A stretch of DNA of 64,000 nucleotides, taken from contig CALLFZ010000038.1 of NCBI GenBank assembly GCA_938010045.1, positions 1 through 64,000 on the forward strand, in the 5' to 3' direction. The stretch is from an uncultured bacterium (GTDB lineage: Bacteria; Verrucomicrobiota; Kiritimatiellia; PWTM01). Below the pieces are notes generated by a model. That model saw nothing but the letters and a program-made list of their open reading frames with translations, was not told the DNA's origin and searched no databases. Shown here piece after piece: positions 1-64,000 of this stretch. Made by a program: the position numbers and the translations under genes. Within the stretch, counting starts at the first letter, position 1. Every line of letters begins with the position of its first letter.

Positions 1-42
1 CCATATCTTCCGCCGGGGGACCGGCGGAACTACAGCGACCGT

Positions 43-140
43 GGGCTGGCACGTGCCTGTCCCCATCCTCGTCTGCTGGGCTGGCACGTGCCTGTCCCCA
101 TCCTCGTCTGCTGGGCTGGCGTGTGCCTGTCCCCATCCTC
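43..140 (+). repeat. Three tandem 35-bp units carrying GTGCCTGTCCCC
   Basis: GTGCCTGTCCCC occurs at 53-64, 88-99 and 123-134, an exact 35-bp period, and the intervening sequence (CATCCTCGTCTGCTGGGCTGG) is nearly identical between copies. The same 12-mer, or its complement GGGGACAGGCAC, recurs at 21389-21927 and 49967-50220. It is therefore a dispersed family and not a local satellite. Units are directly adjacent with no unique spacers, which argues against a CRISPR. Confidence 0.9.
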
Positions 141-148
141 GCACTGTA

Positions 149-176
149 GCTCCGGCGCTCTGCCGCCGGAGCTTTT
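149..176 (+). terminator. Perfect GC hairpin followed by T-run
   Basis: GCTCCGGCG at 149-157 pairs with CGCCGGAGC at 164-172 across a 6-nt loop and is followed by TTTT. This is the form of an intrinsic terminator on the plus strand. There is no recognisable gene upstream within the window, and the hairpin sits inside a repeat cluster, so it may instead be another mobile palindromic unit. Confidence 0.4.
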
Positions 177-250
177 CCCCCCCATATCTTCCGCCGGGGG
201 ACCGGCGGAACTACAGCCGGAGGACCGGCGGAACTACAGCGGCCGTGGGA

Positions 251-1044
251 GGGCCGGCTTCTACCCCGACCCTACGGCTCGACGAACGCAGGCCATGCGA
301 GCCCTCAGCCGGTACGGCGTAGGCCGGAACTCGAAGAAAAACGATCCGAGGATGCCTCTTTCCATCCCCTGTCCCCGGCCTCGCTGGAAAAACAGTCGGA
401 CGGCATGCGATTCGGCGCATGCGCCGTACTAAAAAACGGCTCGCCAAGCCCTCCCACCGGAGAGTGCCACATCTACAGCGGTGCCAGAAGGTGAGGCTCG
501 GCGAGCGATGACGCATCGTTGATGAGCCAGCCCCTCCCGCGGTGGAGTGCCATTCGCGACACTACGACCCAACCAAGCTGCGACAATCCAACGCGGTGCC
601 GCGCTCCGCTCGGCCCTGCGCTCCCAATGGAGCGCTCACCGCGCAGCGACAGCATCGTCCTGGGAGCCGCAGGCGGCGACCGCAGCCGAAACGAATCGAG
701 GCGGAATGCGAATCTCCGCCTCTGCGCGCGCCACTTTCAGCACGGTGTGCTCTCGCTGCGGTCCACTGGTGCCAGACAAAGCGGCCACACGGCACGCAAT
801 TCAGACCAACAGCCACACGTGAACCCGCTGTTGGCCCCAGTCCTGTGGCAGCAGCGTGCCGGAGCTAGAGCGGCGCGCCGGTTCAGCATCCGCGTGATCC
901 ACCATTCGACGTGCACGGGTCCGCGACCGTTACGCAACTCGGCCCAGCGGCCGCAGCGTTCCGCCCGATGGCCGCCGGGGTGAATGTGCCGGTCTCAACC
1001 CGCCGGCGCCCGCCGGCGCCGCCATGCCTCCAATTGTCAACCAC
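251..1044. other. Stretch without a supportable gene
   Basis: Open frames exist on both strands because of the high GC content, but their translations are Arg/Pro/Ser-rich with no recognisable motif. I see no RNA gene. It is probably decayed intergenic DNA between repeats and the remnants that follow. Confidence 0.5.
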
Positions 1045-1470
1045 CTATGGACTGCGCAGATCGGGTCTTCCGATTCGCGTCCGGCCTCCGCCACACCACC
1101 GCCTCCTTCCCGCACCAGTACCGTCCGCCGTCGCGGACGGCCATCCCGAGGCCGAACACTTCCCTGCCCTCTGGGCACTGTCCACGTGTGCGCCTTGAAA
1201 CCATGTTTCGAAACGAGCCCAGTCCTCATCTCCGTCGCCGCGAGATTGAACTGGCGGAAACAACCAGCGATGGCGTAGCATCGCTTCGCGACTGCCCAGC
1301 CGCCGCCACGCATCCACCCACAGCAGCAGCGCCCGGAGCCGCCGTTCGTATCGCTGCGGATCCGGGTCCTCGCCCAGCAGATGGTCGGGATCGAGCCCGA
1401 GTTCCGAAAACCTTCGCCGAAGAGCCACCGCGTCCTTCTCCGCCCAGATCTCCGCCAGCCGTGTGTTCAT
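1045..1470 (-). pseudogene. Possible gene remnant, unknown family
   Basis: A frame of 141 codons begins MNTRLAEIWAEKDAV. Its first 75 or so residues look protein-like, with regular charged and hydrophobic spacing and several Trp. The rest turns into Arg/Gly-rich translation typical of a wrong frame. This suggests the 5' end of a real gene that lost its frame. It lies just upstream of, and divergent from, the decayed URO-D-family gene. I do not recognise the family, and it may be chance. Confidence 0.3.
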
Positions 1471-1659
1471 TTTTCCAGCTCCTTGACCGCCGAACGCGGT
1501 CTCATGGAGTGGAAGGCATCACCCCGGGGGATTTCCGCGCCCGCCCTCTTCCTTCGTGGTTGCGGCAGCGCCCCAACTCCCTAGGATCTGGCTGCCTGCA
1601 ATGCCTGCAAGGGGGCGCGCCATGACCCGAGGTCGGCCCCATGTCGGTACCGAGGCGGA

Positions 1660-2498
1660 ATGTCCGGCGTGAGTGCGCGCCGCACTCAAGAGAACCTCGC
1701 GCGCCGTGCGGCAGCAGGAACCCGACCGCTCCCGGTGAACGACGTTGTCTGGGGCGGCGTCGTGCGCAGGTGGCAGACGGAACTTGGGCTGCCGGCGGAC
1801 GCCACACCCCGCGCCCACTTCGACCTCGACTGGATCGTGACGATCCCGAACATGGATCCGCACATCCGGCCAATCGATATCGTCCGCGAGACGCCGGAGA
1901 AGGTGGTGGTCCGTACCGGCTTCGAGACGACACTTCAGAAAATTTTTGAGCTGCCGATGCCGGAGCCAGTGGACTGGGCCACGGACATGCTCGAACAGCT
2001 CGAAGCCTTCGAGTTCGATCCACCCAACGGCCCGCGGCGCTTTGTCTCGGGGCGTCAATCACATCGCCGGTGGCGGCGACGGCTTCGAACGGAATTCATG
2101 CCCCTGAATCGAGACCGTGCGCTCGCTGCGCGATCGCTGTGCCGAGTTCGGCAGCATGATGCAGGCCTTGGAGTGCCGAACGCGGCTCGTGGGCCCCATG
2201 AACGCGCTCCGATAGTCTGCGGACGAGCCCGCGCACTTCGGGCGAGAGGTGAAATGGATCGGCGAATTCTCTGTCGGGTGCGCGGAGGCCGCGATGTCAG
2301 CCGATGAGGGTCTCTGGGACAGCTTCGTCATCTCGGGGAATGTCGTCGATCGCGAGAACATGTTCGTCGATCCGGCCGACTCGCGCGCTGATGACCGTCC
2401 AGCCGTGGCCGACATGGTCCATCTCGAGCGCGGTCGGCGGCCGCACGTACGAGATGTTCGTGCAACTTGTGCGCGAGCTCCGCGTCGATCCGCTGCGG
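1660..2498 (+). pseudogene. Uroporphyrinogen-decarboxylase-like pseudogene
   Basis: Pieces of one URO-D-fold protein (the expanded PVC group of UroD/MtaA-like methyltransferase-related proteins) follow each other in different frames. From 1660 to about 2048 the frame reads an N-terminal half with FDLDWIVTIPNMDPHIRP and VVVRTGFETTLQKIF. Near 2050 the reading frame shifts and continues with GGGDGFERN, then meets an in-frame TGA at 2105 and a TAG near 2216. The same frame resumes with GEFSVGCAEAAMSADEGLWD (2252-2311). The C-terminal end, GGRTYEMFVQLVRELR, is in a third frame ending near 2498. Roughly 100 codons of the barrel appear deleted between about 2380 and 2430. Intact relatives are about 350-380 residues. 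With a frameshift, two stops and a deletion, the gene is dead. Family assignment rests on recognised sequence patterns. Confidence 0.75.
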
Positions 2499-2917
2499 CT
2501 GGATGCCGAGCAGACCGGCGATGCCGGTCCGGTCGATGATGCGACGGCGACGCAATCTTCCAACGCTCGGGTGACCACCGAATGTCCGTTAGACCGGGCC
2601 CTGTCAGAGCGCGGACGGCTGTAGTTCCGGTGGCCTCGCGCCGGGGCGAAGCGCTGGGGCCGGCGACCATGCAGCGAAGCCCCAAGCGAGAACACAGCGT
2701 GTACCCGCCCCCTCTGGCCGCAGAGCGCCGCAGCGGCCAGGGCGATCGGTTGGACCGCGAACGCTGGGGCGTCGCTGCTCGTTGCGCCACCCACCGCCGT
2801 ATGGTTGGGCCTCGCCGTGCTCGGCCGACAAGCGGCAGGGCGAGGCCGGCAGGCCACCCGACCACTCGATGCGGTGGACAACGTTAACTGCGAACGACGC
2901 AAAAGACGGCGGATCGC
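2499..2917. other. Intergenic, no supportable gene
   Basis: This holds the downstream flank of the URO-D remnant and the 3' side of the sulfatase operon. One copy of the CTGTAGTTCCGG core (about 2622-2636) is present. I see no clear terminator hairpin after the sulfatase stop at 2918. Confidence 0.5.
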
Positions 2918-4738
2918 TCAAGGCAGAAGGGTGAGGGCGAGACCGCGGAGGTGCATGACTTCGCGGCCCGCGATCGAGCGCGCGCGCAGCTCAAGCGGCC
3001 CCCGCCCTGATGGCAGCCGCACTCGCCCGAGACGTAACGGCCGGAATTCTTTCACGTAGCTTTCGACGTTCGGCCGTGGAATGACGTCCTGATCCGTGAT
3101 CGGCGGCGGATCCCATGCAGGCTCCACCCGGCCGGAGAGTGTCGCGCCCAGGAACGATAGTTCGATCACTGAACCGGCGTCAGCGGCCGCGCAGGTGTAC
3201 CAGAGCTCCACGTCATACTCGCCGGCCGTAACGACCTCAATGTCGAACGTGATCCGATCGGCGGTGCTCGTCCAATTCACAAAGTATGAGCAGTTCGGCG
3301 CGCTCGAGCTGCGCGCGACCGTGCCGGAGGGCACGCCGTCCTTCGCCGGCAGAAACGTCCGCGGGAACTCGCGATAGCCGACGGGATGCGGGCGTGTGTC
3401 GGGCGGAAGCTCACTGCGGCGACCGCGGCGGTGGGTGGCGGGCGGCGGCAGGCCGACGTCGCGCCGCCATGCGTCGAGTTCGGCTTCAAGCCGCGCCGCG
3501 ATGTCAGGCTGCGCGTCGCGCAGATCGCGGGTTTGGCCGGGATCGGCCCACATGTCGAAGAGCGCGCCGTCGGCGTCGAGCCGCCAGCGTTCAGTGCGCG
3601 CGCTCGCGCGGCCGCCCCAGTGTGCAACGATGAGGCGGTCGGTCCACGGCGCCGTGTCGCCGCGTAACAACGGGGTGATGTCCCGCCCGTCCAGCGGCCG
3701 GTCGCCGACGCGCGGAATGCCGGCCAGCGCGGTGAGCGTGGGCAGCAGATCCACGGCCCCGCAGATCTGCGTGACCACATGGCCGGCCGGCAGTACACCG
3801 GGCCACCGAATGAAGCACGGCGAGCGGACGCCGCCCTCGTCGGTGGTGCCCTTGCGGCCCTTCATGCCGCCGTTCCAGCGCGAGCTGTTCGGGCCGTTGT
3901 CGGAGAAAAACACCACGATCGTGTTGGACGCCACGCCGAGCGCATCGAGACGGCCCAGCAAACGGCCGACGTTGTCATCAATGTTCTCGACCATCGCGAG
4001 CGCGGCGCGGGTGACGTCGAGCGTTTCGCGGTCGCCGTCGGGACCGCGCTGCTCGATCGGACGGTCCCGCCAGCGCTCCCAGTATGCGCGTGGCACGATG
4101 AACGGCGAGTGGGGCGTGTTGATCGCGAGATAGGTGAACCAAGGGCGGTCGCGGTGGCGCTCGCAAAACTCGATTGCGCGGTCGGTGAGATCGTCGACGA
4201 TGAACCCGCGGCCCCGGACAGGTCGGCCGTTGTGTTCGAGCGGTGGATCGAAGTATTCGCCCCAGTGGCCCTCAGTGAACCCGTAGAACTCATCGAAGCC
4301 GCGCGCGTTCGGATGGTAAGGCCACTGGCCGCCGTTGTGCCACTTGCCGAAACAGGCGGTGGCGTAGCCCGCGGCGCGGAACGCTTCGGCGATGGTGCGT
4401 TCGTCGGCGTTGAGGCGTTCCTGGCCGGTGCTCACACCGGTGACGCCGCCCCGCAGATGCCAGCGGCCGGTGAGGAATTCAGCGCGGGTGGGCGAGCAAA
4501 CGGGCTGGACGAACAAGCGGTCGAGCGTCACGCCGTCACGCGCGAGCGAGTCAATGTGCGGCGTGCGGAGCTGTCGATGTCCGTTGACGCCCAGGTCGCC
4601 CCAGCCTTGGTCGTCGGTCAGGATCACGAGCACATTGGGGCGCGGCGGCACTTCGCGGGGCGCGGCGGCCGTTGTGATGGCAGTCGCGACCATCACAACA
4701 AGGCCGATCGTGCATCGGTGAAGACACCGACGGATCAT
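2918..4738 (-). CDS. Exported type I sulfatase with C-terminal beta-domain
   Basis: A formylglycine-dependent sulfatase (alkaline-phosphatase fold) of 606 residues, expected to hydrolyse sulfate esters on a glycan outside the cytoplasm. A hydrophobic signal segment (residues 10-26) is followed by the metal-binding DD pair (42-43) and the modification motif C81-S-P-T-R85; C81 would become formylglycine. Further sulfatase motifs are GKWHNGG and VVFFSDNGPN. The catalytic domain ends near residue 445. The last 160 or so residues form an extra module resembling a carbohydrate-binding beta-sandwich (ITFDIEVVTAGEYDVELWY). The ATG at 4738 overlaps the upstream sulfatase stop as ATGA, which fixes this start over longer readings. 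It is the last gene of a three-sulfatase operon. The substrate is unknown, and no sulfatase-maturating enzyme is encoded nearby. Confidence 0.93.
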   Translation of the reverse strand: MIRRCLHRCTIGLVVMVATAITTAAAPREVPPRPNVLVILTDDQGWGDLGVNGHRQLRTPHIDSLARDGVTLDRLFVQPVCSPTRAEFLTGRWHLRGGVTGVSTGQERLNADERTIAEAFRAAGYATACFGKWHNGGQWPYHPNARGFDEFYGFTEGHWGEYFDPPLEHNGRPVRGRGFIVDDLTDRAIEFCERHRDRPWFTYLAINTPHSPFIVPRAYWERWRDRPIEQRGPDGDRETLDVTRAALAMVENIDDNVGRLLGRLDALGVASNTIVVFFSDNGPNSSRWNGGMKGRKGTTDEGGVRSPCFIRWPGVLPAGHVVTQICGAVDLLPTLTALAGIPRVGDRPLDGRDITPLLRGDTAPWTDRLIVAHWGGRASARTERWRLDADGALFDMWADPGQTRDLRDAQPDIAARLEAELDAWRRDVGLPPPATHRRGRRSELPPDTRPHPVGYREFPRTFLPAKDGVPSGTVARSSSAPNCSYFVNWTSTADRITFDIEVVTAGEYDVELWYTCAAADAGSVIELSFLGATLSGRVEPAWDPPPITDQDVIPRPNVESYVKEFRPLRLGRVRLPSGRGPLELRARSIAGREVMHLRGLALTLLP

Positions 4739-6213
4739 GGGCGCGTCCTCCGGGGGTTCGGTCCTGCGTCGGCGGCCGCATCGGGTCGCCAGTTGGGGTT
4801 GGGCTCGGGCATGCGCGCGCCGAGTTGACGCTGCCATTCGGCGAGGCGGCGGCGCATGTCGGCCAGTCGTTCGGGTTCCTCCGCAGCGAGATCGCGGCGC
4901 TCGCCGGGGTCATCCGAAAGGCGGTAGAGCTCGGCGCGGTTTTCCTCGTAGAACTCGATCAGTTTCCAATCGCCAATACGGATCGCAGCGCCGGGGGCCC
5001 AGCCGGAGCCGTGGTAGTGTGGGTAGTGCCAGACGAGTTCGCGGTCGCCGGGCGTGGGACGGCCGAGGAGGGCGGGCACGAGGCTAATGCCATCGCAGTG
5101 CAGGTGTGGACGCCGAGGCAGCCCGGCCAGCTCAAGTAAGGTCGGCACGAGATCCATCGTGACGGCGGGCCAGTCGGTGACGGTACCCGCCCGACCGATG
5201 CCCGGTGCACGGATGATCAACGGGACGCGAATGCCGCCCTCGTACAGCCACCCCTTGCCGGCGCGGAGCGGCAGATTGCACGTGGGCCCTGGCGAGCGGC
5301 TGGTGCAGAGGCCGCCGTTGTCAGAGGTGAACACGACGATCGTATTCGTGTCCAGACCGAGCGCGTTGAGGCGGTCGAGGACGTATCCCACCGCGTCATC
5401 CACCGCGGCGACCATGCTGTGATATTCGGCGTGGTCCTGGCGAGCTCGGGAGAAGACCTGGCGTTCGGGGATGGGGTCGGGCGCTGGCGGCAGCGCAGCA
5501 GCCTTCGCGCGGGCGGCGCCGATGCGGCGGGGGTTGGCGTGCAGCGGCGTGTGAACGTTGTAGTCGGCGTAATAGAGGAAGAACGGCCGAGCCGGATCGC
5601 GTCGTTCGATGAGCCGCACGGCCTCCTGCGCAAGGCGCTCGCCCAGGTACTCGCCCTCTGGCCCGTCCTTCAGATCGGTCAAGCCGTAGGGCGAAAAGTA
5701 GCCGCGGGGCGGCAGTCCGTAATTGCGGCCGCCCACGTTCACATCGAACCCCTGGTCAGTCGGTCCGAACCCCGTACCACCGAGGTGCCACTTGCCGACG
5801 TGCCAGGTCTGATAGCCGTGGTCTCGCAACAGCTCGGCGATCGTGACCTCCTCGAGCGCGAGCTCCGAGCGATCTTCGACTTTCCGAAACCGGCAGGCGG
5901 AGGTTTCCTTCGGGTGCATGCCGGGGAGCCAGTCGGTGATGTCCACGCGCACGGGGTGGCGGCCGGTCATGAGGGCGGCCCGCGTCGGCGAGCACACGGA
6001 GGCCGCCGCGTACGCCTGCAGGAAGCGCACGCCCGCGGCGGCAAGCCGGTCAATGTTCGGTGTGTCATAAAAGGTGCTGCCGTAGCAGCCGAGGTCGGCC
6101 CAGCCGAGGTCGTCAATGAAGAAGACCACGATGTTCGGCGGAGGCGAGGCCGCATGAGCCAGTCCAGCGGCGAACCAGAGTGTGAGGATGAACATTCGGC
6201 GCGGAAGTTTCAT
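4735..6213 (-). CDS. Exported type I sulfatase
   Basis: A 492-residue sulfatase of usual family length. The N-terminus is a classical signal peptide (KLPRRMF, then a hydrophobic run to AHAAS, cleavage near 21). Metal ligands D34-D35 and the formylglycine motif C74-S-P-T-R78 are present, as are the GKWHLGG and VVFTSDNGG motifs. It is the middle gene of the operon: its start overlaps the previous stop (ATGA at 6210-6213) and its stop overlaps the next start. A good ribosome-binding sequence (AAAGGAGCC) precedes the ATG. The general fold places it among arylsulfatase A-like enzymes acting on sulfated polysaccharides; the specific sugar and position cannot be read from sequence. Confidence 0.93.
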   Translation of the reverse strand: MKLPRRMFILTLWFAAGLAHAASPPPNIVVFFIDDLGWADLGCYGSTFYDTPNIDRLAAAGVRFLQAYAAASVCSPTRAALMTGRHPVRVDITDWLPGMHPKETSACRFRKVEDRSELALEEVTIAELLRDHGYQTWHVGKWHLGGTGFGPTDQGFDVNVGGRNYGLPPRGYFSPYGLTDLKDGPEGEYLGERLAQEAVRLIERRDPARPFFLYYADYNVHTPLHANPRRIGAARAKAAALPPAPDPIPERQVFSRARQDHAEYHSMVAAVDDAVGYVLDRLNALGLDTNTIVVFTSDNGGLCTSRSPGPTCNLPLRAGKGWLYEGGIRVPLIIRAPGIGRAGTVTDWPAVTMDLVPTLLELAGLPRRPHLHCDGISLVPALLGRPTPGDRELVWHYPHYHGSGWAPGAAIRIGDWKLIEFYEENRAELYRLSDDPGERRDLAAEEPERLADMRRRLAEWQRQLGARMPEPNPNWRPDAAADAGPNPRRTRP

Positions 6214-7817
6214 CGCAGGCTCCTTTCGTTGGCGGCGGCCGAGAGGCGCGGATGACCGGGCGCGGCCTCCGGCGGCGCCGCGGGCGACGCGCCGGGCCGG
6301 GCGGCGCCGGCCGCGCGGATCGCCTCGAGCGCCGCGGAGAGCTGGGCCACGAGATCGGGGTGGGTGGCGGCGATGTTGGTCGTCTCGCCCGGATCGGCTT
6401 CCAAATCATAGAGTTGCGGCTCGCGCGAGGTACCGAGTTCGATTCCGGTGTTCGGATTGCGCGCGGGCCCGGGCGCGGGCGGAATGAATTTCCAGCGGCC
6501 CCGGCGCACGGCGAGGCCACTGGTGCCCTGAAGCACGATCTCGGTCCGCCCAGTGGAGGATTGACCCAGCAAGGCTTCAAGAAGCGGAATCCCGTCGGGC
6601 GACTCGGTCGGCGCCAGCGGCCGCCGGACAAGCGCGGCGAAGGTGGCCAGCAGGTCCACTTGGCCGATCACCGCATCGCTCACCGCACCGGCGGGCACAT
6701 GGCCGGGCCAGCGCACGAGCCACGGCGTGCGCGAGCCCCCCTCAAATTGGCTGTACTTGCCGCCGCGCAACGGCCCCGCGGGACGGTGCTCGCCGAGCTT
6801 CTCCATGGCGTCGTCGACGTAGCCGTCATTGACGACGGGACCGTTGTCGCTGGTGACGATCACAAGGGTCTGCGTCGTCAGGTTCAGGCGGTCGAGCAGG
6901 TTGAGCATGGCGCCAACGGTGCCGTCGGCCTGTGCGATCGCGTCGCCGCGTGGGCCGTGCGGGGTGCGGCCGACCCAGCGTGGGTGCGGCACGCGCGGCA
7001 CGTGAGGGTCGTGAAGCGACAAGAACAGAAAGAAAGGACCGGGCGCGGCGCGTTCGACGAAGGCGGTGGCGCGCCGGACGAACTCATCCGCCATGTCCTC
7101 ATCGCGCCAGAGCGCGGCGGTTCCACCCTTCATGTAACCGATGCGAGAGATGCCGTTGACGATTGTCTGGTCGTGGCCGTGGCTGGGGCGAATGCGCAGC
7201 AGGTCAGGGCGGTCGCGACCGGTGAGGACGCCGGGGAGGGGCCGGCCGTAACTGACCTCGATCGGATCTGCCGGATCGAGGCCAACCACCCGGTCATTCT
7301 CGACGTAGACGCAGGGGACTCGGTCGCCGGTGGCCGGCAACAGAAACGCGTACTCAAAGCCGAGGTCAAGCGGGCCGGGTCGGATCACGCCGTTCCAGTC
7401 GAGGTCCCCGGACCCGAGGCCGAGATGCCATTTACCCACGATCGCGGTGCGGTATCCGGCCTCGCGCAAGATTGAGGCCAGCGTGATGCGGCCGGGTTCG
7501 ATGATGAGCGCGGCATGGCCGGGCAGGATGTCCGTGCCGCGCCGCCGCCAAGCGTATTCGCCGGTGAGCATCGCGTAGCGCGACGGGGTGCAGGTGGCGG
7601 CGCCGGCGTACGCGTTGCGGAACCGCGTTCCCTCACGCGCGAGACGATCCATCGCCGGCGTCGGGATCGTGCGCGCCCCGTAGCATCCGACGTCGCCGTA
7701 GCCGAGATCATCGGCATAGATCAGCACAATGTTCGGACGTTCGGCCAGCCGGGAATGTGCCGGCGAGGCCCAGGCCGCGCTCCATGCGAGCGCCATCATC
7801 CACGAGATACAACGCAC
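6210..7817 (-). CDS. Exported type I sulfatase, CTPSR type
   Basis: First gene of the sulfatase operon, about 535 residues. Metal ligands D36-D37 and the formylglycine motif C76-T-P-S-R80 are visible, plus GKWHLGLG and IVTSDNGPV. The start is uncertain. The GTG at 7817 gives MRCISWMMALAWSAAWASPAHS, a signal-like N-terminus, and is preceded by AAGGAGG at 12 nt. The ATG at 7799 gives a shorter signal. A much longer open reading extends upstream but lacks protein-like sequence. The CTPSR form differs from the CSPTR of its two operon partners, suggesting a different sulfatase subfamily and possibly a different linkage on the same polymer. The gap to the upstream kinase gene is only 62 bp, so transcription may run through. 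Confidence 0.9.
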   Translation of the reverse strand: MRCISWMMALAWSAAWASPAHSRLAERPNIVLIYADDLGYGDVGCYGARTIPTPAMDRLAREGTRFRNAYAGAATCTPSRYAMLTGEYAWRRRGTDILPGHAALIIEPGRITLASILREAGYRTAIVGKWHLGLGSGDLDWNGVIRPGPLDLGFEYAFLLPATGDRVPCVYVENDRVVGLDPADPIEVSYGRPLPGVLTGRDRPDLLRIRPSHGHDQTIVNGISRIGYMKGGTAALWRDEDMADEFVRRATAFVERAAPGPFFLFLSLHDPHVPRVPHPRWVGRTPHGPRGDAIAQADGTVGAMLNLLDRLNLTTQTLVIVTSDNGPVVNDGYVDDAMEKLGEHRPAGPLRGGKYSQFEGGSRTPWLVRWPGHVPAGAVSDAVIGQVDLLATFAALVRRPLAPTESPDGIPLLEALLGQSSTGRTEIVLQGTSGLAVRRGRWKFIPPAPGPARNPNTGIELGTSREPQLYDLEADPGETTNIAATHPDLVAQLSAALEAIRAAGAARPGASPAAPPEAAPGHPRLSAAANERSLR

Positions 7818-7879
7818 ACTCAGGCTCTGCCTCCTTGGCGCCAACGGCACGGAGCCGGGATGGTCCCGTGCCCGACGAG

Positions 7880-10800
7880 TCACGGACGCCGGTGCGGACG
7901 CGGCCCAAGCGGACGCTCGTCCGGCGGCGGACTCGCGTCGAACTCGGCGACCGTCACGAGCGCATCGGGCGACGTGCCTACATACCTCAACGATTTGATC
8001 TCGTAAACAACCGCTCGCCATCGAGGAGTGTCCGCCGGGATCACCAATGTTGCGAGTGTCGTCGAACGGGTCAGCGGCGATGGATCGCGCACACGACTGC
8101 ATCCCGCGAGATCGAGATACTTCAGCGGCAACTCCGCCAGCGGCGAGAGGTCGGTGAGCGGGCAGTGCGAGAGCACCAGCCGTTCGAGCGGCATGCCGGC
8201 CAGCGGGGACAGATCGGTCACTTGGGTGTAGGCTGCCTGGAGAGACTGGAGTTTCAGACCGCGCAGCGGGGCCAGATTGCTGAGTTCGCGGTTGTGGCTG
8301 ATCTCAAGCCGCCGGAGCGGCAAACCGTTCAGCGGAGATAGATCCGTCCATCCGCCCGCGTTGATCCGCAACTCCACGAGCTGCTTCAACGACCTCAGGG
8401 CGGACCCATCGCGGATCTGCGTGCAGCCGCTGGCGTTCAGAAACTCGAGCGGTACATCGGCCAGCGGCGAGAGGTCGGCCACCGCTGTACCCTCCATAGA
8501 CAGCACTTTGAGCGGAAGACCGCGCAGAGGCCGCAGGTCATCCACCCGCGCGCAGCCATCCATGCGCAGCTCCTCCAGCGGCATACCCGTGAGGTGGCGG
8601 ATGGTCGTGATCTGGGGATTCTGGCTGATGTTGAGCCGGCGCAGCGGCATGCCGGTGAGGGTGGCGATGGTGGCCAACCGGTTGTCCGACACATCGAGCG
8701 ATTCCAGGGCCAGGCCCGCAAGCATCGCGAGATTGTCGAGACGGCAACGGATGAGCGCGAGGCGGCGGATCGGCAGTTGCCGTAGCACGTCGTAGTTCTC
8801 GAGCCGGCCGCTGCGCACTTCGAGTTCTTCGATCGGGAGGCCCCGCAACATGGAGAGGTCGCGCCACGGGGGCGCCATGAGGACGACTTTGACGAGGGGC
8901 AAACCCTCGAGCGGAGCCAGAGTTATGATCTGCTCCGCGGCCGCGCCATCCAGATGCAGCTCGAGACCGTCCGGTCCGGTCCGCAGCACCGAGTCCGGCG
9001 GCACGGCGAGAGCGGGGTTTGAGCGACGCAGGCCGTCGCGCGCGCGATCCAGCACGGCGGGATCCACTTCGCGAGGCCGCGTGTGAACACGCTCGGCCGC
9101 GTCGAGAAACTCTGCAGCCTCAGCCGCGCAGCGGGTGGAGCCGTGCGCACGACGGAACTCAGCAACCGCAGCCCGGATCGCGGGCAGATCCGCGGCCGGG
9201 TAGCCGGTGCGTCGGACCTTGGTGGCCGCCTCGGTCGCCGTCGCGCCGTCGGGCACGCCGAGCCGTCGCTGCAAAGCGGCCAACGACCGCTGAGCGGCGC
9301 TCTCGGCAGCGGATTGCACCTCCTCGTCGAGCACTCTCAGCATCAGGGCAACGAACGGATCCGACGCCACCGGTTCGAGATGACGGCGCGCGGCCGCCAC
9401 ATTGCCGCTCTCGATCAAGAGCAGCGCCTGCAGCACGCGGTTCGCGGGCGCGGGCACGCGCTCGAGCCGGCGGAAGCGTTCGGCCACGGAGAGCTCCGCG
9501 AACTGGATTGTGCGCTCGACGTACCCGCCGCCGACCTTGCGGCGCGCCTGGATCGCGCCGCCGTTCATGCCGGTGATTTCCCACGCCTCGACACCGCCGC
9601 TGAGCTGCAGCTCAACCGTCCGCCCCACGTCCGCGCGAAACGTATCGAGCACCAGCTCGCGGCTGCGCTGCGCGGCGACGAGCATGTTGCGGAACGCCAC
9701 GTGGGGTTCGGCTGTGGGGTCGGCCCCGGCCCCACGAACGGCCTGGTCAAACGTCGCGATCGCCTCGGCCGGCTTCATCCGGAGGATCAGGCGGACGGCT
9801 TCCATCCGGCCGCGATCGATCGCCTCGCGCGCGATACGATCCCGCTCGACCGCGGCCTGCTCCTCGAGCGCGCGGAGCCGCGCGGCCTCCGCGGCGCGCT
9901 GTTCGGCGGTTTCGTCTTTCCAAGGACCGCTGTACTCCTCGAACAGGCGGCGGGCTTCGGCATAGCGGTTCGAGGCGATCAGCGGTTCGGCCTCGCGCAC
10001 CAATCCGTTGAAGGCAGCCTGCACATCGGCCCGAATGCGCCGGCGGAGCCCCTCGATCTGCTGACGCGCGAGTCGCGCAAATTCGGTGCCCGCGCTCTCG
10101 TGCTCGAAGTCCGTCCAGCGCCGAATCAGTTCGCTGGGTTCGGCTTCGTGTTCCTTCTGGAACTGCAGCAGTTCCAGATAATTCTGTTCGAGCTTGTTGA
10201 GGCGAGCGTGCGCCGCGTCCGGCGGGGCGCCGGTCGGCGAAGTCTCGGCCGAGTCGTGGCCGGTGTCCGGGACGCCGTACCGAAGGACCCATCGCGCCGC
10301 AAGGGCCACGATGATCGCGGCGGCCACTGCGACGACGGCACGGATGGCGATGTCCATGGGACGGGTACGTCGAGCGCTGCCGCCCTCGCGGATCGCCTGC
10401 AGTTCGGCCGCCGTCACCCGCACCCGGTTCGTCGGCTCCGCGGGCAGCGCCCCGTGCAGTGGCGGCTTGCCTGCGAGTACGCGGTCGATGTCGGTGATGA
10501 GTTCCTTCCAGGTCGAGTAGCGCTCAGCGCGATCGTGCGCCAGCATGCCGGCCAACAGCGCCACGGTGGCGGGCGAAATCTGAGGCTGGAAGCTGCGCGG
10601 ATCGGGAAGCGGCTCCTCGAACTTGCGGCGCAGCGTCTCCTCGGGCGTGTCGGCCGCGTACGGGAGCTGGCCGGTGAGCATGTGGTAGAGCGTCGCGCCG
10701 AGCGCGTAGATATCCGAACGGCAATCAAGGTCGTCCCGCCCCTCCGCCTGCTCGGGGCTCATGTAGTTCGGGGTGCCCGCGATCCGCGGATGCTCCGCGC

Positions 10801-11410
10801 GGCCTTCGGCGGCCTGGACCGACTGCGCTAGGCCCAAGTCGGCGAGCTTCGGCTCCCCGTGGGCATCCATCAGGATGTTGCCGGGCTTGATATCGCGGTG
10901 CAGCAGCCGGTGTTCGGTCCAGGCGTAGTCGAGCGCGCGCGCGATCTTCCGGATGATTCGCACCGCCTCGCGCTCGGGGATGTGACCCTGCGTGGCGAGC
11001 CGCCGGTCGAGCGCCTCGCCATTCACGTAACTCATCGCGAGGTAGAGGTAGCCACCATCCTCGCCCGCCTCGTGCGCTGTGACGATGTTCGGATGCTCCA
11101 GCCGGGCGAGCGTTTTGACTTCCTGGATGAACCGCTCCTTGTCCTCGGGGCTGCGGGCATGCGCGGCCATGATCTTGAGCGCCACCGGGCGCTCCATGGA
11201 GAGCTGCCGCGCCAGATACACCTCCCCCATCCCACCGGTGCCCAGCAGCCGCTCGATCCGGAATCCGCCAATGGTCACTCCCGGCCCCAACCGCGCCTGC
11301 GGCACGGTCACGTCCGTGCCGCACTGCGGACACTGCACCTGCTGGCCCGACGCCGACGCGTCAATGGCCATCTTGCACTGACAGGCCGGACATCGGAAAC
11401 TAATCTGCAT
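7880..11410 (-). CDS. Zinc-ribbon Ser/Thr kinase with LRR domain
   Basis: A Hanks-type protein kinase of 1176 residues. Order of parts: a two-pair zinc ribbon (C7/C10, C27/C30); a kinase domain with glycine loop GTGGMGEVY (57-65), lysine K79, catalytic loop HRDIKPGN (171-178) and DLG in place of DFG (191-193), plus SPEQAEGR and SDIYALG; a single membrane span near 355-380; a long charged, helix-rich stretch with probable coiled coils; and a C-terminal array of about ten leucine-rich repeats of 22-24 residues (units such as LSPLAGMPLERLVLS). The kinase is predicted cytoplasmic and the LRR array periplasmic, like a receptor. The ATG at 11410 is chosen because the zinc ribbon starts immediately after it; upstream sequence is not protein-like. 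It runs in the same direction as the sulfatase operon, 62 bp ahead of it. The signal and target are unknown. Confidence 0.92.
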   Translation of the reverse strand: MQISFRCPACQCKMAIDASASGQQVQCPQCGTDVTVPQARLGPGVTIGGFRIERLLGTGGMGEVYLARQLSMERPVALKIMAAHARSPEDKERFIQEVKTLARLEHPNIVTAHEAGEDGGYLYLAMSYVNGEALDRRLATQGHIPEREAVRIIRKIARALDYAWTEHRLLHRDIKPGNILMDAHGEPKLADLGLAQSVQAAEGRAEHPRIAGTPNYMSPEQAEGRDDLDCRSDIYALGATLYHMLTGQLPYAADTPEETLRRKFEEPLPDPRSFQPQISPATVALLAGMLAHDRAERYSTWKELITDIDRVLAGKPPLHGALPAEPTNRVRVTAAELQAIREGGSARRTRPMDIAIRAVVAVAAAIIVALAARWVLRYGVPDTGHDSAETSPTGAPPDAAHARLNKLEQNYLELLQFQKEHEAEPSELIRRWTDFEHESAGTEFARLARQQIEGLRRRIRADVQAAFNGLVREAEPLIASNRYAEARRLFEEYSGPWKDETAEQRAAEAARLRALEEQAAVERDRIAREAIDRGRMEAVRLILRMKPAEAIATFDQAVRGAGADPTAEPHVAFRNMLVAAQRSRELVLDTFRADVGRTVELQLSGGVEAWEITGMNGGAIQARRKVGGGYVERTIQFAELSVAERFRRLERVPAPANRVLQALLLIESGNVAAARRHLEPVASDPFVALMLRVLDEEVQSAAESAAQRSLAALQRRLGVPDGATATEAATKVRRTGYPAADLPAIRAAVAEFRRAHGSTRCAAEAAEFLDAAERVHTRPREVDPAVLDRARDGLRRSNPALAVPPDSVLRTGPDGLELHLDGAAAEQIITLAPLEGLPLVKVVLMAPPWRDLSMLRGLPIEELEVRSGRLENYDVLRQLPIRRLALIRCRLDNLAMLAGLALESLDVSDNRLATIATLTGMPLRRLNISQNPQITTIRHLTGMPLEELRMDGCARVDDLRPLRGLPLKVLSMEGTAVADLSPLADVPLEFLNASGCTQIRDGSALRSLKQLVELRINAGGWTDLSPLNGLPLRRLEISHNRELSNLAPLRGLKLQSLQAAYTQVTDLSPLAGMPLERLVLSHCPLTDLSPLAELPLKYLDLAGCSRVRDPSPLTRSTTLATLVIPADTPRWRAVVYEIKSLRYVGTSPDALVTVAEFDASPPPDERPLGPRPHRRP

Positions 11411-11505
11411 CGAGCATAACCACGCTGTTCTGCGCTCGGATAGTATGCGATGCGACTCCGGCCTGACAAACCGGCACGAAACGGTGCCTCCGTTGACGTT
11501 CGACG

Positions 11506-11829
11506 ATGACCGCGCTGAAGACATGGGAGATCGGACTGCGCATCGCGGCGTACACATGCGGCGCGGCCGGCGCGGTGCTCGCGGTTCGTACCCGTCCCGG
11601 AACCAGTGCGCCCCTGCCCGCCATCGCGCTGCTCGGAGCGATGGTCGCCGCGTTCCTCGGGGCGAATGGGCTGCGCATCGCGGCACAAATTCGGTCAATC
11701 CACCGCCCGCCCCTGCGGCGCCCGTCGGCGGCGGGCGGGGCCGACGACAACTCGAAAAACGAGGGTTGCGGGCGCGCGCCGGCGTCGGACGCCCAACCGC
11801 CCAGCGGGCAGTCTCCGAATGACCCGTGA
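11506..11829 (+). CDS. Small two-span membrane protein, unknown
   Basis: A 107-residue protein with two likely membrane segments (residues 9-27 and 37-56) and a polar Ser/Pro/Asn-rich tail. It is divergent from the kinase gene (95-bp gap) and its last 11 bases overlap the start of rlmN in another frame. Overlap and direction suggest co-transcription with rlmN. I recognise no family. The hydrophobic segments are regular enough to suggest a real gene, but no strong ribosome-binding site is visible. Confidence 0.55.
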   Translation: MTALKTWEIGLRIAAYTCGAAGAVLAVRTRPGTSAPLPAIALLGAMVAAFLGANGLRIAAQIRSIHRPPLRRPSAAGGADDNSKNEGCGRAPASDAQPPSGQSPNDP

Positions 11830-13015
11830 CGTTCAATCGGCCACGCCCTCGCCGGACACCGTAACGGCACTCTCCCCGCCGGCCGGCTCCAGCTGCGCCT
11901 CTGCGTCGACGCCGAACACGGCGCCGCTGCTCGGATGGACCCTCGATGAACTGGCCGCGATCGCGCGCGAATTCGACCTGCCCCCCTACGCGGCCCGTCA
12001 GCTCGCCGGCTGGCTATACCGCCGGCACGCCATCTCGTTCGCCGAGATGACCGACCTGCCACTCCGCGCGCGCACCCGGCTCGCGGAGCGGTACAGGGTG
12101 GGCGCCGCCCCGCCGCACGAGATGCTCGTCTCCCGCGACGGCACGCGAAAGTACCTGTTTGCGGTGGCGCCCGAGCGCTGCGTCGAGACGGCCTGGATTC
12201 CCGACCGCGAGCGCTCGACGCTGTGCGTCTCGACCCAAGCCGGCTGCCGCATGCGCTGCCGGTTCTGCCACACAGGGCGGCAGCGATTTGGCGGTGATCT
12301 CTCCGCGGCGGAGATTCTCAACCAGTACCGCTCGCTGCCGGAACGGGACCGTGTGACGAATATCGTCGTGATGGGCATGGGAGAGCCGCTCGACAACTGG
12401 GGCGCCGTGCGGCGGGCGCTGCAGGTCTGGACAGCCCCGTGGGGATACGCGCTCAGCCCGCGGCGGATCACCGTCTCCACCGTCGGCGTCCTGCCCGCGC
12501 TGCGCGAATTGCTGGCCGAAACCCATGTGCACGTCGCAATCAGCCTGCATACGCCATTCACGGAGGAACGCGCAGCCTGGATGCCCAGCGAGCGCGCCCA
12601 TCCCATTCAAGACGTGCTCGAGGCGCTGCGATCGGCCGACTGGGCGGGACAGCGCCGCCTCATGTTCGAATACATCGTGTTCAGCGGACTGAACGACTCG
12701 CCGCGGCATGTGCGCGAACTCGCCCGCCTTCTGCACGGGCTGCCCTGCCGCATCAATCTAATGCGCCACCATCCCTGGCCGGGGTCATCGCTACCCGCCA
12801 CCGACGAGGCCGCCGTGTTCCATTTCCGCGACGCGTTGGAACGCCGAGGGTTTGTTGTGACCATCCGCCGGTCGCGCGGCAGTGACATCGCCGCGGCCTG
12901 CGGCCAATTGACCACCGCACGGCGTCCGACGACGTCCGCGGTGGCCGGCATGTCGCTGCCCCTCGCCCGCGACGCCACGGAGAAGAGCTGGTACAACGGG
13001 AGGCTGCACGAATGA
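11819..13015 (+). CDS. rlmN: 23S rRNA/tRNA A2503/A37 C2-methyltransferase RlmN
   Basis: A radical-SAM methylase of 398 residues that methylates C2 of adenosine 2503 in 23S rRNA (and often A37 in tRNAs). The [4Fe-4S] motif is C143-x3-C147-x2-C150. The methyl-carrying and resolving cysteines are seen in STLCVSTQ (C136) and DIAAACGQL near the C-terminus. VVMGMGEPLDNW and ISLHTPFTEERAAWMP are family hallmarks. The ATG at 11819 follows from the N-terminal helical domain starting after a Ser/Pro-rich leader of about 35 residues, a little longer than usual. The stop overlaps the next gene's start (ATGA). Confidence 0.95.
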   Translation: MTRDVQSATPSPDTVTALSPPAGSSCASASTPNTAPLLGWTLDELAAIAREFDLPPYAARQLAGWLYRRHAISFAEMTDLPLRARTRLAERYRVGAAPPHEMLVSRDGTRKYLFAVAPERCVETAWIPDRERSTLCVSTQAGCRMRCRFCHTGRQRFGGDLSAAEILNQYRSLPERDRVTNIVVMGMGEPLDNWGAVRRALQVWTAPWGYALSPRRITVSTVGVLPALRELLAETHVHVAISLHTPFTEERAAWMPSERAHPIQDVLEALRSADWAGQRRLMFEYIVFSGLNDSPRHVRELARLLHGLPCRINLMRHHPWPGSSLPATDEAAVFHFRDALERRGFVVTIRRSRGSDIAAACGQLTTARRPTTSAVAGMSLPLARDATEKSWYNGRLHE

Positions 13016-13767
13016 GAACTCGCCCTCTGGTGGGGATCGCATTCCTCGCCATGAACCTCGCCGGCGTCGGGGCCGCCGAACCGCCCCGCGTGCTGATCTA
13101 TACCCGCAACGGAAAGGGGTTTGTGCACGATAACATCGCCTCGTGTGTCGAGGCGTTGACGGCGGTGTGCCGCCAGGCGGGTATCGAGACCGCGGTGACC
13201 AACGACTGGAACATCTTCACGCCCGAATCTCTTCGGCGCTTCCGCGCCATTGTGTTCGCGAACACGAACAACGAGGCCTTCGAGAACGACGAACAGCGCC
13301 ACGCCCTTCAGGAATTCATCCGTGGCGGCGGCGGGTTCGTCGGGATCCACTCCGCGACCGGGTCCGAGCGTACATGGCCCTGGTACTGGGCGCTCATCGG
13401 CGGCACGTTCGCGTGGCATCATCCGCTGCAGCCGTTCCGAGTCCGCGTGGTCGACCGCGAACACCCCGCCACCTCCTTCCTGCCCGATCCATGGGAGTGG
13501 CGCGATGAGTTGTACTACGTGAACAAGCGCAATCCGAAGGTGCGCGTGCTGCTGGCCGGTGAACAGGCCAGCCTCGCGAAGCCCGGTAAGCCGCCGGCGG
13601 GCCTCACGGATCTTCCCGAGCCGTACCCGCTGGCCTGGTGCCACGAATTCGAAGGCGGCCGCAGTTTCTACACCGCCCTAGGCCACTTGAAGGAGCACTA
13701 CCGCGATCCGCTGTTTCGCCGTCACCTGCTCGAAGGCATCCGCTGGGCGGCGCGCCTCGACCGCTGA
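13012..13767 (+). CDS. Secreted ThuA-domain protein
   Basis: A 251-residue protein made of a signal peptide (residues 1-21, ending GVGAAE) and one ThuA domain (PF06283, glutamine-amidotransferase-like fold). Typical features: VLIYTRNGKGFVHDN at the N-terminus, FIRGGGGFVGIHSATG, the WHHPLQPF stretch, DELYYVN, and CHEFEGGRSFYTALGHLKEHY at the C-terminus. ThuA proteins are linked to uptake or modification of sugars such as trehalose in rhizobia, but the reaction is not settled. It overlaps rlmN by ATGA, so it is translated from the same message although functionally unrelated. The paired TCCAAAGCTTGGA repeats begin 80 bp after its stop. Confidence 0.88.
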   Translation: MRTRPLVGIAFLAMNLAGVGAAEPPRVLIYTRNGKGFVHDNIASCVEALTAVCRQAGIETAVTNDWNIFTPESLRRFRAIVFANTNNEAFENDEQRHALQEFIRGGGGFVGIHSATGSERTWPWYWALIGGTFAWHHPLQPFRVRVVDREHPATSFLPDPWEWRDELYYVNKRNPKVRVLLAGEQASLAKPGKPPAGLTDLPEPYPLAWCHEFEGGRSFYTALGHLKEHYRDPLFRRHLLEGIRWAARLDR

Positions 13768-14483
13768 GCGCCCAGCCGCCCTGTGAGTTGGCGAGCTCGA
13801 CGGACCATGCACCCAGCGGGCGCCATCGCGGCGCGTGAACGCGTGATCCAAAGCTTGGACGCTATGCGGCCGTGTCCGTCCAAAGCTTGGACGCCGTCGC
13901 GGTCACACCGGCCCGCGGCGGCCGGAGTGGCCGCTTCCGATGGCGATGCGCGACGCGCCCGCTCTCGTGCACATCCGGGTCCAGATTCCAGCGTGCGGGG
14001 GCCGATCCCTTCCGCGGTGCGGCGTTCGAGCGCAACCCATTCTGCCATCCGTTGCCCACTCTGGGTGCCGTGGACGACAAACCACCGCGCGCGCCCGATC
14101 GGCCGCCGTCCTCGCGAACGCATCGAACATCTCGAAGTCCCTCGAAGTGTTCGACAGGCTGAACGCACTGAGCAGGATCCGGCTGTTCGGATCGAGACGT
14201 CCTTCCCAGTCGCGGTCAAATCTCGCGCCGCTGCCGCACGCTGGATTCGCCTGGCTTTGAACGATGGGACCGCCGCCGCTCAGCTCTTGTTCGACCTCCG
14301 GTTCAACACGACATTTCGGCTGATCGCACAGCGGAATACGCGATGCGGCCGGAGCTTCCAATTCCGCTCCTGCGCGAATGATCCCTCCGCACGCGAGTCG
14401 GACCCCCGCCGTGCGGGTGCCGAAGGCTTTCCCGCGCGGCACCCCCTGCAAGGCCGGCCGGACATGGCCGGCGGGCCGGATCT
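13768..14483. other. Intergenic stretch with repeats and possible remnants
   Basis: It contains two palindromic repeats (listed separately) and a 14141-14176 segment (AAGTGTTCGACAGGCTGAAC and flanks) resembling a dispersed TTCGACAGGCT-type repeat I know from other bacterial genomes. On the minus strand short fragments look protein-like (for example RWFVVHGTQSGQRMAEWVAL near 14019-14085) but cannot be joined into a gene. It is probably a decayed gene of unknown family. Confidence 0.4.
13847..13891. repeat. Pair of TCCAAAGCTTGGA palindromes, 32-bp period
   Basis: TCCAAAGCTTGGA is at 13847-13859 and 13879-13891, each with TCCAA/TTGGA arms. The two copies are exactly 32 bp apart. A second pair with the same spacing lies at 37276-37320. 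Both pairs begin about 80 bp downstream of a plus-strand stop codon. Confidence 0.85.
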
Positions 14484-15236
14484 TCACGGTCTGCGCCGGA
14501 CGCGCCAGAGATCCACCACGCCAAAGAAGGCCGAGCATCGCCGGAGGTCGTGAAAGCCGGCGTTCTCCAACAGACGCGCCATCCGCGAACGTGGCGGTAC
14601 GTGACGGAGCGTCTCAGCGATCCAGGGGTGGGCTCTCACATGGCCACAGACGAGCAGGCTGGCCGCGCCGCCCCAGATCCGAAGCAGCACCTGCAGAATC
14701 GCGCGCGCGACCGCGCTGTCGGGTTGCGCAAAGTCGAGGAACGCGGCGACGCCGCCCGCTCGAAGCAGTCGGGCGGCCTCAGCCAACCCGGCGGCGACCG
14801 AATCGCCCAGCCGCAGAGCCCATGCACCCGTGACGACGTCCGCGCAGCGATCGGGCAAACCGGTGCGGCACATGTCCGCACACCGCCACCGAATGCGGCC
14901 GGTCGGGTCGCGGCGGCGGGCGAGGTCGAGCATGGCCGCACTGAGATCCACGCCCGTGATCGCGCCATCGGGATACCGCGCGGCCAGCCGCAGGGTGACA
15001 TCCCCCGTGCCGCAGGCGAGGTCCACCGCGTCGAGGTTCGGCGCGGCCGGCAGCATCGACACCAGCCGATCCTTCCAGCGAGCGTCGCCCCCGAACGAAA
15101 TCAGGCGGTTCTGCCGGTCGTAGGCGGGCGCCAGCGAATTGAACAGTTCGATGTTGAAGCGGCGCCGCGACTCCGGATGCGCGGCCAGCTCGCGCAACTT
15201 CGGCGGCGGACGCGCCAAGCTCAGAGATCGCGGCAT
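14484..15236 (-). CDS. UbiE-like class I methyltransferase
   Basis: A 250-residue SAM-dependent methyltransferase. Residues 30-60 carry the UbiE/COQ5-type lead FNSLAPAYDRQNRLISFGGD, followed by motif I VDLACGTGDVTLRLA and post-I ITGVDLSAAMLDLARRR. The family methylates demethylmenaquinone or related quinone precursors, but several UbiE-type paralogues act elsewhere. The ATG at 15236 overlaps the argD stop by 16 bp, so it is the distal gene of the arg operon. The central ALRLGDSVAAGLAEAARLLRAGG matches the family region before motif III. Quinone methylation is plausible, not shown. Confidence 0.82.
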   Translation of the reverse strand: MPRSLSLARPPPKLRELAAHPESRRRFNIELFNSLAPAYDRQNRLISFGGDARWKDRLVSMLPAAPNLDAVDLACGTGDVTLRLAARYPDGAITGVDLSAAMLDLARRRDPTGRIRWRCADMCRTGLPDRCADVVTGAWALRLGDSVAAGLAEAARLLRAGGVAAFLDFAQPDSAVARAILQVLLRIWGGAASLLVCGHVRAHPWIAETLRHVPPRSRMARLLENAGFHDLRRCSAFFGVVDLWRVRRRP

Positions 15237-16429
15237 GCGCGCGCGATGATCCGCAGCGCCCGCTCCACCTCGCGCTCGCGGATGGTCAGCGGGGGCAGGA
15301 ACCGGAGGACGCGTTCGCCGGTAGCCAGCGCGAGCAACCCGAGCTCGCGCAGACGAGCCTCGAACGGCTGGGCGGGGCGGTCGAGCACCAAGCCGATCAT
15401 CAGCCCGCGTCCGCGGACCTCGACGAGGGCCGCATGCCGTTTCTGTAGCCCGCGAAGCCCGTCCATGAACTGTTCGCCGCGTTGCCGCGCGTTCTCGAGG
15501 AGTCCCTCGTCCTCGATGATCCGGATGACGGCGAGTGCGGCGGTGCAGGCCAGCGGCGTGCCGCCGAAGGTCGAGGCGTGATTGCCCGGCTGGAAGACCT
15601 GCGTGAGCCCCGGCGCTACGACGATCGCGCCGATCGGGAATCCCCCGCCGAGCCCCTTCGCGAGCGAGAAGGCGTCCGGTTCCACCCCGTAGGCCTGCCA
15701 AGCCCACCAGCGGCCGGTCCGTCCGAGGCCGCACTGCACCTCGTCCATCATCAGCAGGATTCCCCGTTCGGTGCAGAGCCGACGCAGGCCAGTTAAAAAC
15801 TGCTCGGTGGCGGGCACGATGCCGCCCTCGCCCTGGATCGCCTCGACGAGCACGGCCGCGGTGCGGTCGGTGATGGCGGCCTTGACCGACTCCAGGTCGT
15901 TGAAGTCCGCATAGTCAAAGCCGTCGGGCAGCGGCTCGAACCCGCGCTGGACTTTCGCCTGGCCTGTGGCGGTGAGCGTCGCCAACGTGCGGCCGTGGAA
16001 CGAATTGCGCATCGTGACGATCCGCCAGCGGCCGCCGTTCTGCGAGCCCCATAGCCGCGCGAGCTTGATCAGCGCCTCGTTGGCCTCCGCGCCGGAGTTA
16101 CAAAAGAAGCAGCCGCCACCCATCGAGCGCGTCGCGAGAGCCTCGGCCAGGCGCGCCTGCGGCTCGTGGAAAAACAGGTTCGAGGTGTGCATCAGACGGC
16201 CGGCCTGCCGTCGGATCGCGCGCACGAGCGTGGGATGCGCGTGGCCGACTCCCGTCACCGCGATGCCCGACAGACAATCCAGATAGCGGCGCCCCTCGAC
16301 ATCCCACACCCATGCCCCCCGGCCGCGCGCGAGCGCGACACCGGTGGGTGAATAGGTCGTCAGCACATATCGCCGGTAGAGACCGGCGATCTCACCGGTC
16401 GACAGATGGCCCGTGGGGTCCGTGTTCAT
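15221..16429 (-). CDS. argD: Acetylornithine aminotransferase family
   Basis: A PLP-dependent class III aminotransferase (402 residues) expected to convert N-acetylglutamate semialdehyde to N-acetylornithine. Visible motifs: FCNSGAEANEALIKLAR (phosphate/PLP region), SFHGRTLATLTATGQ, DEVQCGLGRTGRWWAWQ with the PLP-ring aspartate, and the Schiff-base lysine in FSLAKGLGGGFPIGA. The ATG at 16429 is preceded by AAAGGGCGAGG. It lies 19 bp after argB, completing argJ-argB-argD. Within the family, the arginine-biosynthetic role is favoured by this context. A longer open reading upstream overlaps argB and is rejected. Confidence 0.93.
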   Translation of the reverse strand: MNTDPTGHLSTGEIAGLYRRYVLTTYSPTGVALARGRGAWVWDVEGRRYLDCLSGIAVTGVGHAHPTLVRAIRRQAGRLMHTSNLFFHEPQARLAEALATRSMGGGCFFCNSGAEANEALIKLARLWGSQNGGRWRIVTMRNSFHGRTLATLTATGQAKVQRGFEPLPDGFDYADFNDLESVKAAITDRTAAVLVEAIQGEGGIVPATEQFLTGLRRLCTERGILLMMDEVQCGLGRTGRWWAWQAYGVEPDAFSLAKGLGGGFPIGAIVVAPGLTQVFQPGNHASTFGGTPLACTAALAVIRIIEDEGLLENARQRGEQFMDGLRGLQKRHAALVEVRGRGLMIGLVLDRPAQPFEARLRELGLLALATGERVLRFLPPLTIREREVERALRIIARACRDL

Positions 16430-16448
16430 TCCTCGCCCTTTCCGCGGC

Positions 16449-17324
16449 TCAGCCGCCCACGATCTCGGTTCCGACGCCCCGGTCCGTGAACAATTCCAGC
16501 AGCAGCGAGTGGGGCAGGAACGAGTCAATGATGTGTACTTTCGCGACACCGGCGCGCACCGCGTCGAGCGCGCCGCCGATCTTCGGCAGCATACCGCCCG
16601 CGATCACACCGCGCGCGACCAGATCGTCAATCTCGTCGGCACGCACGGTGGAGATGATGCTCGTGGGGTCGGAGGGGTCCGCGAGCAGCCCGGGCACGTC
16701 GGAGAGGAACACGAGCTTGCGCGCGCGCAGCGCACGGGCGACCGCCGAGGCGGCCTCATCCGCGTTGACGTTGTACACGCGCCGGTCCAGACCGCGCCCG
16801 AGCGGCGTGATGAGCGGCACGATGCCCGCCGCCAGGTAGGCGAGCACCGGCTCGACGTCCACTTCGACGACCTCGCCGACGTACCCCCACGACACGGTGT
16901 CTCCGGTCGTCGGATCGCGTCCGGTTTTCGGTCGCACGTGCAGGATGTCCTCGCCGTGGATGCCGCGCGCTTTGCAGTCGAATTCGCGCAACGTCCGCAC
17001 CATCTGCGGGTTGATCTCCTGGTTCAGTGTCTGCTCGACGATGCTGATCGTCGCTTCGTCGGTCACGCGCAACCCAAGTCGGAACTCCGGTGTCCGACCC
17101 GCGGTCTTCATCTTCTGGGAGATCGCCTTGCCGCCGCCATGCACGATCACGGGGCGCAGGCCGACCACCGCCATGAACGCGACGTCCTGCAGGATCGCGC
17201 GCACGCCGCCCGGGTTGTCCATGATGCTGCCGCCGAACTTCACGACGATTGTGTCGCCGCGGAACTTCTGGATGTAGGGCAGCGCCTCAATCAGCACCGC
17301 CGCCTTTTCAACGAGCAGTTGCAT
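16449..17324 (-). CDS. argB: Acetylglutamate kinase
   Basis: Phosphorylates N-acetylglutamate, the second step of arginine synthesis (291 residues, normal length). Motifs: VVKFGGSIMDN (ATP-binding lysine), VIVHGGGKAIS, a C-terminal MLPKIGGALDAVRAGVAKVHIID with the substrate/ATP lysine, and NVNADEAASAVARALRA. The N-terminal helix EKAAVLIEALPYIQKFRG resembles that of arginine-sensitive, hexameric ArgB enzymes, so feedback inhibition by arginine is possible. The start is 27 bp after argJ. Confidence 0.96.
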   Translation of the reverse strand: MQLLVEKAAVLIEALPYIQKFRGDTIVVKFGGSIMDNPGGVRAILQDVAFMAVVGLRPVIVHGGGKAISQKMKTAGRTPEFRLGLRVTDEATISIVEQTLNQEINPQMVRTLREFDCKARGIHGEDILHVRPKTGRDPTTGDTVSWGYVGEVVEVDVEPVLAYLAAGIVPLITPLGRGLDRRVYNVNADEAASAVARALRARKLVFLSDVPGLLADPSDPTSIISTVRADEIDDLVARGVIAGGMLPKIGGALDAVRAGVAKVHIIDSFLPHSLLLELFTDRGVGTEIVGG

Positions 17325-17351
17325 GGCGCCTCCGCGCCGGTCCCCAACCGG

Positions 17352-18560
17352 CTACATGTTGATCCGAACGTACTCCTCGGTGCAATTGCACGTCCAGATT
17401 TCCGCGCGGCCCCGGCCGAGGCCGAGGTCGATGTCGACGGTGAATTCGGGCCGCGCGATCACCTCGCGCAGTTGCTCGCGGGTCGCGGGGCCAGGGGCGC
17501 CGCGCCGCACCGCGAGCAGTTCGTCGAAGCGAATCGAGACGCGCGACTCGACGACTCTCGCGGGCGAATAGCCGAGCGCGTCCATCACCCGCCCCCAGTT
17601 CGCGTTGGGCCCAGCCCAGGCGGTCTTCACCAGCAGCGAGTTCGCGACGCTGCGCGCGGCGAGGTCGGCCTCGCGGTGGGACCGCGCGCCACGCACGCGG
17701 ATCGTGACGACGCGCGTCGCGCCCTCGCCGTCAGCGACAATCATCCGCGCGAGCGCGCGCGTGGTCTCGCGCACCGCGGCCTCGAAGTCGCGCCAGCCGG
17801 GGCGGCCCGGTGCGAGGCGGACGCCCGCGGCGCCGTTGGCAAGGAACAGCACCGTGTCGTTCGTGCTGCGGTCGCCGTCGACCGTGATGCGGTTGAAGCT
17901 TTCGTCGGCCGCGGCCTTGAGCAGCCGCTGCAGCGCGGCGGAGGGCACGGCGGCGTCGGTGAGCAGGAACGCGAGCATGGTCGCCATCCGCGGCTCGATC
18001 ATGCCGGCGCCCTTCGCGAAGCCGGCCACAGTGACTTCGCGGCCGCCGAGGCGCAGCGGCACGGTCCAGCGTTTCGGCCGTGTATCGGTGGTGAGGATCG
18101 CGGTCGAGGCGGCCTCTCCGCCGTCGGTCGAGAGCGCCGGCACGAGCCGCTCGATGCCCGCCAGCACGCGCTCCATGGGCAGCGGAACGCCGATGGTGCC
18201 GGTGGAGCAGACGAAGACCTGCCGCAACGACACGCCGAGGCGGCGCGCGGTTTCGGCGGCCATGCGGCGCGCGTCGCGGAGTCCCCGTGGGCCGGTGCAG
18301 GCGTTCGCGTTACCGCTGTTGACGACAATCGCGCGTGCGAGGCGGCCGTTGAGGTGGTCGCGGTCGAGCCGGACCGGCGCGGCCTGCACCTGGTTGGTGG
18401 TGAACAGACCGGCCGCGGCGGCGGGCTGGTCGGATACAATGAGGGCCATGTCGAGCCGGTCGCCGGAGGCCTTGATGCCGGCCGCAACGCCGGCGGCGCG
18501 GAAACCGACCGGCAGGCGCAGTCCGGCGCTGCCGAGGTTTGAGGTGGGGGTGTTGCTCAT
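17352..18560 (-). CDS. argJ: Glutamate N-acetyltransferase (ArgJ)
   Basis: Transfers acetyl from N-acetylornithine to glutamate, making the arginine pathway cyclic (402 residues). The self-cleavage region KGAGMIEPRMATML is present; cleavage before the Thr gives the two chains. GTIGVPLPMERV, SFNRITVDGDRSTNDT and the C-terminal CTEEYVRINM are typical. The ATG at 18560 has GGAGG nine bases upstream; an upstream in-frame start is less likely. It is the first gene of argJ-argB-argD-ubiE-like; argC, argF, argG and argH are not in the window. A hairpin separates it from rpsI. Confidence 0.95.
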   Translation of the reverse strand: MSNTPTSNLGSAGLRLPVGFRAAGVAAGIKASGDRLDMALIVSDQPAAAAGLFTTNQVQAAPVRLDRDHLNGRLARAIVVNSGNANACTGPRGLRDARRMAAETARRLGVSLRQVFVCSTGTIGVPLPMERVLAGIERLVPALSTDGGEAASTAILTTDTRPKRWTVPLRLGGREVTVAGFAKGAGMIEPRMATMLAFLLTDAAVPSAALQRLLKAAADESFNRITVDGDRSTNDTVLFLANGAAGVRLAPGRPGWRDFEAAVRETTRALARMIVADGEGATRVVTIRVRGARSHREADLAARSVANSLLVKTAWAGPNANWGRVMDALGYSPARVVESRVSIRFDELLAVRRGAPGPATREQLREVIARPEFTVDIDLGLGRGRAEIWTCNCTEEYVRINM

Positions 18561-18587
18561 CGGGTGATGCCTCCGTCGAAGCAACGA

Positions 18588-18615
18588 CCCCGAACGTCCA
18601 TAGGGACATTCGGGG
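18588..18615 (-). terminator. Hairpin between rpsI and argJ
   Basis: CCCCGAACGTCC (18588-18599) pairs with GGACATTCGGGG (18604-18615), 12 positions with one wobble and a 4-nt loop. It lies between the rpsI stop and the argJ start, so it could end or attenuate the ribosomal transcript. The following bases are not a clean U-run, so termination is unproven. Confidence 0.5.
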
Positions 18616-18640
18616 CCGGCGGTTCGGGCCTTGGAATGCG

Positions 18641-19045
18641 TTACCGCTTCGAGAACTGGAACCGCTTGCGGGCGCCCGGCTGTCCCGCCTTCTTGCGCTC
18701 CTTCATCCTTGGATCGCGCGTGAGGCAGCCAGCCTTTTTCAGGATCGGGCGCAGTTCGGGCTCGGCCGCGACCAGCGCGCGTGAGATCGCGTGCCGAAGT
18801 GCGCCAGCCTGCCCGGCGATGCCGCCACCGTTTACGCTCGCGATCACGTCGAACCGTCCGAGCCGCTCCGTGAGCGCAAACGGCTGCTCCACGTAGGGGC
18901 GCAGAGCGGGCATCTTGAAGTAGTCTTCGAACGCCCGGCCGTTGATCGAGTATCGGCCCTCGCCGGGCAGCAGACGGACGCGCGCGACGGAGGTCTTGCG
19001 CCGTCCGGTCGCCGCGGCCACAGGGGTTGCGGTGGTGGTCGTCAC
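18641..19045 (-). CDS. rpsI: 30S ribosomal protein S9
   Basis: 134 residues, full length. [48 protein letters not shown] and the conserved basic tail ending KRFQFSKR identify S9, whose C-terminus reaches the P-site tRNA in the ribosome. It follows rplM by 13 bp in the standard L13-S9 pair. A Thr/Ala-rich leader of about 12 residues precedes the S9 core. Confidence 0.98.
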
Positions 19046-19058
19046 GTCTCGATGTCTC

Positions 19059-19505
19059 CTACACGCGGAGCTCGACCGGCTCCGGCTTCTGCGCGGCGTG
19101 GGGATGCTCCGGCCCGGGATAGATCTTCAGGCGGCGCAGCAGCACCGCACGCGTATGATTCTTCGGCAGCATGCCGCTGACTGCATGGCGAAGGATCAAG
19201 GCGGGGTTCTTCGCCCGCACCATCGCGGGGGTCAACCGCTTCAGGCCGCCCGGATAGCCGCTGTACCGAGTGTAGATCTTGTCGGTTTCCTTCGAGCCGG
19301 TGAACTTCACCTTCTCCGCGTTGATCACCACGACCATCGCGCCGGTGCAAACGTGCGGCGTGTAGTCGGGGCGGTCCTTCCCGCGCAGCAGGTTCGCGAG
19401 CGCAACCGCGAGCCGGCCGACCGGCTTGCCTGCGGCATCCACCAGCTTCCACGGGTGCGTCACGCTTGGCCCGTGCGCCATCGTTGTTTTCATGCTCGTC
19501 GCCAT
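19059..19505 (-). CDS. rplM: 50S ribosomal protein L13
   Basis: 148 residues with the L13 pattern [64 protein letters not shown] and [13 protein letters not shown]. Two starts are possible: ATG at 19505 ([12 protein letters not shown]) or ATG at 19493 (MKTTMAHG). The second gives the length nearest the family norm, but ribosome-binding sequence does not decide. It is the first gene of the L13-S9 pair. Confidence 0.97.
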
Positions 19506-19558
19506 GTCCTTCGAGTCCCAACGCGAACGGCACAGCGTAGGGAGAGGACCGCGCGGTG

Positions 19559-20977
19559 TCAACCTGCTCCAGCGGCCGCCTCGCGACGACGGGCGAGAAG
19601 CAGCGCGGGGCCCGTCGAGATCGCGAGCACAAGGTAGAGCAACAGATCGAGGCGAACGCCGCGAACCACGCCCGTCACGAGGCCCAACTGGGCGGCGAAG
19701 AAAACGAGCATGGCCGCCGTCGAGATCACGGCCAGCGCGCGCGGCGGTCGGCGCAACGCCACCGCGCCGAACACCATTGGCGCCATCATCGAGGTGCCGG
19801 TGAAGCTCGTGCGCGCCAGCAACACGAGCTGGTCGCTCATCACGACCGAGAATCCGAATACGACCAGAGCAAACACCAAGATCGCCGCGCGCGTCGCCAT
19901 CATCACCGCCCGGTCGGTGCCGCGCAGCATGGATCTCAGCTCCGCGCCGAGCGCGAAGAGCTGGGCGTTCGTCGTAGAGAGCCCCGCTGCGAACAGCCCC
20001 ACCAACGCTAGGCCCCCGAGCCAGGGCGCGCGGTCGTGCAGCAGCGCGCCGGCCAGAAAGCGATCGGTCGGCGCGCCCGCGTACCGGACGGCGCCGAGCG
20101 CGCCGATGAGCGCCGTCGGAAAGATCACGAGAATCGCGAAGACCCCCACCGCAACCGCCATTCGGTGCATCGCGGCGGTGCTTTTCATCACGACGAGCCG
20201 CGTGGTGAGCTGCGGCTGCGTCACCGGGATCATCACGATCGCGATCGCGGAGGCGAGCAGAAACTGTACCGTGAACAAGCCCCTCGGACCCGGCACCGAT
20301 CCAAGCGCCGGATCCACCGCGAGCATGCCGTCCCACAACGGAGCCCATCCGCCCGCCGCGCGCACGCACGCCAGCCCGATCGCCCAAAGGATCAGTAACA
20401 ACGAAAGTCCCTGGATCGCGTCGGCGAACACGATCGCGCGGAAGCCACCGATTTCGCTGAACGTCAGCATGATCAGCACGATCAGCGCCGCCCACTGAGC
20501 GGGGGTGAGCAGATCCGGAAAGGCGCTGCGCAGGAAGATCGAAATGCCTCGGATCTGGATCGCAACGTAGGGCACGAGAAAAATGAACGAGCTGGCAAAC
20601 ATCATCCAGCCGGCCGCACGCCAGCCGTAGGCCGAGCTCATCAGACCGGCGACCCCGTTGAAGCCGAGCTCGCGCACGCGCTGCCGGATCGCGCGGCCGA
20701 AGGCAACGATCAGCAGCACCATCATGCCGTCGGATACCGCGAGAAACATCCAGGCGCCGACGCCGTGCAGGCGGAAGAAGTCCGGCATGCCCTGAAACGT
20801 GAACGCGCTGAAGAGCGCCGCTGCGTAGGTCAGCAGCCCCAACCGCACCCCGAGGTTGCGGCCCGCGAACATGAACTCGTCGCTCGTGCGATGGCGTCGC
20901 CACGACGCGCGCGCGGCCAGCGCGAGCAACACGAAATACACGCCGCCGAGCAGGTACACCCACGTGCGCAGACTCAC
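19559..20977 (-). CDS. Sodium/solute symporter (SSS family)
   Basis: A polytopic membrane protein of 472 residues with about 12-13 hydrophobic segments. The N-terminal SDEFMFAGRNLGV motif, GQ/G-rich helices (TFQGMPDFF) and FADAIQGLSLLLILWAIG match the SSS family of sodium-coupled carriers for sugars, amino acids or carboxylates. The GTG at 20977 is chosen because it overlaps the DUF3311-like gene's stop (GTGA) and is preceded by AAGGGGGG; open sequence upstream belongs to other frames. The paired small membrane gene supports a two-component transporter like the PanF/YhdT arrangement. The substrate is not readable. Confidence 0.9.
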   Translation of the reverse strand: MSLRTWVYLLGGVYFVLLALAARASWRRHRTSDEFMFAGRNLGVRLGLLTYAAALFSAFTFQGMPDFFRLHGVGAWMFLAVSDGMMVLLIVAFGRAIRQRVRELGFNGVAGLMSSAYGWRAAGWMMFASSFIFLVPYVAIQIRGISIFLRSAFPDLLTPAQWAALIVLIMLTFSEIGGFRAIVFADAIQGLSLLLILWAIGLACVRAAGGWAPLWDGMLAVDPALGSVPGPRGLFTVQFLLASAIAIVMIPVTQPQLTTRLVVMKSTAAMHRMAVAVGVFAILVIFPTALIGALGAVRYAGAPTDRFLAGALLHDRAPWLGGLALVGLFAAGLSTTNAQLFALGAELRSMLRGTDRAVMMATRAAILVFALVVFGFSVVMSDQLVLLARTSFTGTSMMAPMVFGAVALRRPPRALAVISTAAMLVFFAAQLGLVTGVVRGVRLDLLLYLVLAISTGPALLLARRREAAAGAG

Positions 20978-21219
20978 CGACGCCCCCCTTCGCGGTTCGA
21001 CTCCTCCTCCGAATCCAAACGCGCCGCGGCCGCCGTGAGCCCGACGAACAGCATCGCGACCGCGATGCCCGCCCACAACGTGTACGGCATGCCGATGAAC
21101 CGGGGGTGGATGCGGCCGGACGGAATGAAGAGCGGAGTGAAGGTCGCCATGGCCAACACCGCCCCCGCCACCCACACGGCGCGGCGCCGCCACCTCTGCC
21201 GATCCCTGCGGTTGTCCAT
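20974..21219 (-). CDS. Small DUF3311/YhdT-like membrane protein
   Basis: 81 residues with two hydrophobic segments: one after the basic RWRRRAVW stretch (about 13-30) and one at IGMPYTLWAGIAVAMLFVGL (about 44-64). The P-R-F-I-G-M-P-Y-T-L-W stretch between them matches small proteins encoded next to SSS symporters. The ATG at 21219 has GGGAG six bases upstream. The stop overlaps the symporter start by GTGA, so the two are co-translated. The Glu/Arg-rich tail (DSEEESNREGG) is cytoplasmic by the positive-inside rule. Family assignment is by pattern and context. Confidence 0.72.
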   Translation of the reverse strand: MDNRRDRQRWRRRAVWVAGAVLAMATFTPLFIPSGRIHPRFIGMPYTLWAGIAVAMLFVGLTAAAARLDSEEESNREGGRR

Positions 21220-22004
21220 CTCAATCTCCCGGAGATGCGCCACCCGGATGATGGCAGCCGCTGTTGGCCCCCGCAAGATGGAGCGCGCCCCAGCGAGCCG
21301 ATTGCGCTGTTGGGGAATGAGTGGCCCATACACATGTCGGCGAAGGGAGCGATTACCTCCTCAGACGTCATTCGCCGGGTGCCTCCCTGGGGACAAGCAC
21401 CCCCCCGGCAGACACCTCGCCGACGCTAGGGACAGGCACCTCTGGAGGCTGATTGATGGGGACAGGCAGTGGGAACCGGCACCTTTCTGCGCGCAGTACC
21501 CACAGCGAACCAAAACGGGCTGCCAGCTGCCTGTCCCCAGCGGCGTCCCCAGCTGCCTGTCCCCAGCTGCCTGTCCCTATGGCCCACCCCCTTGGCCCAC
21601 CTTGGCCCTTAGTCCGCTACCATCGCCCATAATTGGGGACAGGCACATGGGAAGACGACGCAACCATCTCGATTTCCGCCTATTGCGACTTCTCATCGTG
21701 TGCCTCATCGTGTGCCTGTCCCCATTTGGAGCCGCCGAGTCCGGAAGCCCACCACGTCACTGGGAACAGGCACCCCCCCGGCAGGCACCTCGCCGACGCT
21801 AGGGACAGGCACCTCTGGAGGCTGATTGATGGGGACAGGCAGTGGGAACCGGCACGTACTATGGGCCAGGCGCTCAGAGATAGTCGCTTCGCGTCAACCG
21901 CCATGGAGTCGTCTCGGGGACAGGCACAAGTGCACTGCTACCCGCATCCATTCAGCCCCCTCGTCTCACCCCTACAAACAATCCACAGCGCAATCGGCGT
22001 TGCC
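21220..22004. repeat. Island of GGGGACAGGCAC repeats
   Basis: At least ten copies of GGGGACAGGCAC or its complement lie in both orientations (for example 21389, 21526, 21553, 21567, 21635, 21712, 21916). A segment of about 95 bp at 21388-21482 is repeated at 21761-21855 with only a few changes. Copies at 21635-21646 and 21712-21723 are in opposite orientation and could pair. No convincing gene is present, and no transposase is encoded in the window. Confidence 0.88.
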
Positions 22005-23303
22005 TCAGCGCGATGCGGCTGGCACGGAGATGGGCGCGCGCCGGAGGTCCGCCAGCCGCCGCAACTCATCCGGTGTCAGCGCGCGATTGAACACGGCCAC
22101 ACCGCCGATCCAACCCGTGAAGCCGACGCCCCGCGAACTATGGATCACGCGCCCGATCGTGAACGGGCCGCCCAGACCCGGCGGCGGCGACCAGATGCCA
22201 TGCGGATACCACCAGGGGTTCAGCCGCAACGCGACGAGTTCGCGATCCGCCACCCGCCAGCCGTTTTCCTCCCGTACGAGGATCGTGTTCACGCGGGTGT
22301 AGGGATATTCGCGCACCTCGACGCGGCGCTCGCCGGTGTCTTCCACCACCTCCGTGCGCAGCGCTTCATCTTCGGGCGGGTTGTAGAATTGATCCTTCGG
22401 GTACTCCGGATCCTCGCCCGGCTGAAGGCCCGGTTCGCGGTGCAGCCAACCCTGTCGCCAGGCCTCGACGACCGACGAGATTAAGCGGTCCTTGGCCGGG
22501 TTCTTGAGCCAGCGGTCGCCGGCTTCGCCGTTCAGCCAGCCCGTAATCTCACGGCGGGCCGGATCGAAGGTCATCGCGAAACATTGCCACGAGGCGTCGA
22601 GCACTTCCGCCGGGCGATCGGCCGGGACGGCGGGCGAGACGCCGGCCGAGTTGCACTTGTGCAACGCATAGCGATTTCGAAACGACGAACCACCGTTCTC
22701 CGAGACGTGGCCGCAGGCGCTGCCCTCGATGTTGAGGCCCGCAAAGAGGCCGTACTGCCGCTGACCGCGCACGACCTTCCGGATCGTTTCGGTGGACGCT
22801 TGTTGAAGGTCGGTGCCCTCGTGCCAGATGCCCGCCAGCGCGTGGTTGCCGCTCTCACGGATCGCCCACACCACAACGCTCACACCGCGCCCCTCACCCT
22901 TGATATCCAGCGGCGTATCGTGCAGGCGCTGCCGCGGCACATACAGCAGCGGGCGAAACCAGGGATCCTCCTCGCGCCGAATGCGAATCGCGTTGCCGAA
23001 CGGGCCGCGACCGAGCTGCGGAATGTCCTCCCAAGTCGCCTCGCGGCCCTCGCCCCAGTACTCCCGCACATAGTTCATCACCTCGAGCGGATAGTCCGTG
23101 GGTGAGCCGACCGGCACGTGCGCACACCATCGGTGAGGCGGCGCGGATTCGCGTCGCACGAAATCCCAGAACGCGACACATCCGGGGATACTGGTCACAA
23201 CCCCGACCCGAGGGGCGTAGTCGGGCTCCACCGCGGCCGATACGACCGCCGTCCCCAGCACGAGCAGCGACGGACTCCAGCTTCGAAGACACACGCGCGT
23301 CAT
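22005..23303 (-). CDS. Exported LamG-fold (laminin G-like) protein
   Basis: 432 residues with a signal segment (residues 9-24, SPSLLVLGTAVVSAA). The start of the mature protein (GCVAFWDFVRRES) and the end (GWIGGVAVFNRALTPDELRRLA) are the first and last strands of a concanavalin A/LamG-like jelly roll. Between them is a long insertion with many Trp and Tyr residues (residues about 120-330). Such proteins in PVC bacteria often sit beside sulfatases and glycosidases and may bind or cut glycans; no catalytic residues can be assigned. The ATG at 23303 is chosen to place the signal peptide at the N-terminus. It is a monocistronic unit flanked by repeats and a gene remnant. Confidence 0.78.
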   Translation of the reverse strand: MTRVCLRSWSPSLLVLGTAVVSAAVEPDYAPRVGVVTSIPGCVAFWDFVRRESAPPHRWCAHVPVGSPTDYPLEVMNYVREYWGEGREATWEDIPQLGRGPFGNAIRIRREEDPWFRPLLYVPRQRLHDTPLDIKGEGRGVSVVVWAIRESGNHALAGIWHEGTDLQQASTETIRKVVRGQRQYGLFAGLNIEGSACGHVSENGGSSFRNRYALHKCNSAGVSPAVPADRPAEVLDASWQCFAMTFDPARREITGWLNGEAGDRWLKNPAKDRLISSVVEAWRQGWLHREPGLQPGEDPEYPKDQFYNPPEDEALRTEVVEDTGERRVEVREYPYTRVNTILVREENGWRVADRELVALRLNPWWYPHGIWSPPPGLGGPFTIGRVIHSSRGVGFTGWIGGVAVFNRALTPDELRRLADLRRAPISVPAASR

Positions 23304-23976
23304 CAGGCGATTGTTGTCGACGCCCGCCGCTGCCGCAAGTATTCGGATGCTCCGATGGCGGAGCCCAACCTGCCCCCGCGCGGTGTCCATGAGCCATGGC
23401 GCCGGTCGGCCGGACGGCCCCCTGGCGCCGCGCACCATGGGCGCAGGTGAGCCGCAGGTTCGTCGTTTCGGTCGCAAACTAGTTGTCAACGGCGAATCCA
23501 TCGAGCGGTCTCCAGCGACCCGTCCGATGTCGCTCGATGCCCAGGCCCGCGACGTACAGCCTCGGACTCTTCAGCCATCGGCGGGCTGGGCGTTCGACCA
23601 GCGCCCGAGGAGCCATCGGGTTCAACCGCCAAAGGTATTCGAGGTAACGAGGCGCGGTCTTGAGGCTGACTCCTGCCTCGCGGGCGAACTCCGAGTCGTG
23701 TAGAAGTCGAGCCGTTCTTTGCGTGGCCGCCGCAATGCGGACTGACGTCGGCCCGGCTCGCGGACAGTGTGCGTGCCCGCGTTGTCGTTCCGGCGCTGCG
23801 GACGCCCATACGCCCAACGAGCGAGCGCTAGCTGGGTGACGGCATTCTCTGAGCCAAGACGCGTGGAGAAAACATCATGTTCCGACCAGACGCCGGTCAC
23901 ATCATCGTCATTGCAACCGACAACCTAGGGCACGGTCATCGCAACGGCTTCTGCGCGACTGGCCATCGACGATCGG
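23304..23976. other. Intergenic stretch with gene remnants
   Basis: Apart from the DUF4143-like fragment listed separately, translations are not protein-like. No RNA gene or clear promoter was found. Confidence 0.45.
23533..23745 (-). pseudogene. Fragment of an AAA-ATPase C-terminal DUF4143 domain
   Basis: About 71 codons read RTARLLHDSEFAREAGVSL, then KTAPRYLEYLWRLNPMAP and RWLKSPRLYVAGLGIE. This is the winged-helix part (a conserved lxxlSelAreaGVs..T..rYL..L pattern) and the KSPKLYf.DtGL-like motif of DUF4143, the C-terminal domain of a family of AAA ATPases. The N-terminal P-loop domain is missing, upstream sequence is out of frame and the tail differs, so this is a leftover of a lost gene. 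Confidence 0.55.
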
Positions 23977-24273
23977 TCAGCTGAAGCGAATCCGAAAGTT
24001 CGCGTGTCGCGGGCCGCCGGCCTCCTCGCACAGCAACTCGCGTGTGACATTGCGGTAGACCGGCATGCGGCGGAGCGCCGCCAGAAACGCAGCGACCTCC
24101 GACGGCGTTCCCTCTGCGACGATCTCCACCGCACCGTCGGGCAGGTTCATCACGTACCCAGTGACGCGAAACTGCCGCGCCACATCGAGCGTCGAATACC
24201 GGAACCCGACACCTTGTACGTGGCCCTCGACCCGAAGTCGCACGGACGCGGTGGGCAAGGGCGCATCGCTCAT
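23977..24273 (-). CDS. acyP: Acylphosphatase
   Basis: A 98-residue enzyme that hydrolyses carboxyl-phosphate bonds. The active-site arginine (R25 in GHVQGVGFRY) and asparagine (N43 in GYVMNLPDG) are both present. The start (ATG 24273) overlaps the miaB stop by ATGA; earlier in-frame codons lie inside miaB. It ends the Sel1-nusG-like-miaB-acyP run. There is no obvious functional link with tRNA modification. Confidence 0.94.
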   Translation of the reverse strand: MSDAPLPTASVRLRVEGHVQGVGFRYSTLDVARQFRVTGYVMNLPDGAVEIVAEGTPSEVAAFLAALRRMPVYRNVTRELLCEEAGGPRHANFRIRFS

Positions 24274-25619
24274 ACGGCGCCTCCCTTCGCATTGGCGCCC
24301 GCCCCCGTGGGCAGGTCCGCCGGCTCGCCGATCAGCGAATGCGGACCGGTCCACGTGATGCGCACGCGCGCAAGATTCCCGAGGCGGTGGCGCGCGTCCT
24401 GAAAGAACACAATCCGATCCAGCATGGTTCGCCCGCGCCATCGGTTCCGACGCTCGTCGCGCCCGTCGACGAGGACCTCGACCTCGCCGCCGAGCAGCGG
24501 CGCGTTGAGTTCGCGCTGGATGCGGGTCTGCAGCTCGTCGAGCCGCTGACGTCGCTCCTCTTTGACCGCCGGCGGCACGTCATCGGGCCAGCGGCGCGCC
24601 GCGAGGGTATCGGCACGCGGCGAGTAACCGGCGATATGGACTTTGTCGAAGCGGATCTCTTCAACCAGCCGCATCGTCGCTTCGAACTGGGCGTCGGTTT
24701 CGCCCGGGAAGCCGACGATGAAGTCGGAGTGAATCGCGGCGTGGGGCAGACGCGCGCGGACGCGGGCGACGGTGCGGCGATACTCCTCGGCGGTGTAGCC
24801 GCGGCGCATGCGCGCGAGGATCTCATCGTCGCCCGACTGCGCCGGCATCTCGAAGTGCGGGCAGACGTTCGTGGTCTCGGCGACGGCATCGAGGAGCCGG
24901 TCGGTCAGAAACGATGGGTGGTTGGTCAGAAAACGGATGCGGCTGACGCCGGTACGCGCGACGTCGCGCAGCAGGTCAGCCAGATCGCCTTCGCCGGGAC
25001 GGTCGAGCCCGTAGCGGTCCACGATCTGGCCGAGCAGGATGACCTCCCGCGTGCCGCGCGAGACGAGCGATTCGACCTCGGCGAGGATCTCGGCGCGAGG
25101 TCGGCTCCGCTCGCGTCCGCGCCGGTACGGGATCACGCAATACGAACAGGCGCGCGAGCAGCCGAGCACCACGGGCACGTTGGCGCGCACGGGCGCACCC
25201 CGGCCGTCGGCGTCCGACGGCGGGGAAGCGGCTCCGCAGCGGTCCTGCGCCGGGCGGCCAGCCGACTCCGCCGCGAGCGCCGCGAGCAACTCGGAGGGAT
25301 CGGAGGGGGGCAACAAGAAGTCCACGCCCGGCAACTCCTCGGCGGCGCGGCGCACATCACGCTGGCGGCGGCCGACGAGGCAGCCCATCACCGCGACCTG
25401 CCGGCCGGGACGCCGCCGTTTCCAGGCGAGCGCCTCGCGCAGCTTCGCAAGCACGCGATCCTCGGCCGACCGGCGCACAACGCACGAGTTCAGGATCACC
25501 AGATCGGCCTCTCGCGGATCGTCACACGGCTCATGGCCTGCCGCGCGCAGCCGTTCGTCCAGATGACGGGCATCCGCCTCGTTCATCTGGCATCCAATCG
25601 TCCAAATGTGGAACTTCAT
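24270..25619 (-). CDS. miaB: tRNA A37 methylthiotransferase MiaB
   Basis: A radical-SAM enzyme (449 residues) that adds a 2-methylthio group to isopentenyl-A37 in tRNAs reading UNN codons. Auxiliary-cluster cysteines are C10 (IGCQMN), C46 (NSCVVR) and C80 (MGCLVG). The radical SAM cluster is C154-x3-C158-x2-C161. A TRAM domain is at the C-terminus (about 375-435). GQIVDRYGLDRPG resembles the MiaB GQNVNSYG motif with changes, so the closely related MtaB-type activity is not excluded. A Ala/Gly/Asp-rich insertion at 110-145 precedes the SAM domain. It is joined by ATGA overlaps to genes on both sides. Confidence 0.9.
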   Translation of the reverse strand: MKFHIWTIGCQMNEADARHLDERLRAAGHEPCDDPREADLVILNSCVVRRSAEDRVLAKLREALAWKRRRPGRQVAVMGCLVGRRQRDVRRAAEELPGVDFLLPPSDPSELLAALAAESAGRPAQDRCGAASPPSDADGRGAPVRANVPVVLGCSRACSYCVIPYRRGRERSRPRAEILAEVESLVSRGTREVILLGQIVDRYGLDRPGEGDLADLLRDVARTGVSRIRFLTNHPSFLTDRLLDAVAETTNVCPHFEMPAQSGDDEILARMRRGYTAEEYRRTVARVRARLPHAAIHSDFIVGFPGETDAQFEATMRLVEEIRFDKVHIAGYSPRADTLAARRWPDDVPPAVKEERRQRLDELQTRIQRELNAPLLGGEVEVLVDGRDERRNRWRGRTMLDRIVFFQDARHRLGNLARVRITWTGPHSLIGEPADLPTGAGANAKGGAV

Positions 25620-26221
25620 TCCATCATCGCGCCCCGGCGCCGCGCGAGGACCGGAACGGCGGCCGATTCGTCGGGACAGACGGCTCGCTCCGGCACGTCC
25701 AGCTCAACATCCCGACCGAGCAGTCGGAACAGCACACGGATCCGTTCGCGCCCGGGCAGCACGGCCGTCACCAGCACGTGGAGGTTGGTCAGCGGGCCGT
25801 CCACAATCACGGCCGGGTCGCCGGGCCGAAGAATCCGCTCCAGCTCGCGCGGCGCCTGATCGGGAAACAGCGATCGCAGATCGGCGATGGTCGCCTCCGG
25901 AATGACGGCGCAGGATCTGCCAAAGCGTATGATGCCATGGACCTTTGACGTGGTCAGCACGGCCCGCAGCGAGGTCGCCAGATCGAACTTCGCAAACAAA
26001 TAGCTCGGAAACAGTGCCTCGCAGGCCCACACGGGACCGCGACGAGTGGGTTGACGGTAGCGGATCCGCGGGCAGTAGGTCTCGATGCCCAGCTGGCGAA
26101 CGAGATTCGCGGCGGCGAGATGTTCCGCGCGGACCGTCGCGCGCAGGCAATACCAATGTGCCCCGGCCGGCCCCTCCACCGCCGGCACCGCGGAGTCGGG
26201 CATCGCGCGAGATGTCCGCAC
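25616..26221 (-). CDS. NusG/RfaH-type transcription factor paralogue
   Basis: About 200 residues. The N-terminal NGN domain (about 20-115) has the WYCLRATVRAEHLAAANL and LFPSYLFAKFDL patterns of NusG/RfaH/LoaP proteins, which bind the clamp helices of RNA polymerase. The C-terminal KOW region (about 145-190) has GDPAVIVDGPL and IRVLFRLLGRDVELDV, but the usual F-x-G loop is replaced by LTNLHV. Housekeeping NusG is normally beside secE and rplK, so this is likely a specialised paralogue. The start could be GTG 26221 or ATG 26203. It is preceded by the Sel1 gene with no gap and overlaps miaB by ATGA. Such paralogues often promote long polysaccharide operons; here the target is unknown. Confidence 0.8.
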   Translation of the reverse strand: MRTSRAMPDSAVPAVEGPAGAHWYCLRATVRAEHLAAANLVRQLGIETYCPRIRYRQPTRRGPVWACEALFPSYLFAKFDLATSLRAVLTTSKVHGIIRFGRSCAVIPEATIADLRSLFPDQAPRELERILRPGDPAVIVDGPLTNLHVLVTAVLPGRERIRVLFRLLGRDVELDVPERAVCPDESAAVPVLARRRGAMME

Positions 26222-27034
26222 CTACGGCAGCCCCCATGCGCGCGCGCGGGCCGACGCCTCGCGCACGGCGCGAAACCGCTCGAACCGCGACAGCACAGCG
26301 GACAGGATCTCGCAGTTGCGCCGGGCCAGCGGATCGCCCATGCGTTCTGCGAGCAGGCACCACACGTAGGCCTCGCGCAGGTTGGGCGGCCCCGCGCGTC
26401 CCTCTGCGTAGAGGCGAGCCAGCGCCGTCATCGCTTCGGCCACACCGTGTTGCGCCGCGCGTTCGTACCAAGTTTTCGCCTCAGCCGGTGCCGCCGCGAC
26501 GCCGATGCCGTCGTCCAGACGCCGCCCCCACTCGTACTGGGCCGACGGTTCGCCAGCCTCCGCCGCCCGCCGCCACCAGGCCGCCGCCTCTACCGCGTTG
26601 GCGGGGGTGCCACTGCCGGACTCCATCGCGCGCGCGACGCGCGCCATGGCGCCGGCGTGCCCGCGGTCGGCTGCGCGCCGCCAAAGCGCCAGCGCCCGTG
26701 CCGGATCCGCCGCCACCCCTCGGCCGTCCGCGAGATGATCCGCGACGCGCACCATCGCGTCGGGGTCCCCCGCCAACGCGGCTTTTGCCCACCACTCCAG
26801 CGCCGCGCGCACATCGGCTGCCGCGCCCCGCCCCGTCGCGAGCCGATCCGCATATCCCACCTGAGCGCGGACGTCGCCGCGCTCGGCCGCATCGCGCAAG
26901 ATCAGCAGTTCGGCCTCGTCGTTGGCGCCGGCGATCGCGGTCATCCCGCACACCGCCAGAACCGCACCCTTCACGGCGGCCACGCGCCGCCACCTCGCCG
27001 CGCATTCCCGTCGGTCCCGTCGCTCGAATCTCAT
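26222..27034 (-). CDS. Exported Sel1-repeat (SLR) protein
   Basis: 270 residues. After a basic N-terminus there is a hydrophobic segment (about 18-32, VKGAVLAVCGMTAIAGA) acting as signal or anchor, then four to five Sel1-like repeats of about 36 residues with the A-x2-G-x2-x-A-x8-G and AxxWWRRAAxxG patterns. SLR proteins are alpha-solenoid scaffolds for protein-protein contacts, often in envelope signalling. The ATG at 27034 was chosen because it is the first start giving this signal; GAGGCAACG lies upstream. It is the first gene of the run ending with acylphosphatase and is divergent from tetR. Confidence 0.85.
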   Translation of the reverse strand: MRFERRDRRECAARWRRVAAVKGAVLAVCGMTAIAGANDEAELLILRDAAERGDVRAQVGYADRLATGRGAAADVRAALEWWAKAALAGDPDAMVRVADHLADGRGVAADPARALALWRRAADRGHAGAMARVARAMESGSGTPANAVEAAAWWRRAAEAGEPSAQYEWGRRLDDGIGVAAAPAEAKTWYERAAQHGVAEAMTALARLYAEGRAGPPNLREAYVWCLLAERMGDPLARRNCEILSAVLSRFERFRAVREASARARAWGLP

Positions 27035-27200
27035 CGACGTTGCCTCGTCTCGTCGTCGCGTCCGCGACTCATTCGCCAAGTCTAGCAACGAATCGGTGGC
27101 CGGGCACGCCGCCGGGCGCGCCCGCTTCCGTGTGTCGCTGAGCGCATACGCAGCGGTACTCGATCTGGCGCACAGAATTCTTCTTGCTATGGGCCGGATG

Positions 27201-27235
27201 TTCCACTCAGGCATACCGATTGGTATAGTCGGTTG
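27201..27235 (+). promoter_or_regulatory. tetR promoter with ATACC-N4-GGTAT operator
   Basis: An inverted repeat ATACCGATTGGTAT (27213-27226) overlaps a -10-like TATAGT (27224-27229). A weak -35-like TTCCAC lies 17 bp upstream (27201-27206). Only six bases separate the -10 from the tetR ATG, so transcription would begin at or beside the start codon. The operator position fits auto-repression by the TetR protein. The repeat is seen; the regulation is inferred. Confidence 0.55.
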
Positions 27236-27871
27236 ATGCGAACGACCTCTCCGAGGCGCGACGCGACACGTCGGTCGGCCGAACGACCCGACCGGCTGGC
27301 GGCGGCAGCGTTCGAAGTGCTCGCGGATCGCGGGTTCGACGGCGCGAATCTCGACGACATCGCCGCGGCGGCCGGCGTCACCAAAGGCAGCCTCTACTGG
27401 CATTACGAAAACAAGCTCGAGCTCCTCCTCGCCGCCTGCCGGCACTACTACCGCCGCTGGGAGGCCGGCATCCACGCCGCGATCGCCGCCGCGCGCACGC
27501 CGGCGGAGCGGCTCCACCGCGCGCTCGCGTTCAGCGTGGCCTCCTGCGTCGCGGACCGTCGGAACCGCCGGTTCACGACCGGCATCTTCATGCGCATGCA
27601 GGATGACGCCGCGGTCCGCTCGAGCTGGGCCCAGTTCTACGCCTCGGTCCGCGAGTTCTACGTCGGCCTGGTCCGCGCAGCGCAGACCTCGGGCGAACTC
27701 CCGCCGCAGGATGCGCGGCGGCAGGTGGACCTGATGCTCGAAGCGATGGAAGGCCTCAAGGTGCGCGCGGGGTTCGAACCGGCCGTCGCCGATGCCGCGG
27801 AACAGGCGCGGATTGTCGAGTCGCTCTACGGGATCTTCGAGCGACCATCGGTTGGGAGGTCACTCCGATGA
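27236..27871 (+). CDS. TetR/AcrR family regulator
   Basis: 211 residues. The N-terminal helix-turn-helix (about 39-58: NLDDIAAAAGVTKGSLYWHY) is a clear TetR DNA-binding motif, and the remaining helical domain would bind an effector. The ATG at 27236 is preferred over the TTG three bases earlier. The stop overlaps the next gene (ATGA), so the regulator is made with the oxidoreductase and the HEAT/ThuA protein it probably controls. The putative operator lies directly in front of it. Confidence 0.93.
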   Translation: MRTTSPRRDATRRSAERPDRLAAAAFEVLADRGFDGANLDDIAAAAGVTKGSLYWHYENKLELLLAACRHYYRRWEAGIHAAIAAARTPAERLHRALAFSVASCVADRRNRRFTTGIFMRMQDDAAVRSSWAQFYASVREFYVGLVRAAQTSGELPPQDARRQVDLMLEAMEGLKVRAGFEPAVADAAEQARIVESLYGIFERPSVGRSLR

Positions 27872-29175
27872 ACACTAGGCTGGTCCGGCGGGAGGCCCTT
27901 CGGGCGCTGGTCGCGGGCGCCGCGCCGTTCATCGTGCCCGCGCGCGTTCTCGGACGTGGAGCACCGCCGCCCAGCGAGCGCCTCGGCGTGGCGGTGATCG
28001 GCGCGGGCGAGCGTGGGCGCGGCCATCTCATCGAGCTGGCGGGATTCCCGGAGGTGCGGGTCGTTGCGATCTGCGATGCGGACCTCGCGCGGGCTCGGTC
28101 CGCGCGCGACGCGGCCGCCGCTCAGGGCCGCATCCCCGCCGAGTGCGCCGTCGCGCAGGACTTCCGCGAGGTGCTTGCGCGGCCGGATCTGGATGCGATC
28201 ACGATCGCCGCGCCGGAACACTGGCACGCAACGATGGCCATTGCCGCGATGAAGGCGGGCCGCGACGTGTACTGCGAGAAGGCGCTCTCGCGCACCGTCG
28301 CGGAGGGGCGGGCGATCTGCGAGACCGTCCGCCGTACCGGCCGCGTGCTGCAGGCCGGCACGCAGCAGCGATCGGATCCGCGTTTTCGCTTCGCCTGCGA
28401 ACTGGCCCGGAACGGCCGCCTGGGCCGGGTTCACACCGTCACGGTCGCCGTGCCGGGCGGCCACCTTCGGCTGCGGGACGGCGTATCCGCGCTTGTTCTC
28501 CCGGTCGCGCCACCGCCGCCGTCGCTCGACTACGACCTCTGGATCGGACCGGCCCCGATGAAACCGCACCGCGAGGGGCTCTGCAGCTATTACTGGTACT
28601 TCTTCTCCGACTACTGCGCGGGCTGGATGCAGAGCTGGGGCGTGCACCACCTCGACATCGCGCTGTGGGGATCCCCATCGCTCGGCGCCGGTCGAATCCG
28701 CGTCGAGGGCGCCGCCATGTGGCTCGACGAAGGCGATCCCGACGTGCCGTTTGGATGGGACATCACCGTCACCGCCGCCGATGGTGTTCGACTGCGGTTC
28801 TACGACGACACACGTTCGCCCTACGGACACGGCGTGCGCTTCGAGGGCGACCGCGGCTGGGTGCACGTGGTCCGCGGCGGCATCCGCGCCGACCCGCCCT
28901 CGCTGCTGGAGGAAACTATCCGGCCACACGAGACGCGGCTGCGCGTGTCGACGCACCACATGGCCGACTTTCTCGAGTGCATTCGCACGCGCCGTGAGCC
29001 CGCCGCGCCCGCGGAAGTCTGTCACGCCGCCACGACATTGTCGCTGATCTGCGACATCGCGGCGCGCTGCGGCCGCCCGCTCGTTTGGGATTGGGCCGCG
29101 GAACGATTCGTGGATGATCCCTCGGCGGATCGCCACCTCGCCCGCGCAGCGCGCGCGCCGTGGACACTGGCGTGA
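27868..29175 (+). CDS. Gfo/Idh/MocA oxidoreductase with twin-Arg-like leader
   Basis: A 435-residue NAD(P)-dependent sugar dehydrogenase-like protein. The N-terminus has paired arginines (R7-R8) before a short hydrophobic stretch, as in Tat-exported members. The Rossmann fold has VAVIGAGERGRGHL (about 45-58), and the usual EKP motif is EKAL (in YCEKALSRTVAEG). The GWMQSWGVHHLDIALWG motif marks the secreted PVC/Bacteroidota type. The tail RAPWTLA is also typical. It probably oxidises or rearranges a sugar in the periplasm. It is in operon with TetR (ATGA overlap) and the HEAT/ThuA gene. Loss of the EKP proline is a minor oddity. Confidence 0.92.
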   Translation: MNTRLVRREALRALVAGAAPFIVPARVLGRGAPPPSERLGVAVIGAGERGRGHLIELAGFPEVRVVAICDADLARARSARDAAAAQGRIPAECAVAQDFREVLARPDLDAITIAAPEHWHATMAIAAMKAGRDVYCEKALSRTVAEGRAICETVRRTGRVLQAGTQQRSDPRFRFACELARNGRLGRVHTVTVAVPGGHLRLRDGVSALVLPVAPPPPSLDYDLWIGPAPMKPHREGLCSYYWYFFSDYCAGWMQSWGVHHLDIALWGSPSLGAGRIRVEGAAMWLDEGDPDVPFGWDITVTAADGVRLRFYDDTRSPYGHGVRFEGDRGWVHVVRGGIRADPPSLLEETIRPHETRLRVSTHHMADFLECIRTRREPAAPAEVCHAATTLSLICDIAARCGRPLVWDWAAERFVDDPSADRHLARAARAPWTLA

Positions 29176-29189
29176 GGCAGGAACGAGCG

Positions 29190-32100
29190 GTGAACCATTT
29201 CGGCTGTTGGGTCCGCTGCAGTGTCGCTACGGCGGTGGCGCTGGTGGCCGCAACCTCGGCCGCCGCCCCGCAGCCGCCCGAACCCTCGCCGCAGGACATC
29301 CAGGCGGCGATCGAACAGGTGCGTACCAGCACGAACTTTGCGCCGCGCGCGGCCTTCCGGCTGCTCGAGCTCTGGACGCCGCGCTGGCCGGTGGGCTCGC
29401 CCCGCGCCCGCGAGCTGGCCACACAGCTGCTCGAGGCGATCCGCGCACCGGACTCGACGGCGCTGGGCCGCACAACGCTCGCCCAGCATCTCGCGCTGGT
29501 CGCCGAAGACCCGGAGCGCACCCTCCTGAGTGATCGATTGACGGATCCCACGCTGGCGGAGCCCGCTCGCATCGCGCTCGGCGGCGACTGGCCCTCGGCC
29601 AACCCACGGCCTCCGGCCGCGCTCGAAGCGGACCTCGCCGCGTCCCATCCGGCCACACGGCTCGCCGCGCTCGCGGAACTCGTGAGCGTGCATCCGACTC
29701 GCGCCGTGGCAGCGTGTGAGGCCGCTCTGCACGATCCCGATGATACGGTCGCGGTCTCGGCGATCCGATGGCTGGCGCGTCTCGACGGCGCGCGGCTGGT
29801 CGCACGTCTCGACGATCTGCCGCCCGCCCGCCTGGCGACCGCCCTGGGCGCATTCGCGGACGTTCGGGCGCACGTCGGCCGCACCGCCGCGCTCGCGCGC
29901 GTCGAGGCTGCCGATCCTGGCGTGCGCGCGGCCGCCATCGCGGCCCTCGGGCCGCTCGGAACGGCGGAGGAGGTCCCGCTCCTCGCGCGACTCGGCGCAG
30001 CGGAGGCGCTGGCCGCGATCCCCGACCCGGCCGCCGACGCCGCGATCGCCGACTGTCGAACCTGGGGCTCCACGTCCCAGCGGGTCGCGTGCATTTCGGC
30101 GCTCGCGACTCGCGGGGCTCCCAACCTGTCCGCGCTGCTGCTGCCGCTCGCCGGCGACGCGGACCCGGTCGTGCGCGCCACCGTGCTCAAGGCGCTCGCT
30201 CAGCGCGGGGAGCGCGCCGTTCTGGACGCCCTGATGGACCGCCTTCGTGATGATCCTTCCCCGGAGCTGGAGAATGCACTGAAACAACTCGTTCAGCGGT
30301 TCGGCGATCTCGAGGTGATACCGCGGCTCGGCCGCCTGTTGGACGACGCCGCCGCCCCGCTGGCCGCCCGAGCGGCGGCGTTGCGCGTACTGCCCGCCCT
30401 TGGACACGATAGCGCGCTTGGCTGGATCGAACGTTACTCCCGCGCTGGCCCGACTGATCTACGGGATGTCGCCATCCGCTCGCTCGCCCAATCGCGGACG
30501 CCAGCCGCCGTGCCGGCGTTACTGCGCGTGCGTGGGGCGGACGACACCTCCCCGGTTCACCGTCACCTCGCGAACGAAGCGCTGGCACGTTGGGCGCCAC
30601 GCCTGGTTCACCTCACCAACGTCCTGTCCTACCTCGACTGCGGCGCCGTTCCCCGGGCCGATGGGCTGCACGGGGTCTCCATCTCCGTGCGGCGAGGCGA
30701 ACCGTGGCGCTGGGCCGACACGCCGCCCGGCACGGTGGTGTTCGATCCCCGCGAGGTCCTCATCGACCTGGACGGACTCTCGCCGACCGGCCACTACGAG
30801 GTCGGTCTCTCATGGTGGGACTACGACGCGGGCGGCCGCGAACAATCCATCTTCGTGAACGGCGAGCCCGCCCTTCCGCGCACCCCCCTGCCTCGCTGGC
30901 GCGGAGCCGAACAGCCTGCCGCGGTTATCCGAATTCCCATTCCCGAGGCGGCGCTGCGCCGCGGCGGTCCGGTGACCCTGGCCATCCGGCGCGACGCGGG
31001 CCCCAACGTGGTCGTCGGAGAGGTGTGGGTGTGCGCGCTGACCCACACCGTTTCGCCATCCCGCGACACCACCCTGATCGAGGTGCGAGCCAATACCGGC
31101 GCGACCTGCCGCGTCCTGATCGTGACCGGCGAGGACATCCCCGCTCATGCCTGGCGTGAGACGACGCCGCGGCTCGTGGCGGCCCTTGCGGCCGATCCGC
31201 GGCTCGAGGTGAGCGTCGCTGAAACGCCCACCGTGCTCGCAACGCCCAAGATCGAATCGTTTCAAGCGATCGTGCTGCATGCACAGAACGACCGCTCCGC
31301 GCCGTCGGCCGCCGCGCTGAACAACCTGCGGCGCGCGGTGTCGAACGGGTGCGGCCTCGTCGTCGCCCACTTCGCGAGCGGCGCCTTGTTCGACCGCGCG
31401 TCCAACGCCGTGTGGCCGGCCTACACGGAGCTGGTCGGACGCACATGGAACCCCCGTCTCCGCGCCCACGATCCGCGCGGCCCGTTCACCGTCCGAATCC
31501 GCGAGCCGGCCCATCCCGTCACGCTCGGCTTGAGCGACTTTACGACCGACGACGAGCTGTACACCTGCCTCGACGGCGACGCACCGATCCTCGTGCTGGC
31601 CGATGCGGTCTCGAAGGTGGATGGCCGCCCTTATCCACTAGTGTTTACGCGCGAGTTCGGTCGCGGCCGCGTATTCCACTGCGCTCTCGGCCACGACGCG
31701 CGGGCGCTGGCGACGCCCGCCGTCGAAGCGCTCTATCGTCGCGGCACTGTCTGGGCCGCGCGCCGACCGCCCGCGGAATTCCAAGCCGATGGCCACGCCT
31801 TCTCGTTTGACACGGGCGAACTGCGCGGCCGGCTCCACAACGGTGGCCGCCCGACCGGTCTCGCACCATTGCTCGATGCACGCACCGGCCGTGACCTCGC
31901 GCAGCGTCACGGAGTGCTCTCGATCTACCGGCTACTGGAGCCTCATCGCCGTCACCCCGATGGCTGGAGCCGCGCCGACACCACTCGGCGTCTCCGGCCG
32001 GACGGCTCGGTGGAAACCATTTGGCCGGCCACGGAAACCACGCCGTTCGAACTGCGCGCCATCTGGCGTTGGGCGTCGGCCAACGCTGTGGACATCTCGA

Positions 32101-32606
32101 TCCACGTGGAAGCGCGCGCGCCACTGCGCGCGTTTGAGGTGTTCTGTGCCTCGTATTTTGCGGGTTTCGAACGAGCGTTCGCGTGCGTCCGCGCGCCCGA
32201 GGGGCCCGCCTGGCGGCCCGCCGATCCAGCCGAGGGCGTTTGGCAGGCCTTCCCGCGCGACGAGGCCGCCGCCACATGGCTGCGCGACGGCCGCTGGCAA
32301 ATTCCCCCGCACCCAGTTGAGTGGGCGATCCAACCGGCCTTCGCGCTACCCGCCGGCCTGCGGCTCGATTCAGCCTCGGGTCGGGCGGCCTTCATCATCG
32401 GCCGCGCGTCGGACTGCTTTGCGGTGCTGATGCCCCAGGACGAGGAGCCGCATCGCTCGCTGTACCTCTCGCTGTTCGGCCGCGACCTTGCCCCCGGCGA
32501 ACGCGCGAGCTCCGCGATTCGACTGCTGATCGCCTCCGATATCCCCGCCCCGCCGCCGGTTTCGTGGTTGGAGCCTCTCGGACCGGCCCCGGCCGTGGGG
32601 GACTAG
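29190..32606 (+). CDS. Large exported HEAT-repeat/ThuA-domain protein
   Basis: 1138 residues. Parts in order: signal peptide (about 7-25, ending TSAAAPQ); alpha-helical HEAT/PBS-type repeats (about 130-455, units such as DPVVRATVLKALAQRG); a beta-sandwich possibly binding sugars (about 470-625, HYEVGLSWWDYDAGG); a ThuA domain (about 640-855) with TTDDELYTCLDGD and GRGRVFHCALGHD; and a C-terminal beta-rich domain (about 870-1130) of unknown family. The GTG at 29190 has AGGA eight bases upstream and gives a proper signal peptide; GTGs at 29160 and 29172 also fit. It follows the oxidoreductase by 14 bp. ThuA plus Gfo/Idh neighbours recur in sugar catabolism loci, suggesting a shared pathway. Confidence 0.88.
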   Translation: MNHFGCWVRCSVATAVALVAATSAAAPQPPEPSPQDIQAAIEQVRTSTNFAPRAAFRLLELWTPRWPVGSPRARELATQLLEAIRAPDSTALGRTTLAQHLALVAEDPERTLLSDRLTDPTLAEPARIALGGDWPSANPRPPAALEADLAASHPATRLAALAELVSVHPTRAVAACEAALHDPDDTVAVSAIRWLARLDGARLVARLDDLPPARLATALGAFADVRAHVGRTAALARVEAADPGVRAAAIAALGPLGTAEEVPLLARLGAAEALAAIPDPAADAAIADCRTWGSTSQRVACISALATRGAPNLSALLLPLAGDADPVVRATVLKALAQRGERAVLDALMDRLRDDPSPELENALKQLVQRFGDLEVIPRLGRLLDDAAAPLAARAAALRVLPALGHDSALGWIERYSRAGPTDLRDVAIRSLAQSRTPAAVPALLRVRGADDTSPVHRHLANEALARWAPRLVHLTNVLSYLDCGAVPRADGLHGVSISVRRGEPWRWADTPPGTVVFDPREVLIDLDGLSPTGHYEVGLSWWDYDAGGREQSIFVNGEPALPRTPLPRWRGAEQPAAVIRIPIPEAALRRGGPVTLAIRRDAGPNVVVGEVWVCALTHTVSPSRDTTLIEVRANTGATCRVLIVTGEDIPAHAWRETTPRLVAALAADPRLEVSVAETPTVLATPKIESFQAIVLHAQNDRSAPSAAALNNLRRAVSNGCGLVVAHFASGALFDRASNAVWPAYTELVGRTWNPRLRAHDPRGPFTVRIREPAHPVTLGLSDFTTDDELYTCLDGDAPILVLADAVSKVDGRPYPLVFTREFGRGRVFHCALGHDARALATPAVEALYRRGTVWAARRPPAEFQADGHAFSFDTGELRGRLHNGGRPTGLAPLLDARTGRDLAQRHGVLSIYRLLEPHRRHPDGWSRADTTRRLRPDGSVETIWPATETTPFELRAIWRWASANAVDISIHVEARAPLRAFEVFCASYFAGFERAFACVRAPEGPAWRPADPAEGVWQAFPRDEAAATWLRDGRWQIPPHPVEWAIQPAFALPAGLRLDSASGRAAFIIGRASDCFAVLMPQDEEPHRSLYLSLFGRDLAPGERASSAIRLLIASDIPAPPPVSWLEPLGPAPAVGD

Positions 32607-33368
32607 CACACTCCGATCCTCCACTCGCACACTCCGAACGCTGAGCCGCCGCGATGTGGCCGCGGCGGCCTTTGCGACGGCGCCGGCCTCCGCCCGTTCA
32701 ACGCCGACAGTGCCGATCGGCGGCGACGGGCGCGGCGTCTAGATGGCAGAGCGCTTGTGCACGCACGGGGGGTCTTGTGATCCGTGCGGCCGCGGACCAC
32801 TTCGAGCAGATCGCGTGCGGCGAGCGCAAGACCTAGCGTCGAACCGGCTCCAGATTCCAGCGGCCACGCTGACCATCGTCGCCAGTTCGAACGCGATGTC
32901 GAGACCATGGGCCTCGAGGACGTGACGCTCTTCCATCCCGAGCCCAAGCTGGCCGCCGCGACACGGATCGGACGCGCGCGAGTCCGCGACACCTCGGAGA
33001 TCATGCTCCGCGGCGGGCCGTTCGTACGCCGCGTGTGGCCAGCATCGTACAACGCGACAGATCTCTGCCTCGCGTGTTTACCGAGGATGGCATGTTCCGC
33101 CCGGCTGGCTCTCTGGGCATCGTGCGCCCGGGTTTGAACAACCCGAGGACGCCGGAGACTCCCGGTTCGCACAGGTCGAGAGTCCGCGTACACAACGGAA
33201 GGCGCCCAGTCTTCGATCTGCCGTAGGAGCCGTTGCGGGCCGCTCAAGAGCAGAACGGGAATTCGGGCCCCATCGGATCCATGCGCGATCGCGGCGCGAA
33301 GGTGCCCGTACTTGCGGCACGGGCAAATGTGTTGCATTCGGACGACCGCAACGCGATAAGACCCCGCC
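32607..33368. other. Intergenic stretch with a Tat-leader-like remnant
   Basis: At about 32641-32715 (+) the sequence reads TLSRRDVAAAAFATAPASA, which looks like the leader of a Tat-exported oxidoreductase, but the frame closes soon after and no catalytic domain follows. Fragments on either strand downstream are not assignable. I take this as the remains of a deleted gene in an otherwise empty gap before the 33369 gene. Confidence 0.45.
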
Positions 33369-34049
33369 ATGAACCTTCGGACATGGGTGGGGGGGCTGGC
33401 GATCGGCGTGTGCGTCGCGGCGGGCGCGGCTCCAGCCGCCGGAGCACAAAGCCGCGGCGAGCGCGTCGCGCAGGCGCTGAGCGAGCGCGGAGCGCCGGCC
33501 GATCTGGCCGTTGCGGCGATCGCGGCGTTGCCGGTGGTCGAGCTGCGCGGGGCGGTGCCGATCGGCATCCATCACTTTGGCATGAGCTGGTGGCGGGCAC
33601 TGGCGGTCTCGGTGCTGGGAAATCTTGCACCGATTCCGTTCATCCTGCTTCTGCTGAATCCCGTCACGCGCTGGGCGCGCCGTAGCCGGCTGGGCGAGCG
33701 GCTGGTCGAGCGACTACTCGCACGAGTCCGGCGGAAGGCCTCGGACATCCCCCGCTACGAGTGGTGGGGGCTGGCGCTGTTCGTGGCGGTGCCACTGCCG
33801 GCGACGGGCGCTTGGACCGGGGCCATGGCGGCCGCGCTTTGCGGCATGCCGCCGCTCCGCTCGCTCGGGGCGATCACGGTCGGCGTGCTCATCGCCGGCG
33901 GAATCGTGACGATCCTGTCGTTATTGGGATGGATCGGAGCCGGCATTGCCGTGGCGGCGCTGCTCGGCGCCACGGTGGCGGGTCTGCGCTCCGGCGCGCG
34001 TCCCGCGGGGTCGGAGCCGGCTGGCACGGAGGATCCGCCGGCCACATGA
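33369..34049 (+). CDS. COG2426-type small multidrug-export family membrane protein
   Basis: 226 residues with a cleavable or N-terminal span (about 8-25) and four further hydrophobic segments. The motif AALPVVELRGAVPIGIHHFGMSWW followed by NLAPIPFILLLLNPV matches the family annotated as putative small multi-drug export proteins (PF06695). VPLPATGAWTGAMAAALCGM is the second conserved part. The transport role is by family name only; nothing here shows a substrate. It overlaps trmFO by ATGA. Confidence 0.85.
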   Translation: MNLRTWVGGLAIGVCVAAGAAPAAGAQSRGERVAQALSERGAPADLAVAAIAALPVVELRGAVPIGIHHFGMSWWRALAVSVLGNLAPIPFILLLLNPVTRWARRSRLGERLVERLLARVRRKASDIPRYEWWGLALFVAVPLPATGAWTGAMAAALCGMPPLRSLGAITVGVLIAGGIVTILSLLGWIGAGIAVAALLGATVAGLRSGARPAGSEPAGTEDPPAT

Positions 34050-35395
34050 GCGGTGCGAGCCCGATTACGGTCGTCGGCGGCGGGCTGGCCGGCTGCGAAG
34101 CGGCCTGGCAGCTGGCGCGTCGGGGCATCCGGGTGCGGCTCTTCGAAATGCGACCTGGCCGAATGACCGGCGCGCACCGCACCGACCGGCTCGCGGAGCT
34201 CGTCTGCTCCAACTCGCTCGGCTCCAAATTGCCCGACCGCGCGTCCGGCATTCTCCTCGCCGAGCTTCACCGGTGCGCCTCGCTGCTCGCGCACTGCGCG
34301 GAGGAGACCGCGATTCCGGCGGGCAGCGCACTGGCGGTGGACCGCGAGCGCTTTGCGTCGGCGGTGACCGCGGCGATCGAACGCGAACCGCTCATTGAGC
34401 TGGTGCGGGAAGAGGTCACCGAGGCGCCGCCCAGGCCAGCGATCATCGCGAGCGGCCCGCTCACCTCGCCGGCGCTGGCCGCGTCGCTGGCGGAGCTGAC
34501 CGGGGCCGCCCATCTCTATTTCTACGACGCGATCGCTCCGGTCGTGGAGGGCGAGACGGTGGATCGTTCGATCGCGTTCGCGGCCTCGCGCTACGGCCGC
34601 GACGCGGGCGGCGAAGGGGATTATCTGAACTGCCCGTTCACGAACGAGGAGTACGACCGGTTCATCGAGGCCCTTCGGACAGCCGAGCGAATCCCACTTC
34701 GCGACTTCGAGCAGGCGATTGACCAGGGAGTCTGCGCGGGCGAGGGGCCCATGTTCGAGGGGTGTCTGCCGATCGAGGTGCTGGCGCGCCGTAGTCGCGA
34801 GGCGCCGGCGTTCGGACCGCTGCGGCCGGTGGGCTTGAGAGATCCCCGCACCGGCCGGCGGCCGCATGCGGTGCTACAGCTGCGACGGGAGGACGCGGCG
34901 GGCGAACGGTGGAATCTCGTCGGATGCCAGACCAATCTGCGCGAATCCGAGCAGGAGCGCGTGTTTCGCCTTGTGCCCGGTCTCGCCCACGCGCGCTTCG
35001 TGCGGTACGGGCACATGCACCGAAACACGTACATGTGCGCGCCACGGCTGCTGGACCGTTCGCTGCAGCTGCGCGCCGCGCCCGGCGTATGGATAGCGGG
35101 CCAGTTGTGCGGCGTCGAGGGGTATCTCGGCAACATCGCGACCGGCTTGGTGACCGCAATCGCCGCCGCATCCGCGCTCGCCGGCCGCGAGCCGCCGGTG
35201 TGGCCGGAGGACACCATGATCGGCAGTCTTGTGCGGGTGCTCGTGTCGGCAAGGCCTGAAACCTTTCAACCGGTCAAAGCCAATCTGGGTCTACTCCCAC
35301 CACTCGAGACGCGCATCGGCCGTACCGATCGCGGCCGCCTCCTGGCCGCCCGCGCACTGTCGGCGCTGGAGACGTTTCTGCCGCACATTCGGTGA
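34046..35395 (+). CDS. trmFO: tRNA m5U54 methyltransferase TrmFO
   Basis: A folate/FAD-dependent enzyme (449 residues) that makes ribothymidine at position 54 of tRNA. It shows the FAD-binding ITVVGGGLAGCEAAW, then MTGAHRTDRLAELVCSNS, DYLNCPFTNEEYDRF, FEGCLPIEVLA, YGHMHRNTYMCAP and QLCGVEGYLGN, all family hallmarks, including the cysteines used in catalysis. The ATG at 34046 overlaps the upstream stop (ATGA). Length is normal for the family. Confidence 0.97.
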   Translation: MSGASPITVVGGGLAGCEAAWQLARRGIRVRLFEMRPGRMTGAHRTDRLAELVCSNSLGSKLPDRASGILLAELHRCASLLAHCAEETAIPAGSALAVDRERFASAVTAAIEREPLIELVREEVTEAPPRPAIIASGPLTSPALAASLAELTGAAHLYFYDAIAPVVEGETVDRSIAFAASRYGRDAGGEGDYLNCPFTNEEYDRFIEALRTAERIPLRDFEQAIDQGVCAGEGPMFEGCLPIEVLARRSREAPAFGPLRPVGLRDPRTGRRPHAVLQLRREDAAGERWNLVGCQTNLRESEQERVFRLVPGLAHARFVRYGHMHRNTYMCAPRLLDRSLQLRAAPGVWIAGQLCGVEGYLGNIATGLVTAIAAASALAGREPPVWPEDTMIGSLVRVLVSARPETFQPVKANLGLLPPLETRIGRTDRGRLLAARALSALETFLPHIR

Positions 35396-35644
35396 GCCAG
35401 GCGGAACCGCATGGCAAAGAGATGACTCCGCAACCGCGTTCGGCTTCGTCCCGGCCGACCCCAAGAATGTTGCGGGCACCCGCATCGCCGGTCTGTCGAC
35501 ACACCGCTCCGAACACGGACAACCGCGACACGGCATGTGGGCGGCGAGAACACACGGCGGTCTACGACCTCGTGCGGAGCGTGTCTGGCCAGTGGCTCCT
35601 GCCCGGATCTCATCGGCGGGCTTGCGGGGTGCGGCGACGCCGCT

Positions 35645-37198
35645 ATGCTGCCACGGATGTCCAACGGACCCACCATCGCGACGCCCCGTCGACCCGCGGT
35701 CTTTCTGGACCGCGACGGTACGTTGATCGAGGACGTCGGGCCAATCAGCTCTCCGGACGCCCTCCGGTGGCTGCCGGACACGTTCGAGGCCCTCCGACGT
35801 CTCGCCGCCCACTACGAACTCTTCATCGTCACCCATCAGGTCTGGATTTCGCGCGGCGTGCTGACGACGGAGGACGTGGAGCGCGTCCACCGAGCACTGC
35901 TCGACCGCCTTGCGGCCGAGGGTGTTCCGATCCGCCGTATCTACACCTGCCCTCACACGAAGGAGGAGGGCTGCCTCTGCCGCAAGCCGAGCCCCCACCA
36001 CCTGTTCGAAGCCGCCCGGGAGTTTCATCTCGATCTCGCCCGGTCGTTCGTCGTCGGCGACCATCCGCACGACGTCGAAACCGCGGTGCGCGCGGGCAGC
36101 CGCGGCCTCTACGTGCGCACCGGCCATGGGGAACGGCACTTCGACGAGCTGCCGGCCGGCACGTTCGTCGTGCCCGGCATCCGCGAGGCGGCGGACTGGA
36201 TCCTCGCGATCGCGCAAGCGGAGCGGCGCATGGGCGACTGGACCGCCGAGCTCGCGCGCGCCGTGGCTCGGCTGCGGGCTGGCCGCATCGGTGTGTTCCC
36301 CACCGAAACGGTGTACGGCCTGGGCGCCCGCGCGCTCGACCCACTCGCCATCGCGCGCGTGTTCGAAGCCAAGCAGCGGCCCGCGTTCGATCCGCTCATC
36401 GTCCACGTCGCGGGCGAGGCGGACGCCACCATGCTGGCCGCCGAGTGGCCCGAGGCGGCGCACCGCCTCGCGCGCGCGTTCTGGCCCGGTCCTCTCACCA
36501 TCGTCGTGTCGAAGCGGCCGGAAGTGCCGGACATCGTCACGGCCGGCCGTCCGACCGTCGCGCTGCGCTGCCCGCGGCATCCGGTCGCGATCGAGCTGCT
36601 GCGCGCGCTGGGCGAACCGATCGCCGCCCCGAGCGCCAATCTGTTTGGACGCACCAGCCCGACCCACGCAGAACACCTCGACGAGGCGATCCGCGCCGCC
36701 GCGGACTTCGTTCTTGATGCGGGGCCGTGCGCGGTGGGGGTCGAATCTACGATCGTCGCGCTGAGGGGCGGCCGGCCGGTGCTCCTGCGGCCGGGGGGCG
36801 TGCCCCTGGAAGCGATCGAGGCGCTCGTCGGCCCGCTCGAGGTGCCGGCCGAGTCCTCATGTGACCACCCCGAATCACCGGGCCGACTTCCGCGACACTA
36901 CGCGCCCCGCACGCGGCTGGCCTTGCTCAACAGCCGCGCCGCGGCGGCGCCGCCAGAGGGTCGGTGGGGCTGCCTCGCGTTCCGCGAGCCGCCCGCCGGC
37001 GGCGGATGGGCGATGGTCGAGGTGCTCTCTCCGGCGGGCGATCTGCGCGAGGCTGCGGCGAACCTGTTTGCGGCGCTTCGGCGGCTGGACGACGGCGGGC
37101 TGGATGGCATCGCGGCCGAACCGGCACCCGAGGTCGGCCTCGGCCGCGCGATCAACGACCGTCTCCGTCGCGCGGCGCACCCCGAACCTGCGGCGTGA
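35645..37198 (+). CDS. HAD phosphatase-Sua5 (threonylcarbamoyl-AMP synthase) fusion
   Basis: 517 residues with two enzymes in one chain. Residues about 15-190 are a HisB-N/GmhB-like HAD phosphatase: nucleophile and acid D22/D24 in FLDRDGTLIED, the zinc-loop-like CPHTKEEGCLCRKPSP, and VVGDHPHDVETA. Residues about 195-517 are a Sua5-type synthase: VFPTETVYGLGARA, FEAKQRPAFDPLIVHV, APSANLFGRTSP, VGVESTIVALRGG, plus the extra C-terminal Sua5 domain after LPRHYAPRT. The second enzyme makes threonylcarbamoyl-AMP for t6A37 of tRNA; the first probably dephosphorylates a sugar phosphate. The start is ATG 35645 or 35657. No stop or frameshift separates the halves. Confidence 0.9.
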   Translation: MLPRMSNGPTIATPRRPAVFLDRDGTLIEDVGPISSPDALRWLPDTFEALRRLAAHYELFIVTHQVWISRGVLTTEDVERVHRALLDRLAAEGVPIRRIYTCPHTKEEGCLCRKPSPHHLFEAAREFHLDLARSFVVGDHPHDVETAVRAGSRGLYVRTGHGERHFDELPAGTFVVPGIREAADWILAIAQAERRMGDWTAELARAVARLRAGRIGVFPTETVYGLGARALDPLAIARVFEAKQRPAFDPLIVHVAGEADATMLAAEWPEAAHRLARAFWPGPLTIVVSKRPEVPDIVTAGRPTVALRCPRHPVAIELLRALGEPIAAPSANLFGRTSPTHAEHLDEAIRAAADFVLDAGPCAVGVESTIVALRGGRPVLLRPGGVPLEAIEALVGPLEVPAESSCDHPESPGRLPRHYAPRTRLALLNSRAAAAPPEGRWGCLAFREPPAGGGWAMVEVLSPAGDLREAAANLFAALRRLDDGGLDGIAAEPAPEVGLGRAINDRLRRAAHPEPAA

Positions 37199-37275
37199 GC
37201 CGTCGCGCGCGGGATCCTGGTGGCGGCACACCCGGACTGCGCGCCACCACTGGACCTGTCGCGTGCCCTGCTCTG

Positions 37276-37320
37276 TCCAAGGCTTGGACACCGCCGGGCG
37301 GTTGTTTTCCAAGGCTTGGA
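37276..37320. repeat. Pair of TCCAAGGCTTGGA palindromes, 32-bp period
   Basis: Copies at 37276-37288 and 37308-37320, again exactly 32 bp apart, starting 78 bp after the stop of the phosphatase-Sua5 fusion. Compared with the 13847 pair the central triplet is GGC rather than AGC. Confidence 0.85.
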
Positions 37321-37433
37321 CCCCTGGCGGGCAGGGCGCGGCGCCGGAGCGGGCTGCTCGCGCTGGGCCGCCGAGCCATCTCACCACTTGCGAACAGCGC
37401 TGGCGAGCGTAGGTTCCGATCCAGAGGCGCCAG

Positions 37434-37661
37434 ATGCCCGCGATGATGAGCGACCCTTCGCACGAGGACATCCCGTGTCGCGGTGAAGCGACAACGCCGA
37501 ACCCGCGCGGCGAGGAGGAGGGGCGCTGCGAGCGCTGTGGTCTGACCGGGGCGATCGAGATCGCAGGCAGGCGGTTCTGCCTCGCCTGCTACAGCGACTG
37601 CGGTTCGTGCTGCCTCGAATTTGGCGCGGACGACCTTTGGGCGTTGCGCAACGACATCTAG
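37434..37661 (+). CDS. Small Cys-rich (zinc ribbon-like) protein
   Basis: 75 residues. The C-terminal 45 hold CERCGL, then FCLACYSDCGSCCLEFG: about seven cysteines spaced like a small zinc-binding module. The last residues LEFGADDLW are acidic and end soon after. I have seen similar short proteins in PVC genomes but know no function. The ATG at 37434 has GAGGCG five bases upstream; ATGs at 37443 and 37446 also fit. It stands alone between the palindrome pair and the ppdK terminator. Confidence 0.68.
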   Translation: MPAMMSDPSHEDIPCRGEATTPNPRGEEEGRCERCGLTGAIEIAGRRFCLACYSDCGSCCLEFGADDLWALRNDI

Positions 37662-37726
37662 CGGAGGTGGCGCCCACCCGGCCGCCGGCGGGCGAGTGCC
37701 GAGCGCTTCGGGGTGTGCAAGACGAA

Positions 37727-37759
37727 ACGGCCCCGGGCCGTTGAGCGGTCCGGGGCCGT
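37727..37759 (-). terminator. Rho-independent terminator of ppdK
   Basis: Read on the minus strand, ACGGCCCCGG pairs with CCGGGGCCGT (10 bp, perfect) around a 13-nt loop, and is followed by TTTCGTCTT. It begins 30 bp after the ppdK stop. The hairpin and T-rich tail are directly seen. Confidence 0.82.
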
Positions 37760-37788
37760 GATGCCCGCCTTGGACGGGCGCGCCGGGA

Positions 37789-40590
37789 TCAGTTGCGGGC
37801 GGCCGTTGTGCGCCTGGGCTTCTTCGCCGCAGTCGAGCCCTTCGCCGTCTTCGAGGCGGCGGGCGGCGCCGACTGTAGCGCGGCCTGCGCGGCGGCGAGC
37901 CGGGCGATGGGCACGCGGTACGGCGAGCAGCTCACGTAGTTGAGCCCTACGCGGTGGCAGAACGCGACCGACGCGGGATCGCCACCTTGTTCGCCGCAGA
38001 TGCCGACCTTCAGATTCGGGCGCGTCGCGCGGCCTTTCTGCACGGCCATCTCGATCAACTGGCCGATGCCCTCCTGGTCGATCGTTTGGAACGGATCGGC
38101 CTTGAGGATCTTCTGGTCGAGGTAGTGCGGCAGGAAGGCGCCAATGTCGTCGCGGCTGAACCCGAAGCCCATCTGCGTGAGGTCGTTCGTGCCGAAGCTG
38201 AAGAACTCGGCCTCGCTGGCCATGCGGTCGGCCAACAGCGCGGCGCGCGGGATCTCGATCATCGTGCCGACGAGGTGCGGGATTTTCTTCACGCCGCTCG
38301 CGGCGCACACCTCGGCGTACACGCGGGCGATGATGGCGTTCTGGTGCGCGAGCTCCTTTACGTCGCAGGTGACCGGGATCATGATCTCCGGCATCGCCTT
38401 GCGGCCGGCTGTCTGCAGCTCGGCGGCGGCTTCGAAGATCGCGCGCACTTGCATCTCGGTGATCTCGGGGTAGGTGATGCCGAGGCGAACGCCGCGGTGG
38501 CCCATCATCGGGTTGTTCTCATGCAGCGCGTCGCCGCGGGCCTTGACCTCCTCGGGCGTGATGCCGAGCGCGCGGGCGAGTTCGGCCTGCTTCTCGGGGC
38601 TCTGAGGCACGAATTCGTGCAGCGGCGGGTCGAGCAGCCGGATGGTGACCGGCAGACCCTCCATTGCCTCGAGGGTGGCCTTGATGTCGCGCTTCACGTA
38701 GGCGAAGAGCTCCTGCACGGCCGCGCGGCGTTCCTCGGGCGTGGTGCTGAGGATCATCTTGCGCAGCAGGAAGAGCGGCTCGTCCGAACCGGCGCCGTAG
38801 AACATGTGCTCGGTGCGGAAGAGACCGATGCCCTCAGCGCCAAAGGCGCGCGCGGTGCGCGCGTCCTCGGGGGTATCGGCGTTCGTGCGCACGCCGAGCC
38901 GGCGGTACTTGTCCACGAGTTTCATGAACGCCTGGAATCGCGGGTTTTCGGTCGCGTCCACCATCGGCAGCGCGCCCTCGTACACGAGGCCGCGGGTGCC
39001 ATTGAGCGTGATCATCGCGCCCTCGACGAACTCACGCCCGCTCACGACCATCCGACGGTTCGGCACGTCCACGTGGATCTCGCCGGCGCCGACGACGCAG
39101 CACTTGCCCCAGCCGCGCGCAACCAGCGCCGCGTGCGACGTCATGCCGCCGCGGGCGGTGAGAATGCCCTGCGCCGCGCGCATGCCCTCGATGTCCTCGG
39201 GGTTCGTCTCCTCGCGGACGAGGATGACCTTCTTCCCCTCGGCGGCCCAGCGCACCGCGTCCTCGGCGGTGAAGACAATCTGCCCGACTGCGCCGCCGGG
39301 GCCCGCGGGGAGACCCTTCGCGATCACGGTGGCCGTCCGTTCGGCGGCCGGATCCACGAACGGGTGGAGGAGCTGGTCGAGATGGGCGGGCTCGACGCGC
39401 ATCACCGCCGTCTTCTCGTCAATCAGCTTTTCCTTCAGCATGTCCATCGCCATGTTCAGCGCCGCGGTGCCCGTGCGCTTGCCGCTGCGACACTGAAGCA
39501 TAAACAGGCGGCCTTCCTGGATCGTGAACTCGATGTCCTGCATGTCGCGGTAGTGCCGCTCAAGCGTCGTGCGGATGCGGTCGAGTTCGCGGTAGAGCTC
39601 CGGCATCGCCTCTTCAAGCGAGGGCAGGTGCTGGTTCTGCTCGTTCTTGGTCGCGCGGTTGAGCGGGTTCGGCGTGCGGATGCCCGCGACGACATCCTCG
39701 CCCTGCGCGTTGACGAGCCACTCGCCGTAAAACTTGTTCTCGCCGGTGGCCGGATTGCGCGTGAACGCGACGCCGGTGGCGGAGTGGTCGCCCATATTGC
39801 CGAACACCATGGCTTGGACGTTGACGGCGGTGCCCCAGTCATCCGGGATCCCCTCGATGCGGCGGTAGGAGACGGCGCGCTTGCCGTTCCAGCTCTTGAA
39901 CACCGCGCCGATGCCGCCCCAGAGCTGCTCCCAGGGATCGTCCGGGAACTCGCGGCCGAGCACCTCGCGCACGCGCGTCTTGAAGGCGCCACAGAGGCCC
40001 TTCAGGTCGTCGGCGGTGAGGTCGGTGTCGGACTTGTACCCCTTCGCCTTCTTCAGCTCGTCGAGCAGGCCATCCAGCTGCCGGCGAATACCCTGGCCTT
40101 CGGCGGGCTCGATGCCCTCGGCCTTTTCCATCACGACGTCCGCGTACATCATGATCAGGCGGCGGTACGCGTCGTAGACGAAGCGCTCGTTCTTGGTCTT
40201 CGCGATGAGACCGGGAATCGTGCGGGAGCACAGGCCGATGTTGAGGACCGTCTCCATCATGCCGGGCATCGAGCGGCGCGCGCCGGAGCGGCAGGAGACC
40301 AGCAGCGGATTCTGGGCGTCACCGTAGCGGCTGCCCATGATCTTCTCGACCTTCGCGATGGCCGCGCGGACCTGCGGTTCGAGGCCCGGCGGGAACTTAC
40401 CGCCACGCGCGAAATAGTCGGTGCAACACTCGGTTGTGATCGTGAATCCGGCCGGCACGGGGAGTTTCAGGTGGCACATCTCCGCAAGGTTCGCCCCCTT
40501 GCCACCCAGCAGGTTCTTCATGTCGGCCCGGCCTTCCGCAGTGCCGTTTCCAAAGGTGTAGACGTACTTTTTCACTGCCGCCTTCGCCAT
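37789..40590 (-). CDS. ppdK: Pyruvate, phosphate dikinase
   Basis: 933 residues, the usual length, interconverting pyruvate + ATP + Pi with PEP + AMP + PPi. The N-terminal ATP-grasp domain has LLGGKGANLAEM and SGARRSMPGMMETVLN. The phosphohistidine is in ILTARGGMTSHAALVARG. The PEP-binding barrel has GLFRTEHMFYG, the catalytic CGEQGGDP near the C-terminus, and ENNPMMGHRGVRLG. The tail is Lys/Ala/Thr-rich. The ATG at 40590 has AAGGAG nine bases upstream. It is transcribed alone from a strong promoter (40696-40724) and closed by a terminator. It suggests PPi-linked glycolysis or gluconeogenesis. Confidence 0.98.
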   Translation of the reverse strand: MAKAAVKKYVYTFGNGTAEGRADMKNLLGGKGANLAEMCHLKLPVPAGFTITTECCTDYFARGGKFPPGLEPQVRAAIAKVEKIMGSRYGDAQNPLLVSCRSGARRSMPGMMETVLNIGLCSRTIPGLIAKTKNERFVYDAYRRLIMMYADVVMEKAEGIEPAEGQGIRRQLDGLLDELKKAKGYKSDTDLTADDLKGLCGAFKTRVREVLGREFPDDPWEQLWGGIGAVFKSWNGKRAVSYRRIEGIPDDWGTAVNVQAMVFGNMGDHSATGVAFTRNPATGENKFYGEWLVNAQGEDVVAGIRTPNPLNRATKNEQNQHLPSLEEAMPELYRELDRIRTTLERHYRDMQDIEFTIQEGRLFMLQCRSGKRTGTAALNMAMDMLKEKLIDEKTAVMRVEPAHLDQLLHPFVDPAAERTATVIAKGLPAGPGGAVGQIVFTAEDAVRWAAEGKKVILVREETNPEDIEGMRAAQGILTARGGMTSHAALVARGWGKCCVVGAGEIHVDVPNRRMVVSGREFVEGAMITLNGTRGLVYEGALPMVDATENPRFQAFMKLVDKYRRLGVRTNADTPEDARTARAFGAEGIGLFRTEHMFYGAGSDEPLFLLRKMILSTTPEERRAAVQELFAYVKRDIKATLEAMEGLPVTIRLLDPPLHEFVPQSPEKQAELARALGITPEEVKARGDALHENNPMMGHRGVRLGITYPEITEMQVRAIFEAAAELQTAGRKAMPEIMIPVTCDVKELAHQNAIIARVYAEVCAASGVKKIPHLVGTMIEIPRAALLADRMASEAEFFSFGTNDLTQMGFGFSRDDIGAFLPHYLDQKILKADPFQTIDQEGIGQLIEMAVQKGRATRPNLKVGICGEQGGDPASVAFCHRVGLNYVSCSPYRVPIARLAAAQAALQSAPPAASKTAKGSTAAKKPRRTTAARN

Positions 40591-40695
40591 GGCTGTGCTC
40601 CTTAGGTTCCTCTATGATTCCGGACGTTTTTTCGTCGAATCCGGCCCCCTCCCGGAATCCACCCGGGCGGACTCGGAACGCGAAAAAGCCGGGTT
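40591..40695 (-). promoter_or_regulatory. Long ppdK leader with inverted repeats
   Basis: About 100 nt of untranslated leader separates the promoter from ppdK. It contains GATTCCGG and a matching CCGGAATC (8 bp), with a further CCGGATTC copy between them, so alternative hairpins are possible. I recognise no known riboswitch class. An AAGGAG site precedes the start codon. Confidence 0.4.
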
Positions 40696-40724
40696 AGAAT
40701 ACCGGAGCGGAGCGGGCGGGTCAA
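40696..40724 (-). promoter_or_regulatory. Sigma70-type promoter of ppdK
   Basis: On the minus strand TTGACC (40724-40719) is followed after exactly 17 bp by TATTCT (40701-40696). This is the best housekeeping-type promoter in the window. The -35 overlaps the last codons of rimO. Expected transcription start is near 40689. Confidence 0.75.
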
Positions 40725-42145
40725 ACCGGTCCTTGGCCACCGTCGGGAACGGGACGGCCAGACGCCGTGCGGGGCTCGGCATGGAGGTCATAGTCGGACG
40801 ACCCGGTCACCCGCGCGCGGACGACCTGCCCCGGCGCGAGGGAGCGCGCCGCCCGGCCCCGCAGCCGGACCACACCGTCCACGTCCGGCGCCTGGCCGCG
40901 ATGCCGGCCGCGCGCCTCGCCGGTGCGGGGGTCCGCCGGCTCATCCACCAGCACCTCGGTGTCGCGGCCGATCCATGCGCGGAGCGCGGCGCGCGAGATG
41001 TCCCGCTGGAGCGCCATCAGCCGGTCGCGGCGTTCCGCGGCCACGCCGGGCGGGACCTTCGGCGACATCGCGGCTGAGGCGGTGCCGGGCTCTTCGGAAT
41101 AGACCAACACGCCGAGGTGCGCGAAGCGCATCGCCCGCACGAACTCGCACAACTCCTCAAACTCGGTTTCGGTCTCGCCCGGATGCCCCACGATGAAGGC
41201 CGTGCGCAGCGCGACATCGGGCCAGCGCGCGCGGATGCGGTTGAGCAACGCGACGGTCGCGTCGCGGCCGGGCCGGCGCATCGCGCGCAGCCGGGCATCC
41301 GCGATGTGCTGTAGCGGCAGGTCGAGGTAGCGGCACCAGCGCGGGTCGGCCTCCATCGCATCGAGCACCGCCTCCTCGACATGGGCGGGGTGCGCATACA
41401 GAAGACGCAGCCAGACGTCCCCCTCCACTTCGGCGAGCCGCCGGATGAGATCCGCCAGCCGCGGTCCGCCCGGTCGGTCGAGCCCGTAGGCGGTCGTGTC
41501 CTGCGCGATGAGGCAGATCTCGCGCACGCCCGATGCAATGAGATCGCGCGCCTCGGCCAGCACCGCCTCGGGCGGCCGGCTCACCTGCGGTCCTCGGATG
41601 GCGGGAATCGCGCAGAACGAGCATCGGTGCGAGCAGCCTTCGGCGATTTTGAGCCAGGTGGACGCCGTGCCGCCGGTGAGTAGCCGCGGCGCCGTTGCGT
41701 CCGGATCCGGCCGCGCCGCGGTGGCCGCGAGCGCGGCATCCGCCTCGCCGAGGATCTCGCGGCAGAACGCCGGCAGGCGCGGGTAGACCTCGAACCCGGC
41801 CACCGCGTCCGCCGCCCCCAGAAACCTCGCGAACTCCGGCACTGCCGCGCTGCGGCGAACCAGGCATCCGATCGCGACCAGTTTGCGCGGCCGGCCGCGG
41901 CGGCGCAGCTCGGCCAGCTCGCGCAACGTCGCAGCGGTCTCCTCGCGCGCGGGCGCGATGAAACCGCACGTGTTCACAAGGCAGAGGTCCGAGTCCTCCG
42001 GCCGCTCCGCGATCCAAAACCCAGCCTGAACGAGCTCGGCGAGGATGCGCTCGCTGTCCACCGTGTTCTTCGCGCAGCCAAGGCTGACCATCGAAACGAT
42101 CGGCGGTCGGGCTTCGCGCGAGGCCTTGGGCGTGGGTGTGGTCAC
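40721..42145 (-). CDS. rimO: Ribosomal protein S12 methylthiotransferase RimO
   Basis: A radical-SAM/MiaB-family enzyme of about 474 residues that methylthiolates an aspartate of ribosomal protein S12. MVSLGCAKNTVDSE with C24 is the RimO form of the N-terminal cluster motif. NTCGFI and AIGCLV give the other two auxiliary cysteines, and the SAM cluster is EGCSHRCSFCAIP. The substrate-type motif AQDTTAYGLDR is RimO-specific. A TRAM domain ends the protein. The start is GTG 42145 (MTTPTPKASREARPP) or the ATG at 42091; a -10-like box sits six bases before the GTG. It is divergent from the fourth sulfatase. Confidence 0.94.
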   Translation of the reverse strand: MTTPTPKASREARPPIVSMVSLGCAKNTVDSERILAELVQAGFWIAERPEDSDLCLVNTCGFIAPAREETAATLRELAELRRRGRPRKLVAIGCLVRRSAAVPEFARFLGAADAVAGFEVYPRLPAFCREILGEADAALAATAARPDPDATAPRLLTGGTASTWLKIAEGCSHRCSFCAIPAIRGPQVSRPPEAVLAEARDLIASGVREICLIAQDTTAYGLDRPGGPRLADLIRRLAEVEGDVWLRLLYAHPAHVEEAVLDAMEADPRWCRYLDLPLQHIADARLRAMRRPGRDATVALLNRIRARWPDVALRTAFIVGHPGETETEFEELCEFVRAMRFAHLGVLVYSEEPGTASAAMSPKVPPGVAAERRDRLMALQRDISRAALRAWIGRDTEVLVDEPADPRTGEARGRHRGQAPDVDGVVRLRGRAARSLAPGQVVRARVTGSSDYDLHAEPRTASGRPVPDGGQGPV

Positions 42146-42151
42146 ACGCCC

Positions 42152-42157
42152 AGTATA
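42152..42157 (-). promoter_or_regulatory. -10-like TATACT box six bases before rimO GTG
   Basis: The minus strand reads TATACT, then GGGCGT, then the GTG start codon. No ribosome-binding site fits, so a leaderless transcript is possible. No clear -35 is seen. It is the same arrangement as in front of tetR. Confidence 0.4.
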
Positions 42158-42383
42158 TGCGGAGCTCGCAGGCCGCGGTAGCCCACGATCGCTACGGCGG
42201 TCGGCGCCGGCGGCGCCCATCTCCAGCCGGCGTCCGGCCGCGCCTTGCGTGCCCGCTGCAGCCCCGCCCCTCGGGTCTCCGAGGCATCGCCCCTGGCCGC
42301 GTCGGCGCGCCAAGGGCACGAAGCCGGTTGACGTGCGTGACCGCGAACACGGAAGATGCGCCGTACGAGAAGGAGGTCTGCGC

Positions 42384-43874
42384 ATGAAGCGCACGGTGAT
42401 CGCGGCGTGGGGGGCAGTTGCGATGTGGATGAGCGCAACGGCGACCTCGCCCAAATGGAACGTGCTGTTGGTCGCGGTGGACGATCTGCGGCCGGAGCTG
42501 GGCAGCTACGGGGCGGCGCATGTGCGCAGTCCGAACCTCGACCGCCTCGCGCGCGAGGGCATCGTGTTTCGCCGCGCGTACTGCCAGCAGGCGGTCTGCT
42601 CGCCGTCGCGCACGAGTCTCCTGACCGGCGCCCGGCCCGACACGACACGCGTCTACGATCTCGAGACGCATTTCCGAACCACCATGGGCGACGGGGTGGT
42701 CACGTTGCCGCAGCTCTTCAAGAACCACGGCTGGTTCGTGCAGGGCATGGGCAAACTCTACCACGGCAACCTCGACGATCCGGCATCGTGGTCCGTGCCG
42801 TGGAGCTCGCCGAAACTATCGCACAGCACCTATGCGCTGCCCGAGAACCGCGCGATCGTCGAGCGCAAGCGCGCTGAGACCCGCCAGCGGGCTCGGACAG
42901 GGCAGCCGCCGCGCCGCGCGCGCGAGTACGGGCCGGCCTGGGAGTGCGCGGACGTGCCCGACTCGACGTACCACGACGGTGCGCTCGCGGACATGGCGAT
43001 CGAGGCGTTGCGCGCGATCGCACAGCAGGGCGGGCCGTTCTGGCTCGGCGTAGGCTTCATCCGGCCGCACCTGCCGTTCGTCGCGCCGAAACGATATTGG
43101 GATCTTTACGACCGCGAGGCGATCGCGCTGGCGCCCAATCCCTTCCCGCCGCATGGCGCGCCGCTGTATGCAGTGCCGCCGGGCGGCGAGCTGCGCAGTT
43201 ACGACGGCATCCCGGAGGACCGGCAGCTCCCGGACGATCTGGCGCGCACGCTCAAGCACGGCTACTACGCCGCGATCAGTTATATGGACGCCCAGTTCGG
43301 CCGCGTGCTCGATGAGCTTGAGCGGCTCGGGCTGCGCAGCCAGACGATCGTCATCGTGTGGGGCGACCACGGCTGGAAGCTCGGCGAGCACGCGGCGTGG
43401 TGCAAGCACACGAACGTCGAACTCGACACGCGCGCGCCGCTGATCGTCTCGGTGCCCGGCATGCGGCACGCGGGCCGCGCGACCGACGCGCTGGTCGAGT
43501 TCGTGGACATCTATCCCACGCTGGCCGACCTCTGCGGCCTGCCCCTGCCCGCCCACCTCGAGGGTACCAGTTTCCGGCCCGTGCTCGAGGACCCTGACCG
43601 GCCGTGGAAACGCGCGGTGTTCAGCCAGTATCCGCGCAACCACGAGGGCCGGCGACGGATGGGCTACTCGATGCGGACCGACCGATACCGCTTCACGATG
43701 TGGGTGGACCGCCAGAATCCGGAGCGCGTGGACGCGATCGAACTCTACGACCACGCAACGGATCCACAGGAGAACGAGAACCTCGCCCATCGCCCCGACA
43801 TGGCGAGCCTGATCCGCGAGCTCACCGCGCAACTGCGAGCCGGGTGGACAGCCGCAAGGCCCGCGGACCGCTGA
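42384..43874 (+). CDS. Exported iduronate-2-sulfatase-like type I sulfatase
   Basis: 496 residues. A short signal segment (about 3-20) precedes metal ligands D33-D34 and the formylglycine motif C72-S-P-S-R76. The LRPELGSYG after the DD pair, GMGKLYHGN, FIRPHLPFVAPKRYWDLYD and WGDHGWKLGEHAAWCKHTN are the pattern of the iduronate-2-sulfatase/choline-sulfatase-like branch, different from the other three sulfatases here. The ATG at 42384 has a strong AGAAGGAGG eight bases upstream. It is monocistronic, and its divergent neighbour rimO is unrelated. Confidence 0.94.
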   Translation: MKRTVIAAWGAVAMWMSATATSPKWNVLLVAVDDLRPELGSYGAAHVRSPNLDRLAREGIVFRRAYCQQAVCSPSRTSLLTGARPDTTRVYDLETHFRTTMGDGVVTLPQLFKNHGWFVQGMGKLYHGNLDDPASWSVPWSSPKLSHSTYALPENRAIVERKRAETRQRARTGQPPRRAREYGPAWECADVPDSTYHDGALADMAIEALRAIAQQGGPFWLGVGFIRPHLPFVAPKRYWDLYDREAIALAPNPFPPHGAPLYAVPPGGELRSYDGIPEDRQLPDDLARTLKHGYYAAISYMDAQFGRVLDELERLGLRSQTIVIVWGDHGWKLGEHAAWCKHTNVELDTRAPLIVSVPGMRHAGRATDALVEFVDIYPTLADLCGLPLPAHLEGTSFRPVLEDPDRPWKRAVFSQYPRNHEGRRRMGYSMRTDRYRFTMWVDRQNPERVDAIELYDHATDPQENENLAHRPDMASLIRELTAQLRAGWTAARPADR

Positions 43875-44255
43875 GTGGCGATCCGTCACGTCCGCTCCGA
43901 CCGCGGTCACCCCGCGTCGTTACCACCATCGCGCTGGCCACGCGATGCAGGGAAAGCAACGCCACCGAGAGATGGCGCCGCGCCGCTGAACGCCAACGCG
44001 GCATCGCGGCGGACCGGGCTTGCCGCCGTACTTCAAAGCGTGCGGCCTCGCGCGATCCGCGGAGTTCGGCAAGAGCTGGACGTCGCCCGAGGACCGCGGC
44101 CCTCCCCGAGGCGGCGTCCGCCCGTTCAGGGTCACGCCGGATTCACCGCGATCACCGATCGCGGCGCACCGCATCCCCGCTGGCCGCTCCGGACCAGCCG
44201 GCACACACCGCAGCTCGGCCACCGTCGGGCGATCCGAGCGAGCGACGGTCGCCGG
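43875..44255. other. Intergenic, convergent, no supportable gene
   Basis: It lies between the sulfatase (+) and murB (-). Frames on both strands translate to Arg/Pro/Ser-rich sequence. No clear terminator hairpin with a T-run was found. Confidence 0.5.
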
Positions 44256-45275
44256 CTACGGCGTGTCCACGGCGGACGGGCGATCGCCCGCGGCCGAGTC
44301 GAATCGGCCCCAGCGGCGAACCTCAGGAATCAGCTCAAGGCCGAATCGTTCACGGACCGCCGCGGCCATGCGCAGCGCGAGCCGGTGGACGTCGGCGGCA
44401 CGACAGCCCGGGCCATCGGCGACGATGATGTTCGCATGTTTCTCGAACACGCGCGCGCCGCCCTCGCGAAAGGCCTTTGCGCCCGCCTGCTCGAGGAACC
44501 AGCCGGCCGCCTGGCGTCGTTCGGCGGCGGAGGTCGGCTCGATGTTGCGGAAGAAACTGCCGGCCGTGGGCTGCGAGCGCCAGTCGGGGTGTTTGGCGCG
44601 GCGTAACGCCAGAATCCGCTCGCGTTCGGCGAGCAGAACCGCGGGGTCGGCGCGGCCGATTTCGAACCGCGCGCGAAGGATCACTCGATCCGAATCGGCG
44701 AGCGCGGAATGTCGGTAGCGGAACTCGCACTCGGCCGGCGACATCTCGAACACTCGGCCGGCGGAGTCGCAGACGCTCAGCGAACGAACGCGGGCGCCGA
44801 TGTCCTCGCCGAACGCGCCGGCGTTGCCCGCGATCGCGCCGCCGACCGTGCCGGGTATGCCGATGGCGAAGATGAAGCCATCCCACCCGCGGCGCGCGCA
44901 CTCGGCCGCGAGCGCGTCGAGCCGCATCGCGGCCGACACTTCGATCGTACCCTCCTCCGCTCGGATGTCGACCGCGTCGTGGGCAAGGCGCAGAACGACC
45001 TCCGGCACGCCCTCATCGGACACCAGCAGGTTGGAACCGCCGCCCAGCAGGCGCCAACGCACGCGCTGTTCCGCGAGCATCGCGATCAGTGCCGGCAGAG
45101 GATCCGGCGATCCGCATCGCACCAGCGCCGCGCACGGGCCACCGAGGCGGAAGGTGGTCCAGTCCGCCAGCCGCGCACCCGGTTCGATCTCGACACCGGG
45201 CAGCCGCCGCGCCGCGGCCAGCCAGGCGGTGGCATCCCCGCAGCTTGCGCCGGATGGAGCAGGCGTTCGTGTCAT
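44256..45275 (-). CDS. murB: UDP-N-acetylenolpyruvoylglucosamine reductase
   Basis: An FAD-dependent reductase making UDP-N-acetylmuramate for peptidoglycan, 339 residues. RLGGPCAALV, LGGGSNLLVSD and FIFAIGIPGTVGGAIAGNAGAFG are FAD-site motifs. CEFRYRHSAL, QPTAGSFFRN (the catalytic serine) and the C-terminal FEKHANIIV follow. The start shares one base with the adenosyltransferase stop (TGATG). It lies outside a division/cell-wall cluster and is the last gene of the purL-led run. Confidence 0.96.
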   Translation of the reverse strand: MTRTPAPSGASCGDATAWLAAARRLPGVEIEPGARLADWTTFRLGGPCAALVRCGSPDPLPALIAMLAEQRVRWRLLGGGSNLLVSDEGVPEVVLRLAHDAVDIRAEEGTIEVSAAMRLDALAAECARRGWDGFIFAIGIPGTVGGAIAGNAGAFGEDIGARVRSLSVCDSAGRVFEMSPAECEFRYRHSALADSDRVILRARFEIGRADPAVLLAERERILALRRAKHPDWRSQPTAGSFFRNIEPTSAAERRQAAGWFLEQAGAKAFREGGARVFEKHANIIVADGPGCRAADVHRLALRMAAAVRERFGLELIPEVRRWGRFDSAAGDRPSAVDTP

Positions 45276-45871
45276 CAGCGGGTCGCGCCCGGCGGGGCGC
45301 GGCGGCGGGCGCGGTCGTCGAGAAGATCGGGTTCAGGCTCGGCCGCCCGCGCCAGCAACCAGAGATAGTCGGAGAGTCGGTTCAACGCCGCCAGCGCGGC
45401 GCGTTCGCCCAGGCCGTCCGCGGCGAGCGCACAGACGCGGCGCTCGAGCCGGCGCGCGGCGGCCCGCGCCACGTCGAGCCGCGCGCCGGCCTCGGTGGCG
45501 CCGGGCAGGACGAAGCCGGCCGGCCACGCCGCCGAGCGTTCGAGAACGGCGCAGCGCCGGCTCCAACGCGCGAGCAGGCGACGCGCCGCGGGCGCGGGCA
45601 GCCGTGTCCCGGCCAGCGCGTTGCCGAGCCGGAAAAGATCGCGCTGCAGAGCGGCGATCTCGCGGCGCAGGCGAGCGGGCAGGCTCGACGCCGCGCGCGC
45701 GAGCCCGAGCGCGCAGACAAGCTCATCGAGCGCGCCGAGCGCCTCGATGCGCGGGTGGTGCTTGGGAAGCTCGCCGAACGCGGGCAGGCGCGTCGTGCCG
45801 CCGTCGCCGCGGCGCGTCGTGATCGAAGGCGCGCGCGCGGCGGACAAAACGGGTGGGGGCCGGCGGCTCAT
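45275..45871 (-). CDS. PduO-type cob(I)alamin adenosyltransferase
   Basis: 198 residues forming a helical-bundle enzyme that transfers the adenosyl group of ATP to cob(I)alamin. ITTRRGDGGTTRLPAFG is the ATP-binding N-terminal motif, IEALGALDELVCALGLA and FVLPGATEAGARLDVARAAARRLERRV contain the conserved Glu/Arg positions, and LNRLSDYLWLLARAAE is the closing motif. It implies cobalamin-dependent enzymes elsewhere. It precedes murB with a one-base overlap; the ATG at 45871 is preceded by GACGGG. Confidence 0.93.
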   Translation of the reverse strand: MSRRPPPVLSAARAPSITTRRGDGGTTRLPAFGELPKHHPRIEALGALDELVCALGLARAASSLPARLRREIAALQRDLFRLGNALAGTRLPAPAARRLLARWSRRCAVLERSAAWPAGFVLPGATEAGARLDVARAAARRLERRVCALAADGLGERAALAALNRLSDYLWLLARAAEPEPDLLDDRARRRAPPGATR

Positions 45872-45903
45872 CCCCGTCACGATAGCGCGACGCGCGGCAC
45901 GCG

Positions 45904-46764
45904 TCACATCAGACCGTACTCGCGCAGCCGGCGCTGGTCCTCGTCGAGCGCCAGGCCGCGACGCGCCTCGGGCCGCCGCCGCCGCGGGTGATCGAGCACG
46001 TGCAGCACGCGCATGCGCGCATACCAGTTCAGGTGCGGCCAAGGCCGGCGGCCGGGCAGCGTGCGGTCCACATCGAATTTGCGCAGCTCGTGCGCGGTGT
46101 TGAACTCCTCGATCGCCGCCAGCTCGCCGCACCAACGGTTCGCGGTGAACATCGCGACGTCGTCGAGGTACACGCTCACGGCGGGCAGGTAGATTGAGGG
46201 GTCGGCCGCCTCGAACACGCGTAGCGCGGCGACGGTGGAGCTGTAGAGATCCACGTCCATCGAGACGAACCCGAGCGGCGCCTCGGGCGCGAGCGACTCT
46301 CGGAACGGGCCGACGGTGTCCGCGATGTCGCCAATCACGAGCTCCGCCCGGCCGGCGAGCCGCGCGCGGAGCTCGTCGTGGTGGACCATCGCAAAATCGC
46401 CCTCGCTCCAAAGTTCGGGATGGTCCCGGTGGTCGGTGGGCGGCGGCAGGCCGGCGGCCGTGTCGAACCCAACCACCCGCACCTCGACGCCGGTGTCGCG
46501 CCGCACGTGGCCGGCCGCCTCGACCATCGCGAGGAGCCCGGCGCCGGTCGCGACGCCAAATTCGACAGCGGTCACGCGTCGCAGCCCGCACCACCGCGCC
46601 AGATCCGCGGCGCGGAAGAGACCGTAGGCGTACATCGGCCGCACGGTGAGCAATCCGAACCGCTCCCGCGCGCGCGCGCCGCCGAACCATTTGACCGCCG
46701 CGGCCAGCGCCAGCATGTGCAGCGGCGAGTTCAGCATCCGAATTCGATCGAGCCATCCGGCCAT
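45904..46764 (-). CDS. TylF/macrocin-like O-methyltransferase
   Basis: 286 residues. A helical N-terminus leads to a SAM-binding motif TAVEFGVATGAGLLAMV, then VVGFDTAAGLPPPTDHRD and the metal-binding-type SMDVDLYSSTVAALRVFE, as in TylF-like, metal-dependent sugar O-methyltransferases. The substrate is not evident; a glycan or lipid-linked sugar is a reasonable guess. It sits 26 bp after purL and 32 bp before the adenosyltransferase, in an apparent operon of unrelated functions. Confidence 0.75.
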   Translation of the reverse strand: MAGWLDRIRMLNSPLHMLALAAAVKWFGGARARERFGLLTVRPMYAYGLFRAADLARWCGLRRVTAVEFGVATGAGLLAMVEAAGHVRRDTGVEVRVVGFDTAAGLPPPTDHRDHPELWSEGDFAMVHHDELRARLAGRAELVIGDIADTVGPFRESLAPEAPLGFVSMDVDLYSSTVAALRVFEAADPSIYLPAVSVYLDDVAMFTANRWCGELAAIEEFNTAHELRKFDVDRTLPGRRPWPHLNWYARMRVLHVLDHPRRRRPEARRGLALDEDQRRLREYGLM

Positions 46765-46790
46765 GATCGCGATCCCCGATGGGCCCAGCC

Positions 46791-49784
46791 CTACATGCGA
46801 TCGAACGTCCGCTGCCAGGTCGCACGCATGCGGGCGACCGGCAGGTTTATGATCTCGCGACCGACGCCGGTCCGGAGGCGTAGCCGCGGCTCGTCGGTGA
46901 CTTCGCCGACCCAGGCGAAGGGCACGCCGCGGAAGGCCGCTTCGACGTCGGCGGCGCGGTCCGGCGGAGCCGTGACGACATAGCGCGAGGGGCTTTCCGA
47001 AAAGAGGCGCGCGTCGTCACTGAGATCGGGCTCGGCCGGGACCGCCGCGAGGTCCACCACGGCGCCCACGTCGCCGCCGATCGCGGCCAGCGCCAAGGCC
47101 ACCGCGAGACCGCCGAGCGTTGGGGTGTGCGAGGAGTGCAGCAGGTTCGCGCGGATCGCGCCCTCCATCGCGGCGTAGATCGGTAGCGCGGCGGCGGCGG
47201 CGGGACACGGCACGCGGCCGCCGATGGCGCTGGGCGTGCCACGGCGCGCGGCCAGCCAGCGGTGGAACTCGGAGGCGCCCAGCTCGTCGCGCGTGAGGCC
47301 GACCACCGCGATCCGGTCGCCCGGCCGCTTGAAGTCCATCGTCACCACCCGGCGCACGTCCTCGATGCGGCCCAGCACGGAGACGAGCACCGTCGGCGGG
47401 ATCGAGATCCGACGGCCACCGCGGATCGAGTCGTTTTTCATGCTGTCCTTGCCCGAGATCAGCGGCACGCCGTACGCGGTGGTGACGTCGTAGAGCGCGC
47501 GGTTGGCCCGCACGAGCTGGGCCATCTTGTACTCGGCGTCGGGGTTGGTCGCAGAGGGCACGGGGTCGGGCCAGCAGAAGTTGTCGAGGCCGGCGAGGTG
47601 GGTGAGCGTGCCGCCGACGCTGATCGCGCGGCGCACAGCCTCGTCCACGACAGAGGCGACCATGGCGTAGGTGTCGAGGTCCGAGTAGTAGGGGTTGATG
47701 CCCTCCGCGAGCACGAAGCCCTCATTCGAGCCGTGCGCGATGCGCATGACGGTGGCGTCGGAGGGGACTTCGGCTCGGCGGCCGACAAACGGCTTCAGCA
47801 CGCTGAGGCCCTTCACCTCACCGTCGTAGGAGCGCGAGATCCATTCCTTCGAGGCGATGTTGAGCGAGCCGAGCAGCGCGAGCAGCGCCGTATTGCGCGG
47901 GCCAGCGCGCAGAGGCCGCGGCGGCGGGACGGCCGGTGGCGTCCACCGCGCGCGCAGCTCCATGCGGGGGCAGCCATGGTGAAGAAAGTCGAGCTCGAGC
48001 CGGCCGACGATCCGGTCCCCGTGCCGCACGACGAAGGCGCCGGACTGGGTGAAGGTGCCGAGCGCGGTGGCTTCGACGTCGCGGCGGCGCGCGAGATCGA
48101 GCAGCTCATCGAGGTGCTCCGGCGGCACCGCGAGGGTCATGCGCTCCTGCGCTTCGCTCAGCAGAATTTCCCAGGGGTCGAGCCCCGCGTATTTGAGCGG
48201 CGCGCGCGCGAGGTCAAGGTCGGCGCCGCCGCTGAGCGTGCAAAGCTCGCCGACGGACGAGCTCAGGCCGCCGGCGCCGTTGTCGGTGATCGCGCGGTAG
48301 AGGCCGCGGTCGCGCGCCTCGATCAGGAAGTCGTAGAGCTTGCGCTGCGTGAACGCATCGCCGATCTGCACGGCCTGTGCGGGCGACTCATGCCGAAGCT
48401 CCTCGGAAGAAAACGTCGCGCCGTGGATGCCGTCCTTGCCGATGCGGCCGCCCGCCATCACGATCACATCGCCGGGTCGGATTTCCTTCACGTGCGCGGG
48501 GCGGCCAGCAACGACGTGCGGCAGCCGGCCGACGGTGCCGCAGAAGACGAGCGGCTTGCCGAGGAAGCGCTCGTCGAACCGCTCGAACCCGCGAGCCCAC
48601 GGAATGCCGCTCTGGTTGCCGCCGTCCACGACGCCGCGGTGCACACCGTCGCGGATGCGGCGGGGATGCATCAGGCCCGCCGGGATCTCGCCGGTGTGAA
48701 ACGGCGAGGCGAAGCAGTACCCCCATGTGTTCGCGAGCAGCTCGCAGCCGAGGCCGGTGCCCATCGGGTCGCGGTTCACGCCGACGATCCCCGTGATCGC
48801 GCCGCCATAGGGATCGAGCGCAGAGGGGCTGTTGTGGGTCTCGACCTTGTAGGCAAGGTGCCAGCGGTCGTTGAACCGAATGATGCCGGCGTTGTCGCGG
48901 AAAACCGAGACAAGCCAGTCGCGGCGGCGAGCGATTTGCTCGGTGGCGCGGCGGATGTACGTATCGAACAGCGACTCGATCACCTCGACGCGACCGGGCG
49001 TCTCCTCGTACAGCACGCGGGCGGCGAAAATCTTGTGCTTGCAGTGTTCGGACCACGTCTGCGCGAGGCACTCGAGCTCGACATCGGTCGGGCGATCGGG
49101 CGGAAGCCCCGCCGCCCGGCGTGCGGCGCGCACGTCCTCACGGCGGTAGTGGTCGCGGATCGCGCGCATCTCGTCAAGGCTGAGCGAGAGGATGCCGTCG
49201 CGGCTGATCCGCAGCAGCTCCTCATCCGGCACGTCCAGTCGAATGTCGCGCACAGTCGGCGCATGCCGATCGCGCACCAAGGGCAGCTCCACGGCCGGCG
49301 GCGCGGCGCACCATTCGTCCCGCGCATGGATGCGGACGGTCTGGATCAGCTCGTTCGCGAGCAAGTCGCGCGCGAGCCGCTCGGCGTGCTCGCGGCGGAG
49401 ACCAGCGCCGGAAACGAAAAACTGCGTGGCGCTAAACACGGGACCGACCTGGTCGGGCGCAACGTCGAGCACATCGGCCAGGACGGTGCGAGCGGTCTGG
49501 CCGACGTTGTCGGTGACGCCCGGCCGATAGCCGATCTCGATCAGCCAGTCGAACGGCGGCGGCGGCAGCCGGCCGACCGCGACCCGCGCGCTGACTGGAT
49601 CTGCGAACTCGCGTGCGACGCAACGCTGAACGTCCTTCGGAAGGTCGTCGGCGACGAGATATACGTCGCGCGTGACGACCCGACGCACCGGCAAGCGCAA
49701 AAACTCCCGCGCGAGCCGCGCGACGTGCTCGCCGCGCGGATCCCGCAGCCCACGGCGCAAACCGATTTCGATACGAAAGCTCAT
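46791..49784 (-). CDS. purL: Phosphoribosylformylglycinamidine synthase, PurS-PurS-PurL fusion
   Basis: 997 residues. Two PurS-like units occupy the N-terminus (about 1-75 beginning SFRIEIGLRRGLRDP; about 80-165 beginning FDWLIEIGYRPGVTD). The PurL part follows: LAQTWSEHCKHKIF, YKVETHNSPSALDPYGGAITGIVGVNRD, MAGGRIGKDGIHGATFSSEE, ITDNGAGGLSSSVGELC, ISGKDSMKND. There is no C-terminal glutaminase, so a separate PurQ must supply ammonia. It converts FGAR to FGAM in purine synthesis. The ATG at 49784 has GGGGA seven bases upstream; a TATACT -10-like box is at 49812-49807. The built-in PurS pair is unusual relative to the standard three-protein PurS/Q/L complex. Confidence 0.94.
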   Translation of the reverse strand: MSFRIEIGLRRGLRDPRGEHVARLAREFLRLPVRRVVTRDVYLVADDLPKDVQRCVAREFADPVSARVAVGRLPPPPFDWLIEIGYRPGVTDNVGQTARTVLADVLDVAPDQVGPVFSATQFFVSGAGLRREHAERLARDLLANELIQTVRIHARDEWCAAPPAVELPLVRDRHAPTVRDIRLDVPDEELLRISRDGILSLSLDEMRAIRDHYRREDVRAARRAAGLPPDRPTDVELECLAQTWSEHCKHKIFAARVLYEETPGRVEVIESLFDTYIRRATEQIARRRDWLVSVFRDNAGIIRFNDRWHLAYKVETHNSPSALDPYGGAITGIVGVNRDPMGTGLGCELLANTWGYCFASPFHTGEIPAGLMHPRRIRDGVHRGVVDGGNQSGIPWARGFERFDERFLGKPLVFCGTVGRLPHVVAGRPAHVKEIRPGDVIVMAGGRIGKDGIHGATFSSEELRHESPAQAVQIGDAFTQRKLYDFLIEARDRGLYRAITDNGAGGLSSSVGELCTLSGGADLDLARAPLKYAGLDPWEILLSEAQERMTLAVPPEHLDELLDLARRRDVEATALGTFTQSGAFVVRHGDRIVGRLELDFLHHGCPRMELRARWTPPAVPPPRPLRAGPRNTALLALLGSLNIASKEWISRSYDGEVKGLSVLKPFVGRRAEVPSDATVMRIAHGSNEGFVLAEGINPYYSDLDTYAMVASVVDEAVRRAISVGGTLTHLAGLDNFCWPDPVPSATNPDAEYKMAQLVRANRALYDVTTAYGVPLISGKDSMKNDSIRGGRRISIPPTVLVSVLGRIEDVRRVVTMDFKRPGDRIAVVGLTRDELGASEFHRWLAARRGTPSAIGGRVPCPAAAAALPIYAAMEGAIRANLLHSSHTPTLGGLAVALALAAIGGDVGAVVDLAAVPAEPDLSDDARLFSESPSRYVVTAPPDRAADVEAAFRGVPFAWVGEVTDEPRLRLRTGVGREIINLPVARMRATWQRTFDRM

Positions 49785-50292
49785 CGCCGGATCCCCAAAA
49801 CGGTGCAGTATAGCCGCCGCCCGCCACGAACGCACATCCCGCACCGAAGGTCGGCGCAACGACGACGCGATCGAAGGCCGCCGCTCCCGCTTGTGGGTGC
49901 CGCTTCATCGATCCGTTGGCCCTGCGGAGTTTTTTGACAGGTGAGACGAGGGGTCTGGATGGACTTGTGCCTGTCCCCAATCGAAGACGGGGGACAGGTA
50001 CTGGCCCGGCGCTCCAGCGGCGCAGCGCCGTCGCTCCAGCGGCGGGAAAACCACCCGGCCAAACCCTGCGCGAACAGAAACGGCGGCCTCGCGGATCAAG
50101 GGCTTCGGCAGGGATTCGCGCGATATCATTCGCGGCTCCAAAAGGGGACAGGCACCAGAGAAGAAGTCACAGCAGATTGAAAACGATATGGTTGTGTCGT
50201 CTTCGCATGTGCCTGTCCCCAGAGAGACAGCTTTATCTCACTCCAGCGGTGAAGCCGCGCCCAGCGAAAACGGAGCTGCGGTTCGCCGGGCA
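49785..50292. repeat. Intergenic stretch with GGGGACAGGCAC inverted pairs
   Basis: GTGCCTGTCCCC at 49967-49978 faces a near-complementary GGGGGACAGGTAC at about 49989-50001, forming a possible hairpin. GGGGACAGGCAC at 50144-50155 faces GTGCCTGTCCCC at 50209-50220. A short direct repeat (GCTCCAGCGGCG at about 50011 and 50034) lies between. Apart from these and the purL promoter, no gene is seen. Confidence 0.85.
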
Positions 50293-51987
50293 TCACCCGC
50301 CCGGAGCTGTACCCGACGTGCGCAGCGACCGGGAGTCCGCCGCCGGGGGCGCGGGGCGACCCGCGGGGCACGGGTCGCTCTCCCAGAGGCGCGTGCGGCG
50401 TAGCAGCGCGAGCGACAGCACCACCGCGACGATGAGCGGCAGACCCGCTGTCAGCACCACGGGCTGGACGACGCCCGGGCAATCGCGCCACCCGCCCAGC
50501 GCCGCCGCGACGGAACCGGGCCAGGCCGCTCGTGACCAATCCAGGCGGCGGATCGTCGGATCCAACGGCACGAGCCCGCTCCAGTAGACACCCATCGCGG
50601 CCCGCGCCAGCAGGTTCCACATCAGGCTGACCACGGCGGCGGCCGCACACCACCGCCAACGGGCGGCCGCAGTGCCCCGACGCGCCACCTGGTCCGCCAG
50701 CGCCGCCGCGGCGGGCGCCGCAAAGGCCATCGCGTACCAGCCTTCGTTGCCGGACGGCTCGCCACCCGCCCGGGCGCGCAGAACCGCGAAGGTGGCGGCA
50801 TGGACGGCCATCGCGGCAAGAAACGCCGCCACCGCGCCCCACGCAACCCAGCGGAGCCGCCGGGCCGCCATCACATCGCCTCCGTGGGAGGCTGGATCAC
50901 GCCGCGCGAGCACGAGCAGAATCGGCAGGGCGGCGGGCGCATGGAACCAGAGGCCGGGCGAGGCGAAGCTCCAGTAGCCGCACCATGTCGCACCGCGAAC
51001 GAGTCCCTTCGCCCACCATCGCCAGTCGACCGCTGCGAACGCCGCCAGTCGCTCGCGCCACGACGCGCCGGCGCTGCCGAGCACGTGGATGAAGGGCATC
51101 GGGTGACCCGCGATGCGGCGCTGGACCGCGATCAGCAGCAGCGGCGCAGCGGCGAGCAATGCCAGCGCGGCGACGCGCCACCCGGTGGTGGCGGCGGTCC
51201 GCTCGCGCGCAAAGCCCTGGATGGTCACCGCCGCCGCCACCGGCAACAGCACCAGTGCATAGGCCTTCGCCAACGCGGCCACCACCAGCAGCGCCGCGGC
51301 TCCGGCTTCGCGCACGGCCGCGCGGCGCGGATCGGCGAGCAGCGCGAACGCCCAACTCATCAGCGGCAGCGCCAGCGCGTCATTGGCAATCCGTCCCGTG
51401 AACGGCATCCAGTTGGGAAGCCACACCAGCGCCAGCAGCGCCGCGAGCGCGGTCGGAGCCTCGAGGCGCGAGCGCAGCGCGCGATGCCATGCCGGAACGG
51501 CGGCTGCCGAAACCGCCACCGAAAGGACCGCCAGCCACCACCGCCGCACGTCGGGCGGCTCGCGCCCCAGCGCGCGCGCCACGGGCGCGAGCATCGCATA
51601 ATAGAGCGGCGCCTGCTGCGCCTCGTAGTTCGGTGCGGCATAGCCGATCTCGCGGTCGGGCGGCATCCGCCAGCGCGCGCGCAGCGCCGCCCGTTCGGTG
51701 GCCGGCCGCGCGGCCCATTCCGCGAAGCGGCCGCCGCGCGCATGGCCGGGACCGGGCCCGTCGCGTTCGAGCGCGTCCAGCCAGGCCGGAATGGAGGGTT
51801 CGTCGGGCCGCGGGCAACGGCCGGTGTCCGCCCGAAACTCGATGCGCGCCCAGTGAGCCCACTCGTCCATCCCCTCCCCCAACGGCGTGACGGAGAGCTG
51901 GGCGCCGAGCTGCAACGCGAAGATCGCGGTCGCCAGCCCAACGATGATCGCTTCGCGCCGCCGCTGTGGCACCGGCGATTGGCTCAC
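50293..51987 (-). CDS. Polytopic GT-C-like membrane protein
   Basis: 564 residues with about 11-12 hydrophobic segments. After the first span comes GEGMDEWAHWARIEF, with an Asp-Glu pair in the first periplasmic loop as in GT-C glycosyltransferases that use lipid-linked sugars. A long loop with Pro/Trp and YAAPNYEAQQAPLYY follows, as in dolichyl-phosphate-mannose-type and DUF2142 proteins. The start is a GTG. It ends the gsp-galM run, 27 bp after galM. A role in glycosylating envelope or secreted material is a guess from the fold. Confidence 0.7.
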   Translation of the reverse strand: MSQSPVPQRRREAIIVGLATAIFALQLGAQLSVTPLGEGMDEWAHWARIEFRADTGRCPRPDEPSIPAWLDALERDGPGPGHARGGRFAEWAARPATERAALRARWRMPPDREIGYAAPNYEAQQAPLYYAMLAPVARALGREPPDVRRWWLAVLSVAVSAAAVPAWHRALRSRLEAPTALAALLALVWLPNWMPFTGRIANDALALPLMSWAFALLADPRRAAVREAGAAALLVVAALAKAYALVLLPVAAAVTIQGFARERTAATTGWRVAALALLAAAPLLLIAVQRRIAGHPMPFIHVLGSAGASWRERLAAFAAVDWRWWAKGLVRGATWCGYWSFASPGLWFHAPAALPILLVLARRDPASHGGDVMAARRLRWVAWGAVAAFLAAMAVHAATFAVLRARAGGEPSGNEGWYAMAFAAPAAAALADQVARRGTAAARWRWCAAAAVVSLMWNLLARAAMGVYWSGLVPLDPTIRRLDWSRAAWPGSVAAALGGWRDCPGVVQPVVLTAGLPLIVAVVLSLALLRRTRLWESDPCPAGRPAPPAADSRSLRTSGTAPGG

Positions 51988-52014
51988 GGCGCGTCTCCGG
52001 ACGGCCGCCGGAGC

Positions 52015-53202
52015 CTAGCGCGGACGGACCGAGAATCGGTAGACCGTCTCGCTTCGCAGCGTCTGACCCGGACGCAGGATCGTGGAGGGAAAGTGCGGCT
52101 TGTTCGGGGAATCCGGAAAGTGTTGCGTCTCGAGGCAGAAGCCTGTGCGGTGCGCGTACGCTACGCCGCCTTTCCCAACGTTCGAGCCGTCGAGGAAGTT
52201 GCCGCTGTAAAACTGGACGCCGGGCTCGGTGGTGAGCACCTCCATGACGCGTCCGCTCTTGGGCTCGTGAACCACCGCGGCGAGGCGCAGCGTGCCGGCG
52301 GGGCCGTTGATGACCCAGTTGTGGTCGTAGCCGCCCCCAAAGCGGAGCTGCTCATCGGCTTGGTCGATGCGCGCGCCGATTCGGACGGGGGTTCGGAAGT
52401 CCATCGGGGTGCCTTCCACCGGCCGCAGTTCGCCGGTGGGGATCAGGCCCGCGTCGACCGGCGTGAACCGATCCGCGAGCAACTGCAGTTCGTGATCGAG
52501 GATCGGGCCGCCGTCGTGCCCGGCCAGATTGAAGTAGCTGTGCTGAGTGAGGTTGACCGGCGTCGGCTTGTCAGTGGCGGCCTCGTAGGTGATGCGCAAC
52601 GCCTGGTCGGCAGTGAGCCAGTAATGCACGGTCACGCGGAGCGTGCCGGGATACCCCTCGTCGCCGTCGCGGCTAACGTGGCGGAGGCGGAGGCCGACCG
52701 CGTCGCGTTCACGGACCGGCTCCGCCTCCCAGACGGCCTGATCGAAGCCGCGCAGGCCGCCGTGGAGCGAGCACGGGATGCCACCCGGCGCGTTGTTGGT
52801 GGCAAGCCGGTATTCGACGCCGTCGAGCAGGAACCGGCCGCCGGCGATCCGGTTGCCGTAGCGGCCGATCAACGCGCCGAAGTAGGGGTGTCCGGCGAGG
52901 TAGTCGCCGAGGCGGTCGAACCCGAGCACGACGTCGGCAGGCCGGCCGTCGCGGTCGGGCACCTCCAACGAGACGATGATACCGCCGTAGTTGGTCACGC
53001 GCATCTTCAGGCCGCGGCCATTGTCGAGCGTGAACAACTGGACACGCCGGCCGTCTGCCTCGCCCCACGGCTGACTGGTAACGCTCATCGTGCTCTCCTC
53101 GCGCGGCGCGTCGGGCGGCGAATCGGCCAGCCGCGGCATCTGGCAACCGGCCGCCATGCACGCGAGGGCCGACGCCGCCCAGAACCTCATGGTCGGGGTC
53201 AT
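52015..53202 (-). CDS. galM: Aldose 1-epimerase (galactose mutarotase)
   Basis: 395 residues. TNYGGIIVSLEVPDRDGRPADVVLG, IGRYGNRIAGGRF, NLTQHSYFNLAG (catalytic His region), GYDHNWVING and TTEPGVQFYSGN (catalytic Glu) identify a mutarotase that equilibrates alpha and beta anomers. The N-terminus has a lipoprotein-like signal with M-A-A-G-C20, so the enzyme is probably envelope-anchored rather than cytoplasmic, consistent with extracellular glycan breakdown. A later ATG (MSVTSQPWG) would give a cytoplasmic form. It lies 27 bp after gspD, in the same direction. Confidence 0.94.
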   Translation of the reverse strand: MTPTMRFWAASALACMAAGCQMPRLADSPPDAPREESTMSVTSQPWGEADGRRVQLFTLDNGRGLKMRVTNYGGIIVSLEVPDRDGRPADVVLGFDRLGDYLAGHPYFGALIGRYGNRIAGGRFLLDGVEYRLATNNAPGGIPCSLHGGLRGFDQAVWEAEPVRERDAVGLRLRHVSRDGDEGYPGTLRVTVHYWLTADQALRITYEAATDKPTPVNLTQHSYFNLAGHDGGPILDHELQLLADRFTPVDAGLIPTGELRPVEGTPMDFRTPVRIGARIDQADEQLRFGGGYDHNWVINGPAGTLRLAAVVHEPKSGRVMEVLTTEPGVQFYSGNFLDGSNVGKGGVAYAHRTGFCLETQHFPDSPNKPHFPSTILRPGQTLRSETVYRFSVRPR

Positions 53203-53229
53203 GGAATCAGTCTCCTGCCGCCCGTATAG

Positions 53230-55959
53230 TCAAGGGGCCGGCGTTCGTCGAGCCGGTTCTCGTGGCGGCGTCGAAAGGGTGCGGCCGCCCGCCGGCGCGG
53301 AAGGGTGCATCGGCTGGACGGTCTGCGGCACGACGATCGTGCGCGCGCCGCGCGGCGGCGGCTCGTTGGTGTCGGTCTCCTTCAAAAACTGCTCGATCCT
53401 CGGCGGCAGTTTTGTGCCCGGCCGCTCGGGCGGCAGCTCGGCCCGCTTCGCGCGCGCGAGATCGCTGTCGCCAAAGCCCTTCTCGAACCAACGGCTGCTG
53501 TCGGCCTCGCTCGCGTCGTGGATGCGGCGGGTCTCGGCGCGCGCCTCCTGCGGGGTGCGCACGACGTACGGCGTCAGCAGCACGAGCAGCTCGGTCCGCT
53601 GTTGGCTGCGCGAGTCGGAGCGGAACAGCCGGCCGAGCAGCGGAATGTCGCCGAGCACCGGGATCTTCGAGCGGCTGTTGCGTTCGGCCTGGCTCACGAG
53701 GCCGCCCATCACGATGGTCGAACGATGTTCAACCGCGAGGTTCGCCTTCAGTTCGCGCTTTGTGACAACCGGCACCTCGTTGCCGTCGATCACGACGATG
53801 TCGCCGACGTTATCCGCGGTCTGCGTGACTTCCATCACGACGACGCGCTGCGGATTGATGCGCGGCTTCACGGTGAGCTCGATGCCGATGTTCTTGTATT
53901 CGTAGGCCGAGGTCTGGTTGCCGCCGACGGTGACGGTGGTGGCCGTCACGATCGGACGCTCCTCGCCAGCAACGATGCGCGCTTCGGTGTTGTCGGTGGT
54001 GAGGATGATCGGCGTCGAGAGGATGCGGGCGCGGGAATCGCGCGCGGCGAGGCGGATCACCGCGTCGAGGTTGAGCCCCTCGACGGTCAAGTAATAGGTC
54101 AGCGCTCCGGCGGACAGCGGCACGTCGCGGCCAACCTCCGCGCCGCTGCGGAAGGCGGCGGTCGCGCCGCTGAGGAACCCGCCGCCCCACGACATCACGG
54201 GCTCCCGCAGCACGATGCCACCGTCGGGGCCGATGCGGCTCGTCGCGTAGGCCTGGAGCGAGCGCTGCAGCCAGTCGAGCCCGGTCGTGGTTTCATCGTT
54301 GAGCGAGACCTCGATGATTACAGCTTCGATCACGACTTGCGCGAGCATCACGTCGAGCTCGCGGATCACTTCCTCGAGCACGGTCAGGTCGGTCTTGCGC
54401 CCCATCAGCAGAATCGAGTTGCTGCGCAAGTCGGGCAGGATGCGTGTCTCGCTCGAAAGCTCGCCGATCCCCTCACCCTCCGGGCCGCCGGCCGCGCCGG
54501 AAGCGGGCGTGGGCGTGCGGGAGACCTGGCTCTGGATGAACTCGCGGATCGTCTGCGCGCGGGACTCCTGGCTGGTGGATTCACCGGCGGTGGTCGTCCG
54601 GGTCGGACGGCGACCACTGGTGCCACTGGTGGTACTGGTGCGCCGCCGAGTGCTCGTGGTGCCGCCAACCAGGGCGCTGAGCAGATCGGCGATTTCATCC
54701 GCCGCCGCGTATTCGAGCGCATAGACCTTCACGAGCGTCTCGGGCTCCACGGCGCGGTCGAGCACCGCGATCATGTTGTCGAAGAAAGGGAAGTTCGCGG
54801 GATCGGAAATGATGATCAGCACGTTGGTTCGCTCGTCGGGCACAATCTTGACCTGGCCAACCACGACGCCCCGCTCCGCGAGACTCAGATCCGTGCGGAT
54901 GGACGGCGTGGCGGGTGGACGGATCACGCCCGGCGGCGTCGGCTGCGCGGGCTGAACGATCGTGACCGTCGGGCGTCGCTGTTGGCTCGTGTCGCTGATT
55001 AGCTCATTCAGGCGTTGTGCGACGTCCGCAGCGGCCGCCTCGCGCAACTCGTAGATGCGGGTCTCGACCTTGGTTTCCGCGGGGCGGTCGAGGAACGCGA
55101 TCAGCTCGAGCGCGCGCGCCACGTTGCTTTCGCTGTCAGTGATCATGATGGCATTCGCGCGCTCGAGCGGCTGCACCTTGCCGTGCGCGTGGAGGATCGT
55201 CGGAAGGATGGTCATAATTTCGTTGATCTCGATGTGCTTGAGTTCGACGACCTGGCTGACCATGAAATCGCCCTCGCGCGGGGCGGCGTCGCTCGAAAAC
55301 CGGATGGGCATGCCCTCCTGCCGGGCGGCGGGCGGCTGCACGACTTTGTAGAAGCGGTCGCCGAGCGGCACGAATGAGATGTTGTTCAGCGCGAGCACGG
55401 CCTCAATGGCCTGACGAACCTCGTCCTCGGTGAGCTTCGAGTGTGAGCGGATCGTGATGTTGGCCTGCACGCCCGGCGCCTTGATCATGGTGCGGCCGGT
55501 CAGCTCGCTGTAGAGCGCGAGGATCTGGTCCACGGGAGCATCCTGGAAACTGAGCGAAATCAGCCGTTGCACGGCGCCGGTGGAGGTCAAAGGCGACGAC
55601 GCCGGCGCGGCGGACGACGGACCGGCGGGGCTGGCCGCCGCTGGTGGCAACGGAAAGGGCGACGATGGAGGAGAGATGGGGGTTGGAGCAGACGAATCCT
55701 CATCGCCCTGTTCCGCGGCAGTCATGACGTTGGTGGAGGACGGGGAGGGTGGCGGCGGCTCCTCCGCCGGTGTCGCGGCGGACGGCGGCAAAAGGCGCGG
55801 CGGCGTGGCCGGCGTCAGCAGCGGGCGCGGCAGGTCCGCTGGCGGCGGGGTGGGCGCGGCCGGCGGCGCCTCGGTCTGAGCCACAAGGCGAAAAGTGAGC
55901 AGCACGGCGACAGTCAGCAGCGCGCCGGCCAGCAGCGAGCGTTGAATCCAACCATTCAT
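53230..55959 (-). CDS. gspD: Type II secretion secretin GspD
   Basis: About 909 residues. The signal peptide is MNGWIQRSLLAGALLTVAVLL. A Pro/Ala/Ser-rich linker (about 30-120) follows, then N-domains beginning ISLSFQDAPVDQILALYSELTG, each with the IMITDSESNVARALELIAFLD-type fold. A Thr/Ser/Arg-rich insertion is near 440-480. The C-terminal secretin barrel has VEAVIIEVSLND, VGRDVP, VAGEERPIVT and the VPVLGDIPLLGRLFRS motif. It forms the outer-membrane pore. The start may also be ATG 56007, which overlaps the gspM-like stop by ATGA. It is the last gsp gene of the cluster. No GspC or pilotin gene is nearby. Confidence 0.95.
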   Translation of the reverse strand: MNGWIQRSLLAGALLTVAVLLTFRLVAQTEAPPAAPTPPPADLPRPLLTPATPPRLLPPSAATPAEEPPPPSPSSTNVMTAAEQGDEDSSAPTPISPPSSPFPLPPAAASPAGPSSAAPASSPLTSTGAVQRLISLSFQDAPVDQILALYSELTGRTMIKAPGVQANITIRSHSKLTEDEVRQAIEAVLALNNISFVPLGDRFYKVVQPPAARQEGMPIRFSSDAAPREGDFMVSQVVELKHIEINEIMTILPTILHAHGKVQPLERANAIMITDSESNVARALELIAFLDRPAETKVETRIYELREAAAADVAQRLNELISDTSQQRRPTVTIVQPAQPTPPGVIRPPATPSIRTDLSLAERGVVVGQVKIVPDERTNVLIIISDPANFPFFDNMIAVLDRAVEPETLVKVYALEYAAADEIADLLSALVGGTTSTRRRTSTTSGTSGRRPTRTTTAGESTSQESRAQTIREFIQSQVSRTPTPASGAAGGPEGEGIGELSSETRILPDLRSNSILLMGRKTDLTVLEEVIRELDVMLAQVVIEAVIIEVSLNDETTTGLDWLQRSLQAYATSRIGPDGGIVLREPVMSWGGGFLSGATAAFRSGAEVGRDVPLSAGALTYYLTVEGLNLDAVIRLAARDSRARILSTPIILTTDNTEARIVAGEERPIVTATTVTVGGNQTSAYEYKNIGIELTVKPRINPQRVVVMEVTQTADNVGDIVVIDGNEVPVVTKRELKANLAVEHRSTIVMGGLVSQAERNSRSKIPVLGDIPLLGRLFRSDSRSQQRTELLVLLTPYVVRTPQEARAETRRIHDASEADSSRWFEKGFGDSDLARAKRAELPPERPGTKLPPRIEQFLKETDTNEPPPRGARTIVVPQTVQPMHPSAPAGGRTLSTPPREPARRTPAP

Positions 55960-56003
55960 GGTGGGAGAAGGACCTCCGTCGGAGAACGCACATCGGGTCG
56001 GGT

Positions 56004-56570
56004 TCATTTGTGGCGCGGGCCTCCGGACGCGGCAGCGGTGGGGCGCGACCGCGTGTATGCACAGGCGATCGAAAACGTGCCGGACAGCGCCGACCCGGTG
56101 CCTTTCGGGGAGGTCACGTTTAACTGGCGCACGTCGAGCACGGCGCCCCGGCTCTGGATCGCAAAGAGAAAACGGACCAGCGCCTCGAGCGTGCCCTCCC
56201 AGTTGCAGTTGATCGCCACTTCGTACAGTTCGCCGGTGGACTGCTCACGCTCCGGCTCACGGCGCGTCAGGCGCAATCCGTGTTCGGCGGCGGTGGTTTC
56301 GACGAGTTTGAGCAGATCGGCGGTCACGTCGCGGTCGGCCGGGTAGCGCGGCAGCGCGCGGAGCAGCTCGTCGAGCCGGCCCTCGACCTCGGCGCGTTTC
56401 CGAACCAGCCGCTCCGCGACCTGCCGTCGTTGTTCGAGCGTGTCGCGCGTGCGGCCCAGCGTCGTCCACCGCGCGAGGTGACGGGCGCCGCCCCACCAGG
56501 TCAGCGCGGCCAGGCCGATCGCGAGCGTGATCAGCGCCAGCACGGCCTCGCGAGGGCTCAGACGCATCAT
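56004..56570 (-). CDS. gspM: GspM/PilO-like inner-membrane assembly protein
   Basis: 188 residues: a short cytoplasmic end, one membrane span (about 9-28), a coiled-coil stretch (about 40-75) and a small ferredoxin-like domain. This is the architecture of PilO/GspM. Sequence alone (YEVAINCNWEGTLEALVRFLFAIQ) is close to PilO. ATGA overlaps join it to the gspL-like gene upstream and to the longest reading of gspD. Position between L-like and D genes supports the call. Confidence 0.72.
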   Translation of the reverse strand: MMRLSPREAVLALITLAIGLAALTWWGGARHLARWTTLGRTRDTLEQRRQVAERLVRKRAEVEGRLDELLRALPRYPADRDVTADLLKLVETTAAEHGLRLTRREPEREQSTGELYEVAINCNWEGTLEALVRFLFAIQSRGAVLDVRQLNVTSPKGTGSALSGTFSIACAYTRSRPTAAASGGPRHK

Positions 56571-57985
56571 CCCGACGTCTCCCCACCCGGCAGCACTGCG
56601 GTAACGCGGAATTCGGACTTCGATCGGCCGGCCGAGGGCCGCGACGTCACGCCCTCGGGTTTTACCTCGCGGAACATGCCGCTGCGTTCCAGTGCGGCGA
56701 AAAAGTCATAGATCGCGTTCACCGCCTCGGCTTCGCCGCGGAGGCTGACGTTGCGCCCCTTTCGAAACGCAAACGAGGTCAGCGTGAGGCCGGGCGGGAG
56801 GTCCTCGCTGATCTGCCGAAGGATCTCGAGCGCGGAACGCGAGCGGTCGCCGTACTCCTCCAGCGAGCGAATGCGAGCCTGCACCGCCCGCACCTCGGCG
56901 GCCGGCTTGTCCAGGACCTCGACAAACCGCTGCAAGCGGGCGATCGAGGCCTCCCGCAGGTAGAGCGCCACGAAAAACCCGAGGACCACCAACAACCAGA
57001 GGCCAAGACATACGGCGGCGGCGCCCACGAATCGGCGGGTGCGGGCCCGATGCCGCCGAGCGTGTTCCCATTCCGCCGGCGCCAGATTGAGGGTACGGGT
57101 GGGATCGGCGAGCGCGCGCTGCGCCGCGCCCTCGGTCAACGGCGGCTGATCATCGAGGCGCGCCGCGCTCGCCGGCAGCCCGGCCACCTCGCCGAGCTGG
57201 CGCGTCCACTCCGCATCCGGTTCGCCGTCGAACCAGACCACGAGCCGTCCCTCCGCCGGCAGCCCCCATTCGATCTCGATCGCACCGAACGTGAGCATCA
57301 GCTCATGTTCCACCTCTTCGGGCGCGGTGCGGCCAGCCGCCATCGCGCGCACCACGAGTGGACACCCCCCCTGCACGGCCAGCCATTGGGCAGCGGCCGA
57401 TTCGATCCGCAGGTGCACCGTGAGATCGTCGCCGGCGGAACTCTCCGCGGCGCTCAGATGATGCCACCACGCAAGCACGTCCAGATCCACGCGCCGGACG
57501 TCCCGCCCGGCCGCCGCGAAGACCGCTGCCTCGCGCTCGACCAGATCGCGCGGCAGGGCGGCCAGCAGCACGCGGCTGCGGCCGTTGCCGCAGGCAAACA
57601 CTTCAAAACCGGCCACGAGGTGTTCAACCGGGAAGGGCGACACGCGATCCAGCTGGAGCATCGCCATGTCGGCCAACTCGGAGGGATCGTCCGTCGGCAG
57701 GTCCAATACCCGCATCAGTGCGCGATCCGCCGGCATGACCAGCGTGATCTCCCCGTGCACCTGCTCCAACACCGGGCGCCAGGCCGAGGCGATCACCTCC
57801 GGGGCGGCGGCCGGATCGGCCGGGGGCAGCGGCAGCGAACGGGTTTCGAGCGCGGCAGGGCGGCCATCGCGGCGCACGCGAATCTGCGTCCACGCGAGCG
57901 TGTCGGCGGTGCGGCGCACCGCGGTCACCGTTCGCGCCGCCACCTCGGGCAACGCTGACAGCCAGCGATCCCACGAGCGGATCAT
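56567..57985 (-). CDS. gspL: GspL-like protein (PilM-PilN type fusion)
   Basis: 472 residues. The N-terminal two-thirds is an actin-like, cytoplasmic PilM/GspL domain (residues 1-300, including DMAMLQLDRVSPFPVEHLVAGFEVF). A membrane span is at about 325-350. The C-terminal part is PilN-like, with a coiled coil and SLRGEAEAVNAIYDFFAALE. It would link the secretion ATPase to the pseudopilus platform. The gene is 13 bp after gspK and overlaps gspM-like by ATGA. Confidence 0.78.
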   Translation of the reverse strand: MIRSWDRWLSALPEVAARTVTAVRRTADTLAWTQIRVRRDGRPAALETRSLPLPPADPAAAPEVIASAWRPVLEQVHGEITLVMPADRALMRVLDLPTDDPSELADMAMLQLDRVSPFPVEHLVAGFEVFACGNGRSRVLLAALPRDLVEREAAVFAAAGRDVRRVDLDVLAWWHHLSAAESSAGDDLTVHLRIESAAAQWLAVQGGCPLVVRAMAAGRTAPEEVEHELMLTFGAIEIEWGLPAEGRLVVWFDGEPDAEWTRQLGEVAGLPASAARLDDQPPLTEGAAQRALADPTRTLNLAPAEWEHARRHRARTRRFVGAAAVCLGLWLLVVLGFFVALYLREASIARLQRFVEVLDKPAAEVRAVQARIRSLEEYGDRSRSALEILRQISEDLPPGLTLTSFAFRKGRNVSLRGEAEAVNAIYDFFAALERSGMFREVKPEGVTSRPSAGRSKSEFRVTAVLPGGETSG

Positions 57986-57998
57986 CTGCCGACTCCCG

Positions 57999-59009
57999 TC
58001 ACGGCATCACCTCTTCCCGCCAGAATATGGTGTGCACCCGACCGCCTTCGACCTGGAACACCGCCCATACGCCGTATCGCACGCCCTGAACCTCGCCCCG
58101 GGACGTGACGCGCACGAACCGCACGTCCCGCACGCTGAAGTAGGCGCGCAGCGCAGGGTTGATGCCGGTGCGCGCCAGCATCTCGTCCACGGAACTGTAG
58201 CCGTCGTCCCGCGTGCCGGCGACGCCGTCCAGACCCGCCCGCCCCTCGATGATAGCATCCGCCTCCCACTCGGCAATCCCGGGGATGGACATCAGCACCT
58301 CGAACGGGGCGGTGTTCGCATTGATGCGGCCGTCGCCCCACGTCGTGAGCCACTGCGCAATGCCCAGCATCGGCTCACCGTCGGGCCCGACGCCGCCGAA
58401 TAGGATCGGCTCGCTGAACCCCTTCACGAGCAGCAACTCGTCAATCGTGTCAATCGGGCCGTTCTTCACGCGGTAGCCCCGCTCGCGGTAAAACGCGTCG
58501 TCGCTTTCAGCGCCGTTGGGCTTCGTGTTGTCGTCGGCGTCGATCCAGTCGCCCGCGCAGGCGATCAGCTCCTCCCAGAGGTCCTCCGGCACCTGCGCCT
58601 GCCGCAGCAGTTCACGCCACTCGGCCGGCTGCAGGCGGTTCACGTTGCGCCGGCTGCCCTCGGGGAGGATGTCGAGCCGGAATTTGCCGTCGCCCATCTC
58701 ATGCTCGAGCCCGGTCACGGCCACGCCCCGGGAGAGCAACATCGAATTGAGGTAGACAGGATCCTCGTCGAACGACTCCTCGGCGGTTGGGTCGACGCGC
58801 CGCGATTTCAGCAGCAGCATGCGTGCGTATTCGGCGCCCGCGCGCGCGAGCGCGGCGGCCTTCACGCGCTTGCGGTACTGCGAGGTGATGCCCGCCTCGA
58901 TGCGCATTTCGAACGCGAGCGTGCCAACGAGCATCGAAAGGATCACGACCACCCAGAGCGCGACAATCAATGCGCCCCCGCGCCGGCATCCACAGCGGCC
59001 GCGGTTCAT
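57999..59009 (-). CDS. gspK: Minor pseudopilin GspK
   Basis: 336 residues. A basic leader RGRCGCRRGG is followed by the hydrophobic prepilin helix ALIVALWVVVILSMLVGTLAF and EMRIEAG. The large globular domain contains GPIDTIDELLLVKGFSEPILFGG and INANTAPFEVLMSIPGI, typical of the GspK helix-hairpin-helix-like region. It caps the pseudopilus tip with GspI and GspJ. The start ATG 59009 overlaps gspJ by ATGA. Confidence 0.92.
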   Translation of the reverse strand: MNRGRCGCRRGGALIVALWVVVILSMLVGTLAFEMRIEAGITSQYRKRVKAAALARAGAEYARMLLLKSRRVDPTAEESFDEDPVYLNSMLLSRGVAVTGLEHEMGDGKFRLDILPEGSRRNVNRLQPAEWRELLRQAQVPEDLWEELIACAGDWIDADDNTKPNGAESDDAFYRERGYRVKNGPIDTIDELLLVKGFSEPILFGGVGPDGEPMLGIAQWLTTWGDGRINANTAPFEVLMSIPGIAEWEADAIIEGRAGLDGVAGTRDDGYSSVDEMLARTGINPALRAYFSVRDVRFVRVTSRGEVQGVRYGVWAVFQVEGGRVHTIFWREEVMP

Positions 59010-59704
59010 CGGCGGCGCACCTCGGTGCGGGACACAGCGGTGGTCGCGTAGCCGGCCACCGGAATCTCCACAAGCCGCCGCAGCACGATCGGCTCCTCGC
59101 CCGGCGACGGCGAATCGAAGTAGAGGGAAATCTCGAGGCGGGTCGGCAGGCGGTTCGTCGCCTCCCAGACGTCGCTCCATTCCTCGCGCTCGGCGTCCCA
59201 AACGCGGCAGTCCAGCCCGCGCACGCCGACGCCAAAATACCACGGTTCGGGTGGCTCGACCTCGTCCTCGTCAACGAAGGGCGGCAGAGCCCGCACGGCG
59301 AGCGCGGACGCACCGTCGCGCGGTTCCTCGACCGAGACCGTTAGCCGGTGCAGGCCACGCCGATACGGGGATTCCGGCGACATGAGCGCCGTGCCCGATG
59401 CGACCCAAGAAATCGTGTCGGCGGGATAGCGGTCTTCGCCGTTCTCCAAGCGGAACCCATACCGTCCACCGGTGGTACGAAACCAGGCGGCGGATCGCAG
59501 CGCGGCAACAAGTTGATCCATGAGAAACTCGCCCTCGTGCATCCCTTCGAGCGCGTCGGTTCCGCGCCGCCACGCCCGGGACGTGCCGAGGAACGCCGCG
59601 CCGGCGATCGCGAACGCGGCGGCGAAAATCGCGAGCGCGATCAGCATTTCGAGCAGCGTGAAGCCGGCGGCTTCAGAACCCCGGCGGTGGCGGCGGACCG
59701 TCAC
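59006..59704 (-). CDS. gspJ: Minor pseudopilin GspJ
   Basis: 232 residues with the prepilin cleavage motif G14-F-T-L-L-E19 and a hydrophobic helix. The C-terminal domain has WYFGVGVRGLDCRVWDAEREEW and ends YATTAVSRTEVRRR. The GTG start at 59704 lies 31 bases inside the 3' end of gspI, so the two genes overlap by 32 bp. It forms the tip with GspI and GspK. Confidence 0.9.
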   Translation of the reverse strand: MTVRRHRRGSEAAGFTLLEMLIALAIFAAAFAIAGAAFLGTSRAWRRGTDALEGMHEGEFLMDQLVAALRSAAWFRTTGGRYGFRLENGEDRYPADTISWVASGTALMSPESPYRRGLHRLTVSVEEPRDGASALAVRALPPFVDEDEVEPPEPWYFGVGVRGLDCRVWDAEREEWSDVWEATNRLPTRLEISLYFDSPSPGEEPIVLRRLVEIPVAGYATTAVSRTEVRRR

Positions 59705-60572
59705 GGAAACCTCCTGGCGCAGGCGGAGCGAAGGGTGGCGCTGGCGGCAGGGTGGATATCGCGCCGCCGCCTACGGCCTGGCGCCCAGCCGTGAACGCCC
59801 GGCCCGCACCGGCACGGCCGGAGCCCGGCGGCGGTCGCACGTTCGGGCCGGTGCCCCGTTCGCGGCCGCGTCCCATTGCCGCTCGCATCAGATCCCGAAG
59901 ACTGCGCGGTAACCGGCCCTCGACCCCGGCGCCCGCCCGCGGATCGCCCCGGCCGGGCGCGCCGCGGAACCCGCGCTCGAGATCGAGGCCCTCCGGACCT
60001 CGTCTCCCATCGTTCCGCAGATCCGGGCCGCCGGACCGGCCGCGGCGGCCAACGGGCGCCGGCGCCCGCAACCCGCCCGCCACGGCCCCGTCCGCTTCGC
60101 CCGTCTCCGCCTCCATCGCCTCGGCATTCGGAACCACGCCTTTCGTTTCGGTCGGGGCATAGGCGCCGGTCACCAGCTCCTCAAACGTCTCCTGCCCGCG
60201 GTCGCTCCAGCGCACCCGCGTGCGGATGAGATAGTACCCCGTCTCCTCGCCCATCAGATCGAGCATCGGTTCGACGGTGCGCTCCCACGAATAGTCCGCA
60301 TACGGCGGGTCGAATCCACCACTCTCGATCATCCCGGCGGCCTCGGCGAGGTCCGGGATCGGATTCTCTAGCTCAACGATGTCCAGCAGATGCCGCGCGG
60401 TCGCAAAGTTGCGCGCCCGCCGCACCACCCCCAACGCCTGACCGGCCGCCGCGACGAGAACCGACAGCGCAATCCCGAGGATCGCCACCGCCAGCAGTGT
60501 CTCGATCAGCGTCAGCCCGGCCCGCCGTCGGCGCAACGGACCGCGATCCCGCCGTGGGACCCGGACGCTCAC
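59673..60572 (-). CDS. gspI: Minor pseudopilin GspI with long disordered tail
   Basis: 299 residues; ordinary GspI proteins are about 120-130. The prepilin motif is G19-L-T-L-I-E24, followed by a normal pseudopilin core to about residue 140 (YYLIRTRVRW, TFEELVTGAYAPTE). The remaining 159 residues are Gly/Arg/Pro-rich and end in a proline run, GPPPPPGF. The tail's frame runs through to overlap gspJ by 32 bp, so it is not a sequencing tail after a stop. The GTG start at 60572 overlaps gspH by GTGA. A tail-type function is unknown. Confidence 0.85.
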   Translation of the reverse strand: MSVRVPRRDRGPLRRRRAGLTLIETLLAVAILGIALSVLVAAAGQALGVVRRARNFATARHLLDIVELENPIPDLAEAAGMIESGGFDPPYADYSWERTVEPMLDLMGEETGYYLIRTRVRWSDRGQETFEELVTGAYAPTETKGVVPNAEAMEAETGEADGAVAGGLRAPAPVGRRGRSGGPDLRNDGRRGPEGLDLERGFRGAPGRGDPRAGAGVEGRLPRSLRDLMRAAMGRGRERGTGPNVRPPPGSGRAGAGRAFTAGRQAVGGGAISTLPPAPPFAPPAPGGFRDGPPPPPGF

Positions 60573-61207
60573 CGCACCCCCTCCACGATCTCCGCGCGGC
60601 CACTGAAACCGTCCACCCGCACCACCGAGCGTCGGCCCCGATCGTCGGTCAGCTCGATCTCGAATGGATCGCACATGCCATGGGCGAAATAATCTACCCA
60701 CCAGGTCGTCTCGTGCCGCTGCATCGGATCCGCCTCGATCCGCGCAACGCGGATGCCGTCGGGCAGATATCGGTCCAGCTCCGCCATGACCGCGTTAGTG
60801 GGGACCGACAGCGACGAGACGGCGTCGCGGCTCAGATAAAACGCGGCCTCGCGGTGAGCCGCGATGTTCGGCGCCAAGACGGCGTCCGCGTCGGTGTTCG
60901 TGGAGCTCGGCGAGGACTCGACGCGGACGACCTGTATGCGGCCCGCGCGCTCGTCGAGCAGCAGGACCACGTCGGCCTGCCGCAGCACCGCTATGCTACG
61001 CGCATACCGGTGCGCGGCGATGATCGTGCGGGTCGCGGTGCGGAGACGGTTACCGCGCGATGCGGCAGACACGGCGGGGATCGCCAGGGAAAGCGACAAC
61101 AGCGCAAGCACCACGACCATCAGTAATTCGATGAGCGTGAAGCCCGGCGCCGGCGCCGCGCGATCACGGCGCCGTCGGCGCGTCCGAAATCCAATTGCCA
61201 ATATCAT
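60569..61207 (-). CDS. gspH: Minor pseudopilin GspH
   Basis: 212 residues. A highly basic leader (RTRRRRRDR) precedes the cleavage motif G22-F-T-L-I-E27 and a hydrophobic helix. The globular part is TTRTIIAAHRYARSIAVLRQADVVLLLDE-like (GspH/FimT pattern). The ATG at 61207 lies within the gspG 3' end (44-bp overlap). Position and motif support GspH. Confidence 0.86.
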   Translation of the reverse strand: MILAIGFRTRRRRRDRAAPAPGFTLIELLMVVVLALLSLSLAIPAVSAASRGNRLRTATRTIIAAHRYARSIAVLRQADVVLLLDERAGRIQVVRVESSPSSTNTDADAVLAPNIAAHREAAFYLSRDAVSSLSVPTNAVMAELDRYLPDGIRVARIEADPMQRHETTWWVDYFAHGMCDPFEIELTDDRGRRSVVRVDGFSGRAEIVEGVR

Positions 61208-61601
61208 CCGCGCTTTCGACTCCGTCCGGCCCCAGCGAGTACAGGTCGTAGCTGCGCGGATTGCGCTGGCCGGGATACACATAGACATAGGGCCGCTTCC
61301 ACGGGTCGTTCGGCAAGCCCTTTTGCAGATACGGGCCGTTCCACCGGTCGCTGCCCGGCGACGTCACCAGTTCCTGCAGCGAGCGCGGAAACTCACCCAG
61401 GTCCATCTCGTACTGCGCAAGCGCGGTGCCGATGTTCTCGATCTCGGCGCGCGCCCGCGTGATCTCCGCCCGGCGGGTGTGACCGCTGAGCTTCGGCAGC
61501 GCGATGCCCGCAAGAATCCCAATGATGACAACCACCAGCAGGATCTCGATGAGCGTGAAGCCGCCCTTGTGGCGGCGGTCCGGTCTGCGATTCACCTTCA
61601 T
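61164..61601 (-). CDS. gspG: Major pseudopilin GspG
   Basis: 145 residues, normal length. The leader KVNRRPDRRHKGG ends at the cleavage motif G14-F-T-L-I-E19. WNGPYLQKGLPNDPWKRPYVY and the C-terminal SLGPDGVESADDIGNW are the GspG calcium-site motifs. It builds the pseudopilus shaft. The start ATG 61601 is directly preceded by GGAGACAGGCAC, a one-base variant of the dispersed repeat, which here supplies the purine-rich ribosome-binding region. It is the first gene of the gsp run. Confidence 0.96.
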   Translation of the reverse strand: MKVNRRPDRRHKGGFTLIEILLVVVIIGILAGIALPKLSGHTRRAEITRARAEIENIGTALAQYEMDLGEFPRSLQELVTSPGSDRWNGPYLQKGLPNDPWKRPYVYVYPGQRNPRSYDLYSLGPDGVESADDIGNWISDAPTAP

Positions 61602-62497
61602 GTGCCTGTCTCCATCGCGAACCTGCTCGCGAACCTGCAGGCAGTCTAGCGCGTTTCCGCGACAAGTAACAGGGGGCGCCCGCGCCGCCGGCCGTTCGGT
61701 GGGCAAAAGCGGTGGAGACCCTGCGCCGCAGTCAATCGCGAAGGTCCGCGCGCCGCGCTCCGCGCTGCGCAACGCAGATGCCGTTAGTCATACCACGGCC
61801 CGACTCGATCGTCCCGGTGTCGTGCCGGGCAGCGTCCACAAACACCGTGGCGGCGCCGCGCGTTGCCCGCCCGGGCACGTCGCGCAGTTCGTATCGATCG
61901 CCGCCGGCCAGCTGAACGAACGCCCCCCACAAGCCAGCCGGCCGACCCCGTCGCAGACCCTTCGGCGTCATCAAGGACAATGTCGGCGGGTGAATCAGTG
62001 GCGCGATCGATCGCCGGCAATCGGACATGCGCGCTGACCGCGATCCACTGGTCCACGCCATCCGAGCGCGCGGCGCGGCCGAGGCGCTCCCCGACCCACT
62101 CGAGCGCGGCCAGTCTGCTCCCTCACTCCTCGACGATCGCGCTGCCCGGCGCCCGTGTTCCGATGGCTGGCAAGCGGGCGGAACGGGCGAAGGAGTCCTT
62201 GGCCGTCTCGATGGCGACCGGCAGTTCTTCGCGCTCCGGTGGCTCCACCACCATGGCGCGCGCAGCGCTCACGGGTTGCCGAGTCTCGCCGAACGTGGCG
62301 GGGGCCAAAACCGCCAGCATCGCGATCCTCCCCGCCGGGCATCGAGGATGGACCGCCGTCCTCCATTGCTCTCTCCTCGTCGCCCCGGTTGAGCGGGCTG
62401 CGTCCAACCTCACTCGGAGCGCCGTCCGGCGTTCTGCGTCCCTGAAGACTCGGTTCAGTGTCGTCCTCCTCCCCATCCGCCCCGGCTCGGCGGCCCC
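61602..62497 (-). pseudogene. Gap of ~900 bp with probable gene remnant
   Basis: There is no intact gene. On the minus strand protein-like pieces follow in shifting frames: DQWIAVSAHVRLPAIDRATD (about 62000-62060), then VQLAGGDRYELRDVPGRATR (about 61855-61915) and VFVDAARHDTGTIESG. They look like consecutive parts of one exported protein interrupted by frameshifts and stops. The family is not recognised. The 5' end of the gsp operon lies at the low-coordinate end, but no clear promoter could be placed. Confidence 0.4.
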
Positions 62498-64000
62498 CTA
62501 CCGAGCCGAGAATTGGATCCGGTGGCGGCCGGGCGCGAGCGCTCGAAGCTCGGTCCGCCCGTCTGCTCGCCTGCGGAGTTCCAAGTCCGAGCCGTCCGGG
62601 CCCTGCGCTTTGAGGACCGGCGCCGGCGCGCGGAGCAGCACTCGCAGCGGGTGCCTGAACTCCATCTCAGCTTCTTCCGGCCGCCCTTCGCGCCACTTCA
62701 TCGCGATCGTGCCGCCGCCGCGCAGCCGCAGGCCCCTCAGCTCACCTTCGCACCACGCGGAAGGCAACGCCGGCAACAGATCCCATTCGGCGGTTTCGTA
62801 CTCCTCCGCGACGGGCCATCGGGATTGAACCAACATTTCGCAGATGGCCGCGGTGATGCCGTAATTGCCGTCGAGCTGCATCGGGGGATGGTTGCCGAGT
62901 AGGTTCGGCAGCGTGTTGTGGGTGAGCAGATTTCGGATCATTTCGTAGGCGCGCTCGCCTTCGCGCAGCCGTGCCCAGAGCGCGCAACGCCACGCCCAGA
63001 CCCACTCGCGCCGGCTGTCGCCGGTGGTGCCACGCGCCTCGAGCGAGACTCTTGCCGCGCGTGCCCACTCCGGAGTGGCCTCAGGGGATATCCACGAGCC
63101 GGGATACAGCGCGAACAGATGCGAGGTGTGCCGGTGACGGTCGTTCGGATCGTCGCGGTCCACCCGCCACTCCTGGAGCTGTCCCCATCGGCCAACCTTC
63201 GGCCGGTCAAGTCGGTCGCGGGTCTCGCGTAGGCGCGCGCGAACCGCGGGGTCCTCGCCGAGCAGCGCGCTCATGTGAAGCGCCGCGGTGAACAATTCCC
63301 AGACGATTTGCTGGTCGTGCGCGACGCCGTCTTCGACCGGCCCGTGCTCCGGCGACCAGCCGTCGGGCACCACGAGCGTGCCATCGGGCAGCGCCTTGAG
63401 CCGGTCGAACCAAAACTCGCACACCTCGCGCGCCATGGGCCAGGCAACCTCGCGCAGGAAGTTGGTGTCCAACCCAAACGCGAAGTGCTCCCAGAAATGC
63501 AGCGCGTACCAAGCGCTCGACGGGACATTCCACTTCCACCCGTGTCCGCCGAAGATGTTGTGCGAGGTGCGGGCGGTCCAGCCGCGGACCTCGCCGAACG
63601 CCGCCCGGGTCGCCGCGCGGCTCGGTTCCCGCATCGCCATGACCAGGTCGAAGAATGGCCCCGCGCACTCCGCGAGCGCGGCGACCTCAGCCGGCCAATA
63701 GTTCATTTGCACGTTGATGTTCGAGTGGTAGTCAGAGTGCCACGGCGGGTTATTGCTATCGTTCCAGAGCCCTTGCAGGTTGGCCGGCAAGCCGGGCCGG
63801 CGCGATGAGGCGGCCAGCAGATAGCGGCCGTAGTGGAACAGGATCTGCTCAAGCTCGGGATCCGGTGCGCCGGCGCGGTACCGCTCGAGCCGCCGATCGG
63901 TCGGCCACGCCCGCACCTCGGGTGCCGATGGACCCCACGAGACCGCCACGCGGTCGAACAGCCAGCGATGGTCTTCGACATGCCGTCGCCGCAGTTCGGC
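62498..64000 (-). CDS. GH95 alpha-L-fucosidase-like glycosidase, 5' end missing
   Basis: 500 codons are present and the frame is open to the window edge, so the N-terminus lies beyond 64000. Family 95 signatures: HVEDHRWLFDRVAVSW, LEQILFHYGRYLLAASSR, LPANLQGLWNDSNNPPWHSD, the catalytic-site stretch NINVQMNYWPAE, HTSHLFALYPG and QLDGNYGITAAICEMLVQS. The last 90 residues are the C-terminal beta-domain. GH95 enzymes mostly remove terminal alpha-1,2-fucose, or L-galactose, from glycans. It would act with the nearby sulfatases on sulfated fucose-containing polymers; this is inferred. It is transcribed toward the remnant gap before the gsp operon. Confidence 0.93.
   Translation of the reverse strand, partial: AELRRRHVEDHRWLFDRVAVSWGPSAPEVRAWPTDRRLERYRAGAPDPELEQILFHYGRYLLAASSRRPGLPANLQGLWNDSNNPPWHSDYHSNINVQMNYWPAEVAALAECAGPFFDLVMAMREPSRAATRAAFGEVRGWTARTSHNIFGGHGWKWNVPSSAWYALHFWEHFAFGLDTNFLREVAWPMAREVCEFWFDRLKALPDGTLVVPDGWSPEHGPVEDGVAHDQQIVWELFTAALHMSALLGEDPAVRARLRETRDRLDRPKVGRWGQLQEWRVDRDDPNDRHRHTSHLFALYPGSWISPEATPEWARAARVSLEARGTTGDSRREWVWAWRCALWARLREGERAYEMIRNLLTHNTLPNLLGNHPPMQLDGNYGITAAICEMLVQSRWPVAEEYETAEWDLLPALPSAWCEGELRGLRLRGGGTIAMKWREGRPEEAEMEFRHPLRVLLRAPAPVLKAQGPDGSDLELRRRADGRTELRALAPGRHRIQFSAR

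Follow-up and report, generated by a model that had tools for sequence, protein, structure and literature searches.

A putative LRR receptor-type kinase whose family occurs across the class Kiritimatiellia, and its probably recent sulfatase neighbours

In PknB, an N-terminal kinase is followed by one membrane helix and a C-terminal part outside the cell, and for most receptor-type Ser/Thr kinases of bacteria the signal that they sense is unknown. Plant LRR receptor-like kinases have N-terminal LRRs, a membrane span and a C-terminal kinase. In the PVC bacteria, single-span kinases with arrays of TPR or WD40 repeats on the outside are common according to the main text of a kinase survey (PMC11032199), a text in which the words 'LRR' and 'leucine' do not occur, and no title on bacterial LRR kinases stood among the literature matches listed, which were open-licence papers. 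Excerpts of a study of the Kiritimatiellota strain Pontiella agarivorans report 165 sulfatases, with histidine kinases and response regulators in some of the neighbourhoods studied (PMC10880615).

The window, i.e. the whole stretch of 64,000 nucleotides that was analysed, encodes a kinase with the same order of parts as PknB (Table 1). The kinase fold is common to this protein and to the PknA/PknB-type Hanks kinases of Actinobacteria and Firmicutes (VIA Z 33.0 to PknA, 4ow8; rmsd 2.0, 270 aligned, 36% identity), whereas the window kinase differs by a zinc ribbon at the front and by a helical/beta module plus LRRs in place of PASTA domains. Pfam gave no PASTA match, and the score against the PASTA kinase family NF033483 (260.7 bits) fell short of the cut-off of 450 bits. 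Similar to the single-span kinases of Planctomycetota described in the main text of the survey (PMC11032199), the protein is predicted to combine a cytoplasmic kinase, one span and C-terminal outside repeats; those kinases carry periplasmic TPR or WD40 repeats, while the window kinase carries LRRs. Plant LRR receptor-like kinases likewise join an outside LRR array by one span to an inside Ser/Thr kinase, but the order is reversed here (kinase, span, LRR), which places the protein outside the plant-type definition, and the likeness is at most convergent.

Table 1. Features of the kinase gene and of the sulfatase genes next to it (window coordinates)
Feature	Coordinates	Strand	Remarks
LRR receptor kinase gene	7880..11410	(-)	1176 aa; ATG start 11410, stop 7880-7882
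N-terminal four-cysteine zinc ribbon (CxxC...CxxC), residues 1-40	11291..11410	(-)	C7, C10, C27, C30
Hanks-type kinase domain, residues 50-312	10475..11263	(-)	K79, E97, HRD 171-173, N178, DLG 191-193
Membrane-spanning helix, residues 351-378	10277..10360	(-)	hydrophobic segment and helix in model
Helical module with small beta barrel, predicted outside, residues 400-808, strands 598-636	8987..10213	(-)	model
LRR solenoid, 14 core and 2 edge strands, residues 809-1145	7976..8986	(-)	Pfam and model
Promoter-like site just upstream of kinase	11440..11469	(-)	consensus scan; not proof
Gap between kinase and sulfatase 1	7818..7879		62 bp; AGGAGG ahead of GTG 7817
Sulfatase 1	6210..7817	(-)	PF00884 E 4e-45; in-frame GTG 7817; neighbour, outside conserved unit
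Sulfatase 2	4735..6213	(-)	PF00884 E 3.8e-54; overlaps sulfatase 1 by 4 bp
Sulfatase 3	2918..4837	(-)	PF00884 E 9.9e-55; start not fixed, long open frame overlaps sulfatase 2

The original prediction of a gene with a zinc ribbon, a Hanks kinase, a membrane span and an LRR array is borne out by the open reading frame, Pfam and the structure model. The frame is truly coding, because codon changes against the sister species are mostly at third positions (575 third-, 185 first- and 103 second-position changes over 1173 codons). By the PF00069 cut-off (residues 51-302, E 1.6e-53, 182.2 bits against 31.7) and by its catalytic residues, the protein is a Hanks-type Ser/Thr kinase with predicted activity; K79, E97, D173, N178 and D191 are invariant in all 28 aligned kinase sequences, the window copy included. 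The zinc ribbon, LysW-type, stays under the Pfam cut-offs (19.8 against 27 bits), and its four cysteines are invariant in the window copy and the eight full-length relatives aligned with it. The same nine sequences all have DLG in place of DFG, as had been pointed out for the window copy. The motif had also been called notable, yet it is usual in this kinase group and therefore unremarkable: a pattern search of the 28 readable other kinase loci returned 23 DLG, 3 DMG and 2 DFG, with one further locus unreadable. Nek7, according to an excerpt of the study (PMC2807034), had similar activity when its DLG was replaced by DFG. Its commonness among related loci rules out the motif as a peculiarity of this protein.

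AlphaFold2, run on the full protein with 23 aligned sequences as input, placed helices at 400-594 and on to 808 around the strands of the module, between the membrane helix and the LRR solenoid (mean pLDDT 86); at a pTM of 0.48 the relative placing of the domains is unsure. The LRRs match Pfam LRR_4 in five stretches (E 7.1e-19, 67.8 against 27 bits) and form a regular solenoid in the model with strands every 21-23 residues, so that the protein counts as an LRR protein on both grounds. Where about ten LRRs had been expected, the model has the larger set of strands given in Table 1. The supposed coiled coil became a compact helical/beta module, and residues 395-812 modelled alone reached a pLDDT of 93.3. 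Foldseek found at best a weak match to this module (E 0.062), and VIA returned mostly TPR-like and other helical rows (Z 5.6-8.1), the top rows with rmsd above 19. Part of RimP is similar to the small barrel (Z 5.7, rmsd 1.8 over 58 aligned residues). Pfam gave nothing better than E 0.2 for the module, and the best hit of a profile search against PDB sequences was a ribosomal protein (E 0.0024) that was judged to be chance. A confident fold match is thus absent for the modelled module, which is not proof of a new fold. At E 1e-8 a profile of the module had matches in 32 of the 58 related genomes searched, and its 12 top-ranked matches fall in kinase genes of the family.

The receptor-like, single-pass build with the LRR array predicted outside gained support from the model and from one clear membrane segment at 354-372, within the predicted helix (best hydropathy window 2.65, next-best 1.81); a single strongly hydrophobic segment occurs in each of the nine aligned full-length sequences. 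Judging from the single membrane helix and from the usual build of such kinases, the zinc ribbon and the PknB-like kinase likely reside in the cytoplasm, and the helical/beta module and LRR solenoid are predicted to lie outside the cytoplasmic membrane. In some relatives the charges flanking the membrane helix are balanced or biased the other way (left/right 1/2 in L109, 0/1 in L110 and L115, 2/2 in L113), a variability that counts against the predicted topology. Among the five close sequences, mean pairwise identity is 0.86 for the kinase, 0.74 for the zinc ribbon, 0.24 for the membrane helix, 0.43-0.65 for the helical/beta parts and 0.57 for the LRRs; the inside part is therefore more strictly kept than the outside part. 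No clear ligand face emerged from surface conservation of the LRRs and ectodomain.

Relatives at E 1e-60 or better occur in at least 132 of the 288 genomes drawn from the class, and many of the matches listed cover the kinase and adjoining part only. We infer a kinase family that extends across the Kiritimatiellia. With the window's own genome called G000 and that of its sister species G001, full-length relatives are 80% (G001), 62% (G002), 58% (G003 and G006), 41% (G005 and G008) and 39% (G004 and G041) identical to the window kinase. We read 29 loci besides that of the window, which are not a random sample because they were picked for high score or LRR coverage. LRR_4 matched 26 of the 28 aligned proteins at E 0.001 (window's included), partly through this selection. 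The kinase-domain tree unites the window copy with G001, G002, G003 and G006 (support 100/99), the deeper forks being weakly supported. The LRR label, a pattern count of at least 4 (L150, with 3, was placed in the other group), needs five changes on this tree, which has long branches; starred branches force two of them. The zinc-ribbon motif is present in 14 of the 28 rows labelled LRR.

The original prediction also had a sulfatase following the kinase at 62 bp on the same strand, and this is what the sequence holds. The idea of one transcription unit gained support. Neither a terminator-like nor a promoter-like site was found in the gap, which measures 41 bp in G001. Folding of the gap does not surpass that of shuffled sequences (z -0.17), and a T run is missing from its GC-rich hairpin. 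The consensus promoter scan of 2800-11900 gave only two hits, which overlap and lie at the site upstream of the kinase; shuffles of the region gave 0.5 hits on average. An AGGAGG precedes the sulfatase start in both species, and G001 has the same three sulfatases, 76-83% identical, directly downstream of its kinase. On this arrangement of genes, co-transcription of kinase and sulfatases is plausible in the window species and its sister.

Beyond these two species the direct association was not seen in the loci judged. Four of the 29 loci could not be judged downstream (L117, L143 and L151 for having <0.5 kb, L139 because its frame is broken where the contig ends). Among the 25 with at least 2.8 kb downstream, one has a sulfatase directly adjacent and one, in G002, has other sulfatases at 4.0 kb; in the remaining 23 none was found in the flanks searched, by a panel of 11 sulfatases at E 1e-10 that could miss remote ones. 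Other enzyme classes were checked as neighbours at some loci only. The best matches of sulfatase 1 lie off the kinase contig in five relatives (G002 65%, G003 64%, G006 62%, G008 54% and G004 50% identity), and G005 and G007 have none at E 1e-80. Its separation in G002 is not an assembly gap, since the kinase there is in mid-contig. In G003, sulfatase 2 (65%) directly follows sulfatase 1 in a unit that lacks the kinase. The pair in G002, also without kinase, consists of sulfatase 1 and one gene with a frame change, whose first half resembles sulfatases 2 and 3 alike and whose second half resembles sulfatase 3; the best sulfatase 2 match of G006 is on yet another contig. Because relatives keep sulfatase 1 away from the kinase, the adjacency is most plausibly a derived state that arose on the branch of G000 and G001, and the best reading for the kinase is that it is kept without sulfatases in its own family of species.

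The odds of chance adjacency were estimated from the gene content of the genome. After merging of pieces, the 53 PF00884 matches in the window's own genome (3.2 Mb) amount to ~49 genes in ~38 co-directional clusters, alongside seven PF00069 matches. With the gene number estimated from genome length, the rough chance that a given kinase directly precedes a sulfatase cluster is 1.4%, and that any of the seven does so is 9%; the chance that any of the seven lies within 5 kb of a cluster is 59%. Figures of this kind call for caution when function is deduced from gene neighbourhood in a genome rich in sulfatases.

The combined results favour, as the probable explanation, a receptor-type Ser/Thr kinase of a class-wide family that has sulfatases as recent neighbours. 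Judging by its residues, the single-pass kinase would be catalytically competent. The most likely mechanism is modelled on PknB-type kinases: binding of a ligand to the LRR/helical ectodomain would alter dimerisation, and the kinase would phosphorylate first its activation loop and then targets in the cytoplasm. The sulfatases would have become its downstream neighbours in the lineage of the window species and its sister, and may now be co-transcribed with it.

Compatible with this explanation, and close to an even prospect in our estimation, is that the sulfatase block behind the kinase uses the kinase promoter by read-through without a signalling link. The confinement of direct linkage to two sister species agrees with this, as do the AGGAGG site that sulfatase 1 has of its own and the gap in which no promoter-like site was found, although a consensus scan is blind to other promoter types.

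A wider reading, which we hold tentatively and consider somewhat unlikely, takes the family as class-wide LRR receptor kinases with exchangeable outer parts (LRRs, at times lectin-type or F5/8-type C modules) on a conserved helical/beta stalk, sensing surface polymers or other cells. If true, bacteria would have arrived by convergence at a receptor-kinase system like that of the plant LRR kinases, and in the window's lineage this system may just have captured a sulfatase operon. LRR-less paralogues in the own genome and the sister (733 aa, L118, L120) have kinase and stalk in common. Lectin_C and F5/8-type C domains are usually extracellular, and G041 and G169, grouped in the tree, carry C-terminal matches to F5/8-type C (E 1.8e-22) and Lectin_C (E 2.7e-5). 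Such modules in two distant relatives fit an outside location of the ectodomain and make surface-polymer sensing by it possible. For work on such signals, the group provides an ectodomain that is well delimited and can be modelled, bearing LRRs and, in the case of G041 and G169, F5/8-type C or lectin-type modules.

The neighbours of the kinase vary by genome, with dapB in G002, typA in G004, rpoN and a SIS/CBS gene in G005 and an oxidoreductase in G003. That the kinase monitors the cell envelope, e.g. outer-membrane assembly, is unlikely. Genes near the kinase that point that way are the SIS/CBS gene of G005 (with a counterpart of 87% identity in G008), ABC_membrane-type ABC exporters in G002 and G008, and a Glyco_transf_9 (heptosyltransferase) gene in G003, but no single gene is conserved beside the kinase, the neighbour tally is one without a background rate, and the window copy adjoins rlmN, a ThuA gene and the sulfatases. 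In G002 the kinase is separated from the sulfatases by dapB, which is on the opposite strand, and by an arabinofuranosidase-type gene co-directional with the kinase, and in G003 a DUF2961 gene and the oxidoreductase lie downstream on the other strand; the carbohydrate-type genes of both genomes favour the earlier reading of the locus, as single loci without a counted background. Together with the linkage kept in the sister species, they mean that some functional coupling may exist.

That earlier reading, in which the kinase uses its LRRs to sense a sulfated glycan or a cell surface and governs the three downstream sulfatases as a new mode of control, is improbable: the short co-directional gaps in two species, the linkage kept at 80% kinase identity, the carbohydrate-type genes of G002 and G003 and the lectin-type and F5/8-type C modules speak for it, but the 23 loci lacking a sulfatase, the placement of sulfatase 1 away from the kinase in five relatives and the odds of chance adjacency weigh against it. 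As a conserved module, sulfatase control was rejected on the linkage counts, the odds of chance adjacency and the placement of sulfatases 1 and 2 in relatives. The proposed check of co-occurrence in relatives returned, among the 25 loci judged, direct linkage in G001 only, and linkage across relatives, the mark of a polysaccharide-degradation locus with a dedicated sensor, was thus not found. Sulfatase control is therefore unsupported beyond two sister species, while the receptor-type kinase itself is well supported.

A small divergent ORF upstream at first seemed to be a conserved partner, but weaker matches to it occur in other contexts in other genomes. The comparison with PHROGs gave three matches; the strongest, which covers the kinase domain, is to a family of phage Ser/Thr kinases, and the other two are of unknown function.

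A small gene divergent from the LRR receptor kinase gene occupies the same position beside it in the sister species and in the genomes of three other relatives (G002, G003 and G006). Compared with the sister species, 39 changes fall at third, 18 at first and 10 at second codon positions over 70 codons, a pattern which argues that the gene is coding. Weaker matches occur in other genomes, at other places, and two of these, judged by eye, adjoin apparent ribosomal protein L13 genes. Neither its product nor the helical/beta module of the kinase ectodomain matched any Pfam family above the cut-off; the module was found in 32 of 58 related genomes, and two kinase relatives carry a further C-terminal domain match (see the table).

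The rlmN and ThuA-type genes beside the kinase are retained in the sister species. Carbohydrate-type genes lie 3' of the kinase in G002 and G003, and envelope-type genes (ABC exporters, a Glyco_transf_9 gene and a SIS/CBS gene) are found close to it at L112, L113, L115 and L116, four loci in relatives' genomes. G002 also has sulfatase 1 at a locus apart from the kinase, where the sulfatase 2/3-like gene is interrupted by a frame change in the assembly.

Features of the kinase locus and of related loci (L-numbers, own coordinates)
Feature	Location	Strand	Remarks
Small two-span membrane protein gene	window 11506-11829	+	divergent from kinase
rlmN and ThuA-type gene	window 11606-13767	+	adjoining kinase
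Helical/beta ectodomain module of kinase	window 8987-10213	-	
Kinase relative	L117 441-4763		F5/8-type C or Lectin_C match, C-terminal, past LRRs
Kinase relative	L133 6419-10342		F5/8-type C or Lectin_C match, C-terminal, past LRRs
Carbohydrate-type genes 3' of kinase, G002	L112 2036-7272		arabinofuranosidase-type gene and sulfatases, past dapB
Carbohydrate-type genes 3' of kinase, G003	L113 2316-6100	other strand	DUF2961, oxidoreductase
Sulfatase 1, then single sulfatase 2/3-like gene, G002	L154 5585-8990		without kinase
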